NCBI RefSeq assembly: GCF_004138295.1
Contig: NZ_SCFM01000006.1
Coordinates: 248,001-312,000 of the forward strand
DNA length: 64,000 bases
Reading direction: 5' to 3'
Origin: Ectobacillus funiculus
GTDB lineage: Bacteria > Bacillota > Bacilli > Bacillales > Bacillaceae_G
Position numbers and translations under genes: made by a program. Of this stretch, positions 1 through 64,000 are shown in pieces (the stretch's first letter is position 1; every line of letters begins with the position of its first letter). A model generated the notes under the pieces. That model was not told where the DNA came from. It did not search any database and saw nothing but the letters and a program-made list of their open reading frames with translations.

Positions 1-113
1 GGCGAGCCGTTAGGCGAAGACAGAGGCGTAGCCCTACTTATACTGTATTCCTAAAAATTTCCGACTACGTCGAGTGAACTTTCAGCTGGAAATTTATACT
101 TTCCTACAGTGTA
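1..113 (+). repeat. R1 interspersed repeat, copy 1 (cut by window edge)
   Basis: R1 is a roughly 135-bp intergenic repeat seen 17 times in this window. Full copies start AAAGAAAACTCGCC, contain the perfect hairpin CTCGCC-GATT-GGCGAG, then a core GACAGAGGCGTAG, then two arms that can pair (ACTGTATTC...AAATTTC with GAAATTT...TACAGT) around a small palindrome TTCTAGCTAGAA or TTCCAGCTGGAA, and end near TACAGTGTAAA. This copy lacks only its first bases because the window begins inside it. It belongs to the GTAGCCCTAC subfamily. Confidence 0.9.
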
Positions 114-162
114 GAGAAAAATCTCTTATATTTTCATATTTTTAAAAACAGGGGGAAATGCC

Positions 163-555
163 ATGCAGCATGCATTTATTAAGCTTGTACCAAAATCAGC
201 AAAACAAGCAATCACATTAGAAGATGTGCAACAATTATTTATATATTATAAAAACATTACAGCTCAAACAGGAAAGCAGCTGAACTGGAACTATGAGGAG
301 TCAGCATTCCCTTATGAAATCATCCAAACATCTGAGACAACACTGCATCTGAAATCGATTCATGATCGATACCGTTCTATCTATGTTGGTATCGGTGAAG
401 AAAATGAACATCCTTTCGTACAAATTACGCTTCCTGAAAGCGCTACATTTGGCGATAAGGGGAAAGCCAATGAATTCTGCCGTTACGTCGCAAAAAAGCT
501 CGAAGCTGAGCTGCAGTTATTTAATGGACGAACCATGTATTTTTATAAACGATAA
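163..555 (+). CDS. DUF1885 family protein
   Basis: A 130-residue soluble protein beginning MQHAFIKLVPKSAKQAITLE. The start is supported by a GGGGG ribosome binding site about 7 bases upstream. The N-terminal HAFIKLVP pattern and overall length resemble the small Bacillus/Geobacillus DUF1885 family, for which structures exist but no function is established. No signal peptide or membrane segment is visible. It lies alone between R1 copy 1 and a convergent small membrane protein gene whose 3' end overlaps it by 13 bp. The family name is from memory of the sequence pattern; the function is unknown. Confidence 0.75.
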   Translation: MQHAFIKLVPKSAKQAITLEDVQQLFIYYKNITAQTGKQLNWNYEESAFPYEIIQTSETTLHLKSIHDRYRSIYVGIGEENEHPFVQITLPESATFGDKGKANEFCRYVAKKLEAELQLFNGRTMYFYKR

Positions 556-788
556 AACAAAGAAATCACCTGCTGAACGAGAAGAAACAGTGCGCTGTTT
601 CGAAGTGTGAAAATGATTGCCATCTTTCTTCTTTGCAATATATAATGAGCCACCACATAGCAAAAATAAAGAAACATCAAAAATAATGCAATCTTTGCAT
701 AGAGCCTGTCCCGCTGTGACAGAGAGAGTACAATAACAAAGCTCATCCAAATGACGGTATGGAAAGCGGTAACGAGTACACCTTTCAT
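543..788 (-). CDS. small membrane protein, unknown function
   Basis: An 81-residue protein with two predicted membrane helices at about residues 4-24 and 29-51, followed by a basic QRRK turn and a hydrophobic C-terminal tail. The reason to believe it is real is the AAAGGGG ribosome binding site 7-8 bases before the ATG. Its last codons overlap the end of the convergent DUF1885 gene (13 bp), so the C-terminal tail may be poorly conserved. I do not recognise the family. Confidence 0.5.
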   Translation of the reverse strand: MKGVLVTAFHTVIWMSFVIVLSLSQRDRLYAKIALFLMFLYFCYVVAHYILQRRKMAIIFTLRNSALFLLVQQVISLFYRL

Positions 789-1079
789 TGTTTTAACCCC
801 TTTACATGACTGGTTCTTTTTATGTATATGAGACTGTACTCATTTTAGAAGGAAAAAAGGAACAGACAGATTTGGAGTGCGTGTAAGCTCCAATGCCCTG
901 CTGATCTCTGATCGGCAAACAACCCGCTAACAAAATGCACAGTCCTGGCAGAAGTCTATTCACAATGTTTCCCCTGCATAGGAGGCACCTTTTGCAAAAT
1001 AATGAGAGCGGCTATTTTGCGGAAAGAGTGCACCGTAAAGGTAAACAAGCCTCCCCAAAGGTTCTACTTTCTTACTTCC

Positions 1080-1123
1080 AAAATCAAAACCACCCATGAG
1101 TGCGAATGGGTGGTTTTGATTTT
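1080..1123. repeat. orphan perfect 18-bp hairpin
   Basis: AAAATCAAAACCACCCAT (1080-1097) and its exact reverse complement (1106-1123) flank an 8-base loop. No T-run follows on either strand and no gene ends beside it, so it is not a textbook terminator. The interval from 789 to 1270 otherwise holds no convincing gene. Confidence 0.7.
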
Positions 1124-1184
1124 GAAAAACTAACTCATTAACAAAAATCATCAAAAAGCTTTAGTGAATTCAATATAATTTAGT

Positions 1185-1203
1185 CCAGATAGTCTGGTTT
1201 TTT
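1185..1203 (+). terminator. short intrinsic-terminator-like hairpin without an upstream gene
   Basis: CCAGA-TAG-TCTGG followed immediately by six T residues, on the plus strand about 70 bp before the SR1 promoter. No gene is visible just upstream; it may insulate SR1 from read-through. Confidence 0.5.
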
Positions 1204-1270
1204 ACAGCAGAAGAGGAAATAAAGCACAATATATTAAGAAAAAAACAAATATATTATACTATTTTTCCAA

Positions 1271-1299
1271 TTGACTAATATAGTATAACACATTAAAAT
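1271..1299 (+). promoter_or_regulatory. sigma-A promoter of SR1
   Basis: -35 TTGACT (1271-1276) and -10 TAAAAT (1294-1299) with an exact 17-bp spacer; transcription should start near 1306. In B. subtilis SR1 is repressed by CcpN and CcpA; I could not find a convincing CcpN site here. Confidence 0.75.
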
Positions 1300-1363
1300 G
1301 TAGCTATATCAAGAAAGCGATTACTTGATAAAGATGATTTATAAAACTGGGAGGGGAATAGAA

Positions 1364-1492
1364 ATGGGTACAATCATATGCCAAGTTTGTGAGGGAACAA
1401 TCGAAAAATTCGAGGATGAAAAGGTGACAGTATTGTACGGAAACTGCTGTTCTCACTGCAATCCCAAAAATAGAAAGAATGCTGAAAAATAA
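1364..1492 (+). CDS. sr1P: SR1P, GapA-binding peptide encoded by SR1
   Basis: A 42-codon reading frame beginning MGTIICQVCEGTIEKFEDEK with a very strong GGGAGGGG ribosome binding site. It carries CQVC near the N terminus and CCSHC near the C terminus, the paired-cysteine pattern of the SR1P family, plus the conserved core C.G.I..FEDEK..VLYG. In B. subtilis SR1P binds glyceraldehyde-3-phosphate dehydrogenase GapA and promotes its interaction with RNase J1 and RNase Y; both pdh and rnjA lie close by here. Slightly longer than the 39-residue B. subtilis peptide. The basic tail KNRKNAEK is variable in the family. Confidence 0.9.
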   Translation: MGTIICQVCEGTIEKFEDEKVTVLYGNCCSHCNPKNRKNAEK

Positions 1493-1511
1493 GAGTTTGC
1501 ATAGCAGACTC
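1493..1511 (+). terminator. SR1 terminator hairpin
   Basis: GAGTTTGC-ATA-GCAGACTC directly after the SR1P stop codon (one G-U pair), followed by ACATTTTC. The T-run is weak, so termination may also use the hairpin at 1524-1552. Confidence 0.55.
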
Positions 1512-1672
1512 ACATTTTCGAAAAAATCATTTATCGACCGCGAAGTGATTTTCTGCATAAATTTCATTAGCTGATTCAGATTTCCTAGTACATGGAATCA
1601 TAGTTATTGAGAATTCGATCATATAAACTGAAACCATGTGAAAACTTTTTAAAATGCTGGTTTTTTCCATAA

Positions 1673-1701
1673 AAAAAGAACAGGCAGCGCCTGTTCTTTT
1701 T
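1673..1701 (-). terminator. terminator of the pdhABCD operon
   Basis: Perfect 13-bp stem (AAAAAGAACAGGC / GCCTGTTCTTTTT) with a 3-base loop right after the pdhD stop codon; on the minus strand it ends in a T-run. Confidence 0.9.
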
Positions 1702-1704
1702 TTA

Positions 1705-3120
1705 TTATTTTACAATGTGAATTGGCATGCCAAGAGCTACTTCTGCCGCTTCCATTGTGATTTCACCTAATGTTGGGTGAGCATGGATTGTTTGAGCGAT
1801 GTCCTCTGCAGTCATACCTGCTTCGATCGCTAAACCAAGCTCGGAAATGATGTCAGATGCACCTGCACCAACAACTTGAGCTCCAATTAACAAACCATCT
1901 TCGCTATCAAGCGTTACAAGCTGTACGAAGCCTTCTGTACTGTTCAGAGACAACGCACGACCGTTTGCGGCGAATGGGAATTTGGAAACTGTTACTTTTA
2001 ATCCTTCGTCTTCTGCTTGCTTTTTCGTGTAGCCAACAGAAGCTAATTCTGGATCTGTGAAGCATACAGCTGGGATTGCAATATAATCAATTTCAGCTGC
2101 ATGTCCGCTAATCGCTTCAGCCGCAACCTTACCTTCGTAAGATGCTTTATGCGCAAGCGGCGGTCCTGCTACGATATCACCGATTGCATAGATGTTATCT
2201 ACAGTTGTGCGGCATTGTCTATTGATTTCAACCAAACCGCGCTCTGTCAGCTGCACACCAATTTGCTCTAAGCCGATTTCTTGTGTGTTCGGACGACGTC
2301 CTACTGTTACAAGAACATAGTCAGCGTCAACGGATTTCATTTCACCGTTCACTTCAAAGTTTACTGTTACACCGTCTTCACGTTCTTCTACAGATTTACC
2401 GAACGCTTTTGTATGAATTTCTACATTGCCTTTTTTCTTCAAGCCGCGTTTTACAACCGCGCTCATAGACTTTTCAAAGCCAGCTAGAATTTCTTCGCCT
2501 GCTTCTAAAATTGTAACTTCTGTACCGAAGTTCGCATACGCCGTACCAAGCTCCATTCCAATGTAGCCGCCGCCGATTACAACAAGCTTTTTCGGGATTT
2601 CAGTTAATGCCAACGCACCTGTTGAGTTGATTACGCGCTTTGAGAATTTGAAGCCAGGAACTTCGATTGGTGTAGATCCTGTTGCAAGAATTGCGTTTTT
2701 AAATGTATATGTTTGTGCTGAATCTTCTGTCATAACACGTAATGTGTTAGCATCTACGAAATACGCTTCACCACGAATGATTTCAACTTTGTTTCCTTTT
2801 AATAAGCCTTCTACGCCGCCAGTCAATTTCTTTACAACGCCTGCTTTCCAAGCTTGTACCTTAGAAAAATCAACTGTTACGTTTTCAGCAATGATTCCCA
2901 TATCATCAGAATGCTTCGCATGCTCATAACGATGACCAGCAGAAATCAATGCTTTTGAAGGAATACATCCAACGTTTAAGCATACACCGCCAAGAGTTGC
3001 TTTCTCAATAATTGCTACCTTTTGTCCAAGCTGAGCAGCACGAATTGCCGCAACATAGCCTCCTGGACCTGCACCAACTACGACCGTATCTAATTCAATT
3101 GCAAAATCCCCTACTACCAT
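1705..3120 (-). CDS. pdhD: dihydrolipoyl dehydrogenase, E3 of pyruvate dehydrogenase
   Basis: 471 residues. Oxidises the dihydrolipoyl arm of E2 using FAD and NAD+ in the cytoplasmic pyruvate dehydrogenase complex. The N-terminal FAD motif GAGPGG is at residues 16-21, the redox disulfide pair is C47/C52 in GGVCLNVGC, a second Rossmann motif ([12 protein letters not shown]) follows in mid-protein, and the C-terminal HAHPTLGE contributes the catalytic His-Glu of the partner subunit. The ATG is preceded by GGAGGCG, which overlaps the end of pdhC; the two genes are 5 bp apart. Last gene of the operon, ended by the hairpin at 1673-1701. E3 is normally shared with other 2-oxoacid dehydrogenases. 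Confidence 0.97.
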
Positions 3121-3125
3121 TTCGA

Positions 3126-4424
3126 TTACGCCTCCATTACAAGTAATTGTGGATCGTTCAACAAACGTTTAATATGGTTCAATGCGTTTTGAGCTGTAGC
3201 GCCGTCAATCAAACGGTGGTCGAAGCTTAAAGATAGCGCCAATACTGGTGCAGCTACGATTTCGCCATTTTTTACAACTGGTTTTTCCGCAATGCGGCCG
3301 ATTCCAAGGATTGCTACCTCTGGGTGGTTAATAACCGGTGTGAACCATTGTCCGCCCGCAGATCCGATATTTGTAATTGTGCAAGAAGCGCCCTTCATTT
3401 CGTTTGGAGACAATTTGCCGTCGCGTGCTTTTCCTGCAAGATCGCTAATATCTCTTGAAAGTGCAAAGATAGATTTGCGGTCTGTATCTTTAATAACCGG
3501 TACAAGAAGACCTTTGTCTGTGTCAGCTGCGATACCGATATTGTAGTAATGCTTATGAACCACTTCTTGAGATGCATCATCTAAAGATGTGTTTAACATC
3601 GGGTACTCACGTAAAGCAGATGTTAATGCTTTTACAACGTAAGGCAAGAATGTTAGCTTGATTCCTTTTGCTGCTGCAACATCTTTGAATTTTTTGCGGT
3701 TTGCAACAAGTTCTGTTACATCCACTTCATCCATTAATGTTACATGTGGAGCTGTATGCTTGGAGTTTACCATCGCTTTTGCGATTGCTTTACGGATACC
3801 GCTCATTTTTTCGCGTGTTTCTGGGTATTCACCAGCTGGAATTGGCTGTGGCGCAGGCGCTGCTGCTTTTTCCTCTGCTGCTGGTGCCGCTGCTGGAGCC
3901 GCTGGTGCTGCAGTAGCTGCCGCTGCTGGAACTGCACCGCCAGCTAAGAATGCTTCGATATCAGATTTTAACACACGGCCATTTTTGCCTGTGCCTTGAA
4001 CAAGACGAATATTTACGCCTTTTTCACGTGCATATTTGCGTACAGATGGCATTGCGATAACGCGCGCGTTCTCTTCTGCTAACGGTGCAGCTGGAGTAAC
4101 TGCTGCCTCTGCCGCTGGTGCTGCTTCTTCTGCAGGAGCTGGAGCCGCTTCGTCGTCATGACCTTTAAATTTCAAATGCTCGTAGCCAGGCGCATCAAAT
4201 TTAACAAGAACATCGCCAACAACAGCTACTGTTCCTTCTCCTACAAGGATTTCTACTACCTTTCCTTTTACTGGAGATGGGATTTCTACAACAGCTTTAT
4301 CGTTTTGTACTTCAAGAAGCACATCATCTTCTTTTACTTCATCGCCAGGCTTTACGAACCATTTTACGATTTCGCCTTCGTGAATACCTTCACCGATATC
4401 CGGTAATCTGAATTCAAATGACAC
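3126..4424 (-). CDS. pdhC: dihydrolipoyllysine acetyltransferase, E2 of pyruvate dehydrogenase
   Basis: 432 residues from a GTG start (MSFEF...), chosen because AGGGG lies 9 bases upstream and B. subtilis PdhC begins in the same way; a TTG three codons earlier is possible. Domains: lipoyl domain 1-80 with the lipoylated K43 in NDKAVVE, an Ala/Pro/Glu linker, the peripheral E1/E3-binding domain ([12 protein letters not shown]), a second Ala/Pro linker, and a C-terminal catalytic domain with the DHRLIDGA active-site motif. Forms the core of the complex and transfers acetyl groups to CoA. The Ala-Pro linkers explain several spurious Leu/Ala-rich frames on the opposite strand. Confidence 0.96.
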
Positions 4425-4511
4425 AGAGCTCAACCCCTTATGTTTATGTGTAAGTTTATATGGATAGAAGAAAACAGAGCGGACTGTTTTCTTCCTTATT
4501 TATTTTTATGT

Positions 4512-5489
4512 TTAGAAATTGATTACTTGTTGGATTGCTTCTACAACGTCCTTATGGTTTGGAAGCCATACGCCCTCAGCTTGAGAGAACGGGAAGATTG
4601 TGTCAGCTGCTGTAACACGAACAATTGGAGCTTCTAAGCTTAACAATGCACGATCGTTAATCTCTGCTACAACAGTTGCTGCTACACCGGCCATTTTTTG
4701 TGCCTCTTGTACCACAACAACACGGCCTGTTTTCTCAACAGATGCGATGATTGCTTCAATATCAAGCGGGCTTACAGAAATAAGGTCGATTACTTCTACA
4801 GATACGTTTTCTTTTTCCAACTCTTCAGCTGCTTTTAGTGCAGCATGTACCATAGCGCCGTATGCGATGACTGTTACGTCCTTGCCTTCGCGTTTTACGT
4901 CTGCTTTATCTAATGGAATTGTGTAGTCACCTTCTGGTACTTCTTGACGGAAAGAGCGGTATAATTTCATATGCTCTAAGTATACAACTGGGTCGTTGTT
5001 GCGGATTGCAGAAATTAACAATCCTTTCGCATCGTATGGAGTAGATGGAATTACTACACGTAATCCTGGATGCTGTGCAACCATACCTTCTAAGCTGTCA
5101 GCATGAAGCTCAGGTGTATGTACACCGCCGCCGAACGGAGAACGAATTGTCACAGGCGCGCTGAAGCGGCCGCCAGAGCGGTAACGCATACGAGCTAGTT
5201 GCGCACAGATAGAGTCCATAACTTCAAACACGAAGCCGAAGAATTGGATTTCTGGAACAGGGCGGAAGCCTTCAAGAGAAAGACCAACCGCAAGACCGCC
5301 GATACCGGACTCAGCAAGAGGTGTGTCGAATACGCGTTGTTCGCCAAATTCTGCTTGAAGACCTTCAGTTGCACGGAATACACCGCCGTTTACACCTACG
5401 TCTTCCCCAAATACGAGAACGTTCGGGTCGTTTTTCATTTCGACGCGTAACGCATCAGTGATAGCTTGAATCAGTGTCATTTGCGCCAT
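4512..5489 (-). CDS. pdhB: pyruvate dehydrogenase E1 beta subunit
   Basis: 325 residues, full length for the family. With PdhA it forms the thiamine-diphosphate-dependent E1 heterotetramer that decarboxylates pyruvate. Recognisable blocks are the VFGEDVG motif near residues 25-31, the [17 protein letters not shown] segment and a transketolase C-terminal domain ([17 protein letters not shown]). The ATG is preceded by AAGGAG inside the end of pdhA; only 3 bp separate the genes, which suggests translational coupling. Confidence 0.97.
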
Positions 5490-5492
5490 GGC

Positions 5493-6662
<1,170 letters not shown>

Positions 6663-6700
6663 GCAGCACAACAAATATGCTTGCTGTTTGTAAGTATAAG

Positions 6701-6724
6701 AACCGATCAAACAATCGGTTTTTT
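6701..6724 (+). terminator. hairpin in the pdhA leader, T-run on the plus strand
   Basis: AACCGAT-CAAACA-ATCGGTT followed by TTTT when read on the plus strand. On the pdhA (minus) strand no T-run follows, so it is more likely an RNA hairpin of the leader or a stop for antisense transcription. Confidence 0.4.
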
Positions 6725-6802
6725 CAGTTTTTGTGGGTTTTGTACAATCTGTACTAATTTTTTTTTACAAATCATTAATACAACGTTAACCACATTTTTT
6801 AG

Positions 6803-6830
6803 TTTACAACTATTCTAATCTTTATGTCAA
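6803..6830 (-). promoter_or_regulatory. likely sigma-A promoter of pdhABCD
   Basis: On the minus strand a perfect -35 TTGACA (6830-6825) is followed after 16 bp by TGTAAA (6808-6803). This predicts a leader of about 185 nt before the pdhA start. The rest of 6615-7065 holds no convincing gene; it contains a 13-bp inverted repeat (6924-6936 and 7043-7055) with about 106 bp between the arms. Confidence 0.5.
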
Positions 6831-7065
6831 TCACTTTCATTTCAAATTTTTTTCAAAAAATAATGGAGCTGTACTAGGATAATTGCTTTGTTTCCCTCTG
6901 CTGTATCATTAATTGTAGCACTCCTGTTATATTATCTCCTTTTTTCTCTATTCTCTCTCTTAGAATAATATGTAAGCACTGTCATATTTCCGTTTCTTTA
7001 TCGAAGCCATTCACCTCCTCTTCTCCTGCTGAATCATCTCCTGATAATATAACAGAGAGTATGGT

Positions 7066-7722
7066 CTAGAGCCGTTCACGCTTGATATGCAGTCCGGCGC
7101 TTTTGTAAAACTTCTCTTTTTTCACGTTATATTGCTCTGTATAGTTGTTGAATAATCGATTCAACTGTAAAACCTGTTCATATTCTCGATTAATCTCCTC
7201 GATTTGCTTTTGAATCTGCCGAAACGAAATCGCATCACTTTGCAGCAAATCGTATAGCTCCCGGTCTTTTTGCAGTGCGCGTTCATATTGTGCGTATAAC
7301 TGTTCATATACCCCATACCTGGCTTGCATCGTCCTTGTTAATGGGACAACGCAACCTTTTAAGCTATCCTCCTCTATCTCCTCAAACAAAGGAAGCACCT
7401 TCGCAAACGTCTTCTTTGCCTCATACAAGCCGCTGCGCTCACGCATTAAATGCTGCTCACGTTCCTCAAGCGACTCCTCAGCCTTTATAGCGAGCTCCTG
7501 ACGCTTAGCTGTATCGTGCAGACCGAGGGATAAGATGGTTTCATACAATGCTTTTTCTTTCTTTTCCAGCAAAACAAGCGGCTCTTGCTCTGTCTCAAAT
7601 GCCCGCTCAGCAGACGCAACCCGCTCTAATCCCTCGTATATACTCGTAACAGCTTCCCTTTGCGAGCAGCAGGCAAGCAATAAACAAGCGACTACTAACG
7701 TAAGCCCTTTTTGTATTGACAA
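7066..7722 (-). CDS. ykyA: YkyA family putative cell-wall-binding lipoprotein (copy 1)
   Basis: 218 residues from a TTG start, chosen because a perfect GGGAGG lies 8 bases upstream; the longer frame to 7767 has no ribosome binding site. The N terminus is a lipoprotein signal with lipobox LLAC, followed by a long coiled-coil-rich helical body (repeated E/K/Q heptads, e.g. [20 protein letters not shown]). The gene sits directly upstream of pdhA as in B. subtilis (defB-ykyA-pdhA). A paralogue of identical length and start type is at 33361-34017. The precise role is unknown; the family is annotated as cell-wall binding and extracytoplasmic. Confidence 0.85.
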
Positions 7723-7918
7723 GCAACGCACCTCCCTCATCCACCGACCAAAGCAAGCTGTAGGCAAACATATCCCCTATGTTAGCTTTTCTCTTGTGCT
7801 GCGGAAAATATACAGCTCTTTCCATCTCTATAGGCAGATAACCACACACTTTTTCTCAAAATTCATACAGTATAGTAACCGCACTACTTGCGGAAACAAT
7901 ACAAGGAGGGCAACTCTA

Positions 7919-8098
7919 ATGTACGGATATACAAATTGCTACTACCCAACCTATACGGCACCAGCTTACGGCTATGGCTATGGCTACGGCGGATATGGCG
8001 GCGGATATGGCTGCGGCGGAGGATATGGACGCGGCTTCGCGTTAATTGTAGTATTATTTATTCTTTTAATTATTGTAGGGGCTGCTTGCATCCACTAA
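7919..8098 (+). CDS. YjcZ/SscA-type small sporulation membrane peptide
   Basis: 59 residues: a Tyr/Gly-rich N-terminal half (many GYG and GGYGGGYG units) followed by one hydrophobic helix [18 protein letters not shown] ending in CIH. This is the typical organisation of the YjcZ family of tiny Bacillus sporulation/spore peptides. The real start is the ATG at 7919 behind AAGGAGGG; a longer in-frame reading beginning at 7535 is a shadow of ykyA. It has its own terminator at 8118-8143. Confidence 0.85.
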
Positions 8099-8117
8099 TG
8101 TAAACAGAATAACTATG

Positions 8118-8143
8118 AAAAAGGAAGGTGCGCCTTCCTTTTT
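8118..8143 (+). terminator. terminator of the YjcZ-type gene
   Basis: AAAAAGGAAGG-TGCG-CCTTCCTTTTT, a perfect 11-bp stem with its own T-run. Confidence 0.9.
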
Positions 8144-8198
8144 CTTTGTGTCTAGAACATTTCACCTCAGCAACAAACTGGATCATGTCTGCTTTTCT

Positions 8199-8322
8199 TT
8201 ACACTGCAAGAACGGATAAATTTCTAGCTGGAAGACCATTCGACGTAGTCGGAAATTTTAAGAATACAGTATAAGGGCAACTACGCCTCTGTCTTCGCCC
8301 AAGAGCGGGGCGAGTTTTCTTT
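8199..8322 (-). repeat. R1 copy 2, reverse orientation, joined to R2
   Basis: Reads on the minus strand as AAAGAAAACTCGCC... through the paired arms to GTGTAAAG. It is one of only two minus-oriented copies. It abuts an R2 copy (8329-8478) so that the pair is the mirror image of the R2-R1 composite at 24021-24300. Confidence 0.88.
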
Positions 8323-8328
8323 ACAAGA

Positions 8329-8478
8329 TAAGAAAGGATAACTTTTCGGGGTGATGTCTAGCTCCCAAGTCCCAAAATGGCAGACTCCGGACTGAACCTC
8401 CACAAAAGGCAAAAAGCGCCTTTTACTCCGGCCCACCCCTACGCTGCCATAAAAGGCGGGCCTTGTCCGCTTTTCTTT
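8329..8478 (-). repeat. R2 interspersed repeat, copy 1 (reverse)
   Basis: R2 is a second repeat of about 150 bp, seen three times here. On its forward strand it starts GAAAAGCGGACAAG, continues CCCGCCTTTTATGGCAGCGTAGG and GTTCAGCC.GGAGTCTGCCATTTT, and ends near GGGAGCTAGACATCACC. GCGG/CCGC and GGCAG/CTGCC segments can pair, so it may be a structured RNA or a MITE. This copy immediately precedes the deformylase gene. Confidence 0.88.
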
Positions 8479-8534
8479 ATCATGACATTTCGGGCAGACT
8501 TTGATAGACTGAAAAGAAAAAAGGAGAGACGTTT

Positions 8535-9089
8535 ATGCTTACAATGGAACACATCGTCCGGGAAGGGCATCCCGTCCTACGGCAAGTTGCACAGGAGGTT
8601 GCATTGCCGCCAAATGAGGAAGATATTCAAACATTGCACGCCATGTTGCAATTTGTAATTAATAGCCAAAATCCAGAAATAGCAGCGCAATATAATCTTC
8701 GACCAGGAATCGGGCTTGCGGCTCCACAAATTGGCGTCTCAAAGCGAATGATTGCTGTTCATGTTACAGATCGAGACGGAACGCTACATAGCTACGCGTT
8801 ATTCAATCCAAAAATTATAAGCCATTCAGTTGAGCGCACCTATCTAACAACTGGTGAGGGCTGCTTATCAGTCGACCGGGACGTACCAGGCTATGTGCCT
8901 CGTTATTCGCGTATTACAGTCAAAGCATGGAGCGTGGATGGCCAAGAGCTGAAGCTTCGCCTCAAAGGACTTCCAGCTATCGTGTTCCAACACGAAATCG
9001 ACCATTTAAATGGTGTTATGTTTTATGATCGTATTAGTGAAAGCAATCCATTTGCCCCGCCAGAAAATGCACTGCCGCTAGAAAGATAA
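8535..9089 (+). CDS. def: peptide deformylase
   Basis: 184 residues. Removes the formyl group from the N-terminal methionine of new proteins using Fe2+ in the cytoplasm. All three family motifs are present: GIGLAAPQIG (motif 1), EGCLSV with the metal-ligand Cys (motif 2) and QHEIDHLNG with the two metal His and catalytic Glu (motif 3). Length and the inserted segments match the type-II deformylases of Gram-positives, as in B. subtilis DefB (YkrB), which also sits next to ykyA-pdh. The ribosome binding site is AAGGAGAG. The upstream R2 copy reaches to within 60 bp, so the promoter may be affected by or come from the repeat. Confidence 0.96.
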   Translation: MLTMEHIVREGHPVLRQVAQEVALPPNEEDIQTLHAMLQFVINSQNPEIAAQYNLRPGIGLAAPQIGVSKRMIAVHVTDRDGTLHSYALFNPKIISHSVERTYLTTGEGCLSVDRDVPGYVPRYSRITVKAWSVDGQELKLRLKGLPAIVFQHEIDHLNGVMFYDRISESNPFAPPENALPLER

Positions 9090-9121
9090 CAGGGCAATGG
9101 AATAATGCTGTTGCCTCTCAT

Positions 9122-9258
9122 AAAGAAAACTCGCTGATTGGCGAGCCCTGCTCCCCGGGCGAAGACTGAGGCGTAGCCCTACTTACTACTGTATTCTTAA
9201 AATTTCTCGCTACGTCGAATTGGCTTCCAGCTAGAAATTTATATTTTCTTACAGTGTG
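9122..9258 (+). repeat. R1 copy 3
   Basis: Complete copy (AAAGAAAACTCGCTGATTGGCG... to TACAGTGT), GTAGCCCTAC subfamily. The small palindrome is TTCCAGCTAGAA, an intermediate with a C-A mismatch. It lies between def and the hairpin at 9260-9293. Confidence 0.92.
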
Positions 9259-9259
9259 A

Positions 9260-9293
9260 GAAATCCCCTCAACTGAAAGGTTGGGGGGATTTC
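9260..9293 (+). terminator. terminator-like hairpin downstream of def and R1
   Basis: GAAATCCCCTCAAC / GTTGGGGGGATTTC with a short loop, then TTGTG. It directly follows the R1 copy. The region 9300-9490 beyond it holds no gene that I can support. Confidence 0.7.
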
Positions 9294-9491
9294 TTGTGTC
9301 GTTCTCAATAACCTCACGGCTATTTACAGGCTGAACAAGGCGATGGTTATCTGGAAAAATACTTTGAAACGTCTGAATTTGCTCCTTGGATGCTATTTCT
9401 CAATCTTAACTGGTTATAGTTTCTGCCATTACAAGCCATACTACTTCATGACCATCCGACCAATTTTTCTGATATAATTTCCGGTGAAATA

Positions 9492-9522
9492 AAAAACAGC
9501 AAGCATTACACCTGCTGTTTTT
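9492..9522 (-). terminator. terminator of the feo operon
   Basis: AAAAACAGCA / TGCTGTTTTT pair overlapping the last codons of the Cys-rich gene; on the minus strand it ends in TTTTTTATTT. Confidence 0.8.
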
Positions 9523-9664
9523 CCTCTATCACACTACAACTGCTCGCACACGATTTATTGATCGCACAAGCAGCACATTTACCTTGTTTACTTTTTTTCA
9601 CAAATTTTGTAATACTGTATGCCGCATAGCCAAAAATAAGTGCACCAAGGACGACATTAACCAT
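9506..9664 (-). CDS. FeoB-associated Cys-rich membrane protein
   Basis: A 52-residue protein with one N-terminal membrane helix (VNVVLGALIFGYAAYSI), a Lys-rich turn and a cysteine cluster C30, C33, C39 and C43 (CAACAINKSCASSC). This is the layout of the small FeoB-associated Cys-rich proteins found after feoB in Firmicutes, thought to assist ferrous iron transport, perhaps as a metal relay. The start codon lies 18 bp after the feoB stop. AAGGAAGAAGGG upstream serves as the ribosome binding site. It is too short for common ORF cut-offs. Confidence 0.85.
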   Translation of the reverse strand: MVNVVLGALIFGYAAYSITKFVKKSKQGKCAACAINKSCASSCSVIEEKQQV

Positions 9665-9682
9665 AGTTTAAGCCCTTCTTCC

Positions 9683-11686
9683 TTATTGAAATCCAAGCAG
9701 TTTTCCGCCTGTATATACAAGGAAACTTAGTCCATACGCCAACACAAGAGCGTAACCAATCGAAAATAACGTCCACTTGTGAGAAGCTGTTTCCTTTTGA
9801 ATCACAGCTACTGTCGCTAAGCATGGAATGTATAATAACACAAACACTAAGAAGCTATAGGCTCCAAGCGGCGTAAAGAATTGCCCCATCGAAGCTTGCA
9901 GTGCATCAATATTCGGTGTTTTGTAAATAATCGTCATTGTCGAGACAACAACCTCTTTTGCCAAAAACCCTGTAATTAAAGCCGCTCCCGCCTGCCACGT
10001 TGCAAAACCAATGGGCGCAAACAACGGAGCGATCAGCCCTCCTATTAGAGCAAGAAAGCTGTTGTCCATATCTACATTTAAGCCGCTTGGTCCTGCATAT
10101 GCCAAAAACCAAATCACAACAGAGCCTCCGAAAATAAAGGTACCAGCCTTTCGAATAAACCCTTTTCCTTTATCCCACGTACTGCGCATCAGTGTCTTCC
10201 ACTGCGGAAAACGATACGGCGGCAGCTCAATAAGAAAATACGACACTTCATTACGGAAAAGCGTAGAAGAAAACAATTTTGCCAGCAACAATGCAGAGAC
10301 AATGCCAAGTATATATAATGATAACACAATCAAAGCTTGGTGCTTTGGAAAAAAGGCTGCTACAAATAAGCTGTATACGCTAAGGCGTGCTGAGCAGGAC
10401 ATTAGTGGCGTAAGCAAAATCGTTAACAAACGCTCCTTCGGCTGCTCAATGGTCCGTGCCGCCATAATCCCCGGAACGTTACAGCCCAATCCAATAATCA
10501 TGGGGATAAACGCTTTTCCGTTTAGTCCCACCTTCTCCAATAAGCGATCCATTACTGTCGCGACACGCGCCATATAACCTGAGTCTTCAAGCAACGAAAT
10601 AAAAAAGAATAAAATAAAAATTTGCGGGACAAATACAAGAACGCCTCCGACACCTGCAATAATTCCATCAAGTACAACAGCTCGTATAAAATCACTTGCC
10701 CCCACTCGCCCAAGCAGTGCCCCGGCCATATCGGAAAGCGGCCCGGCCATAAAGCCGTCAAGCTGATCCGAAACAGGGGTGCCAATCCAATCGAAGGTTA
10801 CCTTAAACAACAAAAACATTGTAAGCAAAAAGATCGGAATCCCAAATATGCGATGCGTAACGATGCTATCAATCCGTACTGTCAATGACGAACGATGCGA
10901 ATGCTCTTGCGTGACACACTGCGAGAGAATACCGCGAATATATCCAAGCCTTGTTTGGTGTATATACTGCTTCAATGTCTTCGCCTGTCTATCACTCTGA
11001 ATTGCTGCCTCTGCTTCGTGAATAACACGAGCGAGCACTTGTCCTCCAAGAAGTCTCTCTACCTCTTCCAAGACAACTTCATTTCCCTCTAGACACTGCA
11101 AGGCATACCAACGTTTGGCTCCCGGCAAGGAATCTGGTAATTGTACAGTAAGCTGGTGAACAGCTTTCTCTATCGCTTCTCCGTATTCTAGAAGGAGAGG
11201 CTCTTGCTTATGAATATGTGTTACTTTCTCGAGCAAAGCATCACAGCCTGTACCCTTCCGAGCGACAATTGGGTATACCGGAATACCAAGCGCGCTGCTA
11301 AGCAGTGAATGATTGATATTCATCCCTCGCATCAAAGCAACGTCAACCATATTCAATCCAATGATAACTGGTTTCCCAAATTCGAGCAGCTGCACAGTCA
11401 AATGAAGATTGCGCTCAAGCTGTGACGCATCAAGAATATTTAAAATCCCAGAAAAGGACTCTTGTAATAAAAAGTTTGTCGCAACGCGCTCATCTTTAGA
11501 AATAGGATGAAGGGAATAAATTCCCGGCAAATCTATTAACAACCCTTTATTATGACGCAATGTTCCTACTTTTTTTTCAACCGTTACACCGCTCCAGTTT
11601 CCAACGTATTCATACGAACCGGTTAAGGCGTTAAAAAGCGATGTTTTTCCTGTATTCGGATTCCCAAACAAGCCGATGTGTTTCAT
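9683..11686 (-). CDS. feoB: ferrous iron transporter FeoB
   Basis: 667 residues. GTP-dependent Fe2+ importer in the cytoplasmic membrane. The N-terminal G domain has G1 GNPNTGKTS (about residues 8-16), G3 DLPG and G4 NMVD; the C-terminal half is a multi-helix membrane domain with the conserved GCNVPGIMAAR and CSARLSVY segments. I start it at the ATG at 11686 (MKHIGLFG), preceded by GGAGGAAG, rather than 10 codons upstream. The start overlaps the feoA stop as ATGA, so translation is coupled. Upstream Fur box predicts repression under iron sufficiency. Confidence 0.96.
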   Translation of the reverse strand: MKHIGLFGNPNTGKTSLFNALTGSYEYVGNWSGVTVEKKVGTLRHNKGLLIDLPGIYSLHPISKDERVATNFLLQESFSGILNILDASQLERNLHLTVQLLEFGKPVIIGLNMVDVALMRGMNINHSLLSSALGIPVYPIVARKGTGCDALLEKVTHIHKQEPLLLEYGEAIEKAVHQLTVQLPDSLPGAKRWYALQCLEGNEVVLEEVERLLGGQVLARVIHEAEAAIQSDRQAKTLKQYIHQTRLGYIRGILSQCVTQEHSHRSSLTVRIDSIVTHRIFGIPIFLLTMFLLFKVTFDWIGTPVSDQLDGFMAGPLSDMAGALLGRVGASDFIRAVVLDGIIAGVGGVLVFVPQIFILFFFISLLEDSGYMARVATVMDRLLEKVGLNGKAFIPMIIGLGCNVPGIMAARTIEQPKERLLTILLTPLMSCSARLSVYSLFVAAFFPKHQALIVLSLYILGIVSALLLAKLFSSTLFRNEVSYFLIELPPYRFPQWKTLMRSTWDKGKGFIRKAGTFIFGGSVVIWFLAYAGPSGLNVDMDNSFLALIGGLIAPLFAPIGFATWQAGAALITGFLAKEVVVSTMTIIYKTPNIDALQASMGQFFTPLGAYSFLVFVLLYIPCLATVAVIQKETASHKWTLFSIGYALVLAYGLSFLVYTGGKLLGFQ

Positions 11687-11919
11687 GACACTTCCTCCAA
11701 GGAAACCTGAATACAATCAGCTTCCTTGCGCCGAAGGCTGATGTGCTGTCCAGACACCTCAATTATGCAAGGACCACGAAATGGGAGCAATCCCTTTAAA
11801 GAAACAACTGTCCCTTCATCTACCCCTAAATCAAGAAGTCGGCGTTGAATAGCAAAACTAACATGAGATAGATCGCTAATTCTTGCTTGCTTTCCCCGCT
11901 CTAACTGTGTTAGTATCAT
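11683..11919 (-). CDS. feoA: ferrous iron transport protein FeoA
   Basis: 78 residues with the SH3-like FeoA fold pattern (LERGKQARISDL...RRLLDLGVDEGTVV...GPCIIEVSGQHISLRR). A small cytoplasmic protein that modulates FeoB. It is first in the feoA-feoB-Cys-rich operon and overlaps feoB by 4 bp. A Fur box lies 20-40 bp before its start. Confidence 0.93.
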   Translation of the reverse strand: MILTQLERGKQARISDLSHVSFAIQRRLLDLGVDEGTVVSLKGLLPFRGPCIIEVSGQHISLRRKEADCIQVSLEEVS

Positions 11920-11940
11920 CGATCTTCCTCATTTCCCTCT

Positions 11941-11959
11941 AAAAATGATTATTATTATC
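11941..11959 (-). promoter_or_regulatory. Fur box of the feo operon
   Basis: On the minus strand the 19-mer reads GATAATAATAATCATTTTT, matching 16 of 19 positions of the Fur consensus GATAATGATAATCATTATC. It directly follows a TATAAT -10 element (minus strand, about 11968-11973) and precedes feoA, so Fur-Fe2+ would block initiation. Confidence 0.85.
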
Positions 11960-12087
11960 AGTTTATATTATATGTCGTAATTAATAGAGTTAAAAGAACT
12001 AAGTTTGTCAATTTTAAAAATTTTCAGTACAAATGGAGCTTACTGCTTTGCATATGCAAATACATCCCAAAAAAGTAAAGAGTAAAC

Positions 12088-12163
12088 GCAGGCGTAACAG
12101 ACATTCTTTCTCGTGGCATCGAATTGGCATCCAGCTAGAAATTTATGCTTTCTTAAAAAGTGC
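12088..12163 (+). repeat. R1 copy 4, degenerate remnant
   Basis: Only the AGGCGTA core and the right half (CGAATTGGCATCCAGCTAGAAATTTATGC) are recognisable; the left hairpin and left arm are lost. Part of the 380-bp gap upstream of feoA that otherwise holds only the feo promoter and the small frame at 12302. Confidence 0.6.
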
Positions 12164-12301
12164 GAAAAAAACTCCTCTGTACCAGATATATGCTGGTGCA
12201 AAAATACATAAATCCCTTTCTCATACATGAATTTCGCTGTTTCATCTCATACTACTAAAAAACGGGCGCATGTTTGAAATACGGAAAGGAAGGCTAAGAT
12301 A

Positions 12302-12373
12302 ATGTTTAAAAAATTAAAAGAAAAATTAAAAGTTTACTTAAATGACCTGCTTCATAAAAAGAAAATCGCGTAG
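12302..12373 (+). CDS. candidate small basic amphipathic peptide
   Basis: A 23-residue frame, MFKKLKEKLKVYLNDLLHKK plus KIA, starting behind GGAAAGGAAGG. It would form a strongly basic amphipathic helix. Nothing else is known; I do not recognise it. It lies alone between the feo promoter region and rpoY, transcribed in the direction of rpoY-rnjA. Support is the ribosome binding site and the regular helix pattern only. Confidence 0.4.
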   Translation: MFKKLKEKLKVYLNDLLHKKKIA

Positions 12374-12430
12374 GATGAGCTTTTTTCCCACCCCTGCTGA
12401 AAAAAACATGAAAAACAAATGTGTTTCCTT

Positions 12431-12436
12431 TATAAT
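12431..12436 (+). promoter_or_regulatory. -10 element upstream of rpoY-rnjA
   Basis: Perfect TATAAT 45 bp before the rpoY start; the -35 (ATGAAA, 18-bp spacing) is weak. Confidence 0.45.
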
Positions 12437-12480
12437 AGTTAGAAGGCAGACTCACAATCGAAACAAGGAGAGGTTTTATT

Positions 12481-12693
12481 ATGATTTTTAAAGTGTTTTA
12501 TCAAGAGAAAATTACGGAGGTACCTGTGCGAGAGAAAACGCAGGTTCTATACGTAGAAGCGGACTCACAACGGGACGTACGCAAAAAGCTAGCGCCGTTC
12601 CATTATAATATTGAATTTGTTCAACAGCTTGCCGGCGCGCATCTCGCGTATGAACAACAAAGCGAAAACTTCAAGCTTGCGGAGAACGTATAA
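12481..12693 (+). CDS. rpoY: RNA polymerase epsilon subunit
   Basis: 70 residues ([20 protein letters not shown]...), the full length of the YkzG/RpoY family (DUF1447). In B. subtilis this small subunit binds core RNA polymerase and resembles phage Gp2-like inhibitors. The gene is always directly upstream of rnjA; here the stop codon and the rnjA start share one base (TAATG). The ribosome binding site is AAGGAGAGG. Confidence 0.93.
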
Positions 12694-14360
12694 TGAAATT
12701 TTTAAAACATGACCAAACCGCAGTCTTCGCTCTCGGAGGACTTGGAGAAATCGGAAAAAATACATATGCGGTGCAATATCAAGACGAGATTATCGTTATT
12801 GACGCAGGCATTAAATTCCCGGAAGACGAGTTGCTCGGCATCGACTACGTAATTCCGGATTACACGTATTTAGTACGAAACGAAGAAAAAATCAAAGGTT
12901 TATTTATTACGCACGGTCACGAAGATCACATCGGTGGTATCCCATATTTATTACGCCAAGTAAATATCCCTATTTACGGTGGAAAGCTAGCGCTCGGTTT
13001 AATTAAAAATAAATTGGAAGAGCACGGATTGCTTCGAAAAGCGCGTTTGTATGAAATCAAGGAAGACGACGTGATTCAATTCAAAAATACATCGGTTTCC
13101 TTTTACCGCACAACGCACAGCATTCCAGACGCTTACGGAATTGTTGTTAAAACACCGCAAGGACAAATTGTTCATACAGGCGATTTTAAATTTGACTTTA
13201 CGCCGGTTGGCGAGCCTGCGAACCTAACAAAGATGGCAGAAATCGGAAAAGAAGGCGTGCTTTGCTTATTGTCTGACAGCACAAATGCAGAGGTGCCTAA
13301 CTTCACATTGTCTGAGCGCAGAGTTGGCGACAGCATCCATGAAATTTTCCGCAAAGTAGAAGGGCGCATTATTTTTGCAACCTTTGCATCTAACATTCAC
13401 CGTTTGCAGCAGGTTGTAGAAGCAGCAGTCGCGAACGGCAGAAAAGTGGCGGTATTTGGCCGGAGCATGGAAGCAGCAATTGAAATTGGACAAGACCTCG
13501 GCTATATCCATTGTCCAAAGGATACATTTATTGAGCCTTCTCAAGTCAATCGGATGCCTGCTGACCGTACTGTTATTCTTTGTACAGGAAGCCAAGGCGA
13601 GCCTATGGCCGCATTATCACGCATTGCGAATGGGACGCACCGTCAAATTCAAATTATCCCTGGCGATACAGTTATTTTCTCCTCTTCACCAATTCCAGGC
13701 AACACAGTGAGTGTAAGCCGTACAATTAACATGCTGTACCGCGCTGGGGCAGAGGTTATATACGGACCTTTAACTGATATTCATACGAGCGGGCATGGTG
13801 GACAGCAGGAGCAGAAGCTTATGCTTCGTCTTATGAAACCAAAGTTCTTCATGCCGATTCACGGCGAATATCGGATGCAGCGCATGCACGCGAAGCTTGC
13901 GATTGATTGCGGCGTTGCGGAGGAAAACTGCTTTATCCTCGACAATGGTGATGTATTAGCCTTAACAGAGGATGAAGGAACAGTAGGGGGAAAAGTGCCA
14001 TCCGGGTCAGTCTATATTGACGGAAATGGCATTGGTGATATCGGGAACATTGTCTTGCGCGACCGCCGTATTTTATCGGAGGAAGGTCTGGTTATCGTAG
14101 TCGTTAGCATTGACATGAAGGAATTCAAAATTGCAGCTGGACCAGATATCATCTCCCGCGGCTTTGTCTATATGCGTGAAAGCAGTGATCTAATCAGCGA
14201 TGCGCAAGCCTTAATTGCTACTCATCTGAGTAAAGTAATGGAACGTAAAACAACACAATGGTCTGAAATCAAAAATGAAATTACCGACACACTAGCGCCG
14301 TTCCTATATGAAAAAACAAAACGAAAACCGATGATACTTCCAATTATTATGGAAGTATAA
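12693..14360 (+). CDS. rnjA: ribonuclease J1
   Basis: 555 residues, the usual length. Metallo-beta-lactamase/beta-CASP nuclease with 5'-3' exonuclease and endonuclease activity, central to mRNA decay in Bacillus. The zinc-binding motif H74-G-H76-E-D78-H79 is intact, followed by further beta-CASP motifs ([26 protein letters not shown]) and a C-terminal dimerisation domain. It overlaps rpoY by one base, so the two are co-translated. In B. subtilis SR1P links GapA with RNase J1, and SR1P is encoded in this window. Followed by the terminator at 14366-14392. Confidence 0.97.
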
Positions 14361-14365
14361 GCAAG

Positions 14366-14392
14366 AAGGACAACGATCACGTTGTCCTTTTT
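14366..14392 (+). terminator. terminator of rpoY-rnjA
   Basis: AAGGACAACG-ATCA-CGTTGTCCTTTTT right after the rnjA stop. Confidence 0.92.
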
Positions 14393-14442
14393 CTATTGCA
14401 CGCTTTCACTCACCAATCGATACCCTACCTAACAAATGAATA

Positions 14443-15111
14443 TTATTTTTCTAAATATGCTTCAAAACGATCAATCTCATCGTCAGCACCAATCATAATT
14501 AAAATATCACCCTCATAAATTGCCTCCGTCGCACGCGGCGAAACAAATATCTCCTTTCCTCGCTTAATAGCTACAATATTTAAGCCGAACCGCGCTCGAA
14601 TATTTAAATCCTGCAGCGTTTGTCCATGAATGCGCTTATTCGCCATGAGCTCGACAACACTATGCTCATCTGACAGCTCCAAATAATCAAGCACGCTTGT
14701 TGATGCAATCGTATTTGCAATTCGCTTGCCCATATCACGCTCTGGATGAACAACCTGATCTGCACCGATTTTACGCAGTACCTTTTCATGATAATCATTC
14801 GTAGCTTTTACTGTAATATTCTCTACACCTAATTCTTTTAGCATTAACGTTGTTAAAATACTCGCTTGAATGTTATCGCCAATGGCTACAACAACATGAT
14901 CAAAGTTACGAATACCTAAGCTTTTTAATACCATTTCATCTGTTGAATCTGCAATTACCGCATGGGAGGCGATATTAGAAAACTCATTTACACGATCTTC
15001 ATCCACATCAATCGCCATTACCTCCATGCCAAGCTGGGACAATTCACGGCAAATACTGCCCCCGAATCGGCCAAGCCCGATCACTGCAAATTCCTTTTTG
15101 CTTCCGCTCAC
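14443..15111 (-). CDS. ktrC: potassium channel gating subunit KtrC
   Basis: 222 residues from a GTG at 15111 with GGGGG 7 bases upstream; the family length is 221. The N-terminal RCK domain has the nucleotide-binding GLGRFGGS motif and an acidic D following the second strand (MAIDVDEDRV); the C-terminal RCK_C domain (about 135-222) binds c-di-AMP in B. subtilis KtrC. It pairs with a membrane subunit (KtrD) encoded elsewhere. Next to rnjA as in B. subtilis (ykqB-ykqC). Upstream is a probable insertion-sequence remnant. Confidence 0.93.
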   Translation of the reverse strand: MSGSKKEFAVIGLGRFGGSICRELSQLGMEVMAIDVDEDRVNEFSNIASHAVIADSTDEMVLKSLGIRNFDHVVVAIGDNIQASILTTLMLKELGVENITVKATNDYHEKVLRKIGADQVVHPERDMGKRIANTIASTSVLDYLELSDEHSVVELMANKRIHGQTLQDLNIRARFGLNIVAIKRGKEIFVSPRATEAIYEGDILIMIGADDEIDRFEAYLEK

Positions 15112-15154
15112 ATACATTCCCCCAATAATGAATTCCATCCTAAAGTTCTTATAT

Positions 15155-15230
15155 CGAACTACCCCCACCTACTCGCTAACGCTCCTTGCTCACAAGGGAA
15201 CTTCCGTTGGTCGAAGGTGGGAGATTCCGT
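15155..15230 (-). mobile_element. IS200/IS605-type right-end remnant (candidate)
   Basis: On the minus strand the sequence reads GGAATCTCCCACCTTCGAC..., folds through CCCACCT/AGGTGGG, AACG/CGTT and CCTTG-TGAG-CAAGG, and ends in GGGGGTAGTTCGA. A GAATCTCCCAC...GTGGG(G)TAGTTC hairpin is typical of the right ends of TnpB-only (IS1341-type) elements, where it forms the 3' end of the guide RNA. No transposase or TnpB gene remains; about 75 bp of matching sequence upstream (15231-15305) may be its decayed 3' end. Confidence 0.5.
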
Positions 15231-15305
15231 ATCCTCTTCCCAGGAAGCGAAATACAGAGCCATTCAACAGGCTGCTCATAAAGCAAATAGGGAGAGCTCA
15301 CACTT

Positions 15306-15352
15306 CCTTGTAAGGGACAAACGTCACCGCGTTGACTTTGTCCCTTACAAGG
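15306..15352. repeat. perfect 16-bp inverted repeat
   Basis: CCTTGTAAGGGACAAA (15306-15321) and TTTGTCCCTTACAAGG (15337-15352) pair perfectly; GTCA/TGAC inside the 15-base loop extends the fold. It is not followed by a T-run and may belong to the adjacent mobile-element remnant. Confidence 0.75.
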
Positions 15353-15424
15353 AGTGATAGCTGCTTCTCTTTTTTCAACCTACTAGTTAAGTTAAAAATG
15401 TTCGCTAATCTTAATTATACTACG

Positions 15425-15455
15425 AAAAAAGACCTAACATCTCTGTTAGATCTTT
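15425..15455 (-). terminator. terminator of ykuU
   Basis: GA(C)CTAACA-TCTC-TGTTAG(A)TC hairpin; on the minus strand it ends in six T residues, 13 bp after the ykuU stop. Confidence 0.85.
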
Positions 15456-15467
15456 CTCTGAAACATA

Positions 15468-16016
15468 TTATATATGTAATGTTGCTTGACCTGGCCTCCA
15501 GTTCGCAGGGCAAAGTCCGCCAGTTTGCAACGCTTGAAGAACGCGCAATACTTCGTTCACTTCGCGTCCAATATTGTTGTGATGTACTACTTGGTACATT
15601 AATTCGCCTTCAGGGCTGATGATGAACAAACCGCGAAGCGCGATTCCTTCTTCTTCGATTAAGACACCGTAGTCGCGAGACACAACATGGTTTGTGTCAG
15701 CTGCCAACGGATAGCGAAGCTCGCCTAAGCCGTTTTTCGTACGCTCTGTGTTAATCCAAGCTAAGTGAGTGTGGATTGTATCAGTAGAAACACCGATTAC
15801 TTCTGCATCTAAATCTTCAAACTCATCGTAACGATCAGAAAGCGCAATGATTTCTGTCGGGCATACAAATGTGAAGTCCATTGGATAGAAATAAAGTACT
15901 GTCCATTTTCCGGCGTTCATGTTGTCTTCTAAGCTTATTTTTCCAAATTCTTTGTTTGCTAAAACAGCTTCCATTTCAAATCTGGGAGCTTGTTTACCTA
16001 CTAAACGCTCTGCCAT
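15468..16016 (-). CDS. ykuU: 2-Cys peroxiredoxin (YkuU type)
   Basis: 182 residues. Thiol peroxidase of the AhpC/TSA family, cytoplasmic. Peroxidatic C52 is in the FTFVCPTEI motif and the resolving C169 in the C-terminal GGLCPANW, so it is a typical 2-Cys enzyme. Position beside the dap genes matches B. subtilis ykuU. A monocistronic unit with a sigma-A promoter at 16143-16170 and its own terminator. The ribosome binding site is GGAGG. I saw no clear PerR box. Confidence 0.93.
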   Translation of the reverse strand: MAERLVGKQAPRFEMEAVLANKEFGKISLEDNMNAGKWTVLYFYPMDFTFVCPTEIIALSDRYDEFEDLDAEVIGVSTDTIHTHLAWINTERTKNGLGELRYPLAADTNHVVSRDYGVLIEEEGIALRGLFIISPEGELMYQVVHHNNIGREVNEVLRVLQALQTGGLCPANWRPGQATLHI

Positions 16017-16142
16017 ATGTATTAGCCTCCATTTTTTTATTTACACGTGTAATTATGTAAGAGGAAGTCAATTAGGACCAATGTTACACAAGAAAAATTA
16101 TCAGTAATTAACATTTCCTTCAAAAAATTTCCTTTTAACTAC

Positions 16143-16170
16143 ATTATAAAGTATTGTGTAGAAATTACAA
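16143..16170 (-). promoter_or_regulatory. sigma-A promoter of ykuU
   Basis: Minus strand TTGTAA (16170-16165), 16-bp spacer, perfect TATAAT (16148-16143), about 125 bp before the start codon. Confidence 0.6.
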
Positions 16171-16182
16171 AAAATATACAAA

Positions 16183-16211
16183 AAGCAGATAGGCGTTTCG
16201 CCTATCTGCTT
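16183..16211 (-). terminator. terminator of the dapH-dapI unit
   Basis: AAGCAGATAGGCG / CGCCTATCTGCTT with a TTT loop, overlapping the dapI stop codon; minus strand ends in TTTTTG. Confidence 0.9.
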
Positions 16212-17323
16212 CCCTTCCATTTCATATAGCTTGTAAGAAATGATATTGCACGTTCAATGGCATCTTCACTTGGTCGCAGCTTTGCATGATGCAGGCCGAA
16301 TTCCGACTGAACCCCCAACCAAAACATGAGGCCGGGAATCTCCGCAAGCATATAACCAAAGTCTTCGCCGGTCATTGCTTCGCGGCACTCGATCACTTCC
16401 ATATGACCGCTCTCTCTTGCAAAGTTCATAAACTCTCGTGTCACTTCTTCATGGTTATACACCTGATGATACATTGCTCCGTAGTCAATCACTGCTTCAC
16501 ATTGAAAGGAAGCTTCGATTCCTGCAACAATTGCTTCAATCCGCTCTTTTACCTTGTTCATAGACTCAACAGATAACGTACGAATCGTCCCCTCTAGACG
16601 TGCTGTTTCTGCAATGATGTTCTGAACAGTGCCGCCTGTAATTTTTCCGATGGTAATGACGGCAGAATCAAGCGGGTCCACGTTACGGCTAATAACAGAC
16701 TGCAGCTGCGTAACAAGATGGCTCGCTGCTACAACCATATCGTTTGCATGATGCGGATAAGCTGCGTGACCGCCCTTGCCCTTTAAATCAATAAACAGCT
16801 CTGATGTATTGGCAAACAAAAGCCCTTCCCTTGTGGCAATCGTACCGACTGGATATTCTGGCGCAATATGAAGCGCAACGATGATATCAGGCTTCCATGC
16901 TTGGAATTCCTCGCTTTCCATCATCGGTTGTGCACCGCCTGGTCCTTCTTCAGCAGGCTGGAAGAAAAAGACCGCATCATCGTCAATCGGCTGCTCTACA
17001 AGCACTGTTACCACTCCAAGGGCAATGCTTGTATGCATATCATGACCGCATGCGTGCATCAATCCTTCATGCGTAGAAGAAAATTCATAGCCCGTTTGTT
17101 CTGAAATAGGCAATCCGTCAATATCAGCACGATACCCGATTGTTTGTCTTGGATTCCTTCCTTTCACCTTTACAAGGACACCTGTTCTCCATGTACGAAT
17201 CTCCAACCGCTCTGGAGGCAGCGTTTCTAAATAGCTTAAAATATATGCTTGCGTTTTAAATTCTTGAAAACCGAGCTCGGGGATTTGATGCAGGTCCCGA
17301 CGAATTTGCACGAATCGATTCAT
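16202..17323 (-). CDS. dapI: N-acetyldiaminopimelate deacetylase
   Basis: 373 residues; YkuR of B. subtilis. M20 metallopeptidase-family amidohydrolase that removes acetate from N-acetyl-LL-diaminopimelate, the last step of the acetylase branch to diaminopimelate for lysine and cell wall. Visible motifs: [18 protein letters not shown] (metal ligands), [10 protein letters not shown] (catalytic Glu pair) and a C-terminal GEDFGY. Lies directly downstream of dapH; patA at 40191 supplies the aminotransferase, so the acetylated branch is complete within the window. The ribosome binding site is AGGGTGAG. Confidence 0.93.
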
Positions 17324-17346
17324 AATCTCACCCTATTCTTTGATAA

Positions 17347-17377
17347 AAAGCGTAAGAACTCTAGGCCCTTACGCTTT
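17347..17377 (-). terminator. hairpin between dapH and dapI (possible partial terminator)
   Basis: AAAGCGTAAG / CTTACGCTTT with a short T-run (TTTTTATC) on the minus strand, in the 71-bp gap between dapH and dapI. It may lower read-through into dapI or mark two units. Confidence 0.6.
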
Positions 17378-17394
17378 CGTTTGCTGTATTCGGA

Positions 17395-18117
17395 TTATTC
17401 TTCTGGATTCAACTGACGAAGTTCTTGTTTAATCTCAATTTTAGACTTTGTTTTTTCGTCAATCTCTTTAATCACACGAGCTGGTACACCTGCTACAACT
17501 GTGTAAGGAGGAACATCTTCTGTAACGATTGCGCCAGCAGCAACTACCGCGCCTTTTCCAATACGTACACCTTCTAATACTACAGCGTTAGCTCCTACTA
17601 ATACATCATCTTCTACGATAACAGGAAGAGCAGAAGGCGGTTCGATTACGCCTGCTAATACAGCGCCCGCACCAATATGACAATTTTTTCCTACTGTTGC
17701 ACGTCCGCCTAATACAGCGCCCATGTCAATCATTGTGCCTTCGCCGATAGAAGCGCCGATATTAATCAGCGCGCCCATCATAATAACAGCGTTATCGCCG
17801 ATTTCTACTTGATCACGAATGATTGCGCCTGGCTCAATACGAGCTTTAATTCCTTTTAGGTCAAGAAGCGGGATCGCAGAGTTACGGCGATCGTTTTCCA
17901 CTACATAGTCTGCAATACGAGCGCTGTTTTCATCAAGTACAGCTTTTACTTGCGTCCACTCACCAAATAATACACCTGTTTTTTTATTTACAAATGCTTG
18001 TACTGTTTCTGGAAAATCGATTTCCTTAAGATCTCCCTTTATGTATACCTTTACTGGTGTTTTCTTTTCGCTTTTTTGAATAAAAGCAATAATTTCATTT
18101 GCATCCATCATGTTCAT
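17395..18117 (-). CDS. dapH: tetrahydrodipicolinate N-acetyltransferase
   Basis: 240 residues, the family length. Acetylates tetrahydrodipicolinate with acetyl-CoA, first step of the acetylase DAP branch. The N-terminal 80 residues are the DapH N domain; the rest is a left-handed parallel beta helix of hexapeptide repeats ([22 protein letters not shown]... and [19 protein letters not shown]). The start at the first ATG of [10 protein letters not shown] is supported by TAGGAGGAA, 11 bases upstream. A plausible promoter (TTGCTA-N17-TACAGT) lies between ccpC and dapH. Confidence 0.95.
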
Positions 18118-18193
18118 AATATGAGGTTCCTCCTAATTCGATATGCTACTTGTTACTGTACCAAAGAGAACGTCCGGTAGCAAGGATGAAAGG

Positions 18194-19063
18194 TTATTTT
18201 TTTACAATAAAATTCTTTACGAGATCAGCAAACGCTCCCACCTGCTTTAATTCAAGAGCAGCTTCATTCATTAAAAGCCATGTTTCGCGCGTTAGGCCCT
18301 TGCCGTCTACTGCCATTGGCAACTTATAAACCCCTTCTGCAGTGTGTAGTACACTTGACGGCAAAACCGCGTAGCCAATACCGTGCATAACCATTTGCTT
18401 GCATGTTTCGATTTGGTCTACAACAATGGTGCGCTTCGGTGGATGCGAAAACATCGCATACCACCAGCTTTGAATTTGCGAATAGTAGGTCGAATCGCTC
18501 TTAAACTGGATAAACGGTTTATTCGTATCCCGAAGCATCGCCATGTCGGAGATTTCTGTATCCACTAGGTACAGTTCATCTGTCAGTAAATGATATTTCT
18601 TCCCTGGATAATCCTGTGAGCCGCGCACAATCGCCAGATGTACATCTCCTTCGTAAAAATGCTTTTGTACTTCGCTGCTCCAACCGGTAAACAGCGAGAT
18701 TTGTACGAGTGGATACTGCTCTACAAAGGTTTTTAAAATGCCCGGCAGCCAATATTGACCAATAATGGAAGCAACTGCAATCTTCAGTGTACCATGCGTT
18801 TTCGCCTGCAGAGCAGCAAGCTCATTTTTCACATTTTCCTCCTGCCGCAGCATCTCAATTGCGTATAACGTCACTTTTTCTCCCTCAGGCGTAATCGTCA
18901 GGCCCTTTTGTGAGCGAAGAAAAAATTTCATCCCCCATTGCTTTTCCATCGACTGAAGCCGTTGACTCAGCGCAGGCTGCGACACAAACAATCGTTCCGC
19001 CGCTTTTCTCATATTTAACTCCTGCGCCAATACGACCATCATGCGGAAATCATCTAGCTGCAT
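18194..19063 (-). CDS. ccpC: LysR-type regulator CcpC
   Basis: 289 residues. N-terminal winged helix (LNMRKAAERLFVSQPALSQRLQSMEK) nearly identical to B. subtilis CcpC, and a periplasmic-binding-protein-like effector domain (about 90-289) that senses citrate in the family. In B. subtilis CcpC represses citB and citZ under glucose. The position between dapH and the ykuL gene is conserved. Ribosome binding site AAAGGAG. R1 copy 5 lies directly upstream and may separate it from, or lie within, its promoter. Confidence 0.92.
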   Translation of the reverse strand: MQLDDFRMMVVLAQELNMRKAAERLFVSQPALSQRLQSMEKQWGMKFFLRSQKGLTITPEGEKVTLYAIEMLRQEENVKNELAALQAKTHGTLKIAVASIIGQYWLPGILKTFVEQYPLVQISLFTGWSSEVQKHFYEGDVHLAIVRGSQDYPGKKYHLLTDELYLVDTEISDMAMLRDTNKPFIQFKSDSTYYSQIQSWWYAMFSHPPKRTIVVDQIETCKQMVMHGIGYAVLPSSVLHTAEGVYKLPMAVDGKGLTRETWLLMNEAALELKQVGAFADLVKNFIVKK

Positions 19064-19085
19064 ATGGTAAGCTCCTTTCCTAATA

Positions 19086-19222
19086 TAAAGAAAACTCGCC
19101 GATTGGCGAGCCCTGCCCTTGGGCGAAGACAGAGGCGTAGCCCTACTTATACTGTATTCCTAAAATTTCTTACTACGTCGAATGGTCTTCCTGCTAAAAA
19201 TTTATACTTTCTTACAGTGTAA
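19086..19222 (+). repeat. R1 copy 5
   Basis: Full-length copy in the ccpC-darB gap, GTAGCCCTAC subfamily. The small palindrome is eroded (TTCCTGCTAAAA). The right end runs straight into the darB terminator. Confidence 0.92.
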
Positions 19223-19256
19223 AAAAGTGCAACCTTTGGCAGAAAGTTGCACTTTC
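19221..19256 (-). terminator. terminator of darB
   Basis: AAGTGCAAC / GTTGCACTT; the minus strand ends in TTTTTT supplied by the edge of the R1 copy. Confidence 0.85.
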
Positions 19257-19260
19257 ACTG

Positions 19261-19704
19261 CTATTTATTGTAGCGGCGCACCTTTTTACCTAATAGCTTC
19301 AAGATGGCACGGCGCGTTAAAATACCCTCGAAACAGCCGTCTTCATTTTCTACGCACACAAACGGATGATTAATGACCATATCAAGCCCTTGCGCAAATG
19401 TATCATGTAAGCCCAATCTTGGGATATTCACATTCATTACATCTGCCACCTTCATTTTCTCAAGACGTTCAAACTCAATGCGCTCCATCCCTAAAGTACG
19501 ATCTAAAATCATAGCGGTACTAATCAATCCTTGCAGCTTGTAAGACGTATCGAGAACAGGAATGGCGGAATACCCGGACTTCACCAAAACAAGCATGGCA
19601 TGTTCCAAACTGTTGGCAGCTTGCACATGTGCCACTTTTTCTGACGAGATTAATAAATCCTTCACGAAAATTTGCTTAAAGTCCTCTGTTGGAAGACTAA
19701 TCAT
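19261..19704 (-). CDS. darB: c-di-AMP receptor DarB (YkuL), CBS-pair protein
   Basis: 147 residues from the ATG at 19704 behind GGGGGAAG, exactly the length of B. subtilis DarB/YkuL. Two CBS domains (about 20-75 and 85-140): conserved HAMLVLVKSGYSAIPVLD and a C-terminal GFEGILTRR-like segment. In B. subtilis the apo-protein stimulates the (p)ppGpp synthetase Rel and pyruvate carboxylase, and c-di-AMP binding releases them. With KtrC it is one of two c-di-AMP target proteins in this window. A longer frame upstream has no ribosome binding site. Confidence 0.92.
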   Translation of the reverse strand: MISLPTEDFKQIFVKDLLISSEKVAHVQAANSLEHAMLVLVKSGYSAIPVLDTSYKLQGLISTAMILDRTLGMERIEFERLEKMKVADVMNVNIPRLGLHDTFAQGLDMVINHPFVCVENEDGCFEGILTRRAILKLLGKKVRRYNK

Positions 19705-19837
19705 TGCACTTCCCCCTTTCTTGTATAGCACTATGTCTTTTTTTACCATTGATAGCGTTTCCACTTTATTAGCGTACTCAGCTCCTTTTAGCTGGTTCAT
19801 ATTGACATTCTCTATTTTACCATACACGCGAAAAAAA

Positions 19838-19859
19838 TGACTACCAATTCTGGTAGTCA
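19838..19859 (-). terminator. terminator of abbA
   Basis: TGACTACCA-ATTC-TGGTAGTCA, overlapping the abbA stop codon, with a seven-T run on the minus strand. Confidence 0.9.
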
Positions 19860-20051
19860 CATATCAGCATTCCGTAAGCGGTCAAATAATCTTGCCACCT
19901 GCAAGTAGTGTACATGATCCGAATCCTTCAAGTCACTCTCTATATCTGCTAATTCACAGGAAAGAAGCTCGCTTGCGTATCTTTGTTTAAATAGTATCTT
20001 AAGCAAAAGGCTTTGATCTTCCTCCGTTAACCGCATCTTTTCCTTTTCCAT
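19857..20051 (-). CDS. abbA: AbrB antirepressor AbbA
   Basis: 64 residues (MEKEKMRLTEEDQSLLLKIL...). The pattern TEE(D/E)QxLLLxIL...YA.ELLS.E..DIE matches B. subtilis AbbA, a small helical protein that mimics DNA and titrates the transition-state regulator AbrB. Position next to ykuL and ykuK is conserved. The ribosome binding site is AAGGGGGAG. A TATAAT -10 lies about 40 bp upstream and a near-consensus Spo0A box further up, in line with its Spo0A-dependent expression in B. subtilis. Confidence 0.9.
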   Translation of the reverse strand: MEKEKMRLTEEDQSLLLKILFKQRYASELLSCELADIESDLKDSDHVHYLQVARLFDRLRNADM

Positions 20052-20088
20052 CTCCCGACTCCCCCTTAAACAAAGTTCATCTTCTGTT

Positions 20089-20154
20089 ATTATATAAAAA
20101 TTTCACTTTGTTTAATAGAGGAGGAAAACCCTAAATGTTCGCCATCTTTCGACC
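20089..20154 (-). promoter_or_regulatory. abbA promoter with candidate Spo0A box
   Basis: Perfect -10 TATAAT on the minus strand (20094-20089) with poor -35, and GGTCGAA (minus strand, 20154-20148), one mismatch from the 0A box TGTCGAA, roughly 60-70 bp before the predicted transcription start. A weak -35 with an upstream 0A box is the arrangement of Spo0A-activated promoters. Confidence 0.4.
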
Positions 20155-20246
20155 GTTCCTAACATATAAGGGAAGATAAGGAAGGGGATATTTCAGTATT
20201 TCCTGATTCCCCCGATTTGCAAGCACAGAAATTGTAGGAATAGCAC

Positions 20247-20762
20247 TTATTTTGTATAACGATTTGCGTAACTAGACGCAGCGTATGCATCCGGCTTAAT
20301 TTTTGCTGTCAGCCCCATAGCCCTTATACGCTCTGTCATGTCTAAAATAAATTCCTTCGTCAGCCCATGGTTTCCGATATCAAGATGAATCTCCATTATC
20401 AAATGAGCGCCTTCATTCCGGTACGGATATATGAGTTCGAGCAAATCACTCATATGCCCTGGTGTAAACAAACAAGCAATCTCTTGACTTAAGTGTGTTT
20501 CTAAAGATATCTTTTCACGCAGGCTGTCTAACCTTCTATGTATAACCTCATTGCGCAAGCAGCCCCATGCTCCCTTCCCCACTCGGTGCAAATGGACAGC
20601 TGTAATAAAACGCGTATCGTCTCCGTGCGCCTGAGAATCCGTACCTATTGAAAGGCGATAGACGTTTCGCGGGTCTGCTTTCATAAAATTGCAGATGCGC
20701 GCAAATACATCATCAAACCTCATATGGCGCTCCGACAAGTTGTAAAAGAAATAGTCTCTCAT
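20247..20762 (-). CDS. ykuK: YkuK family protein (DUF458, RNase H-like fold)
   Basis: 171 residues with the family signature SIGTDSQAH, acidic residues spaced as in RNase H-like folds, and a conserved EIHLDIGNHGLTKE segment. The function is not established; ykuK is induced by cold and heat in B. subtilis. Full length for the family. The ribosome binding site is AGAGGGG, 11 bases before the ATG. Conserved neighbour of abbA and ykuJ. Confidence 0.9.
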   Translation of the reverse strand: MRDYFFYNLSERHMRFDDVFARICNFMKADPRNVYRLSIGTDSQAHGDDTRFITAVHLHRVGKGAWGCLRNEVIHRRLDSLREKISLETHLSQEIACLFTPGHMSDLLELIYPYRNEGAHLIMEIHLDIGNHGLTKEFILDMTERIRAMGLTAKIKPDAYAASSYANRYTK

Positions 20763-20857
20763 ATAACATTGTCCCCTCTCATGACAACTCCGGCATTCTC
20801 ACTATATGATGCATAGGAGGTAAATATGCTGCCTTTTTTGTCAGAGAGAGCACTTCG

Positions 20858-20998
20858 TTAGCCTTTACTTGTTTTGATATTGCGTATGATATAACCGCAA
20901 GATGGGCATGTGTAAATTACATCTTGGTTAGATTGTGCGGTTAACACATCCTCCATTCGCGCAGCCCGTTTGCACGCGGGACAAATCACATTAGGCAT
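20858..20998 (-). CDS. small zinc-ribbon protein
   Basis: 46 residues with two CXXC pairs, CPAC (6-9) and CPSC (31-34), that would bind one zinc ion; the rest is a short linker and a basic tail. Ribosome binding site AAAGGGGTG lies 13 bases before the ATG, a little far. Located in the ykuK-ykuJ gap on the same strand. Small zinc ribbons of this kind occur near these genes in other bacilli but I cannot name the family. Function unknown. Confidence 0.65.
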   Translation of the reverse strand: MPNVICPACKRAARMEDVLTAQSNQDVIYTCPSCGYIIRNIKTSKG

Positions 20999-21056
20999 AT
21001 ACACTAGGAAACACCCCTTTCCTTCTCAGTTTGAACAAGGGCAGAAGGAATCATAC

Positions 21057-21093
21057 AAAAAAACAGCAACTCATGATGAGATGCTGTTTTTTT
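21057..21093 (-). terminator. terminator of ykuJ
   Basis: AAAAAAACAGCA / TGCTGTTTTTTT stem with a 13-base loop 10 bp after the ykuJ stop. Confidence 0.9.
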
Positions 21094-21102
21094 ATGTATG
21101 AA

Positions 21103-21339
21103 TTAGGAAATCATATCGTAAATCTCGATTGCTACCATATCGATATTGTCAAATTGATATGTTTGCGGTTTTTCTCCCGGCTGATACACTTCCAACTCGT
21201 ACGTATCACTTTTATCAAAGTATTTCACACTGCATTTACGCTCGCCATTTACTTCAAAATAGCGCTGTGCCACTTCTCCGTTTGCAGCTTGCTCTTTCAA
21301 GCTAACAAGACGAGTAATAATTCCTTGGAGCAGAGACAT
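21103..21339 (-). CDS. ykuJ: YkuJ family protein (DUF1797)
   Basis: 78 residues starting MSLLQGIITRL, with AAAGGGGAG 5 bases upstream; an in-frame ATG 11 codons earlier has no ribosome binding site. Strong match to B. subtilis YkuJ in the core QRYFEVNGE, CSVKYF and FDNIDMV segments. Small alpha/beta protein of unknown function with a solved structure in the family. Confidence 0.92.
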   Translation of the reverse strand: MSLLQGIITRLVSLKEQAANGEVAQRYFEVNGERKCSVKYFDKSDTYELEVYQPGEKPQTYQFDNIDMVAIEIYDMIS

Positions 21340-21462
21340 AAAATCTCCCCTTTCTCTAATTTTCCTGCGCATAGTGTTTGCAACCGCACTTTTTCTATCC
21401 GCAACAACAGAAAATTTGTCTCATTCAATAGGATAACGGTTGAGAGCCAGAAACTCAATAAA

Positions 21463-21473
21463 TTTGTCGAAAA
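21463..21473 (+). promoter_or_regulatory. perfect Spo0A-box sequence upstream of ykuJ
   Basis: TTTGTCGAAAA contains the exact 0A box TGTCGAA (21465-21471), about 125 bp before the ykuJ start. A 7-mer can occur by chance; no matching promoter was fixed. Confidence 0.35.
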
Positions 21474-21614
21474 AAGTTATACAGAAAAGCGAACATGGTT
21501 CATTTCTCTCCCAAAGTAAAACAGCACTCGTATAAAAGGCATGGTGCAGTTCCACTTATTGTCAGCGTGTAAAAAGCTAGTTTGCGGAAAGAAACTGCCA
21601 GCAGGAACTAGACC

Positions 21615-22769
21615 TTATACAAGCAAGCCGCACCCGAACGCAACACCAACAACAAGCCACGATGGAAGCCTCCAAACGCTAAGCAATGCAAAATATAGAA
21701 GCACAAGCACCGCATCGATCATTGTCATAACTGATGATTTGAAAATAGGATCATATAAAGCAGCAAGCAAAATCCCGACTACACCAGCATTAATACCGAG
21801 AAGCGCTGATCGCATGCTTGAATGCCCCCGCAGTGCATTCCAAAACGGCAACCCTCCTAGGATAAGCAAAAAGGCGGGCAGAAATATGCCGATTGTCGCA
21901 ACAATCGCTCCCATTACTCCGTACAAACTTGCACCAATATAACTTGAAAAGGTAAATAACGGTCCGGGAACAGCTTGCGTTACACCATATCCAGCTAAAA
22001 ACAACTCCTTCTTCATCATACCGCTATCCACAATTTCTGTTTCTAAAAGCGGGAGCACAACATGACCGCCGCCAAATACAAATGCCCCTGAGCGATACAT
22101 CGTATCAAACAGCACAAGCAGCGGCGAGGATACAAATGTACACAAAAAAGGCAACCCAAAAAGCAAGGTGAAAAACAGGATAAGGGAGAATATACCCGTT
22201 TTTCTTGAAACAAAAAATGCTGTTATGTTCGTTATACCCGCTTCTTCTTCTCTATATACGAGATACCCAACAATACCGCTTACACCAATTACTATCAGCT
22301 GCATATACGATGATGGGAATAAAAAAAGACTCGCAGCGGCCGCAAGAACTATCGTTTGCCGCACAGCGTCAGGAGCAAGCTTTTTCCCCATCTCAAATAC
22401 CGCTTGTGCCACAACAGCTACGGCAAGGAGCTTCAAGCTATGAATCCAGCCGGCTTGCGCCGTTTGCTCGTGCACAAAAAGCGCAAAGCTTGTCAATATC
22501 AAAACCGATGGTAGTGTAAACCCAAGCCATGCCAGCAAACCGCCTAAAAAACCGCCTCGCACCATACCAATAGCAATCCCAACTTGGCTGCTTGCAGGCC
22601 CCGGCAAAAAGTTTGCCAGCGCAACGATATCAGCATAGCTTTTTTCATCTAACCATTTCTGTCTCTCAACGTACTCTCTGCGAAAGTAACCAATATGCGC
22701 AGCAGGACCGCCAAATGATGTGCAGCCTAGACGAAGCGCCGTCCAAAATATATTTGTATATTGCTTCAT
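21615..22769 (-). CDS. chrA: chromate transporter ChrA
   Basis: 384 residues, about 10-12 membrane helices, made of two homologous CHR domains. The first carries LGCTSFGGPAAHIGYFRREYV and FLPGPASSQVGIAIG; the second carries FVFGGGHVVLPLLE and TQAVPGPLFTFSSYIG, the usual paired signatures of the long-chain CHR family. Exports chromate or related oxyanions using the membrane potential. It interrupts the otherwise B. subtilis-like ykuJ-ykuI order and is therefore likely an insertion in this lineage. Ribosome binding site GGGGTTGG. Confidence 0.93.
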   Translation of the reverse strand: MKQYTNIFWTALRLGCTSFGGPAAHIGYFRREYVERQKWLDEKSYADIVALANFLPGPASSQVGIAIGMVRGGFLGGLLAWLGFTLPSVLILTSFALFVHEQTAQAGWIHSLKLLAVAVVAQAVFEMGKKLAPDAVRQTIVLAAAASLFLFPSSYMQLIVIGVSGIVGYLVYREEEAGITNITAFFVSRKTGIFSLILFFTLLFGLPFLCTFVSSPLLVLFDTMYRSGAFVFGGGHVVLPLLETEIVDSGMMKKELFLAGYGVTQAVPGPLFTFSSYIGASLYGVMGAIVATIGIFLPAFLLILGGLPFWNALRGHSSMRSALLGINAGVVGILLAALYDPIFKSSVMTMIDAVLVLLYFALLSVWRLPSWLVVGVAFGCGLLV

Positions 22770-22899
22770 TTTACCAACCCCAAACTATAAAAATGCGAAA
22801 CACCCTTCATCCATTGTCCGCACCCATCTTTCATTATAGTTTGTAACGGGATGCCTGTCCCTACCTTTTTTGACTCTTTTCCCCCTTCTTGCCGCTTTG

Positions 22900-22946
22900 C
22901 TACGCCCTAATACGCTTAAGGAGGAAGTCTTCTCTCGGAATATGCT
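22900..22946 (+). repeat. R3 short repeat, copy 1
   Basis: The stretch CTACGCCC...CTTAAGGAGGAAGTCTTCT...CGGAATATG recurs at 45681-45729 with about 10 substitutions. In this copy it covers the expected promoter region of the glutaredoxin gene. Confidence 0.6.
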
Positions 22947-22984
22947 ACAATATGTAACAACGACATAAGAAACGAGGTAACGAA

Positions 22985-23224
22985 ATGAAAAAAGTAGAGC
23001 TATACACACAGCCAGACTGCCCGCCATGTCAAATTATCAAAGAATTTTTCAAGCATTATGAAATTTCCTACGTAGAGTACAATATTAAGCAGGACGGTGC
23101 CGCCCGCAAGCGTCTTCTGCATGATTATAACTCATATTCTACACCGACTGTTGTCGTAGACGGAGAAGCAGTGACGGGATTCAATATTGAAAGACTGCAA
23201 AATCTTCTTGGGATTGAAGCGTAA
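22985..23224 (+). CDS. glutaredoxin-like thiol-disulfide protein
   Basis: 79 residues, one thioredoxin-fold domain. Active-site motif CPPC follows the first strand (VELYTQPDCPPCQ), the cis-Pro motif is STPTVVVDGE and the C-terminal helix begins GFNIERLQ. This is the NrdH/YruB-like small glutaredoxin type. CPPC is less common than CPYC. Likely a cytoplasmic reductant; the substrate is not known. Ribosome binding site GAGGTAA, TACAAT -10 element upstream. Followed by a truncated R1 and a bidirectional terminator. Confidence 0.85.
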   Translation: MKKVELYTQPDCPPCQIIKEFFKHYEISYVEYNIKQDGAARKRLLHDYNSYSTPTVVVDGEAVTGFNIERLQNLLGIEA

Positions 23225-23299
23225 AGAAAACTCGCCGATTAGCGAAGACAGAGGCGTAGTTGCACTGATACTGTATTCCTAAAGTTCCCCACTACGTCA
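23223..23299 (+). repeat. R1 copy 6, left half only
   Basis: Keeps the AAAGAAAACTCGCCGATT start and the core up to CACTACGTCA, then stops exactly where the terminator stem begins; part of the left hairpin is deleted. GTAGTTGCAC subfamily. Confidence 0.85.
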
Positions 23300-23331
23300 T
23301 AAAAGCGGACACAGCAGTGTCCGCTTTTATG
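23298..23331. terminator. bidirectional terminator between convergent genes
   Basis: Perfect 15-bp stem CATAAAAGCGGACAC-AGCA-GTGTCCGCTTTTATG between the glutaredoxin gene (+) and the secreted-protein gene (-). AAAAGCGGACA is also the start of R2, so the terminator may derive from an R2 end. Confidence 0.85.
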
Positions 23332-23349
23332 AATAAAATCTAGTTATAC

Positions 23350-23856
23350 TCAGCCATTCTCTTTCTGTTCCTTCTCAAGTGCCTGAATTTCTGCTAACAA
23401 TATCTTGTTACTATGATAGCCTGCCAGCTTCCACGTTCCCTCCATTTGTTGAAGCGATACAACTTCATAGATTGCTTTATCCTTAAGATGCTCGTACACA
23501 TACAAGAGACCGTGCTCCTGATCATAAATCGTTTTCGTTTCAGATGTAAAGGAAAACGGTGCTGTGTTAGTAAGTAAATATGTGCCAGGTCCTTTTGCAT
23601 CATCGCTGTTTTCGTCAATGAAGACCTGCAGGAAATTATCTGTAAAATACGGAGACAGTTTCTGATACATCGTCTCCGATGACAGCTTCTTGCCCCGAAT
23701 CGCAAATTGTGCTTCGTATCCTTTTCGAATTGTGTCAAACACAGCAGTTCTATGTATTTTCACATTTCCCTTGTCGGTGGCAATCGCCACGCTTTGCCCG
23801 ACAATAATCGCAAGCAGCAGCAAAAATGCAATCCACGCTCCGTATCGTTTCAACAT
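23350..23856 (-). CDS. secreted or membrane-anchored protein of unknown function
   Basis: 168 residues. N-terminal signal/anchor helix (AWIAFLLLLAIIVGQSVAIA, about residues 7-26) then an extracytoplasmic domain with a KLSPYFTDNFLQVFIDEN segment and a YEHLKDKAIYEVVSLQQMEGTWKL-type beta region. The pattern resembles small Bacillus proteins annotated DUF3993, but I am not certain. The start is behind GGAGGGGGAA. Monocistronic, ended by the terminator at 23298-23331. Confidence 0.7.
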   Translation of the reverse strand: MLKRYGAWIAFLLLLAIIVGQSVAIATDKGNVKIHRTAVFDTIRKGYEAQFAIRGKKLSSETMYQKLSPYFTDNFLQVFIDENSDDAKGPGTYLLTNTAPFSFTSETKTIYDQEHGLLYVYEHLKDKAIYEVVSLQQMEGTWKLAGYHSNKILLAEIQALEKEQKENG

Positions 23857-24020
23857 GTTTCCCCCTCCATTTTATCCTGTCTCCATTGTAGCAAGTCACA
23901 ACACGGCATAGACAATCTTTCGTTCGCAAAATCGCTACAGCAATAGACAGCGTTTTTTGCTGATATGTAGCAGGATTTCCATAAAGGGAAAGAACAAAAC
24001 AAAAAATACACGAAAAAATA

Positions 24021-24170
24021 AAGAAAAGCGGACAAGACCCGCCTTTTATGGCAGCGTAGGGATGGGCCAGAGTAAAAGGCACTTTTTGCCCTTTGCAGAG
24101 GTTCAGCCTGGAGTCTGCCATTTTGGGCCTCGGGAGCTAGACATCACCCCGAAAGGTTATCCTTTCTTGT
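24021..24170 (+). repeat. R2 copy 2, directly joined to R1 copy 7
   Basis: Complete forward R2 (GAAAAGCGGACAAG ... GGGAGCTAGACATCACC). R1 copy 7 starts immediately after it, giving a 280-bp composite in the same arrangement, inverted, as 8199-8478. Confidence 0.9.
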
Positions 24171-24300
24171 AAAGAAAACTCGCCGATTGGCGAGCCGTTG
24201 GGCGAAGACAGAGGCGTAGCCCTACTTATACTGTAGTTCTAAAATTTCTCACTACGTCGAATTGGCATCTAGCTAGAAATTTATACTTTCTTAAAGTGTA
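24171..24300 (+). repeat. R1 copy 7
   Basis: Full-length, with the small palindrome in T-A form (ATCTAGCTAGAA). It ends 55 bp before the ykuI stop codon. Confidence 0.93.
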
Positions 24301-24354
24301 AAGAAAAACCGTGAGCGCGAAATAAATAGAACGCGCTCACGGCCTGTATTCTTC

Positions 24355-25572
24355 TCAAAATAACGCATCCTGCTCATATAAAAACTCATGCGACAAGTCA
24401 ATAAACAAGTAATGCTGATCATCATCAATCGGGAACGAAAATGTACGAACCATCTCACCTGTGTCAATATCCGTATACAAGTCGGATAAACGCCCTTTCT
24501 TTTCAAAACGCATTTGCATGATATTTGCCAAAAAATACGGACGCCAGCTCCAGTTCTTTTGCTCATATTCCGGCACAAGCTCCCATTGGCCATTTTCCTT
24601 TACTAGGTTGCCAGACTTCTGAAAGCCGTCCTCATCACAGACGTACAGCCTAAAGCTGCAATCAGTAACTTCCTCACTAAGCGTCATGAGCCATTTATTA
24701 AAGCTCTCAATTTTCTTTTGCTTGGCCATCGCCGTGCTAATACGACTGCGCAGCCTTTCCGTTAGCGCATATATGTTTTCCAGCTTTCGTTTTTCATGAA
24801 CGATAAATTCATGACATTCTTGTCTCAGCCGATCCTTTAAAATATCAGCATGCAAAAAGGATGGCATAAATCGCTGTAAATAGTCCCCTTGATAATACCG
24901 TCCCCCATTACGCCAGGCATATTGAAGCTGATAAAACGCATCAATATCTTCATAAAGAAGAGTTGCTCCAATTCTCCTTGCTAACAGAGAGATCGAATAC
25001 AGCACATCCTGATAAGACTGCAGCATTGCAGTTTGCCGTAGGCTGCTCAAGTCCACCTTTAAAATGTCTGGTGACAACAGACTGATACGCTCAAGATTGC
25101 TCATACCTGCTCCAACCTTGTTAATGGCCAGCTGTACACCGTACGTCCGATAATAGGTGAGCAAATGTAACAATTGATTAAGATCACCTGTAAAATCCTG
25201 CTCTCGAATTTCCAACACAATATTTTTCAAGTCCAGCCCTTGCTTTTCATAAGCAAGCAGCTGATTCAAAAAGCTATCTTCCTCATCCTGCATGAGCAAA
25301 TTGGCATTGCGATTAATGAATAACAGTGCTGACGGATCCGTTTCCAGATGCATTTGCAGCGCTTTTGTTAAAATCAAATTGTCGACCTCGATCCGATACT
25401 CTTCCGGAACAGATTCATCACGAAAAAACGACGCAAGACCTTGGATGCCTTGCTCTGTCTGAATGCGCCCGACCGCTTCATATCCAATTACCGTGTGCTC
25501 ATCCGCACTGAAAATTGCTTGATAATAAGGAAGGACTTGATCTAAATTAGACATAACATCTAATGCGTCCAC
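24355..25572 (-). CDS. ykuI: EAL-domain protein YkuI, probable catalytically inactive c-di-GMP receptor
   Basis: 405 residues from a GTG at 25572 with GGGAGGAG upstream, matching the 407-residue B. subtilis YkuI. N-terminal EAL domain (about 15-250) followed by the YkuI_C PAS-like domain (about 250-400). Of the phosphodiesterase residues, the Glu of the EAL-like YEAVG, Asn in FINRNANL, Glu pair in LEIRE, Lys in DILKVD, Glu in YEDID and Gln in YYQGDY remain, but the metal-binding DD(F) position reads NK (AINKVG). Loss of both Asp makes hydrolysis unlikely; ligand binding is still possible. B. subtilis YkuI also lacks known activity. Confidence 0.92.
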   Translation of the reverse strand: MDALDVMSNLDQVLPYYQAIFSADEHTVIGYEAVGRIQTEQGIQGLASFFRDESVPEEYRIEVDNLILTKALQMHLETDPSALLFINRNANLLMQDEEDSFLNQLLAYEKQGLDLKNIVLEIREQDFTGDLNQLLHLLTYYRTYGVQLAINKVGAGMSNLERISLLSPDILKVDLSSLRQTAMLQSYQDVLYSISLLARRIGATLLYEDIDAFYQLQYAWRNGGRYYQGDYLQRFMPSFLHADILKDRLRQECHEFIVHEKRKLENIYALTERLRSRISTAMAKQKKIESFNKWLMTLSEEVTDCSFRLYVCDEDGFQKSGNLVKENGQWELVPEYEQKNWSWRPYFLANIMQMRFEKKGRLSDLYTDIDTGEMVRTFSFPIDDDQHYLFIDLSHEFLYEQDALF

Positions 25573-25829
25573 TAGTAATACTCCTCCCTTCTTCCTTCTC
25601 TCCATCGCTCGTACGACACCCCTTGCCGTAATCTTCTTTTACTGCTGCATGATCCGCAGGGTCTTTCCTTTCGGCACTAACGGACTGCTTTCAGACAAAA
25701 TATCCTCAAACATAGATAGTAATAGTGTAACATTCATTTGCTTTATAGACCATAAGGCCAATCCATCAAAAATTCATAATTTATTTGGAATATGTACTGC
25801 AGCAAATTCTTCATATTTGTGGGCGTAAA

Positions 25830-25854
25830 ACCACGCTACCTCTAGGTTCGTGGT
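25830..25854. repeat. hairpin, possible insertion-element end
   Basis: ACCACG-(13 nt)-CGTGGT in the 610-bp gap between ykuI and fadH. The rest of 25573-25950 holds no gene I can support. Confidence 0.35.
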
Positions 25855-25952
25855 AGCTCACCTTACTCACCATATGTAAACACGTAGAGCCCAAGGTCCT
25901 AAGCCCTCGATCGCCAGCATGCACAGATGCACAGATGTACATACTCATACCC

Positions 25953-25994
25953 GTCTCCCACCTTCTATTATAGGACTAATAGAAGATAGGAGAC
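25953..25994. repeat. hairpin resembling an IS200/IS605 end
   Basis: GTCTCC(CACC)TTCTATTA pairs with TAATAGAA(GAT)AGGAGAC. The CGTCTCCCACCTTC start is similar to the right-end hairpin at 15155-15230, so this could be another decayed element end; no gene remains. Confidence 0.35.
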
Positions 25995-25995
25995 C

Positions 25996-26052
25996 ACAAA
26001 ATTTCCGACTACGTCGAGGTAGCTTCCGGCTAGAAATTTATGCTTTCTTAAA
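25996..26052 (+). repeat. R1 copy 8a, right half, in tandem with 8b
   Basis: AAAATTTCCGACTACGTCGAGG... to TTTATGCTTTCTTA; its right end merges into the AAAGAAAACTCGCC start of the next copy, so the two share the junction. Confidence 0.85.
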
Positions 26053-26185
26053 GAAAACTCGCCGATTGGCGAGCCCTGCCCTTAGGCGAAGACAGAGGCG
26101 TAGTTGCACTTATACTTTATCTCTAAAATTTCTCACTACGTCGAATTGTCTTCTAGCTAGAAATTTATACTTTCTTAAAGTGTAA
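26050..26185 (+). repeat. R1 copy 8b
   Basis: Full-length, GTAGTTGCAC subfamily, palindrome in T-A form. Its right end reaches to within a few bases of the fadH stop codon, leaving no room for a separate fadH terminator. Confidence 0.92.
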
Positions 26186-26186
26186 A

Positions 26187-26951
26187 TTAAAATGGATGCT
26201 GATGCAGATGCTGACCACCATCCATCGTCATTACCGCACCGTTTATATAAGAGGCCTCATCTGAAAGTAAATAACAGGCAAGACCAGCGATTTCCTCTGG
26301 TGTTCCAAGACGACCAAGAGGTACGCTTTCTAGCGTACGCTTCGCAGCCTCTTCTGACACCCAAAGACGTTCTGCTCCTCCTGTACGTTCAATCGGCCCC
26401 GGCGCAATGGCGTTTACGCGGATCCCATATTTCCTCCCCCATTCCACCGCAAGCGTACGAGTCATAGCCAATACGCCCGCTTTTGCCGATGCAGAATGAA
26501 TAACACCAGGACCAGCATCCCAAGCATACGTAGCAATCATATTCACAATCCGTCCAGCAATCCCCCTTTCAATCCAATACTTTCCAACTGCGCTGCTGCA
26601 ATAAAAGGTTCCGTTCAACACAATGTTGATAACAGCATTCCAACCGTTTACAGACAGCTCCTCCGCTGGACAAACAAAATTTCCTGCAGCGTTATTCACT
26701 AGATAATCAATACGCCCAAAAGCAGCATCCACCGATTGCACCATTTGCTGTGCTTGCTTTGGTTCACGCACATCCATTTGCACAACGAGTACCTGGTTCT
26801 CAAATTGCTCAATCTCTCGCTTCGCTTGCTCTAATGCTTCTAACGTACGACCTGTGATTACAACATACGCACCCTCGCAAGCAAAGCGAAAAGCCATCGC
26901 TTTCCCCATCCCGCTCGATCCGCCTGTTACAACAACAACTTTTCCCTTCAT
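26187..26951 (-). CDS. fadH: 2,4-dienoyl-CoA reductase FadH (SDR family)
   Basis: 254 residues starting MKGKVVVVTGG; the in-frame ATG four codons earlier abuts AGGGG too closely. Short-chain dehydrogenase with NADP-binding TGGSSGMGKA, NNAAGN, and the FadH-type sequence NMIATYAWDAGPGVIHSASAKAGV with the catalytic Lys. It is nearly collinear with B. subtilis FadH (YkuF). Reduces 2,4-dienoyl-CoA during breakdown of unsaturated fatty acids. Conserved neighbour of ykuE. Confidence 0.92.
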   Translation of the reverse strand: MKGKVVVVTGGSSGMGKAMAFRFACEGAYVVITGRTLEALEQAKREIEQFENQVLVVQMDVREPKQAQQMVQSVDAAFGRIDYLVNNAAGNFVCPAEELSVNGWNAVINIVLNGTFYCSSAVGKYWIERGIAGRIVNMIATYAWDAGPGVIHSASAKAGVLAMTRTLAVEWGRKYGIRVNAIAPGPIERTGGAERLWVSEEAAKRTLESVPLGRLGTPEEIAGLACYLLSDEASYINGAVMTMDGGQHLHQHPF

Positions 26952-27147
26952 ACGTCCCACCATCCCCTAAAATGGATACTTATTCATTTTATCATTGCTA
27001 TTCTATGAATTATGCTTCATTCTTCAAAATAGCCTTCGATACGGAAAATTATTACAGCTTGAAAGAATATCTTTTCTTTGCTTACTGTCATACATACGAA
27101 TAGAAAGCGATATAATAAAACAGATTTCTATAGATAGGTGAGAGACT

Positions 27148-28008
27148 ATGACAAAGATTACTAGAAGGGCCTTTTTGAAAAAAAGTTTTTGTTTCTCGCT
27201 ATATACACTACTAACATCAGGGATAGGGTATTATTACGCCAGACACATTGAACCTTCCTTACTTGTAGTTACCCGTCATTCCATCCGGTCTCCACTCATA
27301 CCCAAAAGCTTTCACGGCATGAAAATCGTACAGTTCAGCGATTTGCATCTGGGCTACTATTATTCGTTGCCTCGGCTTGCTAAAGTTGTGAATCGAATTA
27401 ATCAAGAAAAAGCAGATATTGTCTTTTTCACTGGAGATTTAATTGACGATCAACGATCCTGTCCGTTCACCTCTCGGATTGCACCCATTCTGCAACGTAT
27501 TCATGCTCCTTTTGGCAAGTATTGCATTTATGGCAACCATGATCACGGTGGGTATGGTACCGAATTGTACAAAGTGATTATGAATGAATCAGGCTTTATT
27601 CTGCTGCAAAACAGCGAACAGCGTATCCATCTTGTTGATGGGAGTGAAATTGCTATTTTAGGTATCGATGATATGATGTTAGGGAATCCAAAGCTAGAAC
27701 AGACACTGCGGCTCGCACGTCAGGAATTATATACAATTGTTCTCGTGCATGAGCCTGATGCCGCTCCAGTCATTGCACAGTACCCAGTAAACCTGCAGCT
27801 CTCCGGTCACAGCCACGGCGGACAAGTACAACTGCCTATCATTGGTCCTGTTATTACGCCTCCTCTTGCAAAGAAGTATATAGAAGGCTTTTATACCGTT
27901 TCTAATTTGACTGTATATGTAAATAGGGGACTCGGAATGACACGCGTACCGTTCCGCTTTTTCGCCCAACCAGAAATTACAGTTTTCACCCTCCAGCACG
28001 GCGAATAG
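27148..28008 (+). CDS. ykuE: Tat-exported metallophosphoesterase YkuE
   Basis: 286 residues. The N terminus TRRAFLKKSF fits the twin-arginine motif and is followed by a hydrophobic stretch; B. subtilis YkuE is an established Tat substrate that stays with the cell wall. Calcineurin-type metal motifs are complete: FSDLHLG, FFTGDLIDD, GNHDH and SGHSHGGQV. Family enzymes include UDP-2,3-diacylglucosamine-type hydrolases, but the substrate in bacilli is unknown. Ribosome binding site AGGTGAGAG. Divergent from fadH. Confidence 0.93.
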   Translation: MTKITRRAFLKKSFCFSLYTLLTSGIGYYYARHIEPSLLVVTRHSIRSPLIPKSFHGMKIVQFSDLHLGYYYSLPRLAKVVNRINQEKADIVFFTGDLIDDQRSCPFTSRIAPILQRIHAPFGKYCIYGNHDHGGYGTELYKVIMNESGFILLQNSEQRIHLVDGSEIAILGIDDMMLGNPKLEQTLRLARQELYTIVLVHEPDAAPVIAQYPVNLQLSGHSHGGQVQLPIIGPVITPPLAKKYIEGFYTVSNLTVYVNRGLGMTRVPFRFFAQPEITVFTLQHGE

Positions 28009-28093
28009 TCGTGCTTTGCCTATTTTCTACAAGTTTCTCCACGCGTACTGGCTCCTTTATTCTCTCAATTCCATAGTATATCGTAAGTTTAAT

Positions 28094-28191
28094 AAAGGAG
28101 GTGAAAACTGGTTTCATAGAATTTTCAAAAGCAGGTAAATAGTTCAATTCTGAATTGTAGCTTTTGGTAATTTTTATAAACCAGGTTAAAG
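28094..28191 (+). promoter_or_regulatory. Shine-Dalgarno separated from its start codon by a 77-nt hairpin
   Basis: A near-perfect AAAGGAGGTGA (28094-28104) lies 87 bases before the ATG at 28192. Between them are two 25-nt arms (28108-28132 and 28160-28184), 19 of 25 positions complementary plus two G-U pairs, closed by CTGGTTT/AAACCAG and CAAAAGC/GCTTTTG; the 27-nt loop has its own CAATTC/GAATTG hairpin. Folding brings the SD to about 13 nt from the ATG. The flanks GTGAAAA and GTTAAAG are near duplicates, so a MITE-like insertion is the alternative. Confidence 0.7.
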
Positions 28192-28632
28192 ATGTATCCT
28201 CACTTGCAGCCTATTCCGTTTCGTTCTGCTCCTATCAACCCGGGAGACACACGCATTCTACCGTTTTTTGGCTTTCCGTTTTTAGCAGGTATCGCCGGCG
28301 GCCTGCTTGGCGGCGCCGCGATATCACTTTGGCGACCTTGGTTTGGCGGCTTTGGTGGCCCCGGCTTTGGCGGCGGCTTTGGTTACGGTTATGGTTTTGG
28401 CGGCCCTGGCTTTGGCGGCGGTGGTGGCGGCTTTGGTGGCTATGGCTTTGGCGGCGGCTTTGGCGCTCCTGGCTTTGGCGGCGGCTTTGGCGCTCCTGGC
28501 TTTGGCGGCGGCTTTGGTGCTCCTGGCTTTGGCGGTGGCTTTGGCGCTCCTGGCTTTGGCGGCGGCTTTGGTGCTCCTGGCTTTGGCGGCGGCTTTGGCG
28601 GCGGCGCCTTTGGTGCTCCTGGCTTTATCTAG
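28192..28632 (+). CDS. Gly/Phe-rich tandem-repeat protein, possibly spore-surface
   Basis: 146 residues. The N-terminal 50 residues (MYPHLQPIPFRSAPINPGDT...) contain a hydrophobic segment FFGFPFLAGIAGGLLGGAAI; the rest is almost only Gly, Phe, Ala and Pro, with five tandem copies of the nonapeptide GFGAPGFGG encoded by 27-bp repeats. RPGD-like N termini with Gly-rich tails occur in Bacillus spore-coat and small sporulation proteins, but I cannot assign a family. The start codon lacks a close ribosome binding site except through the hairpin at 28094-28191. The alternating GGC/GGT Gly codons create many false frames. Confidence 0.75.
   Translation: MYPHLQPIPFRSAPINPGDTRILPFFGFPFLAGIAGGLLGGAAISLWRPWFGGFGGPGFGGGFGYGYGFGGPGFGGGGGGFGGYGFGGGFGAPGFGGGFGAPGFGGGFGAPGFGGGFGAPGFGGGFGAPGFGGGFGGGAFGAPGFI
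28450..28626 (+). repeat. 27-bp coding tandem repeat
   Basis: About five near-identical units of GGCTTTGGCGCTCCTGGCTT-type sequence (27 bp, encoding GFGAPGFGG) with GGC/GGT third-base variation. Such arrays change copy number by slippage or recombination. Confidence 0.85.
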
Positions 28633-28656
28633 TAAGTGTATAATAAAACAAACTAT

Positions 28657-28696
28657 AAAGCAGACTGCTTTTTATAAGCAAAACCGTCTGCTTTTT
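28657..28696 (+). terminator. terminator of the Gly-rich gene
   Basis: AAAGCAGAC / GTCTGCTTTTT with a 20-base loop, 25 bp after the stop codon. Confidence 0.8.
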
Positions 28697-28740
28697 ACAT
28701 AAAACATCGATATAGACTCTTCTGCAACTGATAGATTCTT

Positions 28741-28850
28741 CTAAGGATCGTTAGGCATAAACAGAGGCACAGCCCTACTTATACTGTATTCTTAAAATTT
28801 CTCGCTACGTCGAATTGGCACCCGGCTAGAAATTTATACTTTCTTACAGT
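28741..28850 (+). repeat. R1 copy 9, eroded left end
   Basis: The left hairpin is reduced to GGATCGTTAGGCATAAACAGAGGC; the core (CAGCCCTACTTATACTG) and right arm (GAAATTTATACTTTCTTACAGT) are intact. It runs into the ppk terminator. Confidence 0.85.
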
Positions 28851-28876
28851 AAAAAAGCTGCTTAGCAGAAAGCAGC
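28851..28876 (-). terminator. terminator of ppk
   Basis: GCTGCTT / AAGCAGC hairpin; the minus strand ends in TTTTTT taken from the R1 boundary. Confidence 0.8.
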
Positions 28877-30985
28877 TCACTCCTCATCTCTATACTCACC
28901 GTATGCCATGCGAAACAACTCAGATTGGCTATCCATCTCCTCTTCCGTTCGCTGCACGTATACATATTCGCCAAATTCGTTTTGCTCACGTGCCTTTGTA
29001 TTATCAAGCAAAGCTAAATTCAAAATATGAATGATCCGTATTTTAAGTGATTGATCTAAAATAGGAAAGGAAATCTCTATCCGTTTTTCCATATTGCGCG
29101 TCATCCAATCTGCCGATGACAAGTAAATCTTTTCCTCCCCGTTGTGATGGAAATAATATACACGGCTATGCTCCAAATAACGCCCTACGATACTAATCAC
29201 GCGAATATGCTCACTAACACCCGGAATTCCAGGACGAAGACAGCAAATACCGCGTACAATTAAATCCACCTTCACCCCTGCCTGCGATGCCTCATACAGC
29301 TTTTGGATCAATGGTTTATCCGTTAAAGAATTCATCTTCGCAATAATATAACCATTTCCATATTGTTTCTGGTAATTGATCTCATCCTCAATTAAAGCAA
29401 TGAATTGATCACGAATGTCGAACGGTGCTACTGACAGCTCATAAAAATGCGGCTTTGTCGTATACCCGCTTAAATAGTTGAAAAAATTTGTGGCATCAAT
29501 ACCAAATTCCTTGCGTGCAGAAATAAGACCAAAATCAGTATATAGCTTCGCTGTCGCATCATTGTAATTACCCGTTCCTAAGTGGACAAACCGTTCGATT
29601 TTTCCATTTTTACGACGAACGACGAGCGTAATCTTACTATGCGTTTTTAAATGGCTAACTCCATAAATAACATGACAGCCAGCCTGTTCAAGTTCTTTCG
29701 CCCAGTGGACATTGTTTTCCTCATCAAACCTTGCCTTTAGCTCAACGAGAACTGTTACTTGCTTCCCGTTTTCCGCAGCCGTTTTGAGCGCTTGAATAAC
29801 AGGGGAGTCGCCGCTCACACGGTATAATGTTTGCTTAATTGCCAGGACATCCGGATCCTCCGCCGCATCTGCTACAAAATCAATTACCGGCTGAAACGAT
29901 TCAAAAGGGTGGTAAAGCAAAATATCCTTCTCAAGCGCCTTTTCAAAGATATCATCTTGATCGGATAAATCCTGCGGGGGCTGCGGAATAAACGCTGGAT
30001 AAATCAAATGCTCGTGTGTTTGTGCAAGCTGCTTGTAAAATGCAAACAAACATGTTAAGTCCAATGGACCCTCGGTAAAATATACATCATTTTCATGAAT
30101 TTCTAGTACGCTATGTAAAAAGGATAATACACGCTCATCCATCCCATTCCTTCCAATTTCAAGGCGGACAGCGGCACCCCATTTACGGCGCTTTAATTCT
30201 TTTTCAATCACCTTCAATAAATCGCGCGCACCTTCTTCATGGATCGTCATATCGGCATTACGCGTAATTCGAAAGTGCGTTACAGATAACACGCGATGCC
30301 CTGTAAAAAGCTTATACATATAGTTGCTTATAACATCCTCGAGAAAAATAAAACGGGTTTTTCCATCATCGCATGGAAGTAAAATAAAACGTTCCAACAC
30401 GGACGGAACCTGTACAATACCGAGCTTTAGTCGTTTTTCCTTCACTTCTTGCTCCTTGTCATACAGCATAACAGCCAAGTTCAGGCTTTTATTAAGAAGC
30501 ATTGGAAATGGACGGTATGCATCAATCGCGACAGGCGTTAGCACTGGGAAAATTTGCTCATCAAAATATTCTTCAATAAACGTCCGCTGCTCCGGCGTTA
30601 AATCTGAAAAAGCTAGGAACGCAACTCCAGCCTCTTCTAAAGCGGGCTGCAGCACATGTAAATAGGTATCATATTGCAAATCTACTAATTCATGGGCCCT
30701 CATTGAAATTTTCTTAAGCTGTTGCTTCGGTGTAAGACCAGCCTTGTTTTCCGGTTGATTAAAGCCCGCCTTTACTTGATCCTGAAGACCAGCTACACGT
30801 ACCATAAAAAACTCATCAAGATTTGAACTAAAAATGCTAATATACTTTAAACGTTCAAGCAGTGGATTTCTTTCGTCCAAAGCCTCTTGCAGTACACGCT
30901 CATTGAACGCAAGCCAACTGAGCTCGCGATTGTTATAGTAGGCTGTATCATGTAAATTCACAGAGTCTGTTTTCATCATGTCCAT
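28877..30985 (-). CDS. ppk: polyphosphate kinase 1
   Basis: 702 residues. Makes polyphosphate reversibly from ATP. Four-domain PPK1 architecture: N domain (NRELSWLAFNERVLQEA), head domain (SNLDEFFMVRVAGL), and two phospholipase D-like catalytic domains with the autophosphorylated His in RFVHLGTGNYND and the second motif YLSSADWMTRNM. The start at MDMM is behind AAGGGAAGGG. It follows ppx at 111 bp on the same strand, so synthesis and breakdown of polyphosphate are co-encoded, as in the Bacillus cereus group (B. subtilis lacks this pair here). Confidence 0.96.
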   Translation of the reverse strand: MDMMKTDSVNLHDTAYYNNRELSWLAFNERVLQEALDERNPLLERLKYISIFSSNLDEFFMVRVAGLQDQVKAGFNQPENKAGLTPKQQLKKISMRAHELVDLQYDTYLHVLQPALEEAGVAFLAFSDLTPEQRTFIEEYFDEQIFPVLTPVAIDAYRPFPMLLNKSLNLAVMLYDKEQEVKEKRLKLGIVQVPSVLERFILLPCDDGKTRFIFLEDVISNYMYKLFTGHRVLSVTHFRITRNADMTIHEEGARDLLKVIEKELKRRKWGAAVRLEIGRNGMDERVLSFLHSVLEIHENDVYFTEGPLDLTCLFAFYKQLAQTHEHLIYPAFIPQPPQDLSDQDDIFEKALEKDILLYHPFESFQPVIDFVADAAEDPDVLAIKQTLYRVSGDSPVIQALKTAAENGKQVTVLVELKARFDEENNVHWAKELEQAGCHVIYGVSHLKTHSKITLVVRRKNGKIERFVHLGTGNYNDATAKLYTDFGLISARKEFGIDATNFFNYLSGYTTKPHFYELSVAPFDIRDQFIALIEDEINYQKQYGNGYIIAKMNSLTDKPLIQKLYEASQAGVKVDLIVRGICCLRPGIPGVSEHIRVISIVGRYLEHSRVYYFHHNGEEKIYLSSADWMTRNMEKRIEISFPILDQSLKIRIIHILNLALLDNTKAREQNEFGEYVYVQRTEEEMDSQSELFRMAYGEYRDEE

Positions 30986-31096
30986 ACGTACTACCCTTCC
31001 CTTTACACATTCTCACTGTACTCGAATTATCCACTGCCATAACATATTTCTATATACAACAATATAAAATCTCTGTAAACAGATAGGAAGATGTTA

Positions 31097-32647
31097 CTAA
31101 TTTATGAGAAAATTCAACTCAATATTACGTTTTAACGCCTTTTCTAATGGCTTTTTTTGCTTTTCAGCCTGCATTCTTTCAGCCAGGCCGCTGGAACGGC
31201 AAGAAATGAAAAATTGCAGGTCTTCTTTACGTTCCTCTATTAATATGTTTTTTACAAAATTACGATTTGTTATATTTAAAGCAGCTGCCAGCTGTAGGAT
31301 TGAACCAAGCAATGATAGTTGCCGCTGTTCTTCCTTTGAAAACCAAGCATCGAACAGCTGCATGTACCGCTTAAAAGCGGAACGTGATTTATAAGAGGCC
31401 AACAATGCCAGCTGAATCCGCTCTTTATGCATCATACCGTCAATTGTTTTGTTGGCAAGCAGATAAAATGTATGTTGGCTGCTCGATTCCTCGTCAATAT
31501 ATTTTCCAATATTGAATACCTTAGCTGCCTTGCGCAGCAATTGTAATTCTTCCTCAGAAAACGAAGCCACCCCAAGCCTTTCGAGTTCATTACAAATGGC
31601 AGACACATTTATCATAAGCTGCATGACATAATCCATGTCCATCCCATATTCCTGAGCAAGCATATGCAGACTTTCCTCTACGACATTCGGGTAGTATGAG
31701 AGATGAAAGGGCTTTGTAAGCGCCTCATAAAACACACCTTCACGCAGACCCTTTCTGCTTAACACAAAGGATGGAGCATTTGACAAATGCATAATTGCTC
31801 CAAATACCTCGATTGCCGGAAGAATCGTATCAGCGCGATCCCGAGCCAAACCATCTTGTTTTTGCAGTTCAGAAAAGCTAAGAGAGGACAGATGCTGTTT
31901 AACACTGCCAATATGCGCAGCGTTCATTTCATATAAGTGCAGGCTGGAAATAGAATAGGAAATAAGCTGCTGATGAATTTTTGCCATATTGCGGGCACTG
32001 CCGCCAATTGCGATAATCGGCACCTCTTTCCCGAGCAGCCACGGCAATGTTTCCAACGAGCTCTTAACATAAGAATACAACTTCTCCTTTTCTTCAGCAG
32101 TCGGTACGTCTTCTTCTACAAATTGCTGCTTCAGCGAAAGTGCGCCAAAGGGAAAGCTGTAATACTCTACTAACTGTCTATTTTTGAAGTATGTAAGTTC
32201 CGTGCTGCCGCCCCCAATATCAATTGTAATCCCTTCTTCGAACGAAGTAGAATTTATGATAGCCAAATAACCATAATATGCTTCCTCGTATTCGGATAAA
32301 ATCCGAAGCTTAAAATCAGTATGTTCCTCTACGAGCTGCTGGATATAGGACTGATTTTTAGCTTGTCGAACAGTAGCTGTCGCCATGCATATAACATGCT
32401 TAAGCCCATAGAATCGGGTGCTTTCCTGAAACTGCTGCAATGTAAGAATCAAAAGCTGAATGCCTGCTTCGTTAAGGATACCGTCTTCTAAATAGCTTCG
32501 TAATCTTGCTGTTACTTTTGTGTTTTCAAGCTCATGATATAATTTGCTAGTCCCTGTCTCATAAATGACAAGCCTTATCGTGTTAGAACCGATGTCAATA
32601 ATCCCGTATCGCTGTTTCAATTCTATCTTCAGCCTCTTTTCGTCCAA
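31097..32647 (-). CDS. ppx: exopolyphosphatase, Ppx/GppA family
   Basis: 516 residues from a TTG start with GGGG 12 bases upstream; a TTG nine codons further in is an alternative. N-terminal actin-like ATPase fold with YGIIDIGSNTIRLVIYE and DIGGGSTEL phosphate-binding loops (about 1-310), then a helical HD-like C-terminal region. Releases phosphate from the ends of polyphosphate. First gene of the ppx-ppk unit. Upstream lies the divergent ykyB. Confidence 0.93.
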   Translation of the reverse strand: MDEKRLKIELKQRYGIIDIGSNTIRLVIYETGTSKLYHELENTKVTARLRSYLEDGILNEAGIQLLILTLQQFQESTRFYGLKHVICMATATVRQAKNQSYIQQLVEEHTDFKLRILSEYEEAYYGYLAIINSTSFEEGITIDIGGGSTELTYFKNRQLVEYYSFPFGALSLKQQFVEEDVPTAEEKEKLYSYVKSSLETLPWLLGKEVPIIAIGGSARNMAKIHQQLISYSISSLHLYEMNAAHIGSVKQHLSSLSFSELQKQDGLARDRADTILPAIEVFGAIMHLSNAPSFVLSRKGLREGVFYEALTKPFHLSYYPNVVEESLHMLAQEYGMDMDYVMQLMINVSAICNELERLGVASFSEEELQLLRKAAKVFNIGKYIDEESSSQHTFYLLANKTIDGMMHKERIQLALLASYKSRSAFKRYMQLFDAWFSKEEQRQLSLLGSILQLAAALNITNRNFVKNILIEERKEDLQFFISCRSSGLAERMQAEKQKKPLEKALKRNIELNFLIN

Positions 32648-32853
32648 AGTTTGTGTATTCCCCTGTCATCCGTATTACCTTATTTCTCTAACCTTATTTT
32701 ACTAAATATTTCTGAGAAAGAAAAATGCAGTATGTTTCCTCAAGGCGTCTAGACCTGTCCACATTGTTCACAAAATGTTTTTCTAACAAAAGGATTGAAT
32801 ATTGCAAGAGAATGGTAATACATGATAATGTTAACATAAAAGGAGTGAAGAGT

Positions 32854-33312
32854 ATGAAAACTTCTAAGTCGGGAACGGATGAACAGCCCGTTCCGTCAGC
32901 TGAACAATTAGCCCAAGCCGTCTTTGTCGTAAATCGCCATGCCAAAGCCGCTACGAATCCAAAATATTTATACTGGCTAAAGAAACGTGCACTTGAAAAG
33001 CTCATTCAAGAAGGAAAAGCGTTGAAGGAAGGATTGCATTTTTCTCGAAATCCAAAGCTCAGCCAACAGCAATCTGATGTGCTCGTTCACGTCGGCAACT
33101 ACTTTTTCCATATCCCGCCTACAAAAGATGACTTCCAAAAGCTCCCTCATCTCGGCGAACTCAATCAATCGTACCGTAACCCAAAAACAGTGATGTCCTT
33201 ATCAACTGCAAAAAAACTGCTGCAGCAATACATTGGTGCGGAGGCGTTTGAACAGGAAACGAAACTCTCCCGGCCTGAACCTTGGTACAAACGAGCTTAT
33301 ACACAAAAGTAA
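32854..33312 (+). CDS. ykyB: YkyB family protein
   Basis: 152 residues starting MKTSKSGTDEQPVPSAEQLA, with AAAGGAG at the correct spacing; a longer frame from 32725 has no ribosome binding site. The sequence AVFVVNRHAKAATNPKYLYWLKKRALEKLI and HIPPTKDDFQKLPHLG closely follow B. subtilis YkyB. Small basic cytoplasmic protein of unknown function. Gene order with patA nearby is conserved. Confidence 0.9.
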   Translation: MKTSKSGTDEQPVPSAEQLAQAVFVVNRHAKAATNPKYLYWLKKRALEKLIQEGKALKEGLHFSRNPKLSQQQSDVLVHVGNYFFHIPPTKDDFQKLPHLGELNQSYRNPKTVMSLSTAKKLLQQYIGAEAFEQETKLSRPEPWYKRAYTQK

Positions 33313-33327
33313 AAACCTCTTTGAGCA

Positions 33328-33363
33328 TGAAACAAACCGTCCTTTGCAGGACGGTTTGTTTCA
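33328..33363. terminator. bidirectional terminator between ykyB and ykyA2
   Basis: Perfect 16-bp stem TGAAACAAACCGTCCT / AGGACGGTTTGTTTCA with a TTGC loop; the minus-strand gene's stop codon lies inside it. Confidence 0.92.
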
Positions 33364-34017
33364 TTTTATCTTCTCTTCGATACGAAAATTTGCCTGTTTA
33401 TAGAATCGAACCTTTTCTTGATTATATTGCTGCGTTAGTTGATTAAAGGCTTCATTATTCGTTCGCATATCAGCATACAGTCCATTGACCTCTTGTACCT
33501 GGTCGGTAATTGTCTTTAATTTCTCTGTCTTTGTCTGTAGCATTCCATATAGCTTTTCTTCCGACGCAAGTGCTTTTCCATAAGCTTCATGCATATGTAC
33601 AAAAGCAGTGAATCGTTCCTCGTATAAGGATACAACCTTTTCTGCCTGCTTTCTCAGCTTTTTATCCTCTATTTTGCGTATATGCTGATCTGCTTCCTTC
33701 ATTTTACTACGTGCCTTCTCAAGGGCTGTTTGCTCTTTTGCCAAAATATTCGTCCGCTCCTTGAGACCTTGCAAAGCTTGCTCCACAGTACCCTTCACCT
33801 GGTCGCTATCTTCCTGTCCCCCCTGCAAAATACTGTCATATAACTGTGCATTTTTCTGTTCAAGCGCTGTTAATGCTTTTGCCTCTTCAAAGAGGTTTTT
33901 TTCCTGCTTTACAGCATCTTCAAACACAGCATACACTTCCTCTTCCGGCTTTGGTCCAAAGCAGCCGGACAATAGGCAGAGCAATAAAGCTGTGCTTAAT
34001 GCTATCTTCTTATACAA
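33361..34017 (-). CDS. YkyA family lipoprotein, second copy
   Basis: 218 residues from a TTG at 34017 with a perfect GGAGG 7 bases upstream. Lipoprotein signal MYKKIALSTALLLCLLSGC with lipobox LSGC, then long helical heptads (EQTALEKARSKMKEADQHIR). Shares with the copy at 7066-7722 the TTG start, exact length and the C-terminal pattern ...LTQQYNQEKVRFYKQA.. versus [18 protein letters not shown]. The two are divergent paralogues rather than a recent duplication. It follows the polysaccharide deacetylase by 13 bp and is likely cotranscribed, which supports a cell-wall role. Confidence 0.85.
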   Translation of the reverse strand: MYKKIALSTALLLCLLSGCFGPKPEEEVYAVFEDAVKQEKNLFEEAKALTALEQKNAQLYDSILQGGQEDSDQVKGTVEQALQGLKERTNILAKEQTALEKARSKMKEADQHIRKIEDKKLRKQAEKVVSLYEERFTAFVHMHEAYGKALASEEKLYGMLQTKTEKLKTITDQVQEVNGLYADMRTNNEAFNQLTQQYNQEKVRFYKQANFRIEEKIK

Positions 34018-34030
34018 ACTGAATCCTCCT

Positions 34031-34852
34031 CTATAATCGGTTGTCATGCCAGAAATTCACCGAAAAATGTGCAGCTGGATCATATACCTCAAATTCATAC
34101 CCTTCACTTCGGAGTCCGGCAATTACCTCAGGCAATACTTGCACGGTTTGCTTTTTTTCATGAAGAAGAATAACCTCCAAATTTCTGCTTGATTGTGTAA
34201 GAACATTTTGCACAATACCATTTGGGTTATTTGCTAGCTTCCAATCCAACGAATCAATTGTCCAATCCCATTCCTTTAAGCCAGCTGCAGCCATTTGATC
34301 ACGCAGTGCACTTGTAAGCCCTGGCATGCTTCCGTATGGACAACGAGTCAAGTCTGAGTGTATTCCTGTAGCCTCCTGTAAAATAGCCTGCGCCTGCTTC
34401 ATCTCATTGACAATTTGTCCTTCATTATACAGCTTTTGATAATTGTGAGTCATGCTATGCAAAGCAGGATAATTCCCTTCCGCTACCAGACGATTTATGC
34501 TGTCCTTATGACTCGAGATTTGAGCTCCAATCATAAAAAAGGTTGCCTGCACTCCGTTCGACTTCAGAATATTCAAAAGGGATTCTGTATATTCATTTGG
34601 CCCATCATCAAATGTGAGATATGCAATTTTCCGTACTTGACCGTTATATTTTTCAGGTACTTGTTTTGCCGCAGCCAGCATCGGCAGCTCACTGACAGGC
34701 TGAACAGTGCGAATTTGCTCGGATACAGCCTTTGCTGAAGATGAAAAGGATCGAGCGAAGAAAAAACCAGTAAAAGCGATGCCTACACCAGCTGTTACTA
34801 CAAGAGCGCGCTTCACCCTTCTTCGTAAGCGCGGTATTCGAAAATCTGCCAT
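34031..34852 (-). CDS. membrane-anchored polysaccharide deacetylase
   Basis: 273 residues. A basic N terminus and one membrane helix (about 15-33), then a NodB domain (about 70-260). Motifs: TFDDGPNEYT (catalytic and metal Asp), HSMTHNY (metal His pair), RCPYGS (substrate Arg) and ILLHE at the C terminus. Probably acts on peptidoglycan or a wall polymer N-acetyl group outside the cell. The motif RCPYG has Cys instead of the common Pro. Heads a two-gene unit with the YkyA-type lipoprotein. No terminator is seen between them. Confidence 0.9.
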   Translation of the reverse strand: MADFRIPRLRRRVKRALVVTAGVGIAFTGFFFARSFSSSAKAVSEQIRTVQPVSELPMLAAAKQVPEKYNGQVRKIAYLTFDDGPNEYTESLLNILKSNGVQATFFMIGAQISSHKDSINRLVAEGNYPALHSMTHNYQKLYNEGQIVNEMKQAQAILQEATGIHSDLTRCPYGSMPGLTSALRDQMAAAGLKEWDWTIDSLDWKLANNPNGIVQNVLTQSSRNLEVILLHEKKQTVQVLPEVIAGLRSEGYEFEVYDPAAHFSVNFWHDNRL

Positions 34853-35100
34853 TCTATCAATCCCTTCCTAAACTAGGCCCATTTGTTGTTTAAAGTGCAG
34901 AGCACCTTCTACCTCTTACACTGGCCAATAGCTACGCAAATACACACTCGCTTTTCCATTATTTATTATATTCCCATTTTATCTTATTTTGAAGAGTCTT
35001 CTATTAAAAACATACAGCAATGGAAGTTTTTATGTATACAAGTCTTATTTTTTGCGAGGAAGGAAGAAAGATGGCATCCGCAACATTATGCTTTCCTACT

Positions 35101-35125
35101 AAAAGGAACCGAATCGGTTCCTTTT
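35101..35125 (-). terminator. terminator of the DUF11-like gene
   Basis: AAAAGGAACCGA / TCGGTTCCTTTT with a 1-base centre (effective loop GAATC), overlapping the stop codon. Confidence 0.85.
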
Positions 35126-35840
35126 ACTCCTTTGAAAGCAATACCCTCTCTGTCTCATAAGGTCCATACATCATACTGCGGGCTTGGAACGTATATGTTG
35201 CACCAATGGTAATATGATCATGCGGATTTCCTTCTTGCGCTCTTGTTTGAAATGCTAATACAGCCTCTTCTCCAGGCTGCAGCAAGGGAATCCGCCAGCG
35301 CACAAGTCGAAAGACTACAGCACCCTCCCCTTTATCAGTCTGTAGCGTATCAGGTATATACGACAAATAATCACGAATCATGTGACTTCCAAACAACTGT
35401 ACTACATCTACCGTCCCACAATTTCGAAGACGAATTTCTATCTCCAGCACATCGCCTGGTTGATAGCTGGAGACTTTTCTAGACTGATTGCAAACAATAA
35501 GCTGCGCCAAGACAAATTTCTCCCCACCCTGCACGACACGCTCCACTAAAACCCTCTCATTGCCAATCCTCCCTGTTGCTGTAAATCTGATTGTTTCTGA
35601 TGAAGGTGTTACAGCTACCTCCCATCGCGAAACATTCGGGTTCGTCCAGGTCACAGTCTCCTCCTCTACCTTAGCAGGAGGAATCGACGAAGAGCGCAAA
35701 ATGACTCCCTCTGGAAGATGCATGGCACATTCAATGTCCGTTAGGCTAGATGCGGCTGATAAAGTAACTCGCATCTGCGTTTCCTCTGGTTCATATACCG
35801 TATAGACTGACATATCCAGTCTATCCTGACATTTTGACAT
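35124..35840 (-). CDS. beta-rich DUF11-like protein, unknown function
   Basis: 238 residues from the ATG behind TGAGGTG (the in-frame GTG three codons earlier overlaps that site). Two beta-sandwich-like halves: an N-terminal part (about 1-105) and a C-terminal conserved-repeat (DUF11-like) part with SSYQPGDVLEIEIRLRNCGTVD and LLQPGEEAVLAFQTRA. Such repeats are usually in surface proteins, yet no signal peptide is visible, so it may be intracellular or coat-associated. I cannot name a family. Confidence 0.6.
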   Translation of the reverse strand: MSKCQDRLDMSVYTVYEPEETQMRVTLSAASSLTDIECAMHLPEGVILRSSSIPPAKVEEETVTWTNPNVSRWEVAVTPSSETIRFTATGRIGNERVLVERVVQGGEKFVLAQLIVCNQSRKVSSYQPGDVLEIEIRLRNCGTVDVVQLFGSHMIRDYLSYIPDTLQTDKGEGAVVFRLVRWRIPLLQPGEEAVLAFQTRAQEGNPHDHITIGATYTFQARSMMYGPYETERVLLSKE

Positions 35841-36063
35841 GTCCTTCACCTCAACCTCTTCCTCATTATTATATATATGATTACTCTCTCATTTTACTCC
35901 ATATGGAAAACGAACTACAATGAAACGAGGTACAAGTTCATCATTGACTCTACCATATTCAACAAGGAATGCTAAAAATCATGCTCTATTTTTACATTTT
36001 AGACATGTTTTGACTAAAGAAACCATCTGTTAAAGAACATCATCAGCACTATTATTCGTTTTT

Positions 36064-36153
36064 TACACTTGAAGTATAAATTTCTGACTGGAAGGCAATT
36101 CGACGTAGCGAGGAATGTTAGGAATACAGTATAAGGGCAACTACGCCTCTGTC
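36064..36153 (-). repeat. R1 copy 10, reverse, left end missing
   Basis: Minus-oriented; the right half and core (GAGGCGTAGTTGCCCTTATACTG on the minus strand) are present, the CTCGCC hairpin is lost. It lies in the 480-bp gap 35841-36318, which otherwise holds no gene. AAGAAAAGCGGAT at 36171 may be an R2 edge. Confidence 0.8.
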
Positions 36154-36369
36154 CGCTATCTTGTTTTTATTAAGAAAAGCGGATCTACCACCTATCCCTC
36201 CCTTTTTCTTCCAAAATATAACATTTACTCCTATCATCTTCTGCAGCTTTTTTACTAATTCCAACGGAACTTGTAGAAAACTTCCAACCATCCGACATTC
36301 TTTTTCAAAGGAGGAACCATGGGGCGTATGGAATTTGTAAGTACGAACCATTTGAAAGGAGATTTGGCT

Positions 36370-37161
36370 ATGACAGGAACTTATAAGACAAAAGATATCG
36401 CTAATAAAACGGGTATCCCCGGCAATATAGTGCGAAAATACAGCAATTTGCTTGAACAGCATGGTTACATAATTGAGAAAACTGGTAATTCACGCACGTT
36501 TACAATGGCGGATATCCGCTTATTAAAGGATATTCATAAACGAGTGTCTGAGCTGGATGAAAATGCTGCTGAAGCAGTTACCACAGTATTACAAGGCAAG
36601 CCGGAAGATACGATACCCGTAGCGTTACAGACTGTCGAGCCTGAACAGGCTATGTCGCCAGCCAAAACACACATTGCTATATATGATGATGTGAATACGA
36701 CCATTCGTGAGCAAAACAAAAAGTTCGAAGAATTTATGAATAAACTTGATACACTTGCACAGTTAAATGAAGCAATTATTCATCAAAACTCAACACTTAT
36801 CTCACAAAATCGCCAAAAGGATGAGAAGCTGGATGGGCTCATGCAGGAGGTATACGTTAAAGAATCAAAACAAGAAAACATGCTATGCAACCTAATCGAT
36901 CATGTCAAGCAAACTGAATCCAAGCAGGACGAAAAAATAGATAACGTGCTTAGTCAAATGTACAAAAAGGAATCCAAGCAGGATGAAAAAATGAATAAGC
37001 TTATCAATCATGTGTATAGGCAGGAGTCGAGCCGAGATGAACAATTGATGAGCCTTATTCGAGAAATGCAGGAAACAAAACGAATGATTGCCGCATCCAA
37101 AGAAAACACATGGGTAAAAACGATTAAAAACATCTTCCGCACGAAGCCGGAGCGTGCATAA
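36370..37161 (+). CDS. MerR-like HTH coiled-coil DNA-binding protein (RacA/DUF3967-like)
   Basis: 263 residues from the ATG at 36370 behind AAAGGAG. A second start at 36319 with AAAGGAGGAACC would add 17 residues; both ribosome binding sites are good. Residues 1-70 form a MerR-type HTH (YKTKDIANKTGIPGNIVRKYS ... FTMADIRLLKDIHKRV). The rest is a coiled coil with four imperfect repeats around (K/R)ESKQDEK.. spaced 22 residues, and a basic C terminus. Chromosome-anchoring RacA and the plasmid/phage DUF3967 proteins share this layout. Function inferred only. Confidence 0.75.
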   Translation: MTGTYKTKDIANKTGIPGNIVRKYSNLLEQHGYIIEKTGNSRTFTMADIRLLKDIHKRVSELDENAAEAVTTVLQGKPEDTIPVALQTVEPEQAMSPAKTHIAIYDDVNTTIREQNKKFEEFMNKLDTLAQLNEAIIHQNSTLISQNRQKDEKLDGLMQEVYVKESKQENMLCNLIDHVKQTESKQDEKIDNVLSQMYKKESKQDEKMNKLINHVYRQESSRDEQLMSLIREMQETKRMIAASKENTWVKTIKNIFRTKPERA

Positions 37162-37171
37162 TAATAGAAAT

Positions 37172-37204
37172 GAAAAAGTTACCGATACCCTCGGTAACTT
37201 TTTC
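37172..37204. terminator. bidirectional terminator
   Basis: GAAAAAGTTACCGA-TACCC-TCGGTAACTTTTTC between the convergent MerR-like and kinase genes. Confidence 0.9.
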
Positions 37205-38489
37205 ATTCGGAAATGTCCAGCGGAAGAATCGGCAAGGTGATATTTGCTTCTGTTCCCTTCCCTTTTTCACTTTTGTAGGCAATTTTTCCTTGGTGCGCCT
37301 GAATAATGCTAAATGTTACCATAAGCCCTAAACCTGTCCCCTTCTCCTTCAAAGAATAGTATGGCTGCCCCAGCCTTGCCAGCTGTTCCTTGTCCATGCC
37401 AACACCACTATCCTTAACAGTTACAACCGCTTCATCCCCCTTTTGATAGGCCCTTACCTTCAAATAGCCTTTCTGATCGCCCACTGCTTCAACTCCATTT
37501 TTTACAATATTCATAATCGCTTGCTTTAGTTTTGCATGATTGCCAACCATATAAATATCCTTCTGAATCTCTGTTTGTAAATACACGCCTTGCATAGCCG
37601 CAAAGGAGGACATGATCGTTGACATTTCGTCAAGCAAATTTGATAAACAAAATTGCTCCTTTTTCTCCATTTGCGGACGTGCCAAATTTAAATAGTCTGA
37701 AATAATATGCTCTGCCCGATCAAGCTCAGTCAACACAAGCTCAAGATATTCCTTATTCTTTATATCCTCTGCTCTTTGAAATAATTGAATAAAGCCCCTA
37801 ACAACTGTAAGTGGGTTTCTTACCTCATGAGCAACACTCGCTGCCAGCTCACTTATAATCATTAGCTTTTCCGATTTTTGCATCTCGACCCGCAGCATTG
37901 CATTATCATATAAATACTCTGCTAAATAGACTTGAAATGCCATCGCTACAGCCAATGCGATTGCGGCGATCGTAAAATACACATATGCTTGAGAAATAAC
38001 CTGTGTAAAAGAATCATATAGAGAAACTAGGACAATGCTTCCGACTAGATAAAGAAGTGCATACAACGATGCAAGCAAAAAGGAGATAATCGTTTTCTTA
38101 TGGTTTGCGAAAGTGTTCCATTTACGCGACAGCCAAAATGAAACACCTGTCAGGAAGGCGATATCGAGCAATTGTATCCAAATAGTATCTCCCCCGTATA
38201 AAAGCAAATAAGCGATTACAGAACATATCGCTGGAAACAGACCATATGCTCCTCCATATAAATATGTACCCATAATAGGAATAGCATGAAAATCGAAGTA
38301 ATAATGTCCTCCAAGATGAATTGGATACATCATAGACAAAGCAACAATGCCTCCTGATAGAAGAGATGTTGTTTTCCAATTTCTCTTTGGAACAGATACA
38401 TGATAACGACTCAAGCGAAGTGTTTCATACAAAAACACAGGCAAAATCACAATTGCAAGTTGAATAAGAAGATCCCCAATCTGCTCCAA
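37203..38489 (-). CDS. KinB-like sporulation-type sensor histidine kinase
   Basis: 428 residues. N-terminal 5-6 helix membrane sensor of the 5TM-LYT type (about 1-195), then HisKA with SELAASVAHEVRNPLTVVRGF (phospho-His), and HATPase with KNGVEAV, DSGVGM and GTGLGLMVTFSII. This layout and the HEVRNPLT box match KinB and related Bacillus kinases that feed the Spo0F-Spo0A phosphorelay. No response regulator lies beside it, as expected for an orphan phosphorelay kinase. The gene ends within the bidirectional terminator. Confidence 0.88.
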   Translation of the reverse strand: MEQIGDLLIQLAIVILPVFLYETLRLSRYHVSVPKRNWKTTSLLSGGIVALSMMYPIHLGGHYYFDFHAIPIMGTYLYGGAYGLFPAICSVIAYLLLYGGDTIWIQLLDIAFLTGVSFWLSRKWNTFANHKKTIISFLLASLYALLYLVGSIVLVSLYDSFTQVISQAYVYFTIAAIALAVAMAFQVYLAEYLYDNAMLRVEMQKSEKLMIISELAASVAHEVRNPLTVVRGFIQLFQRAEDIKNKEYLELVLTELDRAEHIISDYLNLARPQMEKKEQFCLSNLLDEMSTIMSSFAAMQGVYLQTEIQKDIYMVGNHAKLKQAIMNIVKNGVEAVGDQKGYLKVRAYQKGDEAVVTVKDSGVGMDKEQLARLGQPYYSLKEKGTGLGLMVTFSIIQAHQGKIAYKSEKGKGTEANITLPILPLDISE

Positions 38490-38617
38490 ACTCCCCGTCC
38501 CCCAGTCACCCTTTTTCCCTAATTATAACATTTATAGCTATTTAATTTGTAAAAATTTACATTTTTTACCCATTTTATGTAGGTACCCAAATCAACATGA
38601 ATCGACATGTGGGTGTA

Positions 38618-38772
38618 AGAAAAGCGGACAAGGCCCGCCTTTTATGGCAGCGTAGGGGTGGGCCGGAGTAAAAGGCTCTTTTTTGCCTTTTGCGGAGGTT
38701 CAGCCCGGAGTCTGCCATTTTTAGCCTTGGGAGCTAGACATCACCTCGAAAAGTTATACTTTCTGGTGTAAA
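38618..38772 (+). repeat. R2 copy 3, followed by only the last bases of R1
   Basis: Complete forward R2, then TTATACTTTCTGGTGTAAA, the extreme right end of R1; the R1 body is deleted. A reverse GTCCGCTTTTCTT stands 50 bp further on (38825-38838), so the unit is flanked by inverted ends like the copy at 8185-8478. Confidence 0.88.
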
Positions 38773-38835
38773 AAAGAAAAGGGCCGTGAAACATCACAAC
38801 CCTTTGAATACATAACGGACCATGTCCGCTTTTCT

Positions 38836-39810
38836 TCATTGATAGGAAACATAATACGTTTTTTGTAAGCTCTTCACTTTTCTTAGCTTCTCCTGCGCTT
38901 CCTCACTTAAAGTACTAATCGGCCTTCCACCTACAAGAACCTCCTTGTCATATACTTTTTTCACCTCTACCTGCATCCTTTCCTTTGCTGGCGTTTCATG
39001 TATACAGATACGATGAGGCTCCCACAGCACTACATTCATCAATTCCTTTACTTCCGGGCTTTCACACGTTTGCAGATGGTAAATCAGCTCATAATTCGTA
39101 AGCGGTTCGATGAATGACAATTTGACCTCCTGATGCTTCGCGTACGCCGCCACCGCCTTTGCTAATAAGCCATCAATAGCAATTGCAAGCGGACTGAGAA
39201 AGGCATTATGATCGACAACCATCGCTTCCATAATATGAAGCCCTGTCTCTATATCGGTCTCCACAAAATCCCCCAGAAATCTAATATTTTGAATAAGTTC
39301 CCACGGCTCCTTAGCAATCCCCCCAACGAGGTATGCATCGCGTAAAAAGCTGTCAAAATGGTCTGCCCCAAGCAGGCTTGTTTTGCTTGTCAATGGTGTA
39401 TTTTCATTTAATAAAGCTACAATATGCTCACCGTCATATCCATGCTTTTTCAGGATACGTGCTGCTTCGCCCTCACGGATGAGCTTTTCCGTATTCGCGT
39501 GATGATTAAAACCAAGTGTTTTTTCAACAGCATGAGAAAACGGTAAATGTCCGATATCATGAAGCAAGGCGGCCAGACGAAGCTCTTTATCATTTGGAAA
39601 GAAACGAGCAATAACGGACCAAACACCAATCGTATGGTCGAGCCTTGAATGCATGATCGGCGAGTAAAGCGAAGCAGTACCATAATGGCTTAAGAATTTT
39701 AACCTTCGGAGCGTTTTGGATTGAAATAGCTCCAGTTCGTGAGGAAGGGCTTTAATTTCATGTCTATAAAGCGGATCGTATACCGTTTCTTGGCAAAAGG
39801 TTTGCTGCAC
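38836..39810 (-). CDS. HD-domain phosphohydrolase (YdhJ/dNTPase-like)
   Basis: 324 residues. HD-superfamily metal site HSRLDHTIG...HDIGHLPFSHAVE (first His, HD pair, distal Asp) at about 55-95, typical of the dGTPase-like COG1078 group such as YdhJ. A long C-terminal helical region follows. Likely hydrolyses deoxynucleoside triphosphates or a related nucleotide. The last codons lie close to the R2-derived GTCCGCTTTTCTT sequence. Function inferred from family. Confidence 0.85.
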   Translation of the reverse strand: MQQTFCQETVYDPLYRHEIKALPHELELFQSKTLRRLKFLSHYGTASLYSPIMHSRLDHTIGVWSVIARFFPNDKELRLAALLHDIGHLPFSHAVEKTLGFNHHANTEKLIREGEAARILKKHGYDGEHIVALLNENTPLTSKTSLLGADHFDSFLRDAYLVGGIAKEPWELIQNIRFLGDFVETDIETGLHIMEAMVVDHNAFLSPLAIAIDGLLAKAVAAYAKHQEVKLSFIEPLTNYELIYHLQTCESPEVKELMNVVLWEPHRICIHETPAKERMQVEVKKVYDKEVLVGGRPISTLSEEAQEKLRKVKSLQKTYYVSYQ

Positions 39811-40025
39811 CTCTGATCACCATCCCACATTCTTTTCACTAGAGATTATCATCATACTATGATAGGTTTGGTATTATATTCATTGTTTTACAGAAACGTT
39901 AGAGAAATTTACATCTTTTTTCACATACTACATAATTGAAGGTTATCTTGAAGCGTTTTTATTTTTCAGCTTGTTTACTCCCAATAAAAACTTCGCAATG
40001 GAACTGGCAGATATGATAAAATAAA

Positions 40026-40157
40026 CAAGAAAACTCGCTGATTGGCGAGCCCTTAGGTGAAGACAGAAGCGTAGTTGCACTTACACTGTATTCCTAAAAT
40101 TTCCAACTACGTCAAATTAGCTTCCAGCTGGAAATTTATACTTTCTTACAGTGTAAA
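40026..40157 (+). repeat. R1 copy 11, in the patA upstream region
   Basis: Full-length (GAAAACTCGCTGATTGGCG...), GTAGTTGCAC subfamily, palindrome in C-G form (TTCCAGCTGGAA). It ends 33 bp before the patA start, so it is either transcribed in the patA leader or contains the promoter. The rest of 39811-40025 holds no gene. Confidence 0.92.
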
Positions 40158-40190
40158 TAAAAATTTTGCAGCGGAAGAAAGGAAGACTTT

Positions 40191-41348
40191 ATGGAACATC
40201 TATTAAATCCTCGTGTAAAAAATATTCAAATCTCGGGCATTCGCCAATTTTTTAATATGATTCAAGAATACGACAATGTAGTTTCCCTTACGATTGGCCA
40301 GCCTGATTTCCCGACACCTTCTTTAGTAAAGGAGGCTGGCAAACGTGCTATTACGGAGAATATTACAAGCTATACGCATAATGCCGGCATTCTTGAGCTG
40401 AGACAAGCTGCCTCTGCTTTTGTCAAAGAGCGATACGCGCTCAATTATGATGCAGCAAACGAAGTGATTGTGACAACAGGTGCGAGTGAAGCGATTGATA
40501 TTGCGTTTCGGACAATTTTAGATGAGGGAGCCGAGGTTATTTTGCCTGCCCCTATCTATCCTGGCTACGAACCGATTATTCGTTTAATGGGCGCAAAGCC
40601 TGTATTTGTTGATGTCCGGGAAAGCGGCTTTCGCTTAACAGCCAAAGCACTCGAGCAAGCTATCACAGCCAACACACGCTGTGTTGTTTTGCCTTATCCA
40701 TCTAATCCAACAGGCGTCACACTTAGCAAGGAGGAGCTTCAAGAAATTGTTAATGTTTTAGAGGCTAAAGACATTTTCGTAATCTCCGATGAAATTTACA
40801 GTGAGCTTGTTTATGAAGGAGCTCATAGCTCGATTGCTCAATTCCCGTCTATGCGTGATAAAACAATTGTGATTAACGGCCTTTCCAAATCACATTCTAT
40901 GACGGGCTGGCGTATTGGATTTTTGTTCGCTCCCGCTTATATTTCCAAAGAAATCCTAAAGGTGCATCAGTATAATGTAACATGCGCTTCCTCTGTCTCT
41001 CAGTATGCGGCAATAGAAGCACTGACGGCGGCCAAGGACGCGCCTCGCATGATGCGTCATCAATACAAAAGAAGAAGAGACTATGTATACCATCGCTTAA
41101 CAAGCATGGGTTTATCAGTTGAACAGCCAACTGGCGCCTTTTATATTTTCCCTTCAATTAAGCAGTTTGAGACTAGCTCCTTTGATTTCGCCATGCGCCT
41201 TGTCAAAGAAGCTGGAGTTGCGGTTGTTCCGGGTACAGCATTCTCTGAGTACGGAGAAGGCTATCTTCGTTTATCTTACGCATACAGTCTAGAAACCCTA
41301 AAGGATGGCTGTGACCGAATCGAACAATTTTTGCAAGAAAAGATTTAA
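40191..41348 (+). CDS. patA: N-acetyl-LL-diaminopimelate aminotransferase PatA
   Basis: 385 residues, fold-type I PLP enzyme. Motifs: TIGQPDFPTP (substrate Gly-Gln-Pro), TTGASEAIDIAF, PYPSNPTGVT (PLP Asn), SDEIYSEL and the Schiff-base Lys in LSKSHSMTGWRIGF. Matches B. subtilis PatA, which converts N-acetyl-2-amino-6-oxopimelate to N-acetyl-diaminopimelate. With dapH and dapI in the same window the acetylase DAP branch is complete. In B. subtilis patA adjoins kinA; here no kinase follows. Ribosome binding site GAAAGGAAG. Confidence 0.92.
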   Translation: MEHLLNPRVKNIQISGIRQFFNMIQEYDNVVSLTIGQPDFPTPSLVKEAGKRAITENITSYTHNAGILELRQAASAFVKERYALNYDAANEVIVTTGASEAIDIAFRTILDEGAEVILPAPIYPGYEPIIRLMGAKPVFVDVRESGFRLTAKALEQAITANTRCVVLPYPSNPTGVTLSKEELQEIVNVLEAKDIFVISDEIYSELVYEGAHSSIAQFPSMRDKTIVINGLSKSHSMTGWRIGFLFAPAYISKEILKVHQYNVTCASSVSQYAAIEALTAAKDAPRMMRHQYKRRRDYVYHRLTSMGLSVEQPTGAFYIFPSIKQFETSSFDFAMRLVKEAGVAVVPGTAFSEYGEGYLRLSYAYSLETLKDGCDRIEQFLQEKI

Positions 41349-41352
41349 ACAT

Positions 41353-41382
41353 AAAAACGCTTGGATCACTCCAAGCGTTTTT
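41353..41382 (+). terminator. terminator of patA
   Basis: AAAAACGCTTGGA-TCAC-TCCAAGCGTTTTT, 13-bp stem. Confidence 0.93.
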
Positions 41383-41490
41383 ATGCGAATTTAAAGATGA
41401 AACACACAAGAACTAGTATGATAACTTAGATTTGTATTTTTCTTCTCCAAAGCTGAATTACTGAGAATGGTAACTGTCCTTAGCTTCCAT

Positions 41491-41505
41491 TTGTAATCGC
41501 TTACA
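41491..41505. promoter_or_regulatory. consensus catabolite-responsive element (cre)
   Basis: TTGTAATCGCTTACA fits the CcpA consensus WTGNAANCGNWNNCA at every defined position and is a near palindrome. It lies in the intergenic gap after patA, 16 bp past the stop of the small membrane gene, with no start codon close to it. Confidence 0.6.
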
Positions 41506-41520
41506 TTTATGAGTACTGGC

Positions 41521-41745
41521 TTATTTTGACTTCCACGCATTTCTTATTGTAAGCCAGCCAAAGAAGACAACTGCTAGCCAACCGATAAATGTCATCACAT
41601 ATGTTAAAAAGCTGATAAATCCATCAATTGCAGTAAAGGAAAAGAAATGAAAGAAGGATGTTAAAGAAGAACCCATCACTCCGGCTGCAGACATCCATAG
41701 CCAGCCGACAAATGCGGCGAAGAAAAACTTTAATGTGTTATCCAT
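41521..41745 (-). CDS. small membrane protein, unknown
   Basis: 74 residues from the ATG at 41745 with GGGAGGTG at good spacing. Two membrane helices (about 6-26 and 44-66), Trp/Phe-rich, with a basic KSK end. I do not recognise the family. Single-gene unit bounded by a cre site downstream and R1 copy 12 upstream. Confidence 0.65.
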   Translation of the reverse strand: MDNTLKFFFAAFVGWLWMSAAGVMGSSLTSFFHFFSFTAIDGFISFLTYVMTFIGWLAVVFFGWLTIRNAWKSK

Positions 41746-41875
41746 ACAAGTCACCTCCCTTAGTAAGAAGTGATTATATTTCTATACTATTATTCAAAGA
41801 AAAATTCGGTGCTTACTATTGCTAAAATAGGCGCTGTGAAACAAGAGTGTATATTTTCTTATGTAATGCTGCCAG

Positions 41876-42010
41876 AAAGAAAACTCGCCGATTGGCGAGC
41901 CCTGCCTTGTTGGGCGAAGACAGAGGCGTAGCCCTACTTATACTGTATTCCTAAAACTTTTCACTACGTCGAATTGGCTTCTAGCTAGAAATTTATACTT
42001 TCTTAAAGTG
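41876..42010 (+). repeat. R1 copy 12
   Basis: Full-length, GTAGCCCTAC subfamily, palindrome in T-A form (TTCTAGCTAGAA). It runs directly into the hairpin at 42010-42040. Confidence 0.93.
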
Positions 42011-42040
42011 ATAAAAAGCCGCCTTAGGCGACTTTTTATC
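42010..42040 (-). terminator. terminator downstream of the SDR fragment
   Basis: GATAAAAAG(C)CGCC-TTA-GGCG(A)CTTTTTATC. Confidence 0.85.
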
Positions 42041-42062
42041 AAGCTTCATTAGAAAATTCGCG

Positions 42063-42551
42063 TTAGATTGATACAGCAGGTTCAGCCGTTTCGAAAAATT
42101 GCTGCTGTTCTCTCATTAAGCCTGCAAGCGGCAAATCATTCACCGTGCTCTCCTCCCGCTTGTCAGTTGAAGATGTAAGATGTTTAACTTCTAGGAACAG
42201 TCCTTTTAAATAAATCGCCATTGCATCTTCCCATTGGTCCTTCGCAACGTCAGTGACAAAACGGATTCGGTATAAGCCTGCATTGTTAAATAGCATATCA
42301 ATCGTTCCATATGCCTTCATTGCCTCTTCTACTACACGTTTCCAATCCTGCGTTTTATTCACATTATGGGAAACGAAAATTGCTTGACCGTTTTGAGCCA
42401 AAATCTCTTCTACCGTCGCCTTACCATTCTCTACATCAATATCGGTAATTACGACATTTGCACCTTGCTGCGCCAATAAAAGCGCTGTTTTACGCCCGAT
42501 GCCAATACCTCCGCCTGTCACAATGATAACCTTCCCTGCTAGCTTCATCAT
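42063..42551 (-). pseudogene. truncated short-chain dehydrogenase
   Basis: The first about 118 residues are a normal SDR N-terminal half (VTGGGIGIG cofactor loop, VITDIDVENG, NNAGLYR), reaching AIYLKGLFLEVKH. Then the frame continues with about 40 unrelated residues (LTSSTDKREESTVNDLP...). The catalytic Ser-Tyr-Lys half is missing, so the product cannot be an active SDR. The ribosome binding site (AGGGG) is intact. Probably a deletion or a fusion to foreign sequence. Confidence 0.75.
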
Positions 42552-43116
42552 CCTCTACCCCTTCTAAATAAACTTCCCGTTCTACAGTATCCTCTGCTTT
42601 CTACAACAAACAGCCTCAACAATGAGGAATCGATTCCTAAAAGCACCCTACTGCATCCCTAAATGGGATCGTATTATCCTTGTTGCTTCAGACACACTTG
42701 CTACTCTAACAGCACTGTTACCAATGCAGCCTTCCCTGTGCCAATCACATGTCCCACATGTATGTTGTTCGCATTCTTTCTACGGCAGCTTGATTTTCTA
42801 CCTCTTTCTGCTTACCGGTTTTCTGCTCCCATACCAAGACAATCCCCTGCTTACTGTTAACACATACCGAGCTTCTATAACAATGCTGAGAGAAGTTATG
42901 TAGCAGACAGCAAAAAATGAGACACGCTGCATATTTGCGTGCCTGTTCCTGAAGGGTACTTCTATAGGAAATGCCAGTCCTATACAAAATGATTATAACA
43001 AAAAACAATGTCGTTTTTTGCAGAAAAAAAGTTAGAACTTAAAAAATTTTCCGAAAAATAAAATTCACCCTAATAAAACACCTAAAAAATCCCATAATCG
43101 TGACAGATTTGTGAAT

Positions 43117-43250
43117 AAAGAAAACTCGCCGATTGACGAGTCCTGCCTTTGGACGAAGACAGAGGCGTAGTTGCACTTATACTTTATTCCTAAAATTTCT
43201 CACTACGTCGAATTGTCTTCTAGCTAGAAATTTATACTTTCTTAAAGTGC
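43117..43250 (+). repeat. R1 copy 13, first of a tandem pair
   Basis: Full-length, GTAGTTGCAC subfamily, palindrome T-A form. The preceding stretch 42552-43116 contains only short, non-overlapping frames without ribosome binding sites and no recognisable gene. Confidence 0.93.
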
Positions 43251-43386
43251 AAAAAAACTCGCCGATTGGCGAGCCCTGCCCCCTGGGCGAAAACAGAGGC
43301 GTAGTTGCACTTATACCAAATCCCTAAAATTTCCAGATGAATCAAATTAGATTCCAGCTGGAAATTTATCCTTTCTTACAGTGAAA
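43251..43386 (+). repeat. R1 copy 14, second of a tandem pair
   Basis: Starts on the base after copy 13. GTAGTTGCAC subfamily but palindrome in C-G form (TTCCAGCTGGAA), and the ACTACGTCGAA segment is altered to AGATGAATCAAA, so it is not a recent duplicate of copy 13. Confidence 0.92.
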
Positions 43387-43416
43387 AACACCTTTGATAC
43401 TATCCCCATGTCTCAA

Positions 43417-43872
43417 TTATAGATTACTAATGACCTTCGTGCGGGCAGCTAGGTCATGATAGCCCCGGTTATCCCTTCGAAGAAGCATAATATATATATT
43501 AACAATAGCCGGAATACCAAGCAGCACTACATTCGATAACACCAAGATACAAAAGCGCCAAAGCAGCGTTCCTGCTCCAACCGCTTCCCCGCTCTCCTTT
43601 AACAGCTGTATACGCAAAAGACGGCTCCCAATTGTACGGCCATTCCAAACTAAAGGAAGCAAAACAAAGTAAGCTGCCATAATCACGAGGGCAAGCAGCA
43701 TATCATAACGGGCATCACCAAGGCTGACTTGAAAACGATCAAAAACAGCTTTATACTCCCCACTGATTACCGCAGCCGCAGCACCGTATACAAGAGAGAT
43801 GATAAACATATCTATCAGAAGCGCTCCGACTCGATTCATAACAAAGACAGGTTGATGAACATGCAGTTTCAT
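43417..43872 (-). CDS. RDD-family membrane protein
   Basis: 151 residues from the ATG at 43872 behind AAAGGGAG. RDD-domain pattern: NRVGALLIDMFIIS (Arg, Asp), a central LVWNGRTIGSRLLRIQL segment, and YHDLAARTKVI at the end, with four hydrophobic helices. Family members are small membrane proteins of uncertain function, some linked to ion or sodium stress. Divergently transcribed from the lipoprotein gene. Confidence 0.85.
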   Translation of the reverse strand: MKLHVHQPVFVMNRVGALLIDMFIISLVYGAAAAVISGEYKAVFDRFQVSLGDARYDMLLALVIMAAYFVLLPLVWNGRTIGSRLLRIQLLKESGEAVGAGTLLWRFCILVLSNVVLLGIPAIVNIYIMLLRRDNRGYHDLAARTKVISNL

Positions 43873-44019
43873 GATGAATTCTCCCTTTCCTTCCATACTT
43901 TCGCTCTCATCTTACCATGCTCCACTTTTTGTGACAACTTCCGACAAAGTATGGTACGTGACTGCCATCCCTGTTTTTGGTTACAATAGATGTAAACCTA
44001 ATCTTAAGGAGGTCAGTAT

Positions 44020-44448
44020 GTGATGACGAAAAACACATTTCTCCTTTTCGTAGCTTGCTTACTTTTGTCAGGTTGTGCCTTTCCATCACCTTACACGCAA
44101 TATGATATCGGCGTTGATTACGAAGTTCTGCAGTCCTCTACAAACGGAACCCAAATCCTTCCGAAAATGGATGCTTTCAACGCTTCACAGCTCATCCCTC
44201 CTGTTGTTACGGAAGTAGCATGGAACGACAGCTACATACTGGCAAAGCAGCTTGAATTACAGCCTGACCCCCTTAACCCTGACGCACAAACTCCCAATCA
44301 GCAGAATGCACGCTATTGGATTATTGACCTAAAATACAACAAAAGATTCGGTCCCTATACGAAAAAGCAATTCGAAGCACAAAAAAAGGAATTTCGCATT
44401 TCAAGCTCGCTTCAATTGCAAAAAGTTGAAAAGCTTGCACAAAAATAA
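44020..44448 (+). CDS. small lipoprotein, unknown function
   Basis: 142 residues. GTG start directly followed by ATG; AAGGAGG is 7 bases before the GTG. Lipoprotein signal with lipobox LLSGC, then a domain with VTEVAWNDSYILAKQLEL and ARYWIIDLKYNKRFGPYTKKQFEAQ. A WIID....GP(Y/F)....F segment is found in small Bacillus lipoproteins annotated DUF3997; I consider that likely but unproven. A plausible promoter (GTGACT-N18-TACAAT) precedes it. Confidence 0.75.
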   Translation: MMTKNTFLLFVACLLLSGCAFPSPYTQYDIGVDYEVLQSSTNGTQILPKMDAFNASQLIPPVVTEVAWNDSYILAKQLELQPDPLNPDAQTPNQQNARYWIIDLKYNKRFGPYTKKQFEAQKKEFRISSSLQLQKVEKLAQK

Positions 44449-44483
44449 ATAAGGCTTTCTACATGTAACCATGCTTATTCATC

Positions 44484-44623
44484 TAAAGAAAACCCATCGA
44501 TTGGCGAGCCTTGCCTTTGGGCGAAGACAGAGGCGTACGTAGCCCTACTTATACTGTATTCCTAAAATTTCCGACTCCGTCGAATTGTCTTCCAGCTGGA
44601 AACTTATACTTTCCTACAGTGTA
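44484..44623 (+). repeat. R1 copy 15
   Basis: Full-length; left hairpin partly eroded (ACCCATCGATTGGCGAG) and a 4-bp duplication GTACGTAG in the core. GTAGCCCTAC subfamily, palindrome in C-G form. Confidence 0.92.
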
Positions 44624-44677
44624 AGAAATCCCTTACTAGTAACCAGTCGGGTACCTTACCCCATCTGTATTTGCAAT

Positions 44678-44704
44678 GCAGCCCGCGTATAATACGCGGG
44701 CTGC
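44678..44704 (+). terminator. strong GC-rich hairpin
   Basis: GCAGCCCGCGTAT / ATACGCGGGCTGC followed by TTTAC. It stands between convergent genes and could terminate both. Confidence 0.8.
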
Positions 44705-44737
44705 TTTACTGCTAAGCACATCGCAGTGTGTTCGCTT

Positions 44738-45004
44738 TTATGTTGAAGAATATTTCGACTGAAGCCATGCACATACACCAAAGCTTGCCAATGCCGCAAC
44801 AAACATAACGATTGCCCAAGCCCTCAGCTGTAATTGGATCTCACCGTGCACTGCTCCCCCAAGCATCAAAAAATACACGCCACCGAGTGTGTAGATTATA
44901 CAAGGAATATAAGGGATAACATAGTTCGGAAACACCTTATATAAAAGACAGCTTAGTAAGCAAGCTGTACACACGATCACAATAGCTGTAATTCCAATCA
45001 GCAA
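44738..45004 (-). CDS. small three-helix membrane protein (YesK-like)
   Basis: 88 residues from a TTG start with AAAGGGGGG 7 bases upstream. Three hydrophobic helices (about 2-23, 31-51, 60-80). Length and layout resemble the YesK-like family of Bacillus, but the resemblance is general. Function unknown. Confidence 0.6.
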   Translation of the reverse strand: MLIGITAIVIVCTACLLSCLLYKVFPNYVIPYIPCIIYTLGGVYFLMLGGAVHGEIQLQLRAWAIVMFVAALASFGVCAWLQSKYSST

Positions 45005-45063
45005 TATATTCCCCCCTTTCTTCTATTATGCAACCCGCTCCTCCTCACCTATCAATCCAAAAA

Positions 45064-45086
45064 AAGCCAGACATCCCGCCTGGCTT
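45064..45086 (-). terminator. terminator of the 45131-45541 frame
   Basis: AAGCCAG / CTGGCTT with a seven-T run on the minus strand. Confidence 0.75.
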
Positions 45087-45130
45087 CAAAAAGCATTTCG
45101 CCCATAAAACCGTATGGGCTTGCCTTCCTA

Positions 45131-45541
45131 TCAAACACATTTCTCTCGAAACAGCATTTTATATACAACGCTTCCAAATAAAACGCAACACGTGCGTAAC
45201 AAACTGTCCGCGAGCACACCTGCGTATAACAGGCTCTGTGCCCAAATACATAAGATAAGCAAAATACCCATGTGCATATACCATACTTTTGTACGGAATC
45301 GGTATGCACCAAGTATTCCAAATACAAAAAGTTGAGCGATATACAACCACGAAACAAACGGAGCAAATGAGGATGTACTTATTTCTGATACAAGCAACCA
45401 GAATACATGAATGCTCATCATCCCGCTCATCCCAAAGACCGCTGCGGCAAATCTCATGCAGCGCCACTCCTTTCCAACTGCCTGTACCATTATATTCAGC
45501 AAGCTGTATAAGGTTGCAAACGCTGCTACAATTTTGAACAA
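45131..45541 (-). CDS. membrane protein, possibly with a damaged 5' end
   Basis: 136 residues, about four hydrophobic helices (MVQAVGKEW..., MSGMMSIHVFWLLVS, WLYIAQLFVFGILGAY, MGILLILCIWAQSLLYAGV). The start (TTG) has no ribosome binding site. A second frame directly upstream (MMKNSITHSKPELV..., from 45578) would join it after a one-base shift near 45541, which suggests a frameshifted gene. A terminator follows. Family not recognised. Confidence 0.4.
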   Translation of the reverse strand: MFKIVAAFATLYSLLNIMVQAVGKEWRCMRFAAAVFGMSGMMSIHVFWLLVSEISTSSFAPFVSWLYIAQLFVFGILGAYRFRTKVWYMHMGILLILCIWAQSLLYAGVLADSLLRTCCVLFGSVVYKMLFREKCV

Positions 45542-45590
45542 GTTCCGGCTTTGAGTGCGTAATAGAATTTTTCATCAAGATACAGAAAAC

Positions 45591-45637
45591 AAAAAGAAGC
45601 TAATTATCTACAATATAATAGGTAGTTAGCTTCTTTT
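45591..45637 (-). terminator. likely terminator of the APC permease gene
   Basis: AAAAAGAAGCTAA / TTAGCTTCTTTT with inner pairing, 130 bp after the permease stop. Confidence 0.75.
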
Positions 45638-45680
45638 CTTCTTTAAAATGGACTTTTTCAGCAGCTTCCTTACCATGGGG

Positions 45681-45729
45681 CTACTCCCATCACGTGCTTA
45701 AGGCGGAGGTCTTCTATCGGAAAATGATA
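45681..45729 (+). repeat. R3 short repeat, copy 2
   Basis: CTACTCCC...GCTTAAGGCGGAGGTCTTCTATCGGAAAATG; partner of 22900-22946. It lies between the permease stop and its terminator. Confidence 0.6.
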
Positions 45730-45763
45730 ACCTTCTGTTTATTACTTTTATATAACAATAAAC

Positions 45764-47095
45764 TTAAGCAATCTCCTCTGAACCTCGTTCGCGAGACGAG
45801 TTGGTAGATAGCTTCTTTCTAAGGAAGAGGTATACAAAACCAATGGAGAGCCAAACCAATCCCAACATAAGCGTTTGCTTACTTAAAAGCGTGAGCAGCC
45901 ATCCAATAAAGCCAGCTCCTATCAAAGGAAAGATCAAATATCGGAACGTTTGCCCGAAGGAACGTTGACGATTTCTTACATAATAGTGAGCAATGACGGA
46001 AATATTTACAAACGTAAAGGCTGTCAGGGCACCAAAACTAACAAAGGTAACAGCTGTATCAAGACTGATAAACAGTGAGATCAATGAAATTACAGAGACA
46101 ATGACAATGTTTAAAACTGGTGTCTGAAAGCGCGGGTGAATACTTGCAAACACCTTCCTTGGTAAGATAGCCTCCTTACCAAGTGCATATAGGAAACGTG
46201 ATACACTCGTAACGGACGAAACACCTTGCGTAAAAATAGCTACCACAAGCACAGCAATAAAGATAGCATTTAACAGATTTCCGCCAATTAGCTTAATCAA
46301 CTCCATTGATGCTGTATCAGGATGATGGAAGGAGAAATTCGGATATGCTATTTTGGTAAAATAAGAGACTGATAAATACAATGCTGCAGCAATGCAAACA
46401 ATAATGAAGATAGCCTTTGGAATTGTCTTTGTCGGATTGATGGTCTCCTCCGCTGTCGTCGTAATAGCATCAAAGCCAAGGAAGCAAAAACAGATAATGG
46501 CAGCGCCGGCAAAGATTGTAGAAAGGGACATATCAGGATGAAGGAACGTACTTGCGGATACAAGCGTACCCCCTCCCCCTACAATATCCTTAATGACAAG
46601 TGCGCAAAGCAGTACAATAAAGGCAATTTGCAATAAAACAGAAAACCCGCTAATACGTGCAACCGACTTAATCCCTACGATATTCACAATCGCAAGAATA
46701 ATATTAATGCCAATAATCCAAACCGGAACTGGAATAGCTGGAAACTGTGCATTGAGAAAAATTCCAAACGTTAAACAAGCGATAATAGGAGAAAAGATAT
46801 AATCCAACAAAAGAGCCCAACCTACAAGAAAGCCCATTTGCGGATTTACAGCTTTTTTCGTATAGGTGTACGCAGAGCCAGCAATCGGATATGCCTTTGC
46901 CATCATTCCGTAACTATAGGCGGTAAAGAAAATCGCCAAAAATGCCACGAGATAGGCTGGAACAAGCAGCCCCCCTGATGCCTCGAATGCTACGCCGTAT
47001 ACCGTAAAGAAAATCATTGGAGTCATCCAGGCGAGACCTACAAATACAACTTGACGCAATGTGAGCGACTTTGCGAGTACAGCTCCTTTTTCCAT
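45764..47095 (-). CDS. APC-superfamily amino acid/polyamine-type permease
   Basis: 443 residues, 12 predicted membrane helices. APC signatures: FVGLAWMTPMIFFTVYGVAFEASGG-type first helix with the substrate-binding unwound segment, GSAYTYTKKAVNPQMGFLVGWALLLDYIF, and FLGFDAITTTAEETINPTKTIPKAI in helix 6-7. The nearest general match in pattern is the PuuP/YcaM-like group. It is divergent from the guanidine operon and has no riboswitch of its own. It may import guanidine, a guanidine precursor or an unrelated amino acid; the sequence does not decide. Confidence 0.88.
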   Translation of the reverse strand: MEKGAVLAKSLTLRQVVFVGLAWMTPMIFFTVYGVAFEASGGLLVPAYLVAFLAIFFTAYSYGMMAKAYPIAGSAYTYTKKAVNPQMGFLVGWALLLDYIFSPIIACLTFGIFLNAQFPAIPVPVWIIGINIILAIVNIVGIKSVARISGFSVLLQIAFIVLLCALVIKDIVGGGGTLVSASTFLHPDMSLSTIFAGAAIICFCFLGFDAITTTAEETINPTKTIPKAIFIIVCIAAALYLSVSYFTKIAYPNFSFHHPDTASMELIKLIGGNLLNAIFIAVLVVAIFTQGVSSVTSVSRFLYALGKEAILPRKVFASIHPRFQTPVLNIVIVSVISLISLFISLDTAVTFVSFGALTAFTFVNISVIAHYYVRNRQRSFGQTFRYLIFPLIGAGFIGWLLTLLSKQTLMLGLVWLSIGFVYLFLRKKLSTNSSRERGSEEIA

Positions 47096-47173
47096 TTCCC
47101 ATCCCTCTTTCTTCGACTTCTATATTTTTGAGTATGTGCTTTCTCATGTTCAGCGGCTGTTATTCGTCATTGT

Positions 47174-47314
47174 AAAGAAAACTTGCCGATTGGTGAGCCC
47201 TGCTTTTGGACGAAGACAGAGGCGTAGTTGCACTTATACTGTATTCCTAAAATTTCTCACTACGTCGAATCGGCTTCCAGCTGGAAATTCATATCGTACT
47301 TTCCTACAGTTTAA
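47174..47314 (+). repeat. R1 copy 16
   Basis: Full-length, GTAGTTGCAC subfamily, palindrome in C-G form, with a short insertion (CATATCG) in the right arm. It lies between the permease and riboswitch promoters. After it a short hairpin with an eight-T run (GTTAGA-TAA-TCTAAC, 47345-47368) has no upstream gene. Confidence 0.92.
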
Positions 47315-47426
47315 ATTCAGAAAATTGAAATTTTCAACTCCAACGTTAGATAATCTAACATTTTTTTTAAAAATTCAATTTTATTTCAATTCCATGTTGC
47401 ATTACATTTCTTTTCATGTTACATTT

Positions 47427-47432
47427 TATAAC
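47427..47432 (+). promoter_or_regulatory. -10 element of the guanidine operon
   Basis: TATAAC, about 20 bp before the riboswitch aptamer; the -35 region is AT-rich and weak. Confidence 0.4.
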
Positions 47433-47452
47433 ACAAACCAATATTCAGTTTT

Positions 47453-47540
47453 CTAGGGTTCCGCGGCTTAGCCGGTCAGGTCCAAGAGAAAACGCACAGC
47501 ATCCATAGCTGTGTACACGGAAGGATAAAAGCCTGGGAGA
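47453..47540 (+). ncRNA. guanidine-I (ykkC) riboswitch aptamer
   Basis: The conserved blocks of the class are all present in order: CTAGGGTTCCG, GGTCCAAGAGAAAACGCA, an apical stem (CAGC...GCTG), ACACGGAAGGATAAAAGCC and TGGGAGA. The 3' GGGAGA overlaps the 5' arm of a strong terminator, so guanidine binding should prevent terminator folding and switch the operon on. The gene order behind it agrees with the riboswitch class. Confidence 0.95.
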
Positions 47541-47586
47541 TATCACTAAGACATCCGTCTTAGCGATATCTCCCTTTTGTTTTTTC
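47535..47586 (+). terminator. riboswitch-controlled terminator
   Basis: GGGAGATATC(A)CTAAGAC-ATCC-GTCTTAG(C)GATATCTCCC then TTTTGTTTTTT. It shares GGGAGA with the aptamer, forming the expression platform. Confidence 0.93.
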
Positions 47587-47610
47587 TAAATCATTTAGGA
47601 GGTTAATAAA

Positions 47611-48330
47611 ATGAATCTCATTTGGAGCAAAACAATCGGTTCTGGAGGAAAATGGTCAGGAGTAATTAGCCGCGGAAGGCTGCTTCGTTTTACAGCGCTT
47701 GGTGACGAAGCAAACCTTTCTCTATTGATGTACAACGCAAAGGATGTATCAGAGCGCTACAATATGCCCGATACCTTAAAAGCGCAGCATACCTCCCGCT
47801 TAACAGCAGGAAATGTTCTCATGAGCGATAATGGACGTGTGCTGGCAAGCATCGTTGATGATGAGCTCGGCTGGCACGATACGATCTGCGGCTACACAAC
47901 ACGAGAAACAACAGATAACAAATACGGAACTACCACCTATCAAGAATTACGAAATGACTGGCTGCGCAGTGGGCAAGAAAACTTCGCAGTAGAACTCACA
48001 AGAAACGGTTTAGGCATGCGAGATCTTGTCCCTGTCGTAAATTTATTTTCAAAAGTATCCTGCGACCATAATGGTGATATGCATTTTAACTTAGAGCATT
48101 GCCAGCGAGGCGCGAGCGTAACATTGCGTACTGAAATGGACGTGCTTCTTCTCCTTTCGAACACACCAAACCCACTCGACCCGAGAACAGTGTACCCATC
48201 CGTACCGGTTAAAGTTGAAGTTCTTCCATCAGCTCCTGTTGATACGGATGACTACTGTGTCAACTATCGTCCGGAAAATAAACGCGCATTTGAAAACACA
48301 TGGGAATACCATACACTGCTAGGCCTATAA
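47611..48330 (+). CDS. carboxyguanidine deiminase subunit (UAAP/DUF1989 paralogue, first)
   Basis: 239 residues (MNLIWSKTIGSGGKWSG...), the longer of two adjacent paralogues once called urea-amidolyase-associated proteins. Published work showed that such pairs (CgdA/CgdB) form a carboxyguanidine deiminase that turns carboxyguanidine into allophanate and ammonia. Conserved DUF1989-type features here: GRLLRFTALGDEANLSLLMYN, a metal-site region DDELGWHDTICG and RDLVPVVNLFSKV. First gene after the guanidine riboswitch, ribosome binding site AGGAGG. I do not assign the A/B label. Confidence 0.9.
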   Translation: MNLIWSKTIGSGGKWSGVISRGRLLRFTALGDEANLSLLMYNAKDVSERYNMPDTLKAQHTSRLTAGNVLMSDNGRVLASIVDDELGWHDTICGYTTRETTDNKYGTTTYQELRNDWLRSGQENFAVELTRNGLGMRDLVPVVNLFSKVSCDHNGDMHFNLEHCQRGASVTLRTEMDVLLLLSNTPNPLDPRTVYPSVPVKVEVLPSAPVDTDDYCVNYRPENKRAFENTWEYHTLLGL

Positions 48331-48363
48331 CACAAGATAACCATTCAAAGGAGGAACATTTAC

Positions 48364-49014
48364 ATGGCTGTTTTTAATAGAGTAGAGAGCGAGCGCAGCA
48401 TAGAGAATGCAATCTATAACGAGACGATTTTAGCGGGGGATGGCTGGATGCACGAGCTGCTTCCAGGTCAAGTGCTCCGAATTGTTGACCTTGAGGGCAA
48501 TCAGGCTGCTGATACATTAATTTATAATGCAGATCACCCTGAAGACCACTACAGCGCTGTTGCCACAGTTGCAGCGCAGCAAAATATTTATTTAACGACT
48601 GGCTCTGTATTGCGGTCCGAATCAGGAAACAAGCTGATGACAATCGTTGCTGATACATGCGGACGTCATGATACATTAGGAGGCTCCTGCTCCGCACAAA
48701 GCAACACAGTACGTTACGCACACGAAAAGCTGCATATGCATAACTGCCGGGATACATTTATGCTGCAGCTTGCAAAATATGATGAATCCTATACGAAACG
48801 CGATTTAGCGCCAAATATTAACTTTTTTATGAACGTGCCGGTCACTCCCGAGGGCGGGTTGGAGTTTGCAGATGGTGTTTCTGCTCCCGGCTGCTATGTA
48901 GAACTGCGATCCGAATGCCGTACAATGGTGCTTATTAGCAACTGCCCGCAGCTAAACAACCCTTGTAACGCTTATAACCCAACACCGGTTCAAGTACTCA
49001 TTTGGGATAAATAA
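48364..49014 (+). CDS. carboxyguanidine deiminase subunit (UAAP/DUF1989 paralogue, second)
   Basis: 216 residues, 33 bp after its paralogue, behind AAAGGAGG. Shares the fold pattern: [34 protein letters not shown] (cysteine and His that fit a metal site), [15 protein letters not shown] and [16 protein letters not shown]. Several Cys residues (in CGRHD, GGSC, NCRD) contrast with the first subunit, which has fewer. Presumed partner in the heteromeric deiminase. Cytoplasmic. Confidence 0.9.
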
Positions 49015-49064
49015 CAGAAATTTGCACGCAATTATTTCAGAATATTCAAAAAGGAGAGGTTATC

Positions 49065-52000
49065 ATGTTTAAAAAAGTACTCATCGCAAATCGCGGAGCG
49101 ATCGCAACTCGGATTATCCGGACACTGCATAAGCTGAACATCGCATCCGTAGCTGTTTATACAAAAGCAGATCAAGATAGCCTTCATGTCGATTTAGCAG
49201 ACGAATCGGTTCTCATCGGAGAGGGACTGGCAAAGGACAGCTATTTAAATGCAGAGCTTATTTTACAAACAGCGCTTAAAACAGGTGCAGAGGCGATTCA
49301 TCCCGGTTACGGCTTTTTGAGTGAAAATGCAGACTTTGCCCGCGCTTGCCGGGAACACGGCATCGCATTCATCGGTCCAACCCCGGAGCAAATGGAGCTT
49401 TTTGGCCTAAAACACTCCGCGAGAGAAATTGCAGAAAAAACGGGAGTCCCTATGCTGCCCGGAACTCCGCTTATTACAGAGCTGACAGAAGCCTTGGAAC
49501 ACGGGGCGCGTATCGGTTATCCGGTTATTTTAAAAAGTACAGCCGGTGGCGGCGGAATTGGTATGCGCGTGTGTGAGGATGAAGAAGCGCTCCGCTCCGC
49601 ATATGACGCCGTTTGCCACCTTGCTGAAGCAAACTTTAAGAACAGCGGTGTCTTTTTAGAAAAATACATTCGAAAAGCGCGTCACGTTGAGGTGCAAATT
49701 TTCGGAAACCGTTTCGGTGAAGTTGTGGCATTAGGAGAGCGCGACTGCTCCATTCAACGCCGCAATCAAAAAGTAATTGAAGAAAGCCCAGCACCAAATT
49801 TCCCGCAGCATGTTCGGGAAAGCATGCTGGATTCTGCAAAGCGGCTAGCATCCGAAACCGGCTACCGCAGCGCTGGAACAGTTGAATTCCTCTATGATCC
49901 TGAGCAATATTCCTTCTATTTCCTTGAAGTGAATACAAGATTGCAGGTAGAGCACGGCGTAACAGAGGAAGTGCTCGGAGTTGACCTTGTGGAGTGGATG
50001 GTGCGCGAAGCAGCAGATGAGCTGCATGATCTACATACACTCGTGAAAAAACCAAACGGGCACAGCATTCAAGCACGTATATATGCTGAGGATTGCCTAA
50101 ATGACTTCCGCCCAAGCGCAGGACAGCTTGATCAAGCTATCTTTTCAGAAAATGCAAGAATTGAAACATGGGTAAGGGATGGCATTACTATTACATCGTT
50201 ATATGACCCGATGTTAGCTAAAATCATCGTACACGGCGAAAATAGACTAGACGCCATTAATAAGCTTATTAGCGTATTATCTGAAACTCGCCTGTACGGC
50301 ATTACAACAAACCTACAATACTTAGAGGCTCTACTTAAACAAGAGGATTGCCGAGAAGGAAATGTATATACGCAATTATTAAATGGCTTCACACCTAATG
50401 AGCACGCGATTGAGGTATTGGACGGCGGTGTGCAAACGACCGTACAAGATTGGCCTGGCAGAACCGGACACTGGGATGTTGGTGTTCCGCCTTGCGGACC
50501 GATGGACCCCCTTTCCTTCTGCATCGGCAATCAGCTGCTCGGAAACAACGAGAATGCTTCAGGTTTAGAACTCACACTGCGCGGAGGCTCCTATCGCTTC
50601 CGAAATGAGATGTGGTTTTGTGTAACCGGAGCTGACATGAGAGCAACTCTCGATAATAAAGAAATCCCAATGTATCAGCCAGTGTTCGCAGCGAGCGGGC
50701 AGATACTGGCATTTCATGAGGCAAAAGAAGGAATGCGGACATATTTACTTGTGGCCGGCGGCTTGGATATGCCAAGCATCCTCGGGAGCTCTTCCACATT
50801 TACACTCGGTGGATTTGGCGGTCATGGCGGACGTGCTCTGCGTACTGGCGATGTACTTTCCGTAAATAAAGGAAGCCAGCCAAAGCTAACAAAAGCGTTG
50901 CCTGCTACCTTTAGACCATCTATGTCTCGGATATGGACCATTGGTGTTATTCCAGGTCCGCATTGCACAGAGGAATTTCTTCATGCTGACTACCTGCCGC
51001 AGCTTACCGAAACAGAGTGGGAGGTTCATTTTAACAGCTCGCGGACAGGAGTTCGCCTCATCGGACCTGCACCGCATTGGGCACGTGAGGATGGCGGTGA
51101 AGCAGGGCTGCATCCTTCCAATATTCATGATAACGCCTATGCGATCGGCACGCTTGATTTGACAGGTGACATGCCAATTCTTCTTGGTCCAGATGGCCCG
51201 AGTCTTGGTGGATTTGTTTGTCCTGTTACAACAGCATCAGCGGAATTTTGGAAAATCGGCCAGCTTCATCCAGGGGATACCGTTCGTTTCCGTCTGCTTA
51301 CATTAGAAGAGGCAGAGAATTTACGCAGCTTGCAGGAGAAGAATTTACAAGCAATCGGCAGCGCCGCTTGGGATGAGCTGGCTGTATGTCAGCTTCCATA
51401 TCCGAACGAAACATTATCGAGTCACTATCCGATATTAGCCAGTGATGCAGAAAACAGAAGATTTGCGATTACTATTCGCTGCTGCGGCGATCAAAACCTC
51501 TTGGTTGAATACGGCGAGATGGAACTGGACCTATTACTTCGCTTCCAAATTCACGCGCTTATGGAGGCTATTCAAACAAGCAATGTTCTCCCTGTACTTG
51601 ATTTAACACCTGGAATTCGCTCTTTGCAGGTTCATATTAATCCTGCAAAAATGACAGTACAAGAAGCATGTCAGCATATTTTACAAATTGACAGCGCACT
51701 TCCTCCGCTCGAGGATATCCGAGTGCCATCTCGAATTGTCCGTCTCCCTCTTTCCTGGGATGATCCGGCAACAAAGCTTGCGATTGAGCGTTATCAGCAA
51801 AACGTTCGCCCTGATGCGCCTTGGTGCCCCAGCAACCTGGAGTTTATCCAACGCATCAACGGTCTTAGCAGTATAGAAGATGTACGACGCATCGTATTTG
51901 AGGCTAATTATCTCGTTCTTGGACTTGGCGATGTGTATTTAGGGGCACCTGTTGCAACGCCAATCGATCCGCGCCATCGCCTTGTAACAACGAAGTATAA

Positions 52001-52703
52001 TCCTGCGCGAACATGGACTCCTGAAAATGCTGTAGGAATCGGCGGTGCTTACATGTGCGTATACGGAATGGAAGGTCCGGGCGGCTATCAATTTGTCGGT
52101 CGCACTATTCAAATGTGGAATCGTCTTCGCTCTACGGAAAGTTTCCAAACCGGCAAACCATGGCTGCTGCGCTTCTTTGACCAAATTCAATTTTATCCAG
52201 TTGAAGCTGATGAGTTGCTTCAATTACGTGAAGATTTCTTGCGCGGCAGATTTGAAGCTGATATTACAGAAACAACCTTTGACCTCGGAGAATATCTAAG
52301 ATTCTTAGATGAGATTAAGGATAGCGCAGAAGAATTCCGTACCCAGCAGCAGCACGCATTTAAAGCAGAACGAGAAAGCTGGAAAGCTCTCGGTCTGGCA
52401 GAATATATCTCAGAGCAAGAATCTGCTGGCGCTGCCGAGGAGGAAGAAATTCCCGAAGGCGCAATTGCAGTGCGGTGCGCATTGCCCGGAAGTGTTTGGA
52501 AGGTTCTTGTTTCACCTGGTCAACACGTGCAAAAGGGTGACACACTTATAATAGAAGAAAGTATGAAAATGGAGTTTCCCCAATACGCTCCTTGTGACGG
52601 ATATGTGGCATCTATTTATGTAAAACCAGGGGATGAAGTGCATGCAGGACAACTGACAGTAAGCATTGTGGAGGAAACAAAAGAGGAGGTATTACTAAAA
52701 TGA
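49065..52703 (+). CDS. biotin-dependent guanidine carboxylase (urea-carboxylase family)
   Basis: 1212 residues: biotin carboxylase (1-450; GGGGIG ATP loop, ERDCSIQRRNQKV, EVNTRLQVEHGVTE), carboxyltransferase made of KipA-like (about 455-765) and KipI-like (about 810-1010) parts, and a C-terminal BCCP with biotin Lys 1168 in EESMKMEF. Annotated families call this urea carboxylase, but the riboswitch and the two deiminase genes mark it as the guanidine enzyme. The carboxyltransferase motif VGRTIQMWN has Asn1019 where the eukaryotic urea enzyme has Asp (as I recall it), a change reported to favour guanidine. Consumes ATP and bicarbonate. Its stop overlaps the next gene as ATGA. Confidence 0.93.
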   Translation: MFKKVLIANRGAIATRIIRTLHKLNIASVAVYTKADQDSLHVDLADESVLIGEGLAKDSYLNAELILQTALKTGAEAIHPGYGFLSENADFARACREHGIAFIGPTPEQMELFGLKHSAREIAEKTGVPMLPGTPLITELTEALEHGARIGYPVILKSTAGGGGIGMRVCEDEEALRSAYDAVCHLAEANFKNSGVFLEKYIRKARHVEVQIFGNRFGEVVALGERDCSIQRRNQKVIEESPAPNFPQHVRESMLDSAKRLASETGYRSAGTVEFLYDPEQYSFYFLEVNTRLQVEHGVTEEVLGVDLVEWMVREAADELHDLHTLVKKPNGHSIQARIYAEDCLNDFRPSAGQLDQAIFSENARIETWVRDGITITSLYDPMLAKIIVHGENRLDAINKLISVLSETRLYGITTNLQYLEALLKQEDCREGNVYTQLLNGFTPNEHAIEVLDGGVQTTVQDWPGRTGHWDVGVPPCGPMDPLSFCIGNQLLGNNENASGLELTLRGGSYRFRNEMWFCVTGADMRATLDNKEIPMYQPVFAASGQILAFHEAKEGMRTYLLVAGGLDMPSILGSSSTFTLGGFGGHGGRALRTGDVLSVNKGSQPKLTKALPATFRPSMSRIWTIGVIPGPHCTEEFLHADYLPQLTETEWEVHFNSSRTGVRLIGPAPHWAREDGGEAGLHPSNIHDNAYAIGTLDLTGDMPILLGPDGPSLGGFVCPVTTASAEFWKIGQLHPGDTVRFRLLTLEEAENLRSLQEKNLQAIGSAAWDELAVCQLPYPNETLSSHYPILASDAENRRFAITIRCCGDQNLLVEYGEMELDLLLRFQIHALMEAIQTSNVLPVLDLTPGIRSLQVHINPAKMTVQEACQHILQIDSALPPLEDIRVPSRIVRLPLSWDDPATKLAIERYQQNVRPDAPWCPSNLEFIQRINGLSSIEDVRRIVFEANYLVLGLGDVYLGAPVATPIDPRHRLVTTKYNPARTWTPENAVGIGGAYMCVYGMEGPGGYQFVGRTIQMWNRLRSTESFQTGKPWLLRFFDQIQFYPVEADELLQLREDFLRGRFEADITETTFDLGEYLRFLDEIKDSAEEFRTQQQHAFKAERESWKALGLAEYISEQESAGAAEEEEIPEGAIAVRCALPGSVWKVLVSPGQHVQKGDTLIIEESMKMEFPQYAPCDGYVASIYVKPGDEVHAGQLTVSIVEETKEEVLLK

Positions 52704-54460
52704 GCATCGTACAATACCCGGAGACATTATCCATCGAATGGCTTCACGACATGTATGCAAAAAAGGCAATTACACCAAAGGATGTCATTGACGAAATTAT
52801 TAAACGCGCCAACAGAGACAGTGAAATGAATATTTGGATCACACCGCCTTCGGCAGAAGTTCTTCAGCCCTATATAGAGCGACTGGAATCACTTAGTACA
52901 GACCTGCCGCTATGGGGCATCCCTTTCGCTGTCAAGGACAACATCGATGTAGCAGGCATGCCTACAACAGCAGCTTGCCCAGAGTATACGTATATACCAT
53001 TACAGCACGCAACAGTCGTAGAACGCTTTGTCGCAGCCGGTGCCATCCCTGTCGGCAAAACAAATTTAGACCAATTCGCTACCGGTCTTGTCGGAACAAG
53101 AAGTCCATATGGCGAAACACATAACGCACTATGGCCAGAACTTATTAGCGGCGGCTCCAGTGGCGGTTCTGCCGTTGCTGTGGCGCGCGGCCAGGCAGCC
53201 TTCTCACTCGGTACGGATACAGCTGGCTCAGGACGTGTGCCTGCCGCTTTAAACCGACTCGTCGGATACAAACCAAGCCTTGGCGCTTGGTCAACAAAAG
53301 GGGTTGTTCCCGCTTGCGCAAGTCTTGATTGCATAACCGTATTTGCTCATAGTACAACTGATGCGATGATCGTAGACAGCATCGCACGCGGCATAGATGA
53401 TGAAAATCCTTGGTCCCGAAATATTCCGATGCCTTCTACGGCACTTCCAGAAAAAATATATTTGCCAAAACAGCCGCTTTCCTTTTTCGGACCGTTCGCT
53501 GCAGAGTACGAACGTGCTTGGGAAAGAACTGTCGAGCAGCTCAAGCAATTGAATATCCCCATCGAGTATCTGGATTACGAATTCTTTGCTGAAGCAGCTG
53601 CGATTTTATATGATGGTCCACTTGTGGCAGAGCGTTGGGCAGACTTAAGTGAATTTATAGAGTCCCATCCAGGAGTTACATTCCCTGTAACAGAACAGGT
53701 GCTTCGCTCTGGCGCTGCGGATAAGCACACAGCCGCATCCTTGTTTCACGCAATGCACAAGCTACAGACCTTTAAGCTTGCGGCAAGAAAGCAGCTCGGC
53801 AACGCTGTGCTTGTTACACCTACCGCTGGTGGGACATGGACGCGTGATGAGGTACGATCAAACCCGATTAGCGCAAACAGCGACATGGGGAGATTTACAA
53901 ACCACTGTAATCTTCTTGATTTATGCGCTATCGCAGTACCTGCCGATGATGCGGCACCACAGCTGCCATTCGGCATTACCTTCTTCTCTCTTTGGGATCA
54001 AGAAGGACTCATTTACGGCGCTGCTAACATGTTTACAAACAACGCCAAGCTACTGAAACAAGAAACAACCTTAGTAGCGGTGTGCGGTCTGCACATGCGG
54101 GGCTTTCCTCTTGAAAAGCAGATGAAGGAATGCGGCGCGACCTTTATTCGAGAAGCAGCTACAGCAGCAAAATATAAGTTTGTAAAACTGTCGACATCCC
54201 CTGCAAAGCCAGGGCTCATCAAGACAGAAAATGGAGGTGCTTCCATCGAACTGGAGCTGTGGGAAATGCCTCTTTCCTCCTTCGGCGTGTTCGCAGCATC
54301 TATCCCTGCACCGCTCGGGATTGGTAAGGTCGAACTGCAAGACGGCTCAGAGGTTCCGGGATTTATTTGTGAAGCGTATGCAGCGGCAGATGCAGAAAAT
54401 ATTACAGCGCTCGGCAGCTGGCGCAATGCAATAGCTGAGCCTGTCGAGGCAAGACGTTAA
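52700..54460 (+). CDS. atzF: allophanate hydrolase
   Basis: 586 residues. Amidase-signature domain (1-450) with the Ser-Ser-Lys triad K79 (AVKDN), S153 (SGGSSGGSA) and S177 (DTAGSGR), followed by the small C-terminal allophanate hydrolase domain (about 465-586) that decarboxylates the intermediate. Converts allophanate to two ammonia and two CO2, the final step of guanidine breakdown here. Translation is coupled to the carboxylase by the ATGA overlap. The operon therefore yields three ammonia per guanidine without urease. Confidence 0.94.
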   Translation: MSIVQYPETLSIEWLHDMYAKKAITPKDVIDEIIKRANRDSEMNIWITPPSAEVLQPYIERLESLSTDLPLWGIPFAVKDNIDVAGMPTTAACPEYTYIPLQHATVVERFVAAGAIPVGKTNLDQFATGLVGTRSPYGETHNALWPELISGGSSGGSAVAVARGQAAFSLGTDTAGSGRVPAALNRLVGYKPSLGAWSTKGVVPACASLDCITVFAHSTTDAMIVDSIARGIDDENPWSRNIPMPSTALPEKIYLPKQPLSFFGPFAAEYERAWERTVEQLKQLNIPIEYLDYEFFAEAAAILYDGPLVAERWADLSEFIESHPGVTFPVTEQVLRSGAADKHTAASLFHAMHKLQTFKLAARKQLGNAVLVTPTAGGTWTRDEVRSNPISANSDMGRFTNHCNLLDLCAIAVPADDAAPQLPFGITFFSLWDQEGLIYGAANMFTNNAKLLKQETTLVAVCGLHMRGFPLEKQMKECGATFIREAATAAKYKFVKLSTSPAKPGLIKTENGGASIELELWEMPLSSFGVFAASIPAPLGIGKVELQDGSEVPGFICEAYAAADAENITALGSWRNAIAEPVEARR

Positions 54461-54521
54461 GTACCCTATAAAACTATAATTCCTACCCCTATTTGTGAAG
54501 AAACATTTTTACTCTGATACC

Positions 54522-54559
54522 AAAAGGCTTTCCTTTTCATCAACGGGAAAGCCTTTTTT
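54522..54559 (+). terminator. terminator of the guanidine operon
   Basis: AAAAGGCTTTCC / GGGAAAGCCTTTTTT with an 11-base loop. Confidence 0.92.
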
Positions 54560-54705
54560 CAAATGGGAATCGGCTATTTCTAGCAAAGTTTTTCGCTTTT
54601 TTTAAGCTAATACTAGTATTTTATGGAATTTTCAATTAAAACAAGATATATTAGATACGTAAGCTGATAATGCACGCGAAAAACAGTACCAGAAGCAGGA
54701 GATAT

Positions 54706-54801
54706 ATGACTGAAAATACCGCTAAACGATATGTGATCCTTATTCCCCACTGTAAATGGAGGTGTAATACCGTTGGACTTGTCCGCTATACAAGCAAATA
54801 A
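54706..54801 (+). CDS. candidate leader peptide overlapping the kinase start
   Basis: 31 residues, MTENTAKRYVILIPHCKWRC..., with AGGAG 4 bases before the ATG. Its stop lies 29 bp inside the kinase gene, in another frame, and it covers the kinase ribosome binding site. It could control kinase translation by coupling. Support is only the ribosome binding site and the overlap. Confidence 0.3.
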   Translation: MTENTAKRYVILIPHCKWRCNTVGLVRYTSK

Positions 54802-56230
54802 AAACCTAGATTTTCAGCAGCTGTTTATCATTTTCGACCAGTTAGAGGATATGATGTTTCTTATCAGCGTTGACGATTTACCTACCTTCAGATTCACTCA
54901 CATAAACCCCGCTTACGTAAGAAATACCGGTATACAACTCGCGCAGATAAAGAATAAGCAAACAGAAGATATCTTCCACCCAGATGACGCACATGCGATG
55001 AACGCAAACTATCAAAAAGCCATTATGAACAAACAAAAACTTAGCTACGAAGAACAACTAACCATCGGAAGAAGAAAAAGAACATACGAAACAACGCTCA
55101 TCCCTATTTTTCAAGAGCACACAGGCAAATGCCTTTATATTGTTGGCATCTCACGAGATATTAGCCAAAGAAGAAAACATGAGGAAGCACTTCGGCTCAT
55201 GCATAAGGAATTGACCGATATTATGCGAAATCAGCAAGGGCTCGTATTTAAAGTCCAAAAACATGGGCAAGATTTTTATTTCGCACTTTGTGACGGACAG
55301 CTTATCTACGAACTCGGTTACACACCTAACGACATGACCGGAACATACATTAAGGAGTTGTTCACTCCTGACCATACTGCATTCTTATATGAACAGTACA
55401 ACCGCTGCTGGGAATCCCAAGAAAAAATTGTCTTTGAGGTACATTATTTAAACAAACTATTTTGGCTCACATCATTAAGCCCAATTGTCGAAAATGGAGA
55501 AACAGTGGCGTTAATTGGTTCATCTATTGACATTAAAGCGAAGAAGCAAGCGGAAGAGGCTTTGATGCAAACCGAAAAATTGGCATTACTCGGCGAACTA
55601 GCAGCAGGAATTGGTCATGAAATACGTAATCCTCTCACCGTAATCAAAGGATTCATTTCCCTGATGCTCCAGGACACATCCTTTCTTACACCAAAGTTCA
55701 TCAAGCTCATTGAATCGGAAATTGATCATATTAACCAAACAGCCGGCGAACTGATGATGCTTGCCAAACCGCAGCAGCAGCAGATTACCAGTGTGGATCT
55801 TCACGGTTTATTTGATGAGATCATACAGCTTCTCGATTCAGCAGCTTTCAAGAGGCGGGTAAACGTCCAAACGAATTACACAGGTAACTCGATACTTTCC
55901 TGCGGTGACAAACACCAGCTGAAAAAAGCCTTCTTCAATCTCTTGAAGAACGCCATAGAATCCATGGAGGAAAAGCGAGGCGGCTATGTATTTGTATCCT
56001 GCACGGAGTCAAACAATAACATCATTGTCACTGTTCGTGATCAAGGACAAGGCATTCCTGCTGAGCAGATTGATCACCTCGGGGAACCATTTTACACAAC
56101 CAAAAAGAAAGGAAATGGCCTTGGACTGATGGTAACATATCGCGTCATTAAAAACCACGGAGGAAGCATTTCCTGCGAGAGTGTACCAGGCGAAGGCACG
56201 ACCTTTACAATTACATTTTCCAACCCATAA
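54773..56230 (+). CDS. PAS-domain sporulation-type histidine kinase (KinA/KinE-like)
   Basis: 485 residues from a TTG start behind GGAGGTG. Two PAS domains (about 18-135 and 150-265; HPDDAHAMNANYQKA and DISQRRKHEEAL at the ends), HisKA with LLGELAAGIGHEIRNPLTVIKGFISL, and HATPase with KNAIESMEE, DQGQGI and GNGLGLMVTYRVIKNHGG. Soluble, no membrane helix. HEIRNPLT and LGLMVTYRVI are the forms seen in phosphorelay kinases. No regulator gene adjoins it. Could feed Spo0F. Confidence 0.88.
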   Translation: MDLSAIQANKNLDFQQLFIIFDQLEDMMFLISVDDLPTFRFTHINPAYVRNTGIQLAQIKNKQTEDIFHPDDAHAMNANYQKAIMNKQKLSYEEQLTIGRRKRTYETTLIPIFQEHTGKCLYIVGISRDISQRRKHEEALRLMHKELTDIMRNQQGLVFKVQKHGQDFYFALCDGQLIYELGYTPNDMTGTYIKELFTPDHTAFLYEQYNRCWESQEKIVFEVHYLNKLFWLTSLSPIVENGETVALIGSSIDIKAKKQAEEALMQTEKLALLGELAAGIGHEIRNPLTVIKGFISLMLQDTSFLTPKFIKLIESEIDHINQTAGELMMLAKPQQQQITSVDLHGLFDEIIQLLDSAAFKRRVNVQTNYTGNSILSCGDKHQLKKAFFNLLKNAIESMEEKRGGYVFVSCTESNNNIIVTVRDQGQGIPAEQIDHLGEPFYTTKKKGNGLGLMVTYRVIKNHGGSISCESVPGEGTTFTITFSNP

Positions 56231-56330
56231 CACTGCTGCATTCCGCAGTAACATATATATTAAACACAATCCTTAATCTTTTCCCCTCACAAATTTTTAT
56301 TTACTGTTTTGAAAGCGCATCCCATTTGTT

Positions 56331-56357
56331 CCTATACACCGAGAAACGGTGTATAGG
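56331..56357. repeat. perfect 11-bp hairpin downstream of the kinase
   Basis: CCTATACACCG-AGAAA-CGGTGTATAGG without a T-run, 100 bp after the kinase stop. Confidence 0.7.
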
Positions 56358-56424
56358 ATCTGAAACAACATTGACTGCGATTGAATCAGGAAGTCAACCT
56401 ATTCTTTTTTCCCATACAAACAAC

Positions 56425-56465
56425 ATCCCATTGATGTTCTGCATTAGAGCACCAATGGGATATTT
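56425..56465. terminator. hairpin between convergent kinase and transglutaminase genes
   Basis: ATCCCATTG / CAATGGGAT with a 19-base loop and ATTTTATC after it on the plus strand. Confidence 0.65.
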
Positions 56466-56482
56466 TATCGTATAAGCTTATT

Positions 56483-57373
56483 TTACTCCACGCCATGCGA
56501 ATGCTCTTCCTGCACCCGCTTTAATTCAACTGTTACCTCCAGCTGCTGACAAGGCGTTCCGCGGTACATCCCCTTTACGGGTACAACATCGCTGTAATTG
56601 CGACCATGCCCAATTTTAATATAACGCCAGTTTGTTTTCTCATTGTTCGTAGGGTCCAAGCCAATCCAGCCAATCAATGGAACATAGGCTTCTACCCAGG
56701 CGTGCGAAAAATGCTGTACCTTCGTTTCTTCGCCTCCGACTTCCCCTAGATAATGGTAGCCGCTCACATACCTGCATGGAACGTTAAACAACCTGCATGT
56801 CGCAATCATCAAATGAGCGTAATCTTGGCACACACCTCTTTTTAGCTGTAATGTCTCTTCGACGGTCGTATGCACGTTCGTTACATTCGTTTCATAAGTA
56901 AACGTTGTATAAATGGCATGTGAAATGCGCTCTAAAAGCTCATATACACTCTCTAGCTTCTCACCATGAACAATGCCGCTTGCGAAGTCCTCCAGTTCCT
57001 TCGTGGTCTTCGTATACGCGGTCTCCATCAAATACTCGGCATACTGATTTTGAAAGGCTTCACTCTCTAAAATCTCACATTCGGCACTGTACGGCACACG
57101 GTTCGTTTGCTCTAGGCTCCCTTCACTCGTCTGCACAATAGAGCGTGATTCAATGACAAGCTCTTCATGCGGAAACGGAACAGAAAAATAGTGAACTGTA
57201 TTTCCATAATAATCTGTATATGGAAACAATGAAACCGACGGCCGGATGGAAATAGAATGGTCACAGCACGTTTGACAGTCCTCCGTTTTTGGTGTTAGGC
57301 GCACCTCATTTACACTATCTATTACTGGTTCTTGATACACATACTTAGTAAAATGGGACACTTGTAGTCTCAC
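56483..57373 (-). CDS. transglutaminase-like protein of the ATP-grasp/alpha-E system
   Basis: 296 residues from a GTG that overlaps the alpha-E stop (GTGA). N-terminal transglutaminase-N beta domain (1-90) then a papain-like transglutaminase core with C182 (RGVCQDYAH), H224 (SHAWVEAY) and D240 (IGLDPTN). All triad residues are present, so it should be an active peptidase or amide-forming enzyme. Last gene of a three-gene minus-strand operon. Cytoplasmic, no signal peptide. Comparative work predicted that such trios make or trim a peptide-like product; the substrate is unknown. Confidence 0.9.
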   Translation of the reverse strand: MRLQVSHFTKYVYQEPVIDSVNEVRLTPKTEDCQTCCDHSISIRPSVSLFPYTDYYGNTVHYFSVPFPHEELVIESRSIVQTSEGSLEQTNRVPYSAECEILESEAFQNQYAEYLMETAYTKTTKELEDFASGIVHGEKLESVYELLERISHAIYTTFTYETNVTNVHTTVEETLQLKRGVCQDYAHLMIATCRLFNVPCRYVSGYHYLGEVGGEETKVQHFSHAWVEAYVPLIGWIGLDPTNNEKTNWRYIKIGHGRNYSDVVPVKGMYRGTPCQQLEVTVELKRVQEEHSHGVE

Positions 57374-58344
57374 GCTTCAACAAACTCCTCCTGAAAAAAA
57401 GTTTTTGAGATTGCATACCCTAGCTGGTCGCATAACAGCAGCATACTGCCAATCTCTTCTAAAATATCACGTTGAGAGAGTCCGTTATTGCAGCGAGCCA
57501 ATGTTTCTCTTAGCTCTTCTGTCATAGCTTTTGATTCATTCAACAATGATTCAAAACGACAATCCTGCGATTGAATGGCACTTAGCGATGCTCCAAGAAA
57601 CGTTACGGCAAACATAACAGAGCGCGGAAATCCTGCGTTCAGCATCATAAACTGTGTAACCTTGGAACACACTACTTCATCTGCATAAAACTTTCGAAAT
57701 GCCTCGTACCCGCTCACAGATTTCAATAAAATAATCATGCGGTTATAAATGTCGCTGGATGTAAGAGAAGAACCTTCACGATTTAGAGTGGTATATACAG
57801 ACTGCAGCACTCGCAGTGTATTTTCTGCTCTTTCTAAATGCTTTCCGGCCTGAATGAAATGCCACTCACGCTCCCGGGCCATTGTAGAATCTGCGACTCC
57901 ATTAAACAAAGCCACCCATTCCCTTACCCGCTGATAAAATGAATGCGGCGAGCGCAGCATAACCTTCTCCATATCTTGCTCACCCATCCAAAGGTAAAAC
58001 GCATTAGCAATTTCCCATAGTTCCCCGGGAAGCAACTGACGGAGTGAGCGAATGTTCTGGCGCGCTTGACGGATACAAGAAAAAATAGAATTATTATGCG
58101 ATCTATCAAACATTAAAAAATGAAGGACAGACGTCTCTTTAACCGTATGGTACTGCTGCTTAAATAACGAAACATCCCCTATCGCCGCCACTAATCTTTC
58201 CCACATATACTCCGGCTCGTCTCGATCATTTCCCTTTAACTCGTGACGCATATGATAATTCACGTCCATTAATCTCGTATGATTTTCAATCCGCTCCAGA
58301 TAGCGGCCGATCCAAAATAAAGACTCCGCAGTACGGTTCATCAT
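57370..58344 (-). CDS. alpha-E domain protein
   Basis: 324 residues, all helical, beginning MMNRTAESLFWIGRYLERIENHTRL; this N-terminal NRTAESLFWIGRY.ER signature defines the alpha-E family (DUF403). The start at 58344 is chosen because GAGGTGG lies 7 bases upstream. No catalytic motif is known; Arg/Glu-rich helices suggest a scaffold or carrier role with the ATP-grasp partner. Overlaps the transglutaminase gene by 4 bp and follows the ATP-grasp gene by 34 bp. Confidence 0.9.
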   Translation of the reverse strand: MMNRTAESLFWIGRYLERIENHTRLMDVNYHMRHELKGNDRDEPEYMWERLVAAIGDVSLFKQQYHTVKETSVLHFLMFDRSHNNSIFSCIRQARQNIRSLRQLLPGELWEIANAFYLWMGEQDMEKVMLRSPHSFYQRVREWVALFNGVADSTMAREREWHFIQAGKHLERAENTLRVLQSVYTTLNREGSSLTSSDIYNRMIILLKSVSGYEAFRKFYADEVVCSKVTQFMMLNAGFPRSVMFAVTFLGASLSAIQSQDCRFESLLNESKAMTEELRETLARCNNGLSQRDILEEIGSMLLLCDQLGYAISKTFFQEEFVEA

Positions 58345-58378
58345 TATCATCCACCTCATTTTCTCCCTATTTTTAAAC

Positions 58379-59875
58379 TTACGATAATACCCATGTATCC
58401 TTCGTGCCTCCGCCTTGTGACGAATTCACAACTAGAGAGCCTTCCCTTAACGCTACCCTTGTAAGCCCGCCGGGAACGACATGCGTTTCACTTCCCATAA
58501 ATACAAATGCGCGTAAATCTACATGCCGCTGGGCAGCTTGTCCGCCAACAATCGATGGCACGCACGACAATTGAATAGTCGGCTGTGCAATATACTGATG
58601 CGGTGCTTGCACAATCTTCTCAGCGAATAATTGCAGCTCCTGCTCCGTAGCCGAAGGTCCTATGAGCATTCCATACCCTCCTGAAAGTGCTCGTTCCTTG
58701 ACCACCATCTCGGATAAATGAGCGAGAACATACTCCCTTTCCTCCGTTTTCGCCAAATCGTACGTTGGGACATTTTTTAAGATAGGTTCTTCCCTCAAAT
58801 AATAGCGAATCATATCAGGCACATACATATAAATGGCCTTATCATCCGCCACCCCAGTCCCTGGCGCATTCGCAATTGCAACATTCCCTGCCCGGTACGC
58901 GTTGAGGAGTCCCGCTACGCCGAGTACGGAATCTGGACGAAACGCGAGCGGATCCAGAAATTCATCATCAATTCTCCGATAAATGACGTCCACTTGACGA
59001 AGTCCTTCAATGCTTTTCATGTACACCTTCTGATCGACAACAACTAAATCCCGGCCTTCAACGAGTTCAATCCCCATTTCCTGGGCAAGAAATGTATGGT
59101 CATAGTAGGCAGAATTATGTACACCCGGTGTTAGCAGCACAACTAAAGGATTTGACTTGTTACCCGGGGCAAGGCTTCGTAAACTTGTTAATAGATTATT
59201 CAATTCTTCATCAAGATCACGCGCTTGATATTCAAAAAACAGCTCTGGAAGCAAGTGCATCATCAAAGAACGATTTTTATATACATAGGACAATCCTGAA
59301 GGGCTTCTTAAATTATCTTCTAATACGTAAAATGCTCCATTTTCATCACGAATCAAATCGATTCCAGATATCGGAATATAAACATTGTTCGGTACATCAA
59401 TCCCAACCATTTCCGGACGAAAATATGTATTTGTTACAACCATCTTTCTTGGCACAATTCCGTCCTTTAATATATTTTGCTCATGATAGATATCATGGAT
59501 AAACATATTTAAAGCGCGAACACGCTGCTTCATTCCCCTCTCTACCACTTCCCATTCCTCGGCGGAAAGAATTCTTGGAATCATATCAAAAGGAATGGTC
59601 CTTTCTAAGGAGGCTTCTTCCTCATTACTGCTGTACAGCGTGAACGTAATCCCCTGCTTCACCATCTCAGTATGCATACGGGCGTTGCGCTTTTTGATCT
59701 CGTCTGTTCCCATCTTCAGAAACTTCTGATGCAACATATGATAAGGAGTCCTTACACCTCCCTGCCGGTCAAACATTTCATCATAAAATAAAGATGTCCC
59801 ATACTTATAAAATAATGGTTTATCTTGTTTTTTCATTAACATCGGCATAAGAATCTTCCTCCGCAACTTCTTCAT
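58379..59875 (-). CDS. circularly permuted ATP-grasp ligase (type 2)
   Basis: 498 residues from the ATG at 59875 behind GGGGG. Signature segments of the circularly permuted ATP-grasp (DUF404/DUF407) family: PFDMIPRILSAEEW, VVTNTYFRPEMVGIDVPNNVYIPISGIDLIRDENG, LEDNLRSPSGLSYV, VIYRRIDDEFLDP, NAPGTGVADDKAIY and RHVDLRAFVF. ATP-grasp enzymes join carboxylates to amines through acyl phosphates. First gene of the operon with alpha-E and transglutaminase genes. The proteasome-like (Anbu) peptidase often found with this set elsewhere is absent here. Confidence 0.92.
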   Translation of the reverse strand: MKKLRRKILMPMLMKKQDKPLFYKYGTSLFYDEMFDRQGGVRTPYHMLHQKFLKMGTDEIKKRNARMHTEMVKQGITFTLYSSNEEEASLERTIPFDMIPRILSAEEWEVVERGMKQRVRALNMFIHDIYHEQNILKDGIVPRKMVVTNTYFRPEMVGIDVPNNVYIPISGIDLIRDENGAFYVLEDNLRSPSGLSYVYKNRSLMMHLLPELFFEYQARDLDEELNNLLTSLRSLAPGNKSNPLVVLLTPGVHNSAYYDHTFLAQEMGIELVEGRDLVVVDQKVYMKSIEGLRQVDVIYRRIDDEFLDPLAFRPDSVLGVAGLLNAYRAGNVAIANAPGTGVADDKAIYMYVPDMIRYYLREEPILKNVPTYDLAKTEEREYVLAHLSEMVVKERALSGGYGMLIGPSATEQELQLFAEKIVQAPHQYIAQPTIQLSCVPSIVGGQAAQRHVDLRAFVFMGSETHVVPGGLTRVALREGSLVVNSSQGGGTKDTWVLS

Positions 59876-59977
59876 ATTTCCCCCTAGATACATGTAAGCA
59901 TTCATAACAGGAATTTATTAACACAAACAACTATACACCAAAGCGAATTTAGCATACTGTCGAATTCAGGATGAAAT

Positions 59978-59995
59978 TTGTGACAAAATTGTGAC
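59978..59995 (+). promoter_or_regulatory. tandem TTGTGAC direct repeat in the divergent promoter region
   Basis: TTGTGAC at 59978-59984 and 59989-59995, 11 bp apart (one helical turn), about 105 bp upstream of the ATP-grasp gene and 80 bp before the opposite promoter. Such spaced direct repeats are typical of response-regulator binding; the regulator is unknown. Confidence 0.4.
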
Positions 59996-60066
59996 GAAAA
60001 TTCTACATTTATTTTTGATTGCCTAGAGCAAATGTCACTTTAAGTAACAATATAATGTAAAAAAAT

Positions 60067-60096
60067 ATGACAAAAGACCAAAAAATATCTTATAAT
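60067..60096 (+). promoter_or_regulatory. promoter of the hybrid kinase operon
   Basis: ATGACA (60067-60072), 18-bp spacer, TATAAT (60091-60096). A second TATAAT overlaps at 60101-60106. Confidence 0.5.
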
Positions 60097-60172
60097 CTTA
60101 TATAATGTACATATACATACATGCTAACTGCAGCATAACGGGTAAATTAGCGAAAGGCAGGTGTTAAATCGA

Positions 60173-62851
60173 GTGAAATTGACAATTGGAAAAAAGATTT
60201 TGATAGGTTATCTCTCTATAGCCTTGTTACTTGGGGGAACGAGTGGCATTTCCTATTATTATATCAAACAGGTAAATAACTCTTATTCGGATTTAATTGA
60301 TAGAAGAGTGACCATTTTAGCAAATACGAAGCAAATACAAACGTTAGCACTTAAGCAAACAAACTCACTCCGCGGATATTTGCTGACGCAGGATACAAAT
60401 TTTCTGGTTGAATTGCAAACAGCAAACGAAAGCCTGCAGGAGCTCATCAGCAGTACGAAAGGGCTTTTGACAGAGCAAACAAATAGGGAAGCGCTGCAAG
60501 AATTAACCGTCTTAAATAAAGAGTTTGAAAGAATGTATGAGGAATTATTGAAGCGGTACGAGAGCAATCATAATCAGGAGGAAGCGCTGCAGTACTTTAA
60601 GGAAGAAGTATTTCCGATCGGCAAGCAGCTTGATCCATTGGCGAACACCATCACTGAACGGCAGCAGGAGTTGTTAAGTGAAGGCAAGAAAGCAAACACA
60701 GAGCTGGTAGAGCAAGTCATTCTAACGAACACACTTCTAAATGTGCTAATTTTTATCTTAACGATTGGAATTGGATTATTTATTTCGAGAAATATTACCG
60801 GAAACCTTCGCAGAATTACAAAAGTAATCTCCAGCTTTGCCTCCTACTCGGCGTCTAATGTGAATCTCCCTCGCATCCATGTTCGTTCCAAGGACGAAAC
60901 AAGTGAGATTGCTGAAGCATTTAACGAATTAACCCATGCGCTTGAGGAGAATCGCAAACAGGAAATGGCGTTTAAACAAGCCTTGCAAGAGCAGAATTGG
61001 CTGGAAACAAGCGCAGCGGAAATCGCTACGATGTACCAAGGTGTTCATGACCTAAGAACATTAACAGGCATGTTCCTGACAAAAATTGTACCGATGATTG
61101 ATGCAAGCTACGGCGCTTTTTATATTAAACAAGGAACAGGCTCGCAGCAGCGTTTTTATAAATTTGCTGCCTATGCCTATGACAGCAACGAAATTGGCCG
61201 GGAGAGCTTTGCGTTCGGGGAAGGCCTAGTTGGGCAGGCAGCTCTTGAGAACCGAAGCATCACGCTTACAAATCCGCCTGACTCTTATATACAAATCCAA
61301 TCTGCTATCGGCGCAGCTGCACCTTCTTATATTATGATTATCCCAGTCGAATTTGAAGGACAAGTAACAGCCGTGATTGAACTTGCTTCCTTCCAACCGC
61401 TCACCCCAATTCAACAAGCGCTTTTGAAGCAGGTGGTAAATCATGCGGGCATCACGATTCATAGTGTTATGGGACGCATGAAGGTGGAAGAGCTGTTAAA
61501 GGAATCACAGGCCTTAACAGCGGAGCTGCAAAGTCAATCTGAAGAGCTGCAAATGCAGCAGGAGGAACTCAGAAGCATAAACGAGGAGCTCAGCGAACAA
61601 TATCGGGAGTCGGAAGAAAAGACCAGAATTTTAACGAATACACAGCTGGAGCTAGAGGAAAAGGCTCATCAGCTTGCGCTTAGCTCTACCTATAAGTCAG
61701 AATTTTTAGCTAATATGTCTCATGAGCTGCGCACACCGCTTAATAGCTTGCTGATTCTGGCGCACCTTCTTGCGGAGAATACAGACGGCAATCTAACAGA
61801 AGCACAGTTGGAATTTATCCAGACGATTTACTCATCAGGAAATGAACTACTTCACTTAATTAACGATGTTCTCGATTTGGCAAAGGTAGAGTCCGGAAAG
61901 CTGGACATGACAAGGGACGAAGTAAGCTTGCAGCGTATATCCGCCTTTATCGAAAGGCAATTTGCTCCACTTGCAGCAGAAAAGGGACTTTCCTTCACTG
62001 TCCGCTTAGAAGCTGATCTTACAGATACAATCTATACAGATGAACACAGACTAAGGCAGGTTCTAAAAAACCTATTGTCAAACGCCTTTAAATTTACGGA
62101 AAAGGGCGGAGTAGCGCTTCATATCCACCGAGTACAAACAGCGATACTGCCTGACCAGCAGACTGCACTTGCCTTCTCCGTCAGCGATACAGGCATCGGC
62201 ATTCAAAAAGAAGAGCAAGAGCTGATCTTCCAAGCATTTAAACAAGCCGATGGGACAACGAACAGAAAATACGGCGGAACAGGCCTTGGATTATCCATCA
62301 GTCGGGATATCGCGCACTTGTTAGGTGGAGCCATTGAGCTGCAAAGCGAGAAAGGTATAGGAAGCACCTTTACGCTGTACTTGCCCATCTCCGAAGCCTC
62401 AGGCACAAAGAATGCTGAACTGGAAGCTGCTAGTGCAGTAGAAGTTGAGACATCACATCCGGGCACAGAAGATCCTCTCTTGCAGGAGAAAAAGGTGCTG
62501 ATTATTGATGACGATATGCGTAACATTTTTGCACTGACGACAGCTCTTGAGCAACAAAAGATGCAGGTGCTGTTTGCTGAAAACGGAAAAGATGGGATTG
62601 AGCTGCTGCAAAAGCATCCTGATACCGATATTGTTTTAATGGATATTATGCTCCCGGAAATGAACGGCTACGAAGCGATGCAGGCAATACGAAAAATGCC
62701 TAAATTTCAAAATATCCCTATTGTCGCACTAACCGCAAAGGCAATGAAGCAGGACAGAGAAAGATGTATTGCCGCCGGTGCGTCTGATTACATCAGCAAG
62801 CCTATACAATTAGAACAGCTTTTTTCTGTGATGAAAGTTTGGTTTTATTAA
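60173..62851 (+). CDS. hybrid sensor histidine kinase (CHASE3-HAMP-GAF-HK-REC)
   Basis: 892 residues from the GTG at 60173 (AGGTG 9 bases upstream); a GTG at 60161 is possible. Membrane helix (about 6-28), CHASE3-like helical extracellular sensor (30-185), second helix (about 190-208), HAMP (about 210-265), GAF (about 285-440), coiled coil, HisKA with NMSHELRTPLNSLLILAHLLAEN, HATPase with NLLSNAFKF, DTGIGI and GGTGLGLSIS, and a C-terminal receiver with phospho-Asp in VLMDIMLPEMNG. First of three tightly packed genes with cheR and a response regulator. Confidence 0.92.
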   Translation: MKLTIGKKILIGYLSIALLLGGTSGISYYYIKQVNNSYSDLIDRRVTILANTKQIQTLALKQTNSLRGYLLTQDTNFLVELQTANESLQELISSTKGLLTEQTNREALQELTVLNKEFERMYEELLKRYESNHNQEEALQYFKEEVFPIGKQLDPLANTITERQQELLSEGKKANTELVEQVILTNTLLNVLIFILTIGIGLFISRNITGNLRRITKVISSFASYSASNVNLPRIHVRSKDETSEIAEAFNELTHALEENRKQEMAFKQALQEQNWLETSAAEIATMYQGVHDLRTLTGMFLTKIVPMIDASYGAFYIKQGTGSQQRFYKFAAYAYDSNEIGRESFAFGEGLVGQAALENRSITLTNPPDSYIQIQSAIGAAAPSYIMIIPVEFEGQVTAVIELASFQPLTPIQQALLKQVVNHAGITIHSVMGRMKVEELLKESQALTAELQSQSEELQMQQEELRSINEELSEQYRESEEKTRILTNTQLELEEKAHQLALSSTYKSEFLANMSHELRTPLNSLLILAHLLAENTDGNLTEAQLEFIQTIYSSGNELLHLINDVLDLAKVESGKLDMTRDEVSLQRISAFIERQFAPLAAEKGLSFTVRLEADLTDTIYTDEHRLRQVLKNLLSNAFKFTEKGGVALHIHRVQTAILPDQQTALAFSVSDTGIGIQKEEQELIFQAFKQADGTTNRKYGGTGLGLSISRDIAHLLGGAIELQSEKGIGSTFTLYLPISEASGTKNAELEAASAVEVETSHPGTEDPLLQEKKVLIIDDDMRNIFALTTALEQQKMQVLFAENGKDGIELLQKHPDTDIVLMDIMLPEMNGYEAMQAIRKMPKFQNIPIVALTAKAMKQDRERCIAAGASDYISKPIQLEQLFSVMKVWFY

Positions 62852-62867
62852 TTAGGAGGGACAGACC

Positions 62868-63737
62868 ATTCTAGACAGTAAACTATTTAACTCTTATATT
62901 CCAAGTGCTACAGGTGGGACAGATGACCTAGAAAGACTTGAAATTGAACTGCTTCTTGAGGCAATATATCGGCACTATGACTTTGACTTTCGTGATTATA
63001 CATTCGCTTCTATGCAAAGAAGGATCAAGTATCGGATGCAAATAGAGCATTTGCCCAACGTATCAGCGTTACAAGCGCAAGTGCTCCACAATCCGAAAAT
63101 GATGAAGAAGCTGCTTGATGATTTCTCTATTCATGTGACGGAAATGTTTCGTGATCCAGAATTCTTCCTCGCCTTTCGTCAAAAGGTCGTTCCCATATTA
63201 AGAAAGCTGCCTCATATCCGGATTTGGCATGCCGGTTGCTCTACTGGCGAAGAGGTATATTCGATGGCTATTTTGCTGTATGAGGAAGGGCTATATGAAA
63301 GGACAAAATTATATGCAACAGATATGAATGAATCGCTCATTAACATAGCTGAGCAAGCTATGTTTCCGTTACAAAAAATGCGGTTATATACGAGAAATTA
63401 CTTACATGCCGGAGGGAGCAGAGCATTCTCCGAATATTACACCATTAAAGATGATTATGCTGCGTTTCATTCCTTTTTCACAAAAAATGTTACCTTTGCG
63501 CAGCATAATCTAACTGTCGATCAATCCTTTAATGAGTTTCATGTCATTATCTGCAGAAATGTTCTGATTTACTTTAATAGAACATTGGCCAATCGCGTTC
63601 ACGACTTATTTTATGAAAGCTTAGCACCGTCCGGTTTTTTAGGCCTTGGCAGTAAAGAACAGCTGATGTCTACTAATAAACATATTTATTATGAGGAGAT
63701 TGATACCTGTGGGAGAATCTATCAAAAAATTAAATGA
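62868..63737 (+). CDS. CheR-type methyltransferase, apparent ATT start
   Basis: 289 residues if translation starts at ATT 62868. AGGAGGG lies 7 bases before this ATT and no ATG, GTG or TTG occurs in frame until ATG 63012, which would delete the conserved N-terminal helix LEIELLLEAIYRHYDFDFRDYTFASM. SAM-binding motif HAGCSTGEEVYSMAI, further ATDMNESLIN and the catalytic-region HVIICRNVLIYFN are intact. Stand-alone CheR proteins of this kind accompany hybrid kinases and methylate receptor or kinase glutamates. The end overlaps the next gene by 29 bp. Confidence 0.88.
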   Translation: MLDSKLFNSYIPSATGGTDDLERLEIELLLEAIYRHYDFDFRDYTFASMQRRIKYRMQIEHLPNVSALQAQVLHNPKMMKKLLDDFSIHVTEMFRDPEFFLAFRQKVVPILRKLPHIRIWHAGCSTGEEVYSMAILLYEEGLYERTKLYATDMNESLINIAEQAMFPLQKMRLYTRNYLHAGGSRAFSEYYTIKDDYAAFHSFFTKNVTFAQHNLTVDQSFNEFHVIICRNVLIYFNRTLANRVHDLFYESLAPSGFLGLGSKEQLMSTNKHIYYEEIDTCGRIYQKIK

Positions 63738-64000
63738 AGTCCAGCAAAAGGTCAATATTTTAATGGTTGATGACCGCCCAGAGAATTTGTTTGCACTCCA
63801 ATCCGTGCTTGCCTATTCCAACTATAATCTCGTTACCGCTACTTCTGGCGAAGAGGCATTGAAGCACGTACTACAGGAGGATTTCTCCGTTATTTTACTT
63901 GATGTACAAATGCCTGGAATGAACGGCTTTGAAACAGCTAAACTCATTAAGGCAAGAGAAAGATCGAAACAAATCCCAATTGTTTTCATCACTGCCATTA
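63709..64000 (+). CDS. response regulator, partial (runs off the window)
   Basis: GTG start at 63709 behind GAGGAG, inside the end of cheR in another frame. The 97 visible residues form a receiver domain: acidic pair in ILMVDDRPENLFAL, phospho-Asp in VILLDVQMPGMNGFE and the following IPIVFITA. The output domain is beyond position 64000; DDRPENL receivers are often joined to a histidine kinase or phosphatase output. Third gene of the kinase-cheR operon. Confidence 0.9.
   Translation, partial: MGESIKKLNEVQQKVNILMVDDRPENLFALQSVLAYSNYNLVTATSGEEALKHVLQEDFSVILLDVQMPGMNGFETAKLIKARERSKQIPIVFITAI

Follow-up and report, generated by a model that had tools for sequence, protein, structure and literature searches.

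Enzymes of the operon and their substrate

A 64,000-nt stretch of the Ectobacillus funiculus genome (NZ_SCFM01000006.1, positions 248,001-312,000; hereafter the window) carries a biotin-dependent carboxylase annotated as urea carboxylase behind a guanidine-I (ykkC) riboswitch aptamer, which raises the question of what compound the operon serves and what controls its expression. We hold it to be probable, at roughly 85%, that the locus as a whole is a guanidine-assimilation system under the double control of nitrogen regulators and a riboswitch. The operon enzymes and the two residues discussed below are:

47611..48330, + strand: UAAP1 (DUF1989), predicted carboxyguanidine deiminase subunit (TIGR03425, PF09347)
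48364..49014, + strand: UAAP2 (DUF1989), predicted carboxyguanidine deiminase subunit (TIGR03424, PF09347)
49065..52703, + strand: predicted guanidine carboxylase, biotin-dependent, annotated as urea carboxylase (TIGR02712)
51156..51158, + strand: Asp698 codon; residue published as discriminating guanidine from urea carboxylases (alignment with the K. lactis enzyme)
52119..52121, + strand: codon of Asn1019, singled out by the initial annotation, not diagnostic (alignment)
52700..54460, + strand: allophanate hydrolase, amidase plus AH_C (TIGR02713, PF01425, PF21986)

The initial annotation had recognized two DUF1989 paralogues, a carboxylase and an allophanate hydrolase, and in profile searches all four exceeded the curated cut-offs: UAAP1 with 306 bits (cut-off 206), UAAP2 with 313 bits (cut-off 285), the carboxylase as a member of the urea/guanidine carboxylase family with 1760 bits (cut-off 1304), and the hydrolase with 615 bits (cut-off 511). 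A purine-rich ribosome-binding site lies ahead of each of the four open reading frames, the carboxylase and hydrolase frames overlap by 4 bp, and the adjacent, paired UAAP genes beside the carboxylase present a CgdAB-type arrangement. All four genes had been expected to be mislabelled, which holds for three of them (urea carboxylase, UAAP1 and UAAP2); the name allophanate hydrolase is correct. Both the guanidine pathway and the mislabelling of its genes are already in print.

Residues 2-1201 of the carboxylase aligned with the K. lactis urea amidolyase (PDB 3VA7, 5I8I) at 1118 bits; the yeast enzyme possesses Asn1330 and a fused hydrolase (5I8I, 1829 aa), whereas the window encodes Asp at this site and a separate hydrolase. 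At K. lactis position 1330, Asp has been documented for guanidine carboxylases versus Asn for urea carboxylases (PMC11410670; PMC12186494), and the guanidine carboxylase rule of the former source requires Asp at both columns 1330 and 1584 (PMC11410670). In the window carboxylase these columns are occupied by Asp698 and Asp956, respectively, and the Asn that marks urea carboxylases at 1330 is absent; both Asp residues are present in 80/80 related loci. The earlier argument had rested on Asn1019 of the motif VGRTIQMWN as opposed to Asp in the eukaryotic urea enzyme. The residues are as stated (the K. lactis column contains Asp), but the substrate argument fails because Asn occupies this column in 80/80 related enzymes, in all seven plasmid-borne enzymes with Asp at position 698 (out of nine; UAAP genes adjoin these seven) and in both plasmid-borne enzymes of urea type with Asn at 698 (L292 and L294). 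Being common to guanidine- and urea-type enzymes, Asn1019 was rejected as determinant.

Guanidine, not urea, is thus the likely carboxylase substrate to judge from the sequence, and the same claim of the initial annotation is supported by the riboswitch, by the CgdAB-type genes alongside, by Asp698 and by the presence of a separate urease gene. Were the locus instead a urea amidolyase system, the carboxylase would make allophanate from urea with the DUF1989 proteins as accessories, in keeping with the NCBIfam names (urea_carbox, UAAP1, UAAP2) and with the existence of bacterial urea-type enzymes carrying Asn at the key site (L292, L294). Asp698, the guanidine-I aptamer and the CgdAB-type neighbours render this reading close to negligible; the urease gene (a 573-aa frame) elsewhere in the host genome would furthermore make a second urea route redundant. 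In addition, urt urea-transporter genes adjoin both urea-type controls, and no UAAP gene was matched near them in the stretches searched (UAAP neighbours were searched for all nine plasmid-borne enzymes), a comparison that consists of two related enterobacterial enzymes only. It is also highly improbable that the enzymes act on another guanidino compound such as methylguanidine and not on free guanidine: an operon that encodes demethylating enzymes in addition to a guanidine carboxylase has been described (PMC12508155), but the window's operon contains no extra open reading frame of this kind and its aptamer is a member of the guanidine-I family.

Riboswitch in front of the operon

The leader of the operon contains two overlapping elements:

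47442..47541, + strand: guanidine-I (ykkC) riboswitch aptamer (Rfam RF00442)
47535..47585, + strand: intrinsic terminator, hairpin 47535-47574 plus U tract (sequence and fold)

In the covariance-model search the aptamer scored 89.9 bits (gathering score 63; E 7.6e-15) and covered model positions 1-107, i.e. the full length; the match begins at 47442 and not at 47453 as first reported, and was the only RF00442 match found in the 5.45-Mb genome. Model R1, trained on 30 sequences with the window's own aptamer among them, gave 100.7 bits at 47441-47542. The terminator hairpin comprises 17 pairs and one A.C mismatch and is followed by TTTTGTTTTTT; the fold of 47535-47588 amounts to -27.9 kcal/mol. 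The sequence GGGAGAU, the conserved 3' strand of the aptamer, is common to aptamer and terminator hairpin, which bears out the overlap described at the outset. To judge by the family, this overlapping terminator would constitute the expression platform of an ON switch: without guanidine the operon transcript would stop at the terminator, whereas the guanidine-bound aptamer would withdraw the GGGAGAU strand from the terminator hairpin. Such aptamer-terminator switching is the family mechanism of guanidine-I riboswitches.

Divergent permease and candidate nitrogen control sites

The operon had been called complete; a divergent permease and candidate nitrogen-control sites, located outside the coordinates then considered, were overlooked:

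45764..47095, - strand: APC-superfamily permease, probable guanidinium importer (PF00324/PF13520)
47168..47315, - strand: dispersed repeat copy of ~132-148 bp in the permease leader (repeat comparison)
47308..47337, - strand: putative permease promoter TTGAAA-18-TAAACT (promoter scan, 9/12 matches)
47344..47360, - strand: box I, one-mismatch candidate TnrA/GlnR box TGTTAGATTATCTAACG (motif search)
47397..47425, + strand: putative operon promoter TTGCAT-17-TACATT, TG before the -10, weak (by eye)
47417..47433, + strand: box II, exact candidate TnrA/GlnR box TGTTACATTTTATAACA over the putative operon -10 (motif search)

Every NCBIfam match of the permease stayed under its curated cut-off. Homologues are present in 40/80 related loci, and 31 of these 40 (31/41 loci with the window) have a guanidine-I aptamer of their own, among them that of L032, located ~1.5 kb past the operon end on the opposite strand; the protein is therefore probably a guanidinium importer. 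The ten permeases counted as aptamer-less include L065, at a contig edge with only 186 nt of upstream sequence, and L059, where an aptamer ~1.9 kb upstream was not assigned to the permease. The RF00442 search of the genome revealed no aptamer for the window's permease; the repeat copy sits where most relatives have one. The idea that the permease leader contains a degenerate aptamer, or a structured RNA of another kind, found no support: no Rfam match there came near a gathering score, the fold was no better than that of shuffles (z 0.46), and 47168-47315 turned out to be the dispersed repeat.

In the 345-nt region examined, an exact TnrA/GlnR box would arise by chance with a probability of 0.01. 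Box II is located 7 nt ahead of the R1 match; in one group of Paenibacillus loci the distance is 8 nt. The hexamers of the putative operon promoter agree at 3/6 and 4/6 positions, and at the corresponding place Paenibacillus relatives (L035, for example) have TTGACA-17-TATGTT. Box I has activator geometry relative to the putative permease promoter, the hexamers of which follow it by 7-12 and 31-36 nt, at the same offsets as in many relatives; since the permease -10 falls within the margin of the repeat copy, this spacing may be coincidence. The host genome contains a GlnR-like MerR-type frame beside glnA and three TnrA-like frames (L285, L286, L287), which would correspond to GlnR and TnrA by likeness and gene order. 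Both boxes are candidates, and regulator binding and regulation are inferred from sequence.

The promoter scan did not list 47397-47425 and preferred 47325-47354 (+), which scores 10/12 and the GATAAT of which lies inside box I. Guanidine assimilation might consequently be right but the operon start there, with box I as a repressor site over its -10 and the permease constitutive or read from elsewhere. We consider this arrangement unlikely: it would assign no function to box II, which is an exact match in the same position as in the Paenibacillus relatives, and the relatives have their TTGACA-17-TATGTT where 47397-47425 aligns.

Boxes upstream of assimilation and export aptamers

The box was defined as TGTNAN7TNACA, exact and at most 200 nt upstream of the aptamer, with one-mismatch boxes kept outside the main tallies. 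For the first survey, the R1 search yielded 112 matches, from which 4 weak ones (26.1 bits and less) were dropped to leave 108. An exact box preceded 82/94 Bacillota aptamers, the window included, with 1.07 expected by shuffling, and 0/14 non-Bacillota aptamers; the group is called Bacillota rather than Bacilli as it includes L073, named Clostridium. At 401-600 nt upstream no exact box was present (0/94 Bacillota aptamers), and the best of 300 permuted motifs reached 4/94. Counted by locus, 51/57 had an exact box and six had none (L089, without an aptamer and with its match beginning at a contig edge, is excluded). With one mismatch allowed, 87/94 assimilation aptamers had a box, 17.5 being expected.

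The second survey covered 110 guanidine-I sites of a longer listing, which may share species with the first. Among these sites, exact boxes preceded CgdAB genes in 4/4 cases, another APC type in 5/8 and other genes in 1/13 (L248, without a downstream frame, counted as other); the SMR exporters (Gdx, ykkCD), which bear the same aptamer class, had none (0/85). One mismatch allowed, 11/85 of these exporter aptamers had a box, with 9.5 expected. Altogether, exact boxes preceded 91/106 assimilation-linked versus 0/85 exporter-linked Bacillota aptamers among the sites surveyed, counts that include related species and, from divergent loci, some aptamers with a box in common. Thus, judged from these sequences, assimilation appears to require both nitrogen need and guanidine, whereas export appears to depend on guanidine only. 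In B. subtilis, however, TnrA ChIP with a new consensus identified a box at ykkC, an exporter gene whose expression was not affected by tnrA (PMC4475385), so that exporters may not be wholly TnrA-free.

Regarding position, the box was located 50-125 nt upstream of 73 aptamers (for the window, the one-mismatch box was taken); in 34 of these (23/46 loci) a -10 hexamer began 30 or 31 nt beyond the box, equal to activator spacing, and no -10 at this spacing was present in 39/73.

Proposed regulation, comparison with known systems and distribution

According to the double-control model, guanidinium would enter through the divergent APC permease; the carboxylase would convert guanidine with ATP and bicarbonate to carboxyguanidine, UAAP1/UAAP2 (CgdAB) would deiminate the latter to allophanate, and the allophanate hydrolase would release the remaining two nitrogens as ammonia. 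This order, from carboxylase via CgdAB to allophanate hydrolase, is that of the characterized family. Box II overlaps the putative operon promoter, so that GlnR (or TnrA) bound to it under nitrogen excess would prevent initiation; with nitrogen short, TnrA at box I would, by its position, activate the permease promoter. For the Bacillota in general we regard it as fairly probable that guanidine-I aptamers are wired in two ways, with import and degradation behind a TnrA/GlnR AND gate and exporters ungated by nitrogen, the inputs being split in the window: the permease would respond to nitrogen only, after loss of its aptamer or replacement by the repeat, and the enzymes to both.

The enzymes and the riboswitch are already known: the Gca/CgdAB/AtzF pathway shares the four enzymes, the riboswitch class and the Asp determinant (PMC12186494, PMC11410670), to which the window adds candidate TnrA/GlnR boxes upstream of the operon; several proteobacterial guanidine operons have an ABC importer in contrast to the divergent APC permease. 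A comparable set of genes has also been published as being under nitrogen control: in Actinobacteria, AmtR controls a permease, two unknown frames (urf1, urf2), a urea carboxylase and an amidase, apparently the same genes, guanidine and a riboswitch being unmentioned in the accessible text (PMC4222082), whereas the window has TnrA/GlnR-type boxes followed by a guanidine-I aptamer. An APC permease is the putative guanidine importer of comammox Nitrospira units under guanidine-I control (PMC11410670), where degradation proceeds by guanidinase instead of the carboxylase route and the permease, unlike that of the window, has an aptamer. In the nif system of Paenibacillus polymyxa, GlnR activates from an upstream site and represses from a site by the start (PMC6191146), and the window likewise has one box upstream of a promoter and one by the start; in nif, however, both sites serve one promoter without a riboswitch, whereas in the window the position of box I suits the divergent promoter best and box II is followed by a guanidine aptamer. 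No report of a TnrA/GlnR-riboswitch pairing was found in the literature searched.

The operon is patchily distributed: the carboxylase exceeded its cut-off in 1/60 genomes, the host's own, and UAAP1 in 12/299 genomes of the class, the host's included. The nearest carboxylase in the search is that of P. radicis (80% identical); a quick tree did not resolve the window's place with regard to recent transfer from Paenibacillus.

Implications

Annotation of the carboxylase should rely on the position equivalent to K. lactis 1330, occupied here by Asp698, and not on Asn1019. The split in box occurrence offers a rule for annotating guanidine-I regulons and connects to the actinobacterial genes under AmtR control. 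The results strengthen an APC permease family as guanidinium importer of Bacillota. If the gate is true, guanidine would be food only when the bacteria are short of nitrogen; if the two-way wiring is true, one RNA sensor would serve both feeding and detoxification, and the promoter would decide which.

Operon anatomy and carboxylase substrate

The aptamer, terminator and four-gene operon described in the initial annotation were borne out by Rfam and NCBIfam matches (each operon gene above its curated NCBIfam cut-off), with slightly shifted coordinates:

45764-47095, minus strand: APC-superfamily permease, divergent from the operon (APC family match)
47442-47541, plus strand: guanidine-I aptamer (Rfam, 89.9 bits; gathering score 63)
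47535-47585, plus strand: hairpin (17 pairs, one A.C mismatch) with U tract (fold -27.9 kcal/mol)
47611-48330, plus strand: UAAP1
48364-49014, plus strand: UAAP2
49065-52703, plus strand: biotin-dependent carboxylase
52700-54460, plus strand: allophanate hydrolase

The strand GGGAGAU is common to the aptamer and the hairpin 3' of it; 47442-47541 was the sole guanidine-I match found across the 5.45-Mb genome. Some relatives contain extra guanidine-I aptamers near the operon (L065:8721-8821, L084:15513-15613, L059:4879-4984, L072:5542-5651). The PAS histidine kinase directly 3' of the operon (54773-56230, plus strand) revealed sporulation and AtoS-type kinase matches below cut-offs and no link to guanidine; window positions 1302-1518 (plus strand) matched the SR1 sRNA (Rfam RF02376; 48.1 bits, gathering 45).

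The preference for guanidine over urea had been argued from Asn1019 of the carboxylase. At position 1330 of the K. lactis enzyme, Asn has been documented to denote urea and Asp guanidine carboxylases, with Asp1584 conserved (PMC11410670; same distinction in the review PMC12186494). In the alignment to this enzyme, Asp698 of the window was positioned opposite Asn1330 and Asp956 opposite Asp1584; Asp698, Asp956 and Asn1019 were present in 80/80 related loci (best 80 by carboxylase). Among nine plasmid-borne enzymes (L288-L296), seven possess Asp at 698, each with neighbouring UAAP1- and UAAP2-like genes; the two with Asn (L292, L294) both adjoin urt urea-transport genes, and their 11-kb surroundings contained no UAAP match, these urea-type controls being a thin sample of two enzymes from one lineage. 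Asn1019 is found in 9/9, whichever residue occupies 698, and is therefore uninformative on the substrate. Judged from sequence, Asp698 supports guanidine as substrate, and the separate urease gene of this genome would render a urea role of the operon redundant; the guanidine conclusion was right, the residue behind it wrong.

The divergent permease

The window permease reached the NCBIfam cut-off of none of its matched models (best score 21); homologues were present in 40 of the best 80 named loci by carboxylase match. A search of the window and these loci with a covariance model trained on 30 aptamers yielded 108 strong aptamers. Because 31 of the 41 permeases (window counted) possess their own upstream guanidine-I aptamer (15 divergent, 15 tandem, and that of locus L032, located ~1.5 kb past the operon on the opposite strand), the comparison would tie the permease family to guanidine. 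Those without one are the window permease, seven more divergent and two tandem ones; one of the ten lies at a contig edge. In the tree of 41, the window permease is sister of twelve tandem permeases, 10 of them with aptamer (13-member set, support 100/99); loss or replacement of a presumed ancestral aptamer is the simplest reading.

Within the permease leader, 47168-47315 is one copy of a dispersed repeat of ~132-148 bp. The repeat gave 15 further alignments within the window (e.g. 43116-43236, 26049-26188, 19086-19223 and 44484-44624); outside the window the genome carries it in tandem arrays (L266, L267), and diverged copies occur in other genera of the same family and order. It is reminiscent of the bcr elements of the Bacillus cereus group.

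Predicted nitrogen boxes

The 345 nt between permease and aptamer were searched for the TnrA/GlnR motif TGTNAN7TNACA and revealed an exact box (box II, 47417-47433, plus strand) and a one-mismatch box (box I, 47344-47360, minus strand); when the region was resampled 1000 times by a Markov model, the probability of an exact box came to 0.01 and that of two boxes with at most one mismatch to 0.021. In the locus survey, an exact box was present within 200 nt upstream of 82/94 Bacillota aptamers (window included) versus 1.07 expected, corresponding to 51/57 by locus and 15/19 by genus label (window included). Among non-Bacillota aptamers the same interval contained an exact box in 0/14 cases. The stretch 401-600 nt upstream contained one in 0/94, and of 300 permuted motifs the most frequent reached 4/94. 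The genome encodes a glnR-like gene adjoining glnA, and also TnrA-like genes, the names glnR and TnrA being given by likeness.

Of the 73 aptamers preceded at 50-125 nt by a box, 34 (23/46 loci) have a TATAAT-like hexamer beginning 30 or 31 nt beyond that box; the other 39/73 have none at this spacing. The spacing places the box centre near -50, the position associated with TnrA activation. The window shows such a geometry on the minus strand, toward the permease, where TTGAAA (7-12 nt) and TAAACT (31-36 nt) follow box I; this spacing could be coincidence, since TAAACT lies in the edge of the repeat. Box II, which from its position would act as a repressor site, overlies the -10 element of TTGCAT-17-TACATT, a putative promoter of the operon aligning with TTGACA-17-TATGTT of Paenibacillus relatives. 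One activating and one repressing GlnR site have a precedent in Paenibacillus nif (PMC6191146).

Assimilation versus export

A second survey covered guanidine-I sites in 398 genomes of the same class (251/398 gave a match at E 0.001, and 177 exceeded the gathering score); its tallies rest on 110 sites from a longer listing. Exact boxes preceded 4/4 aptamers of CgdAB genes, 5/8 of another APC permease type (in each case exactly 60 nt before the aptamer), 1/13 of other genes and 0/85 of SMR exporters. With one mismatch allowed, boxes occurred at 11/85 exporter aptamers versus 9.5 expected, which argues against hidden enrichment. Pooled, assimilation aptamers carried exact boxes in 91/106 cases versus 0/85 for export (Fisher p 7e-39, a value that takes no account of relatedness or shared boxes and is read only as "large"). 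As a counterpoint, TnrA ChIP in B. subtilis assigned a box to the exporter gene ykkC by a newly derived consensus, although ykkC expression showed no tnrA effect (PMC4475385).

The second APC type (loci L148, L149, L151, L152, L155, also L165, L170, L199) comprises ~470 aa and is distant, 20-23% identical to the window permease. In the own genome (C114), an adjacent SMR pair of ykkCD type (L115/L117) lacks a guanidine-I aptamer; a possible guanidinium exporter would thus not be under this riboswitch.

Relation to published work

The operon is of a known kind: guanidine pathway, riboswitch and annotation mislabelling have already been published. Nitrogen control of operons of this sort has precedents: in Actinobacteria AmtR controls an amino acid permease, urf1, urf2, urea carboxylase and amidase (PMC4222082, guanidine unmentioned in the sections covered), and nitrogen limitation raises urea amidolyase and allophanate hydrolase genes in M. 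smegmatis (PMC4617892). The AmtR cluster appears to be this same set of guanidine genes; urf1/urf2 would be UAAP1/UAAP2. In the passages covered from the open-licence literature, no statement pairing a TnrA/GlnR gate with a guanidine riboswitch was found: the main texts of the GlnR-regulon papers PMC3412718 and PMC9948412 do not contain "guanidine", and PMC12452182 places TnrA alongside T-box and guanidine-labelled riboswitches in tandem at operons for branched-chain amino acids, another gene set. What the present analysis adds is the permease and the predicted nitrogen gate, with its split between assimilation and export.
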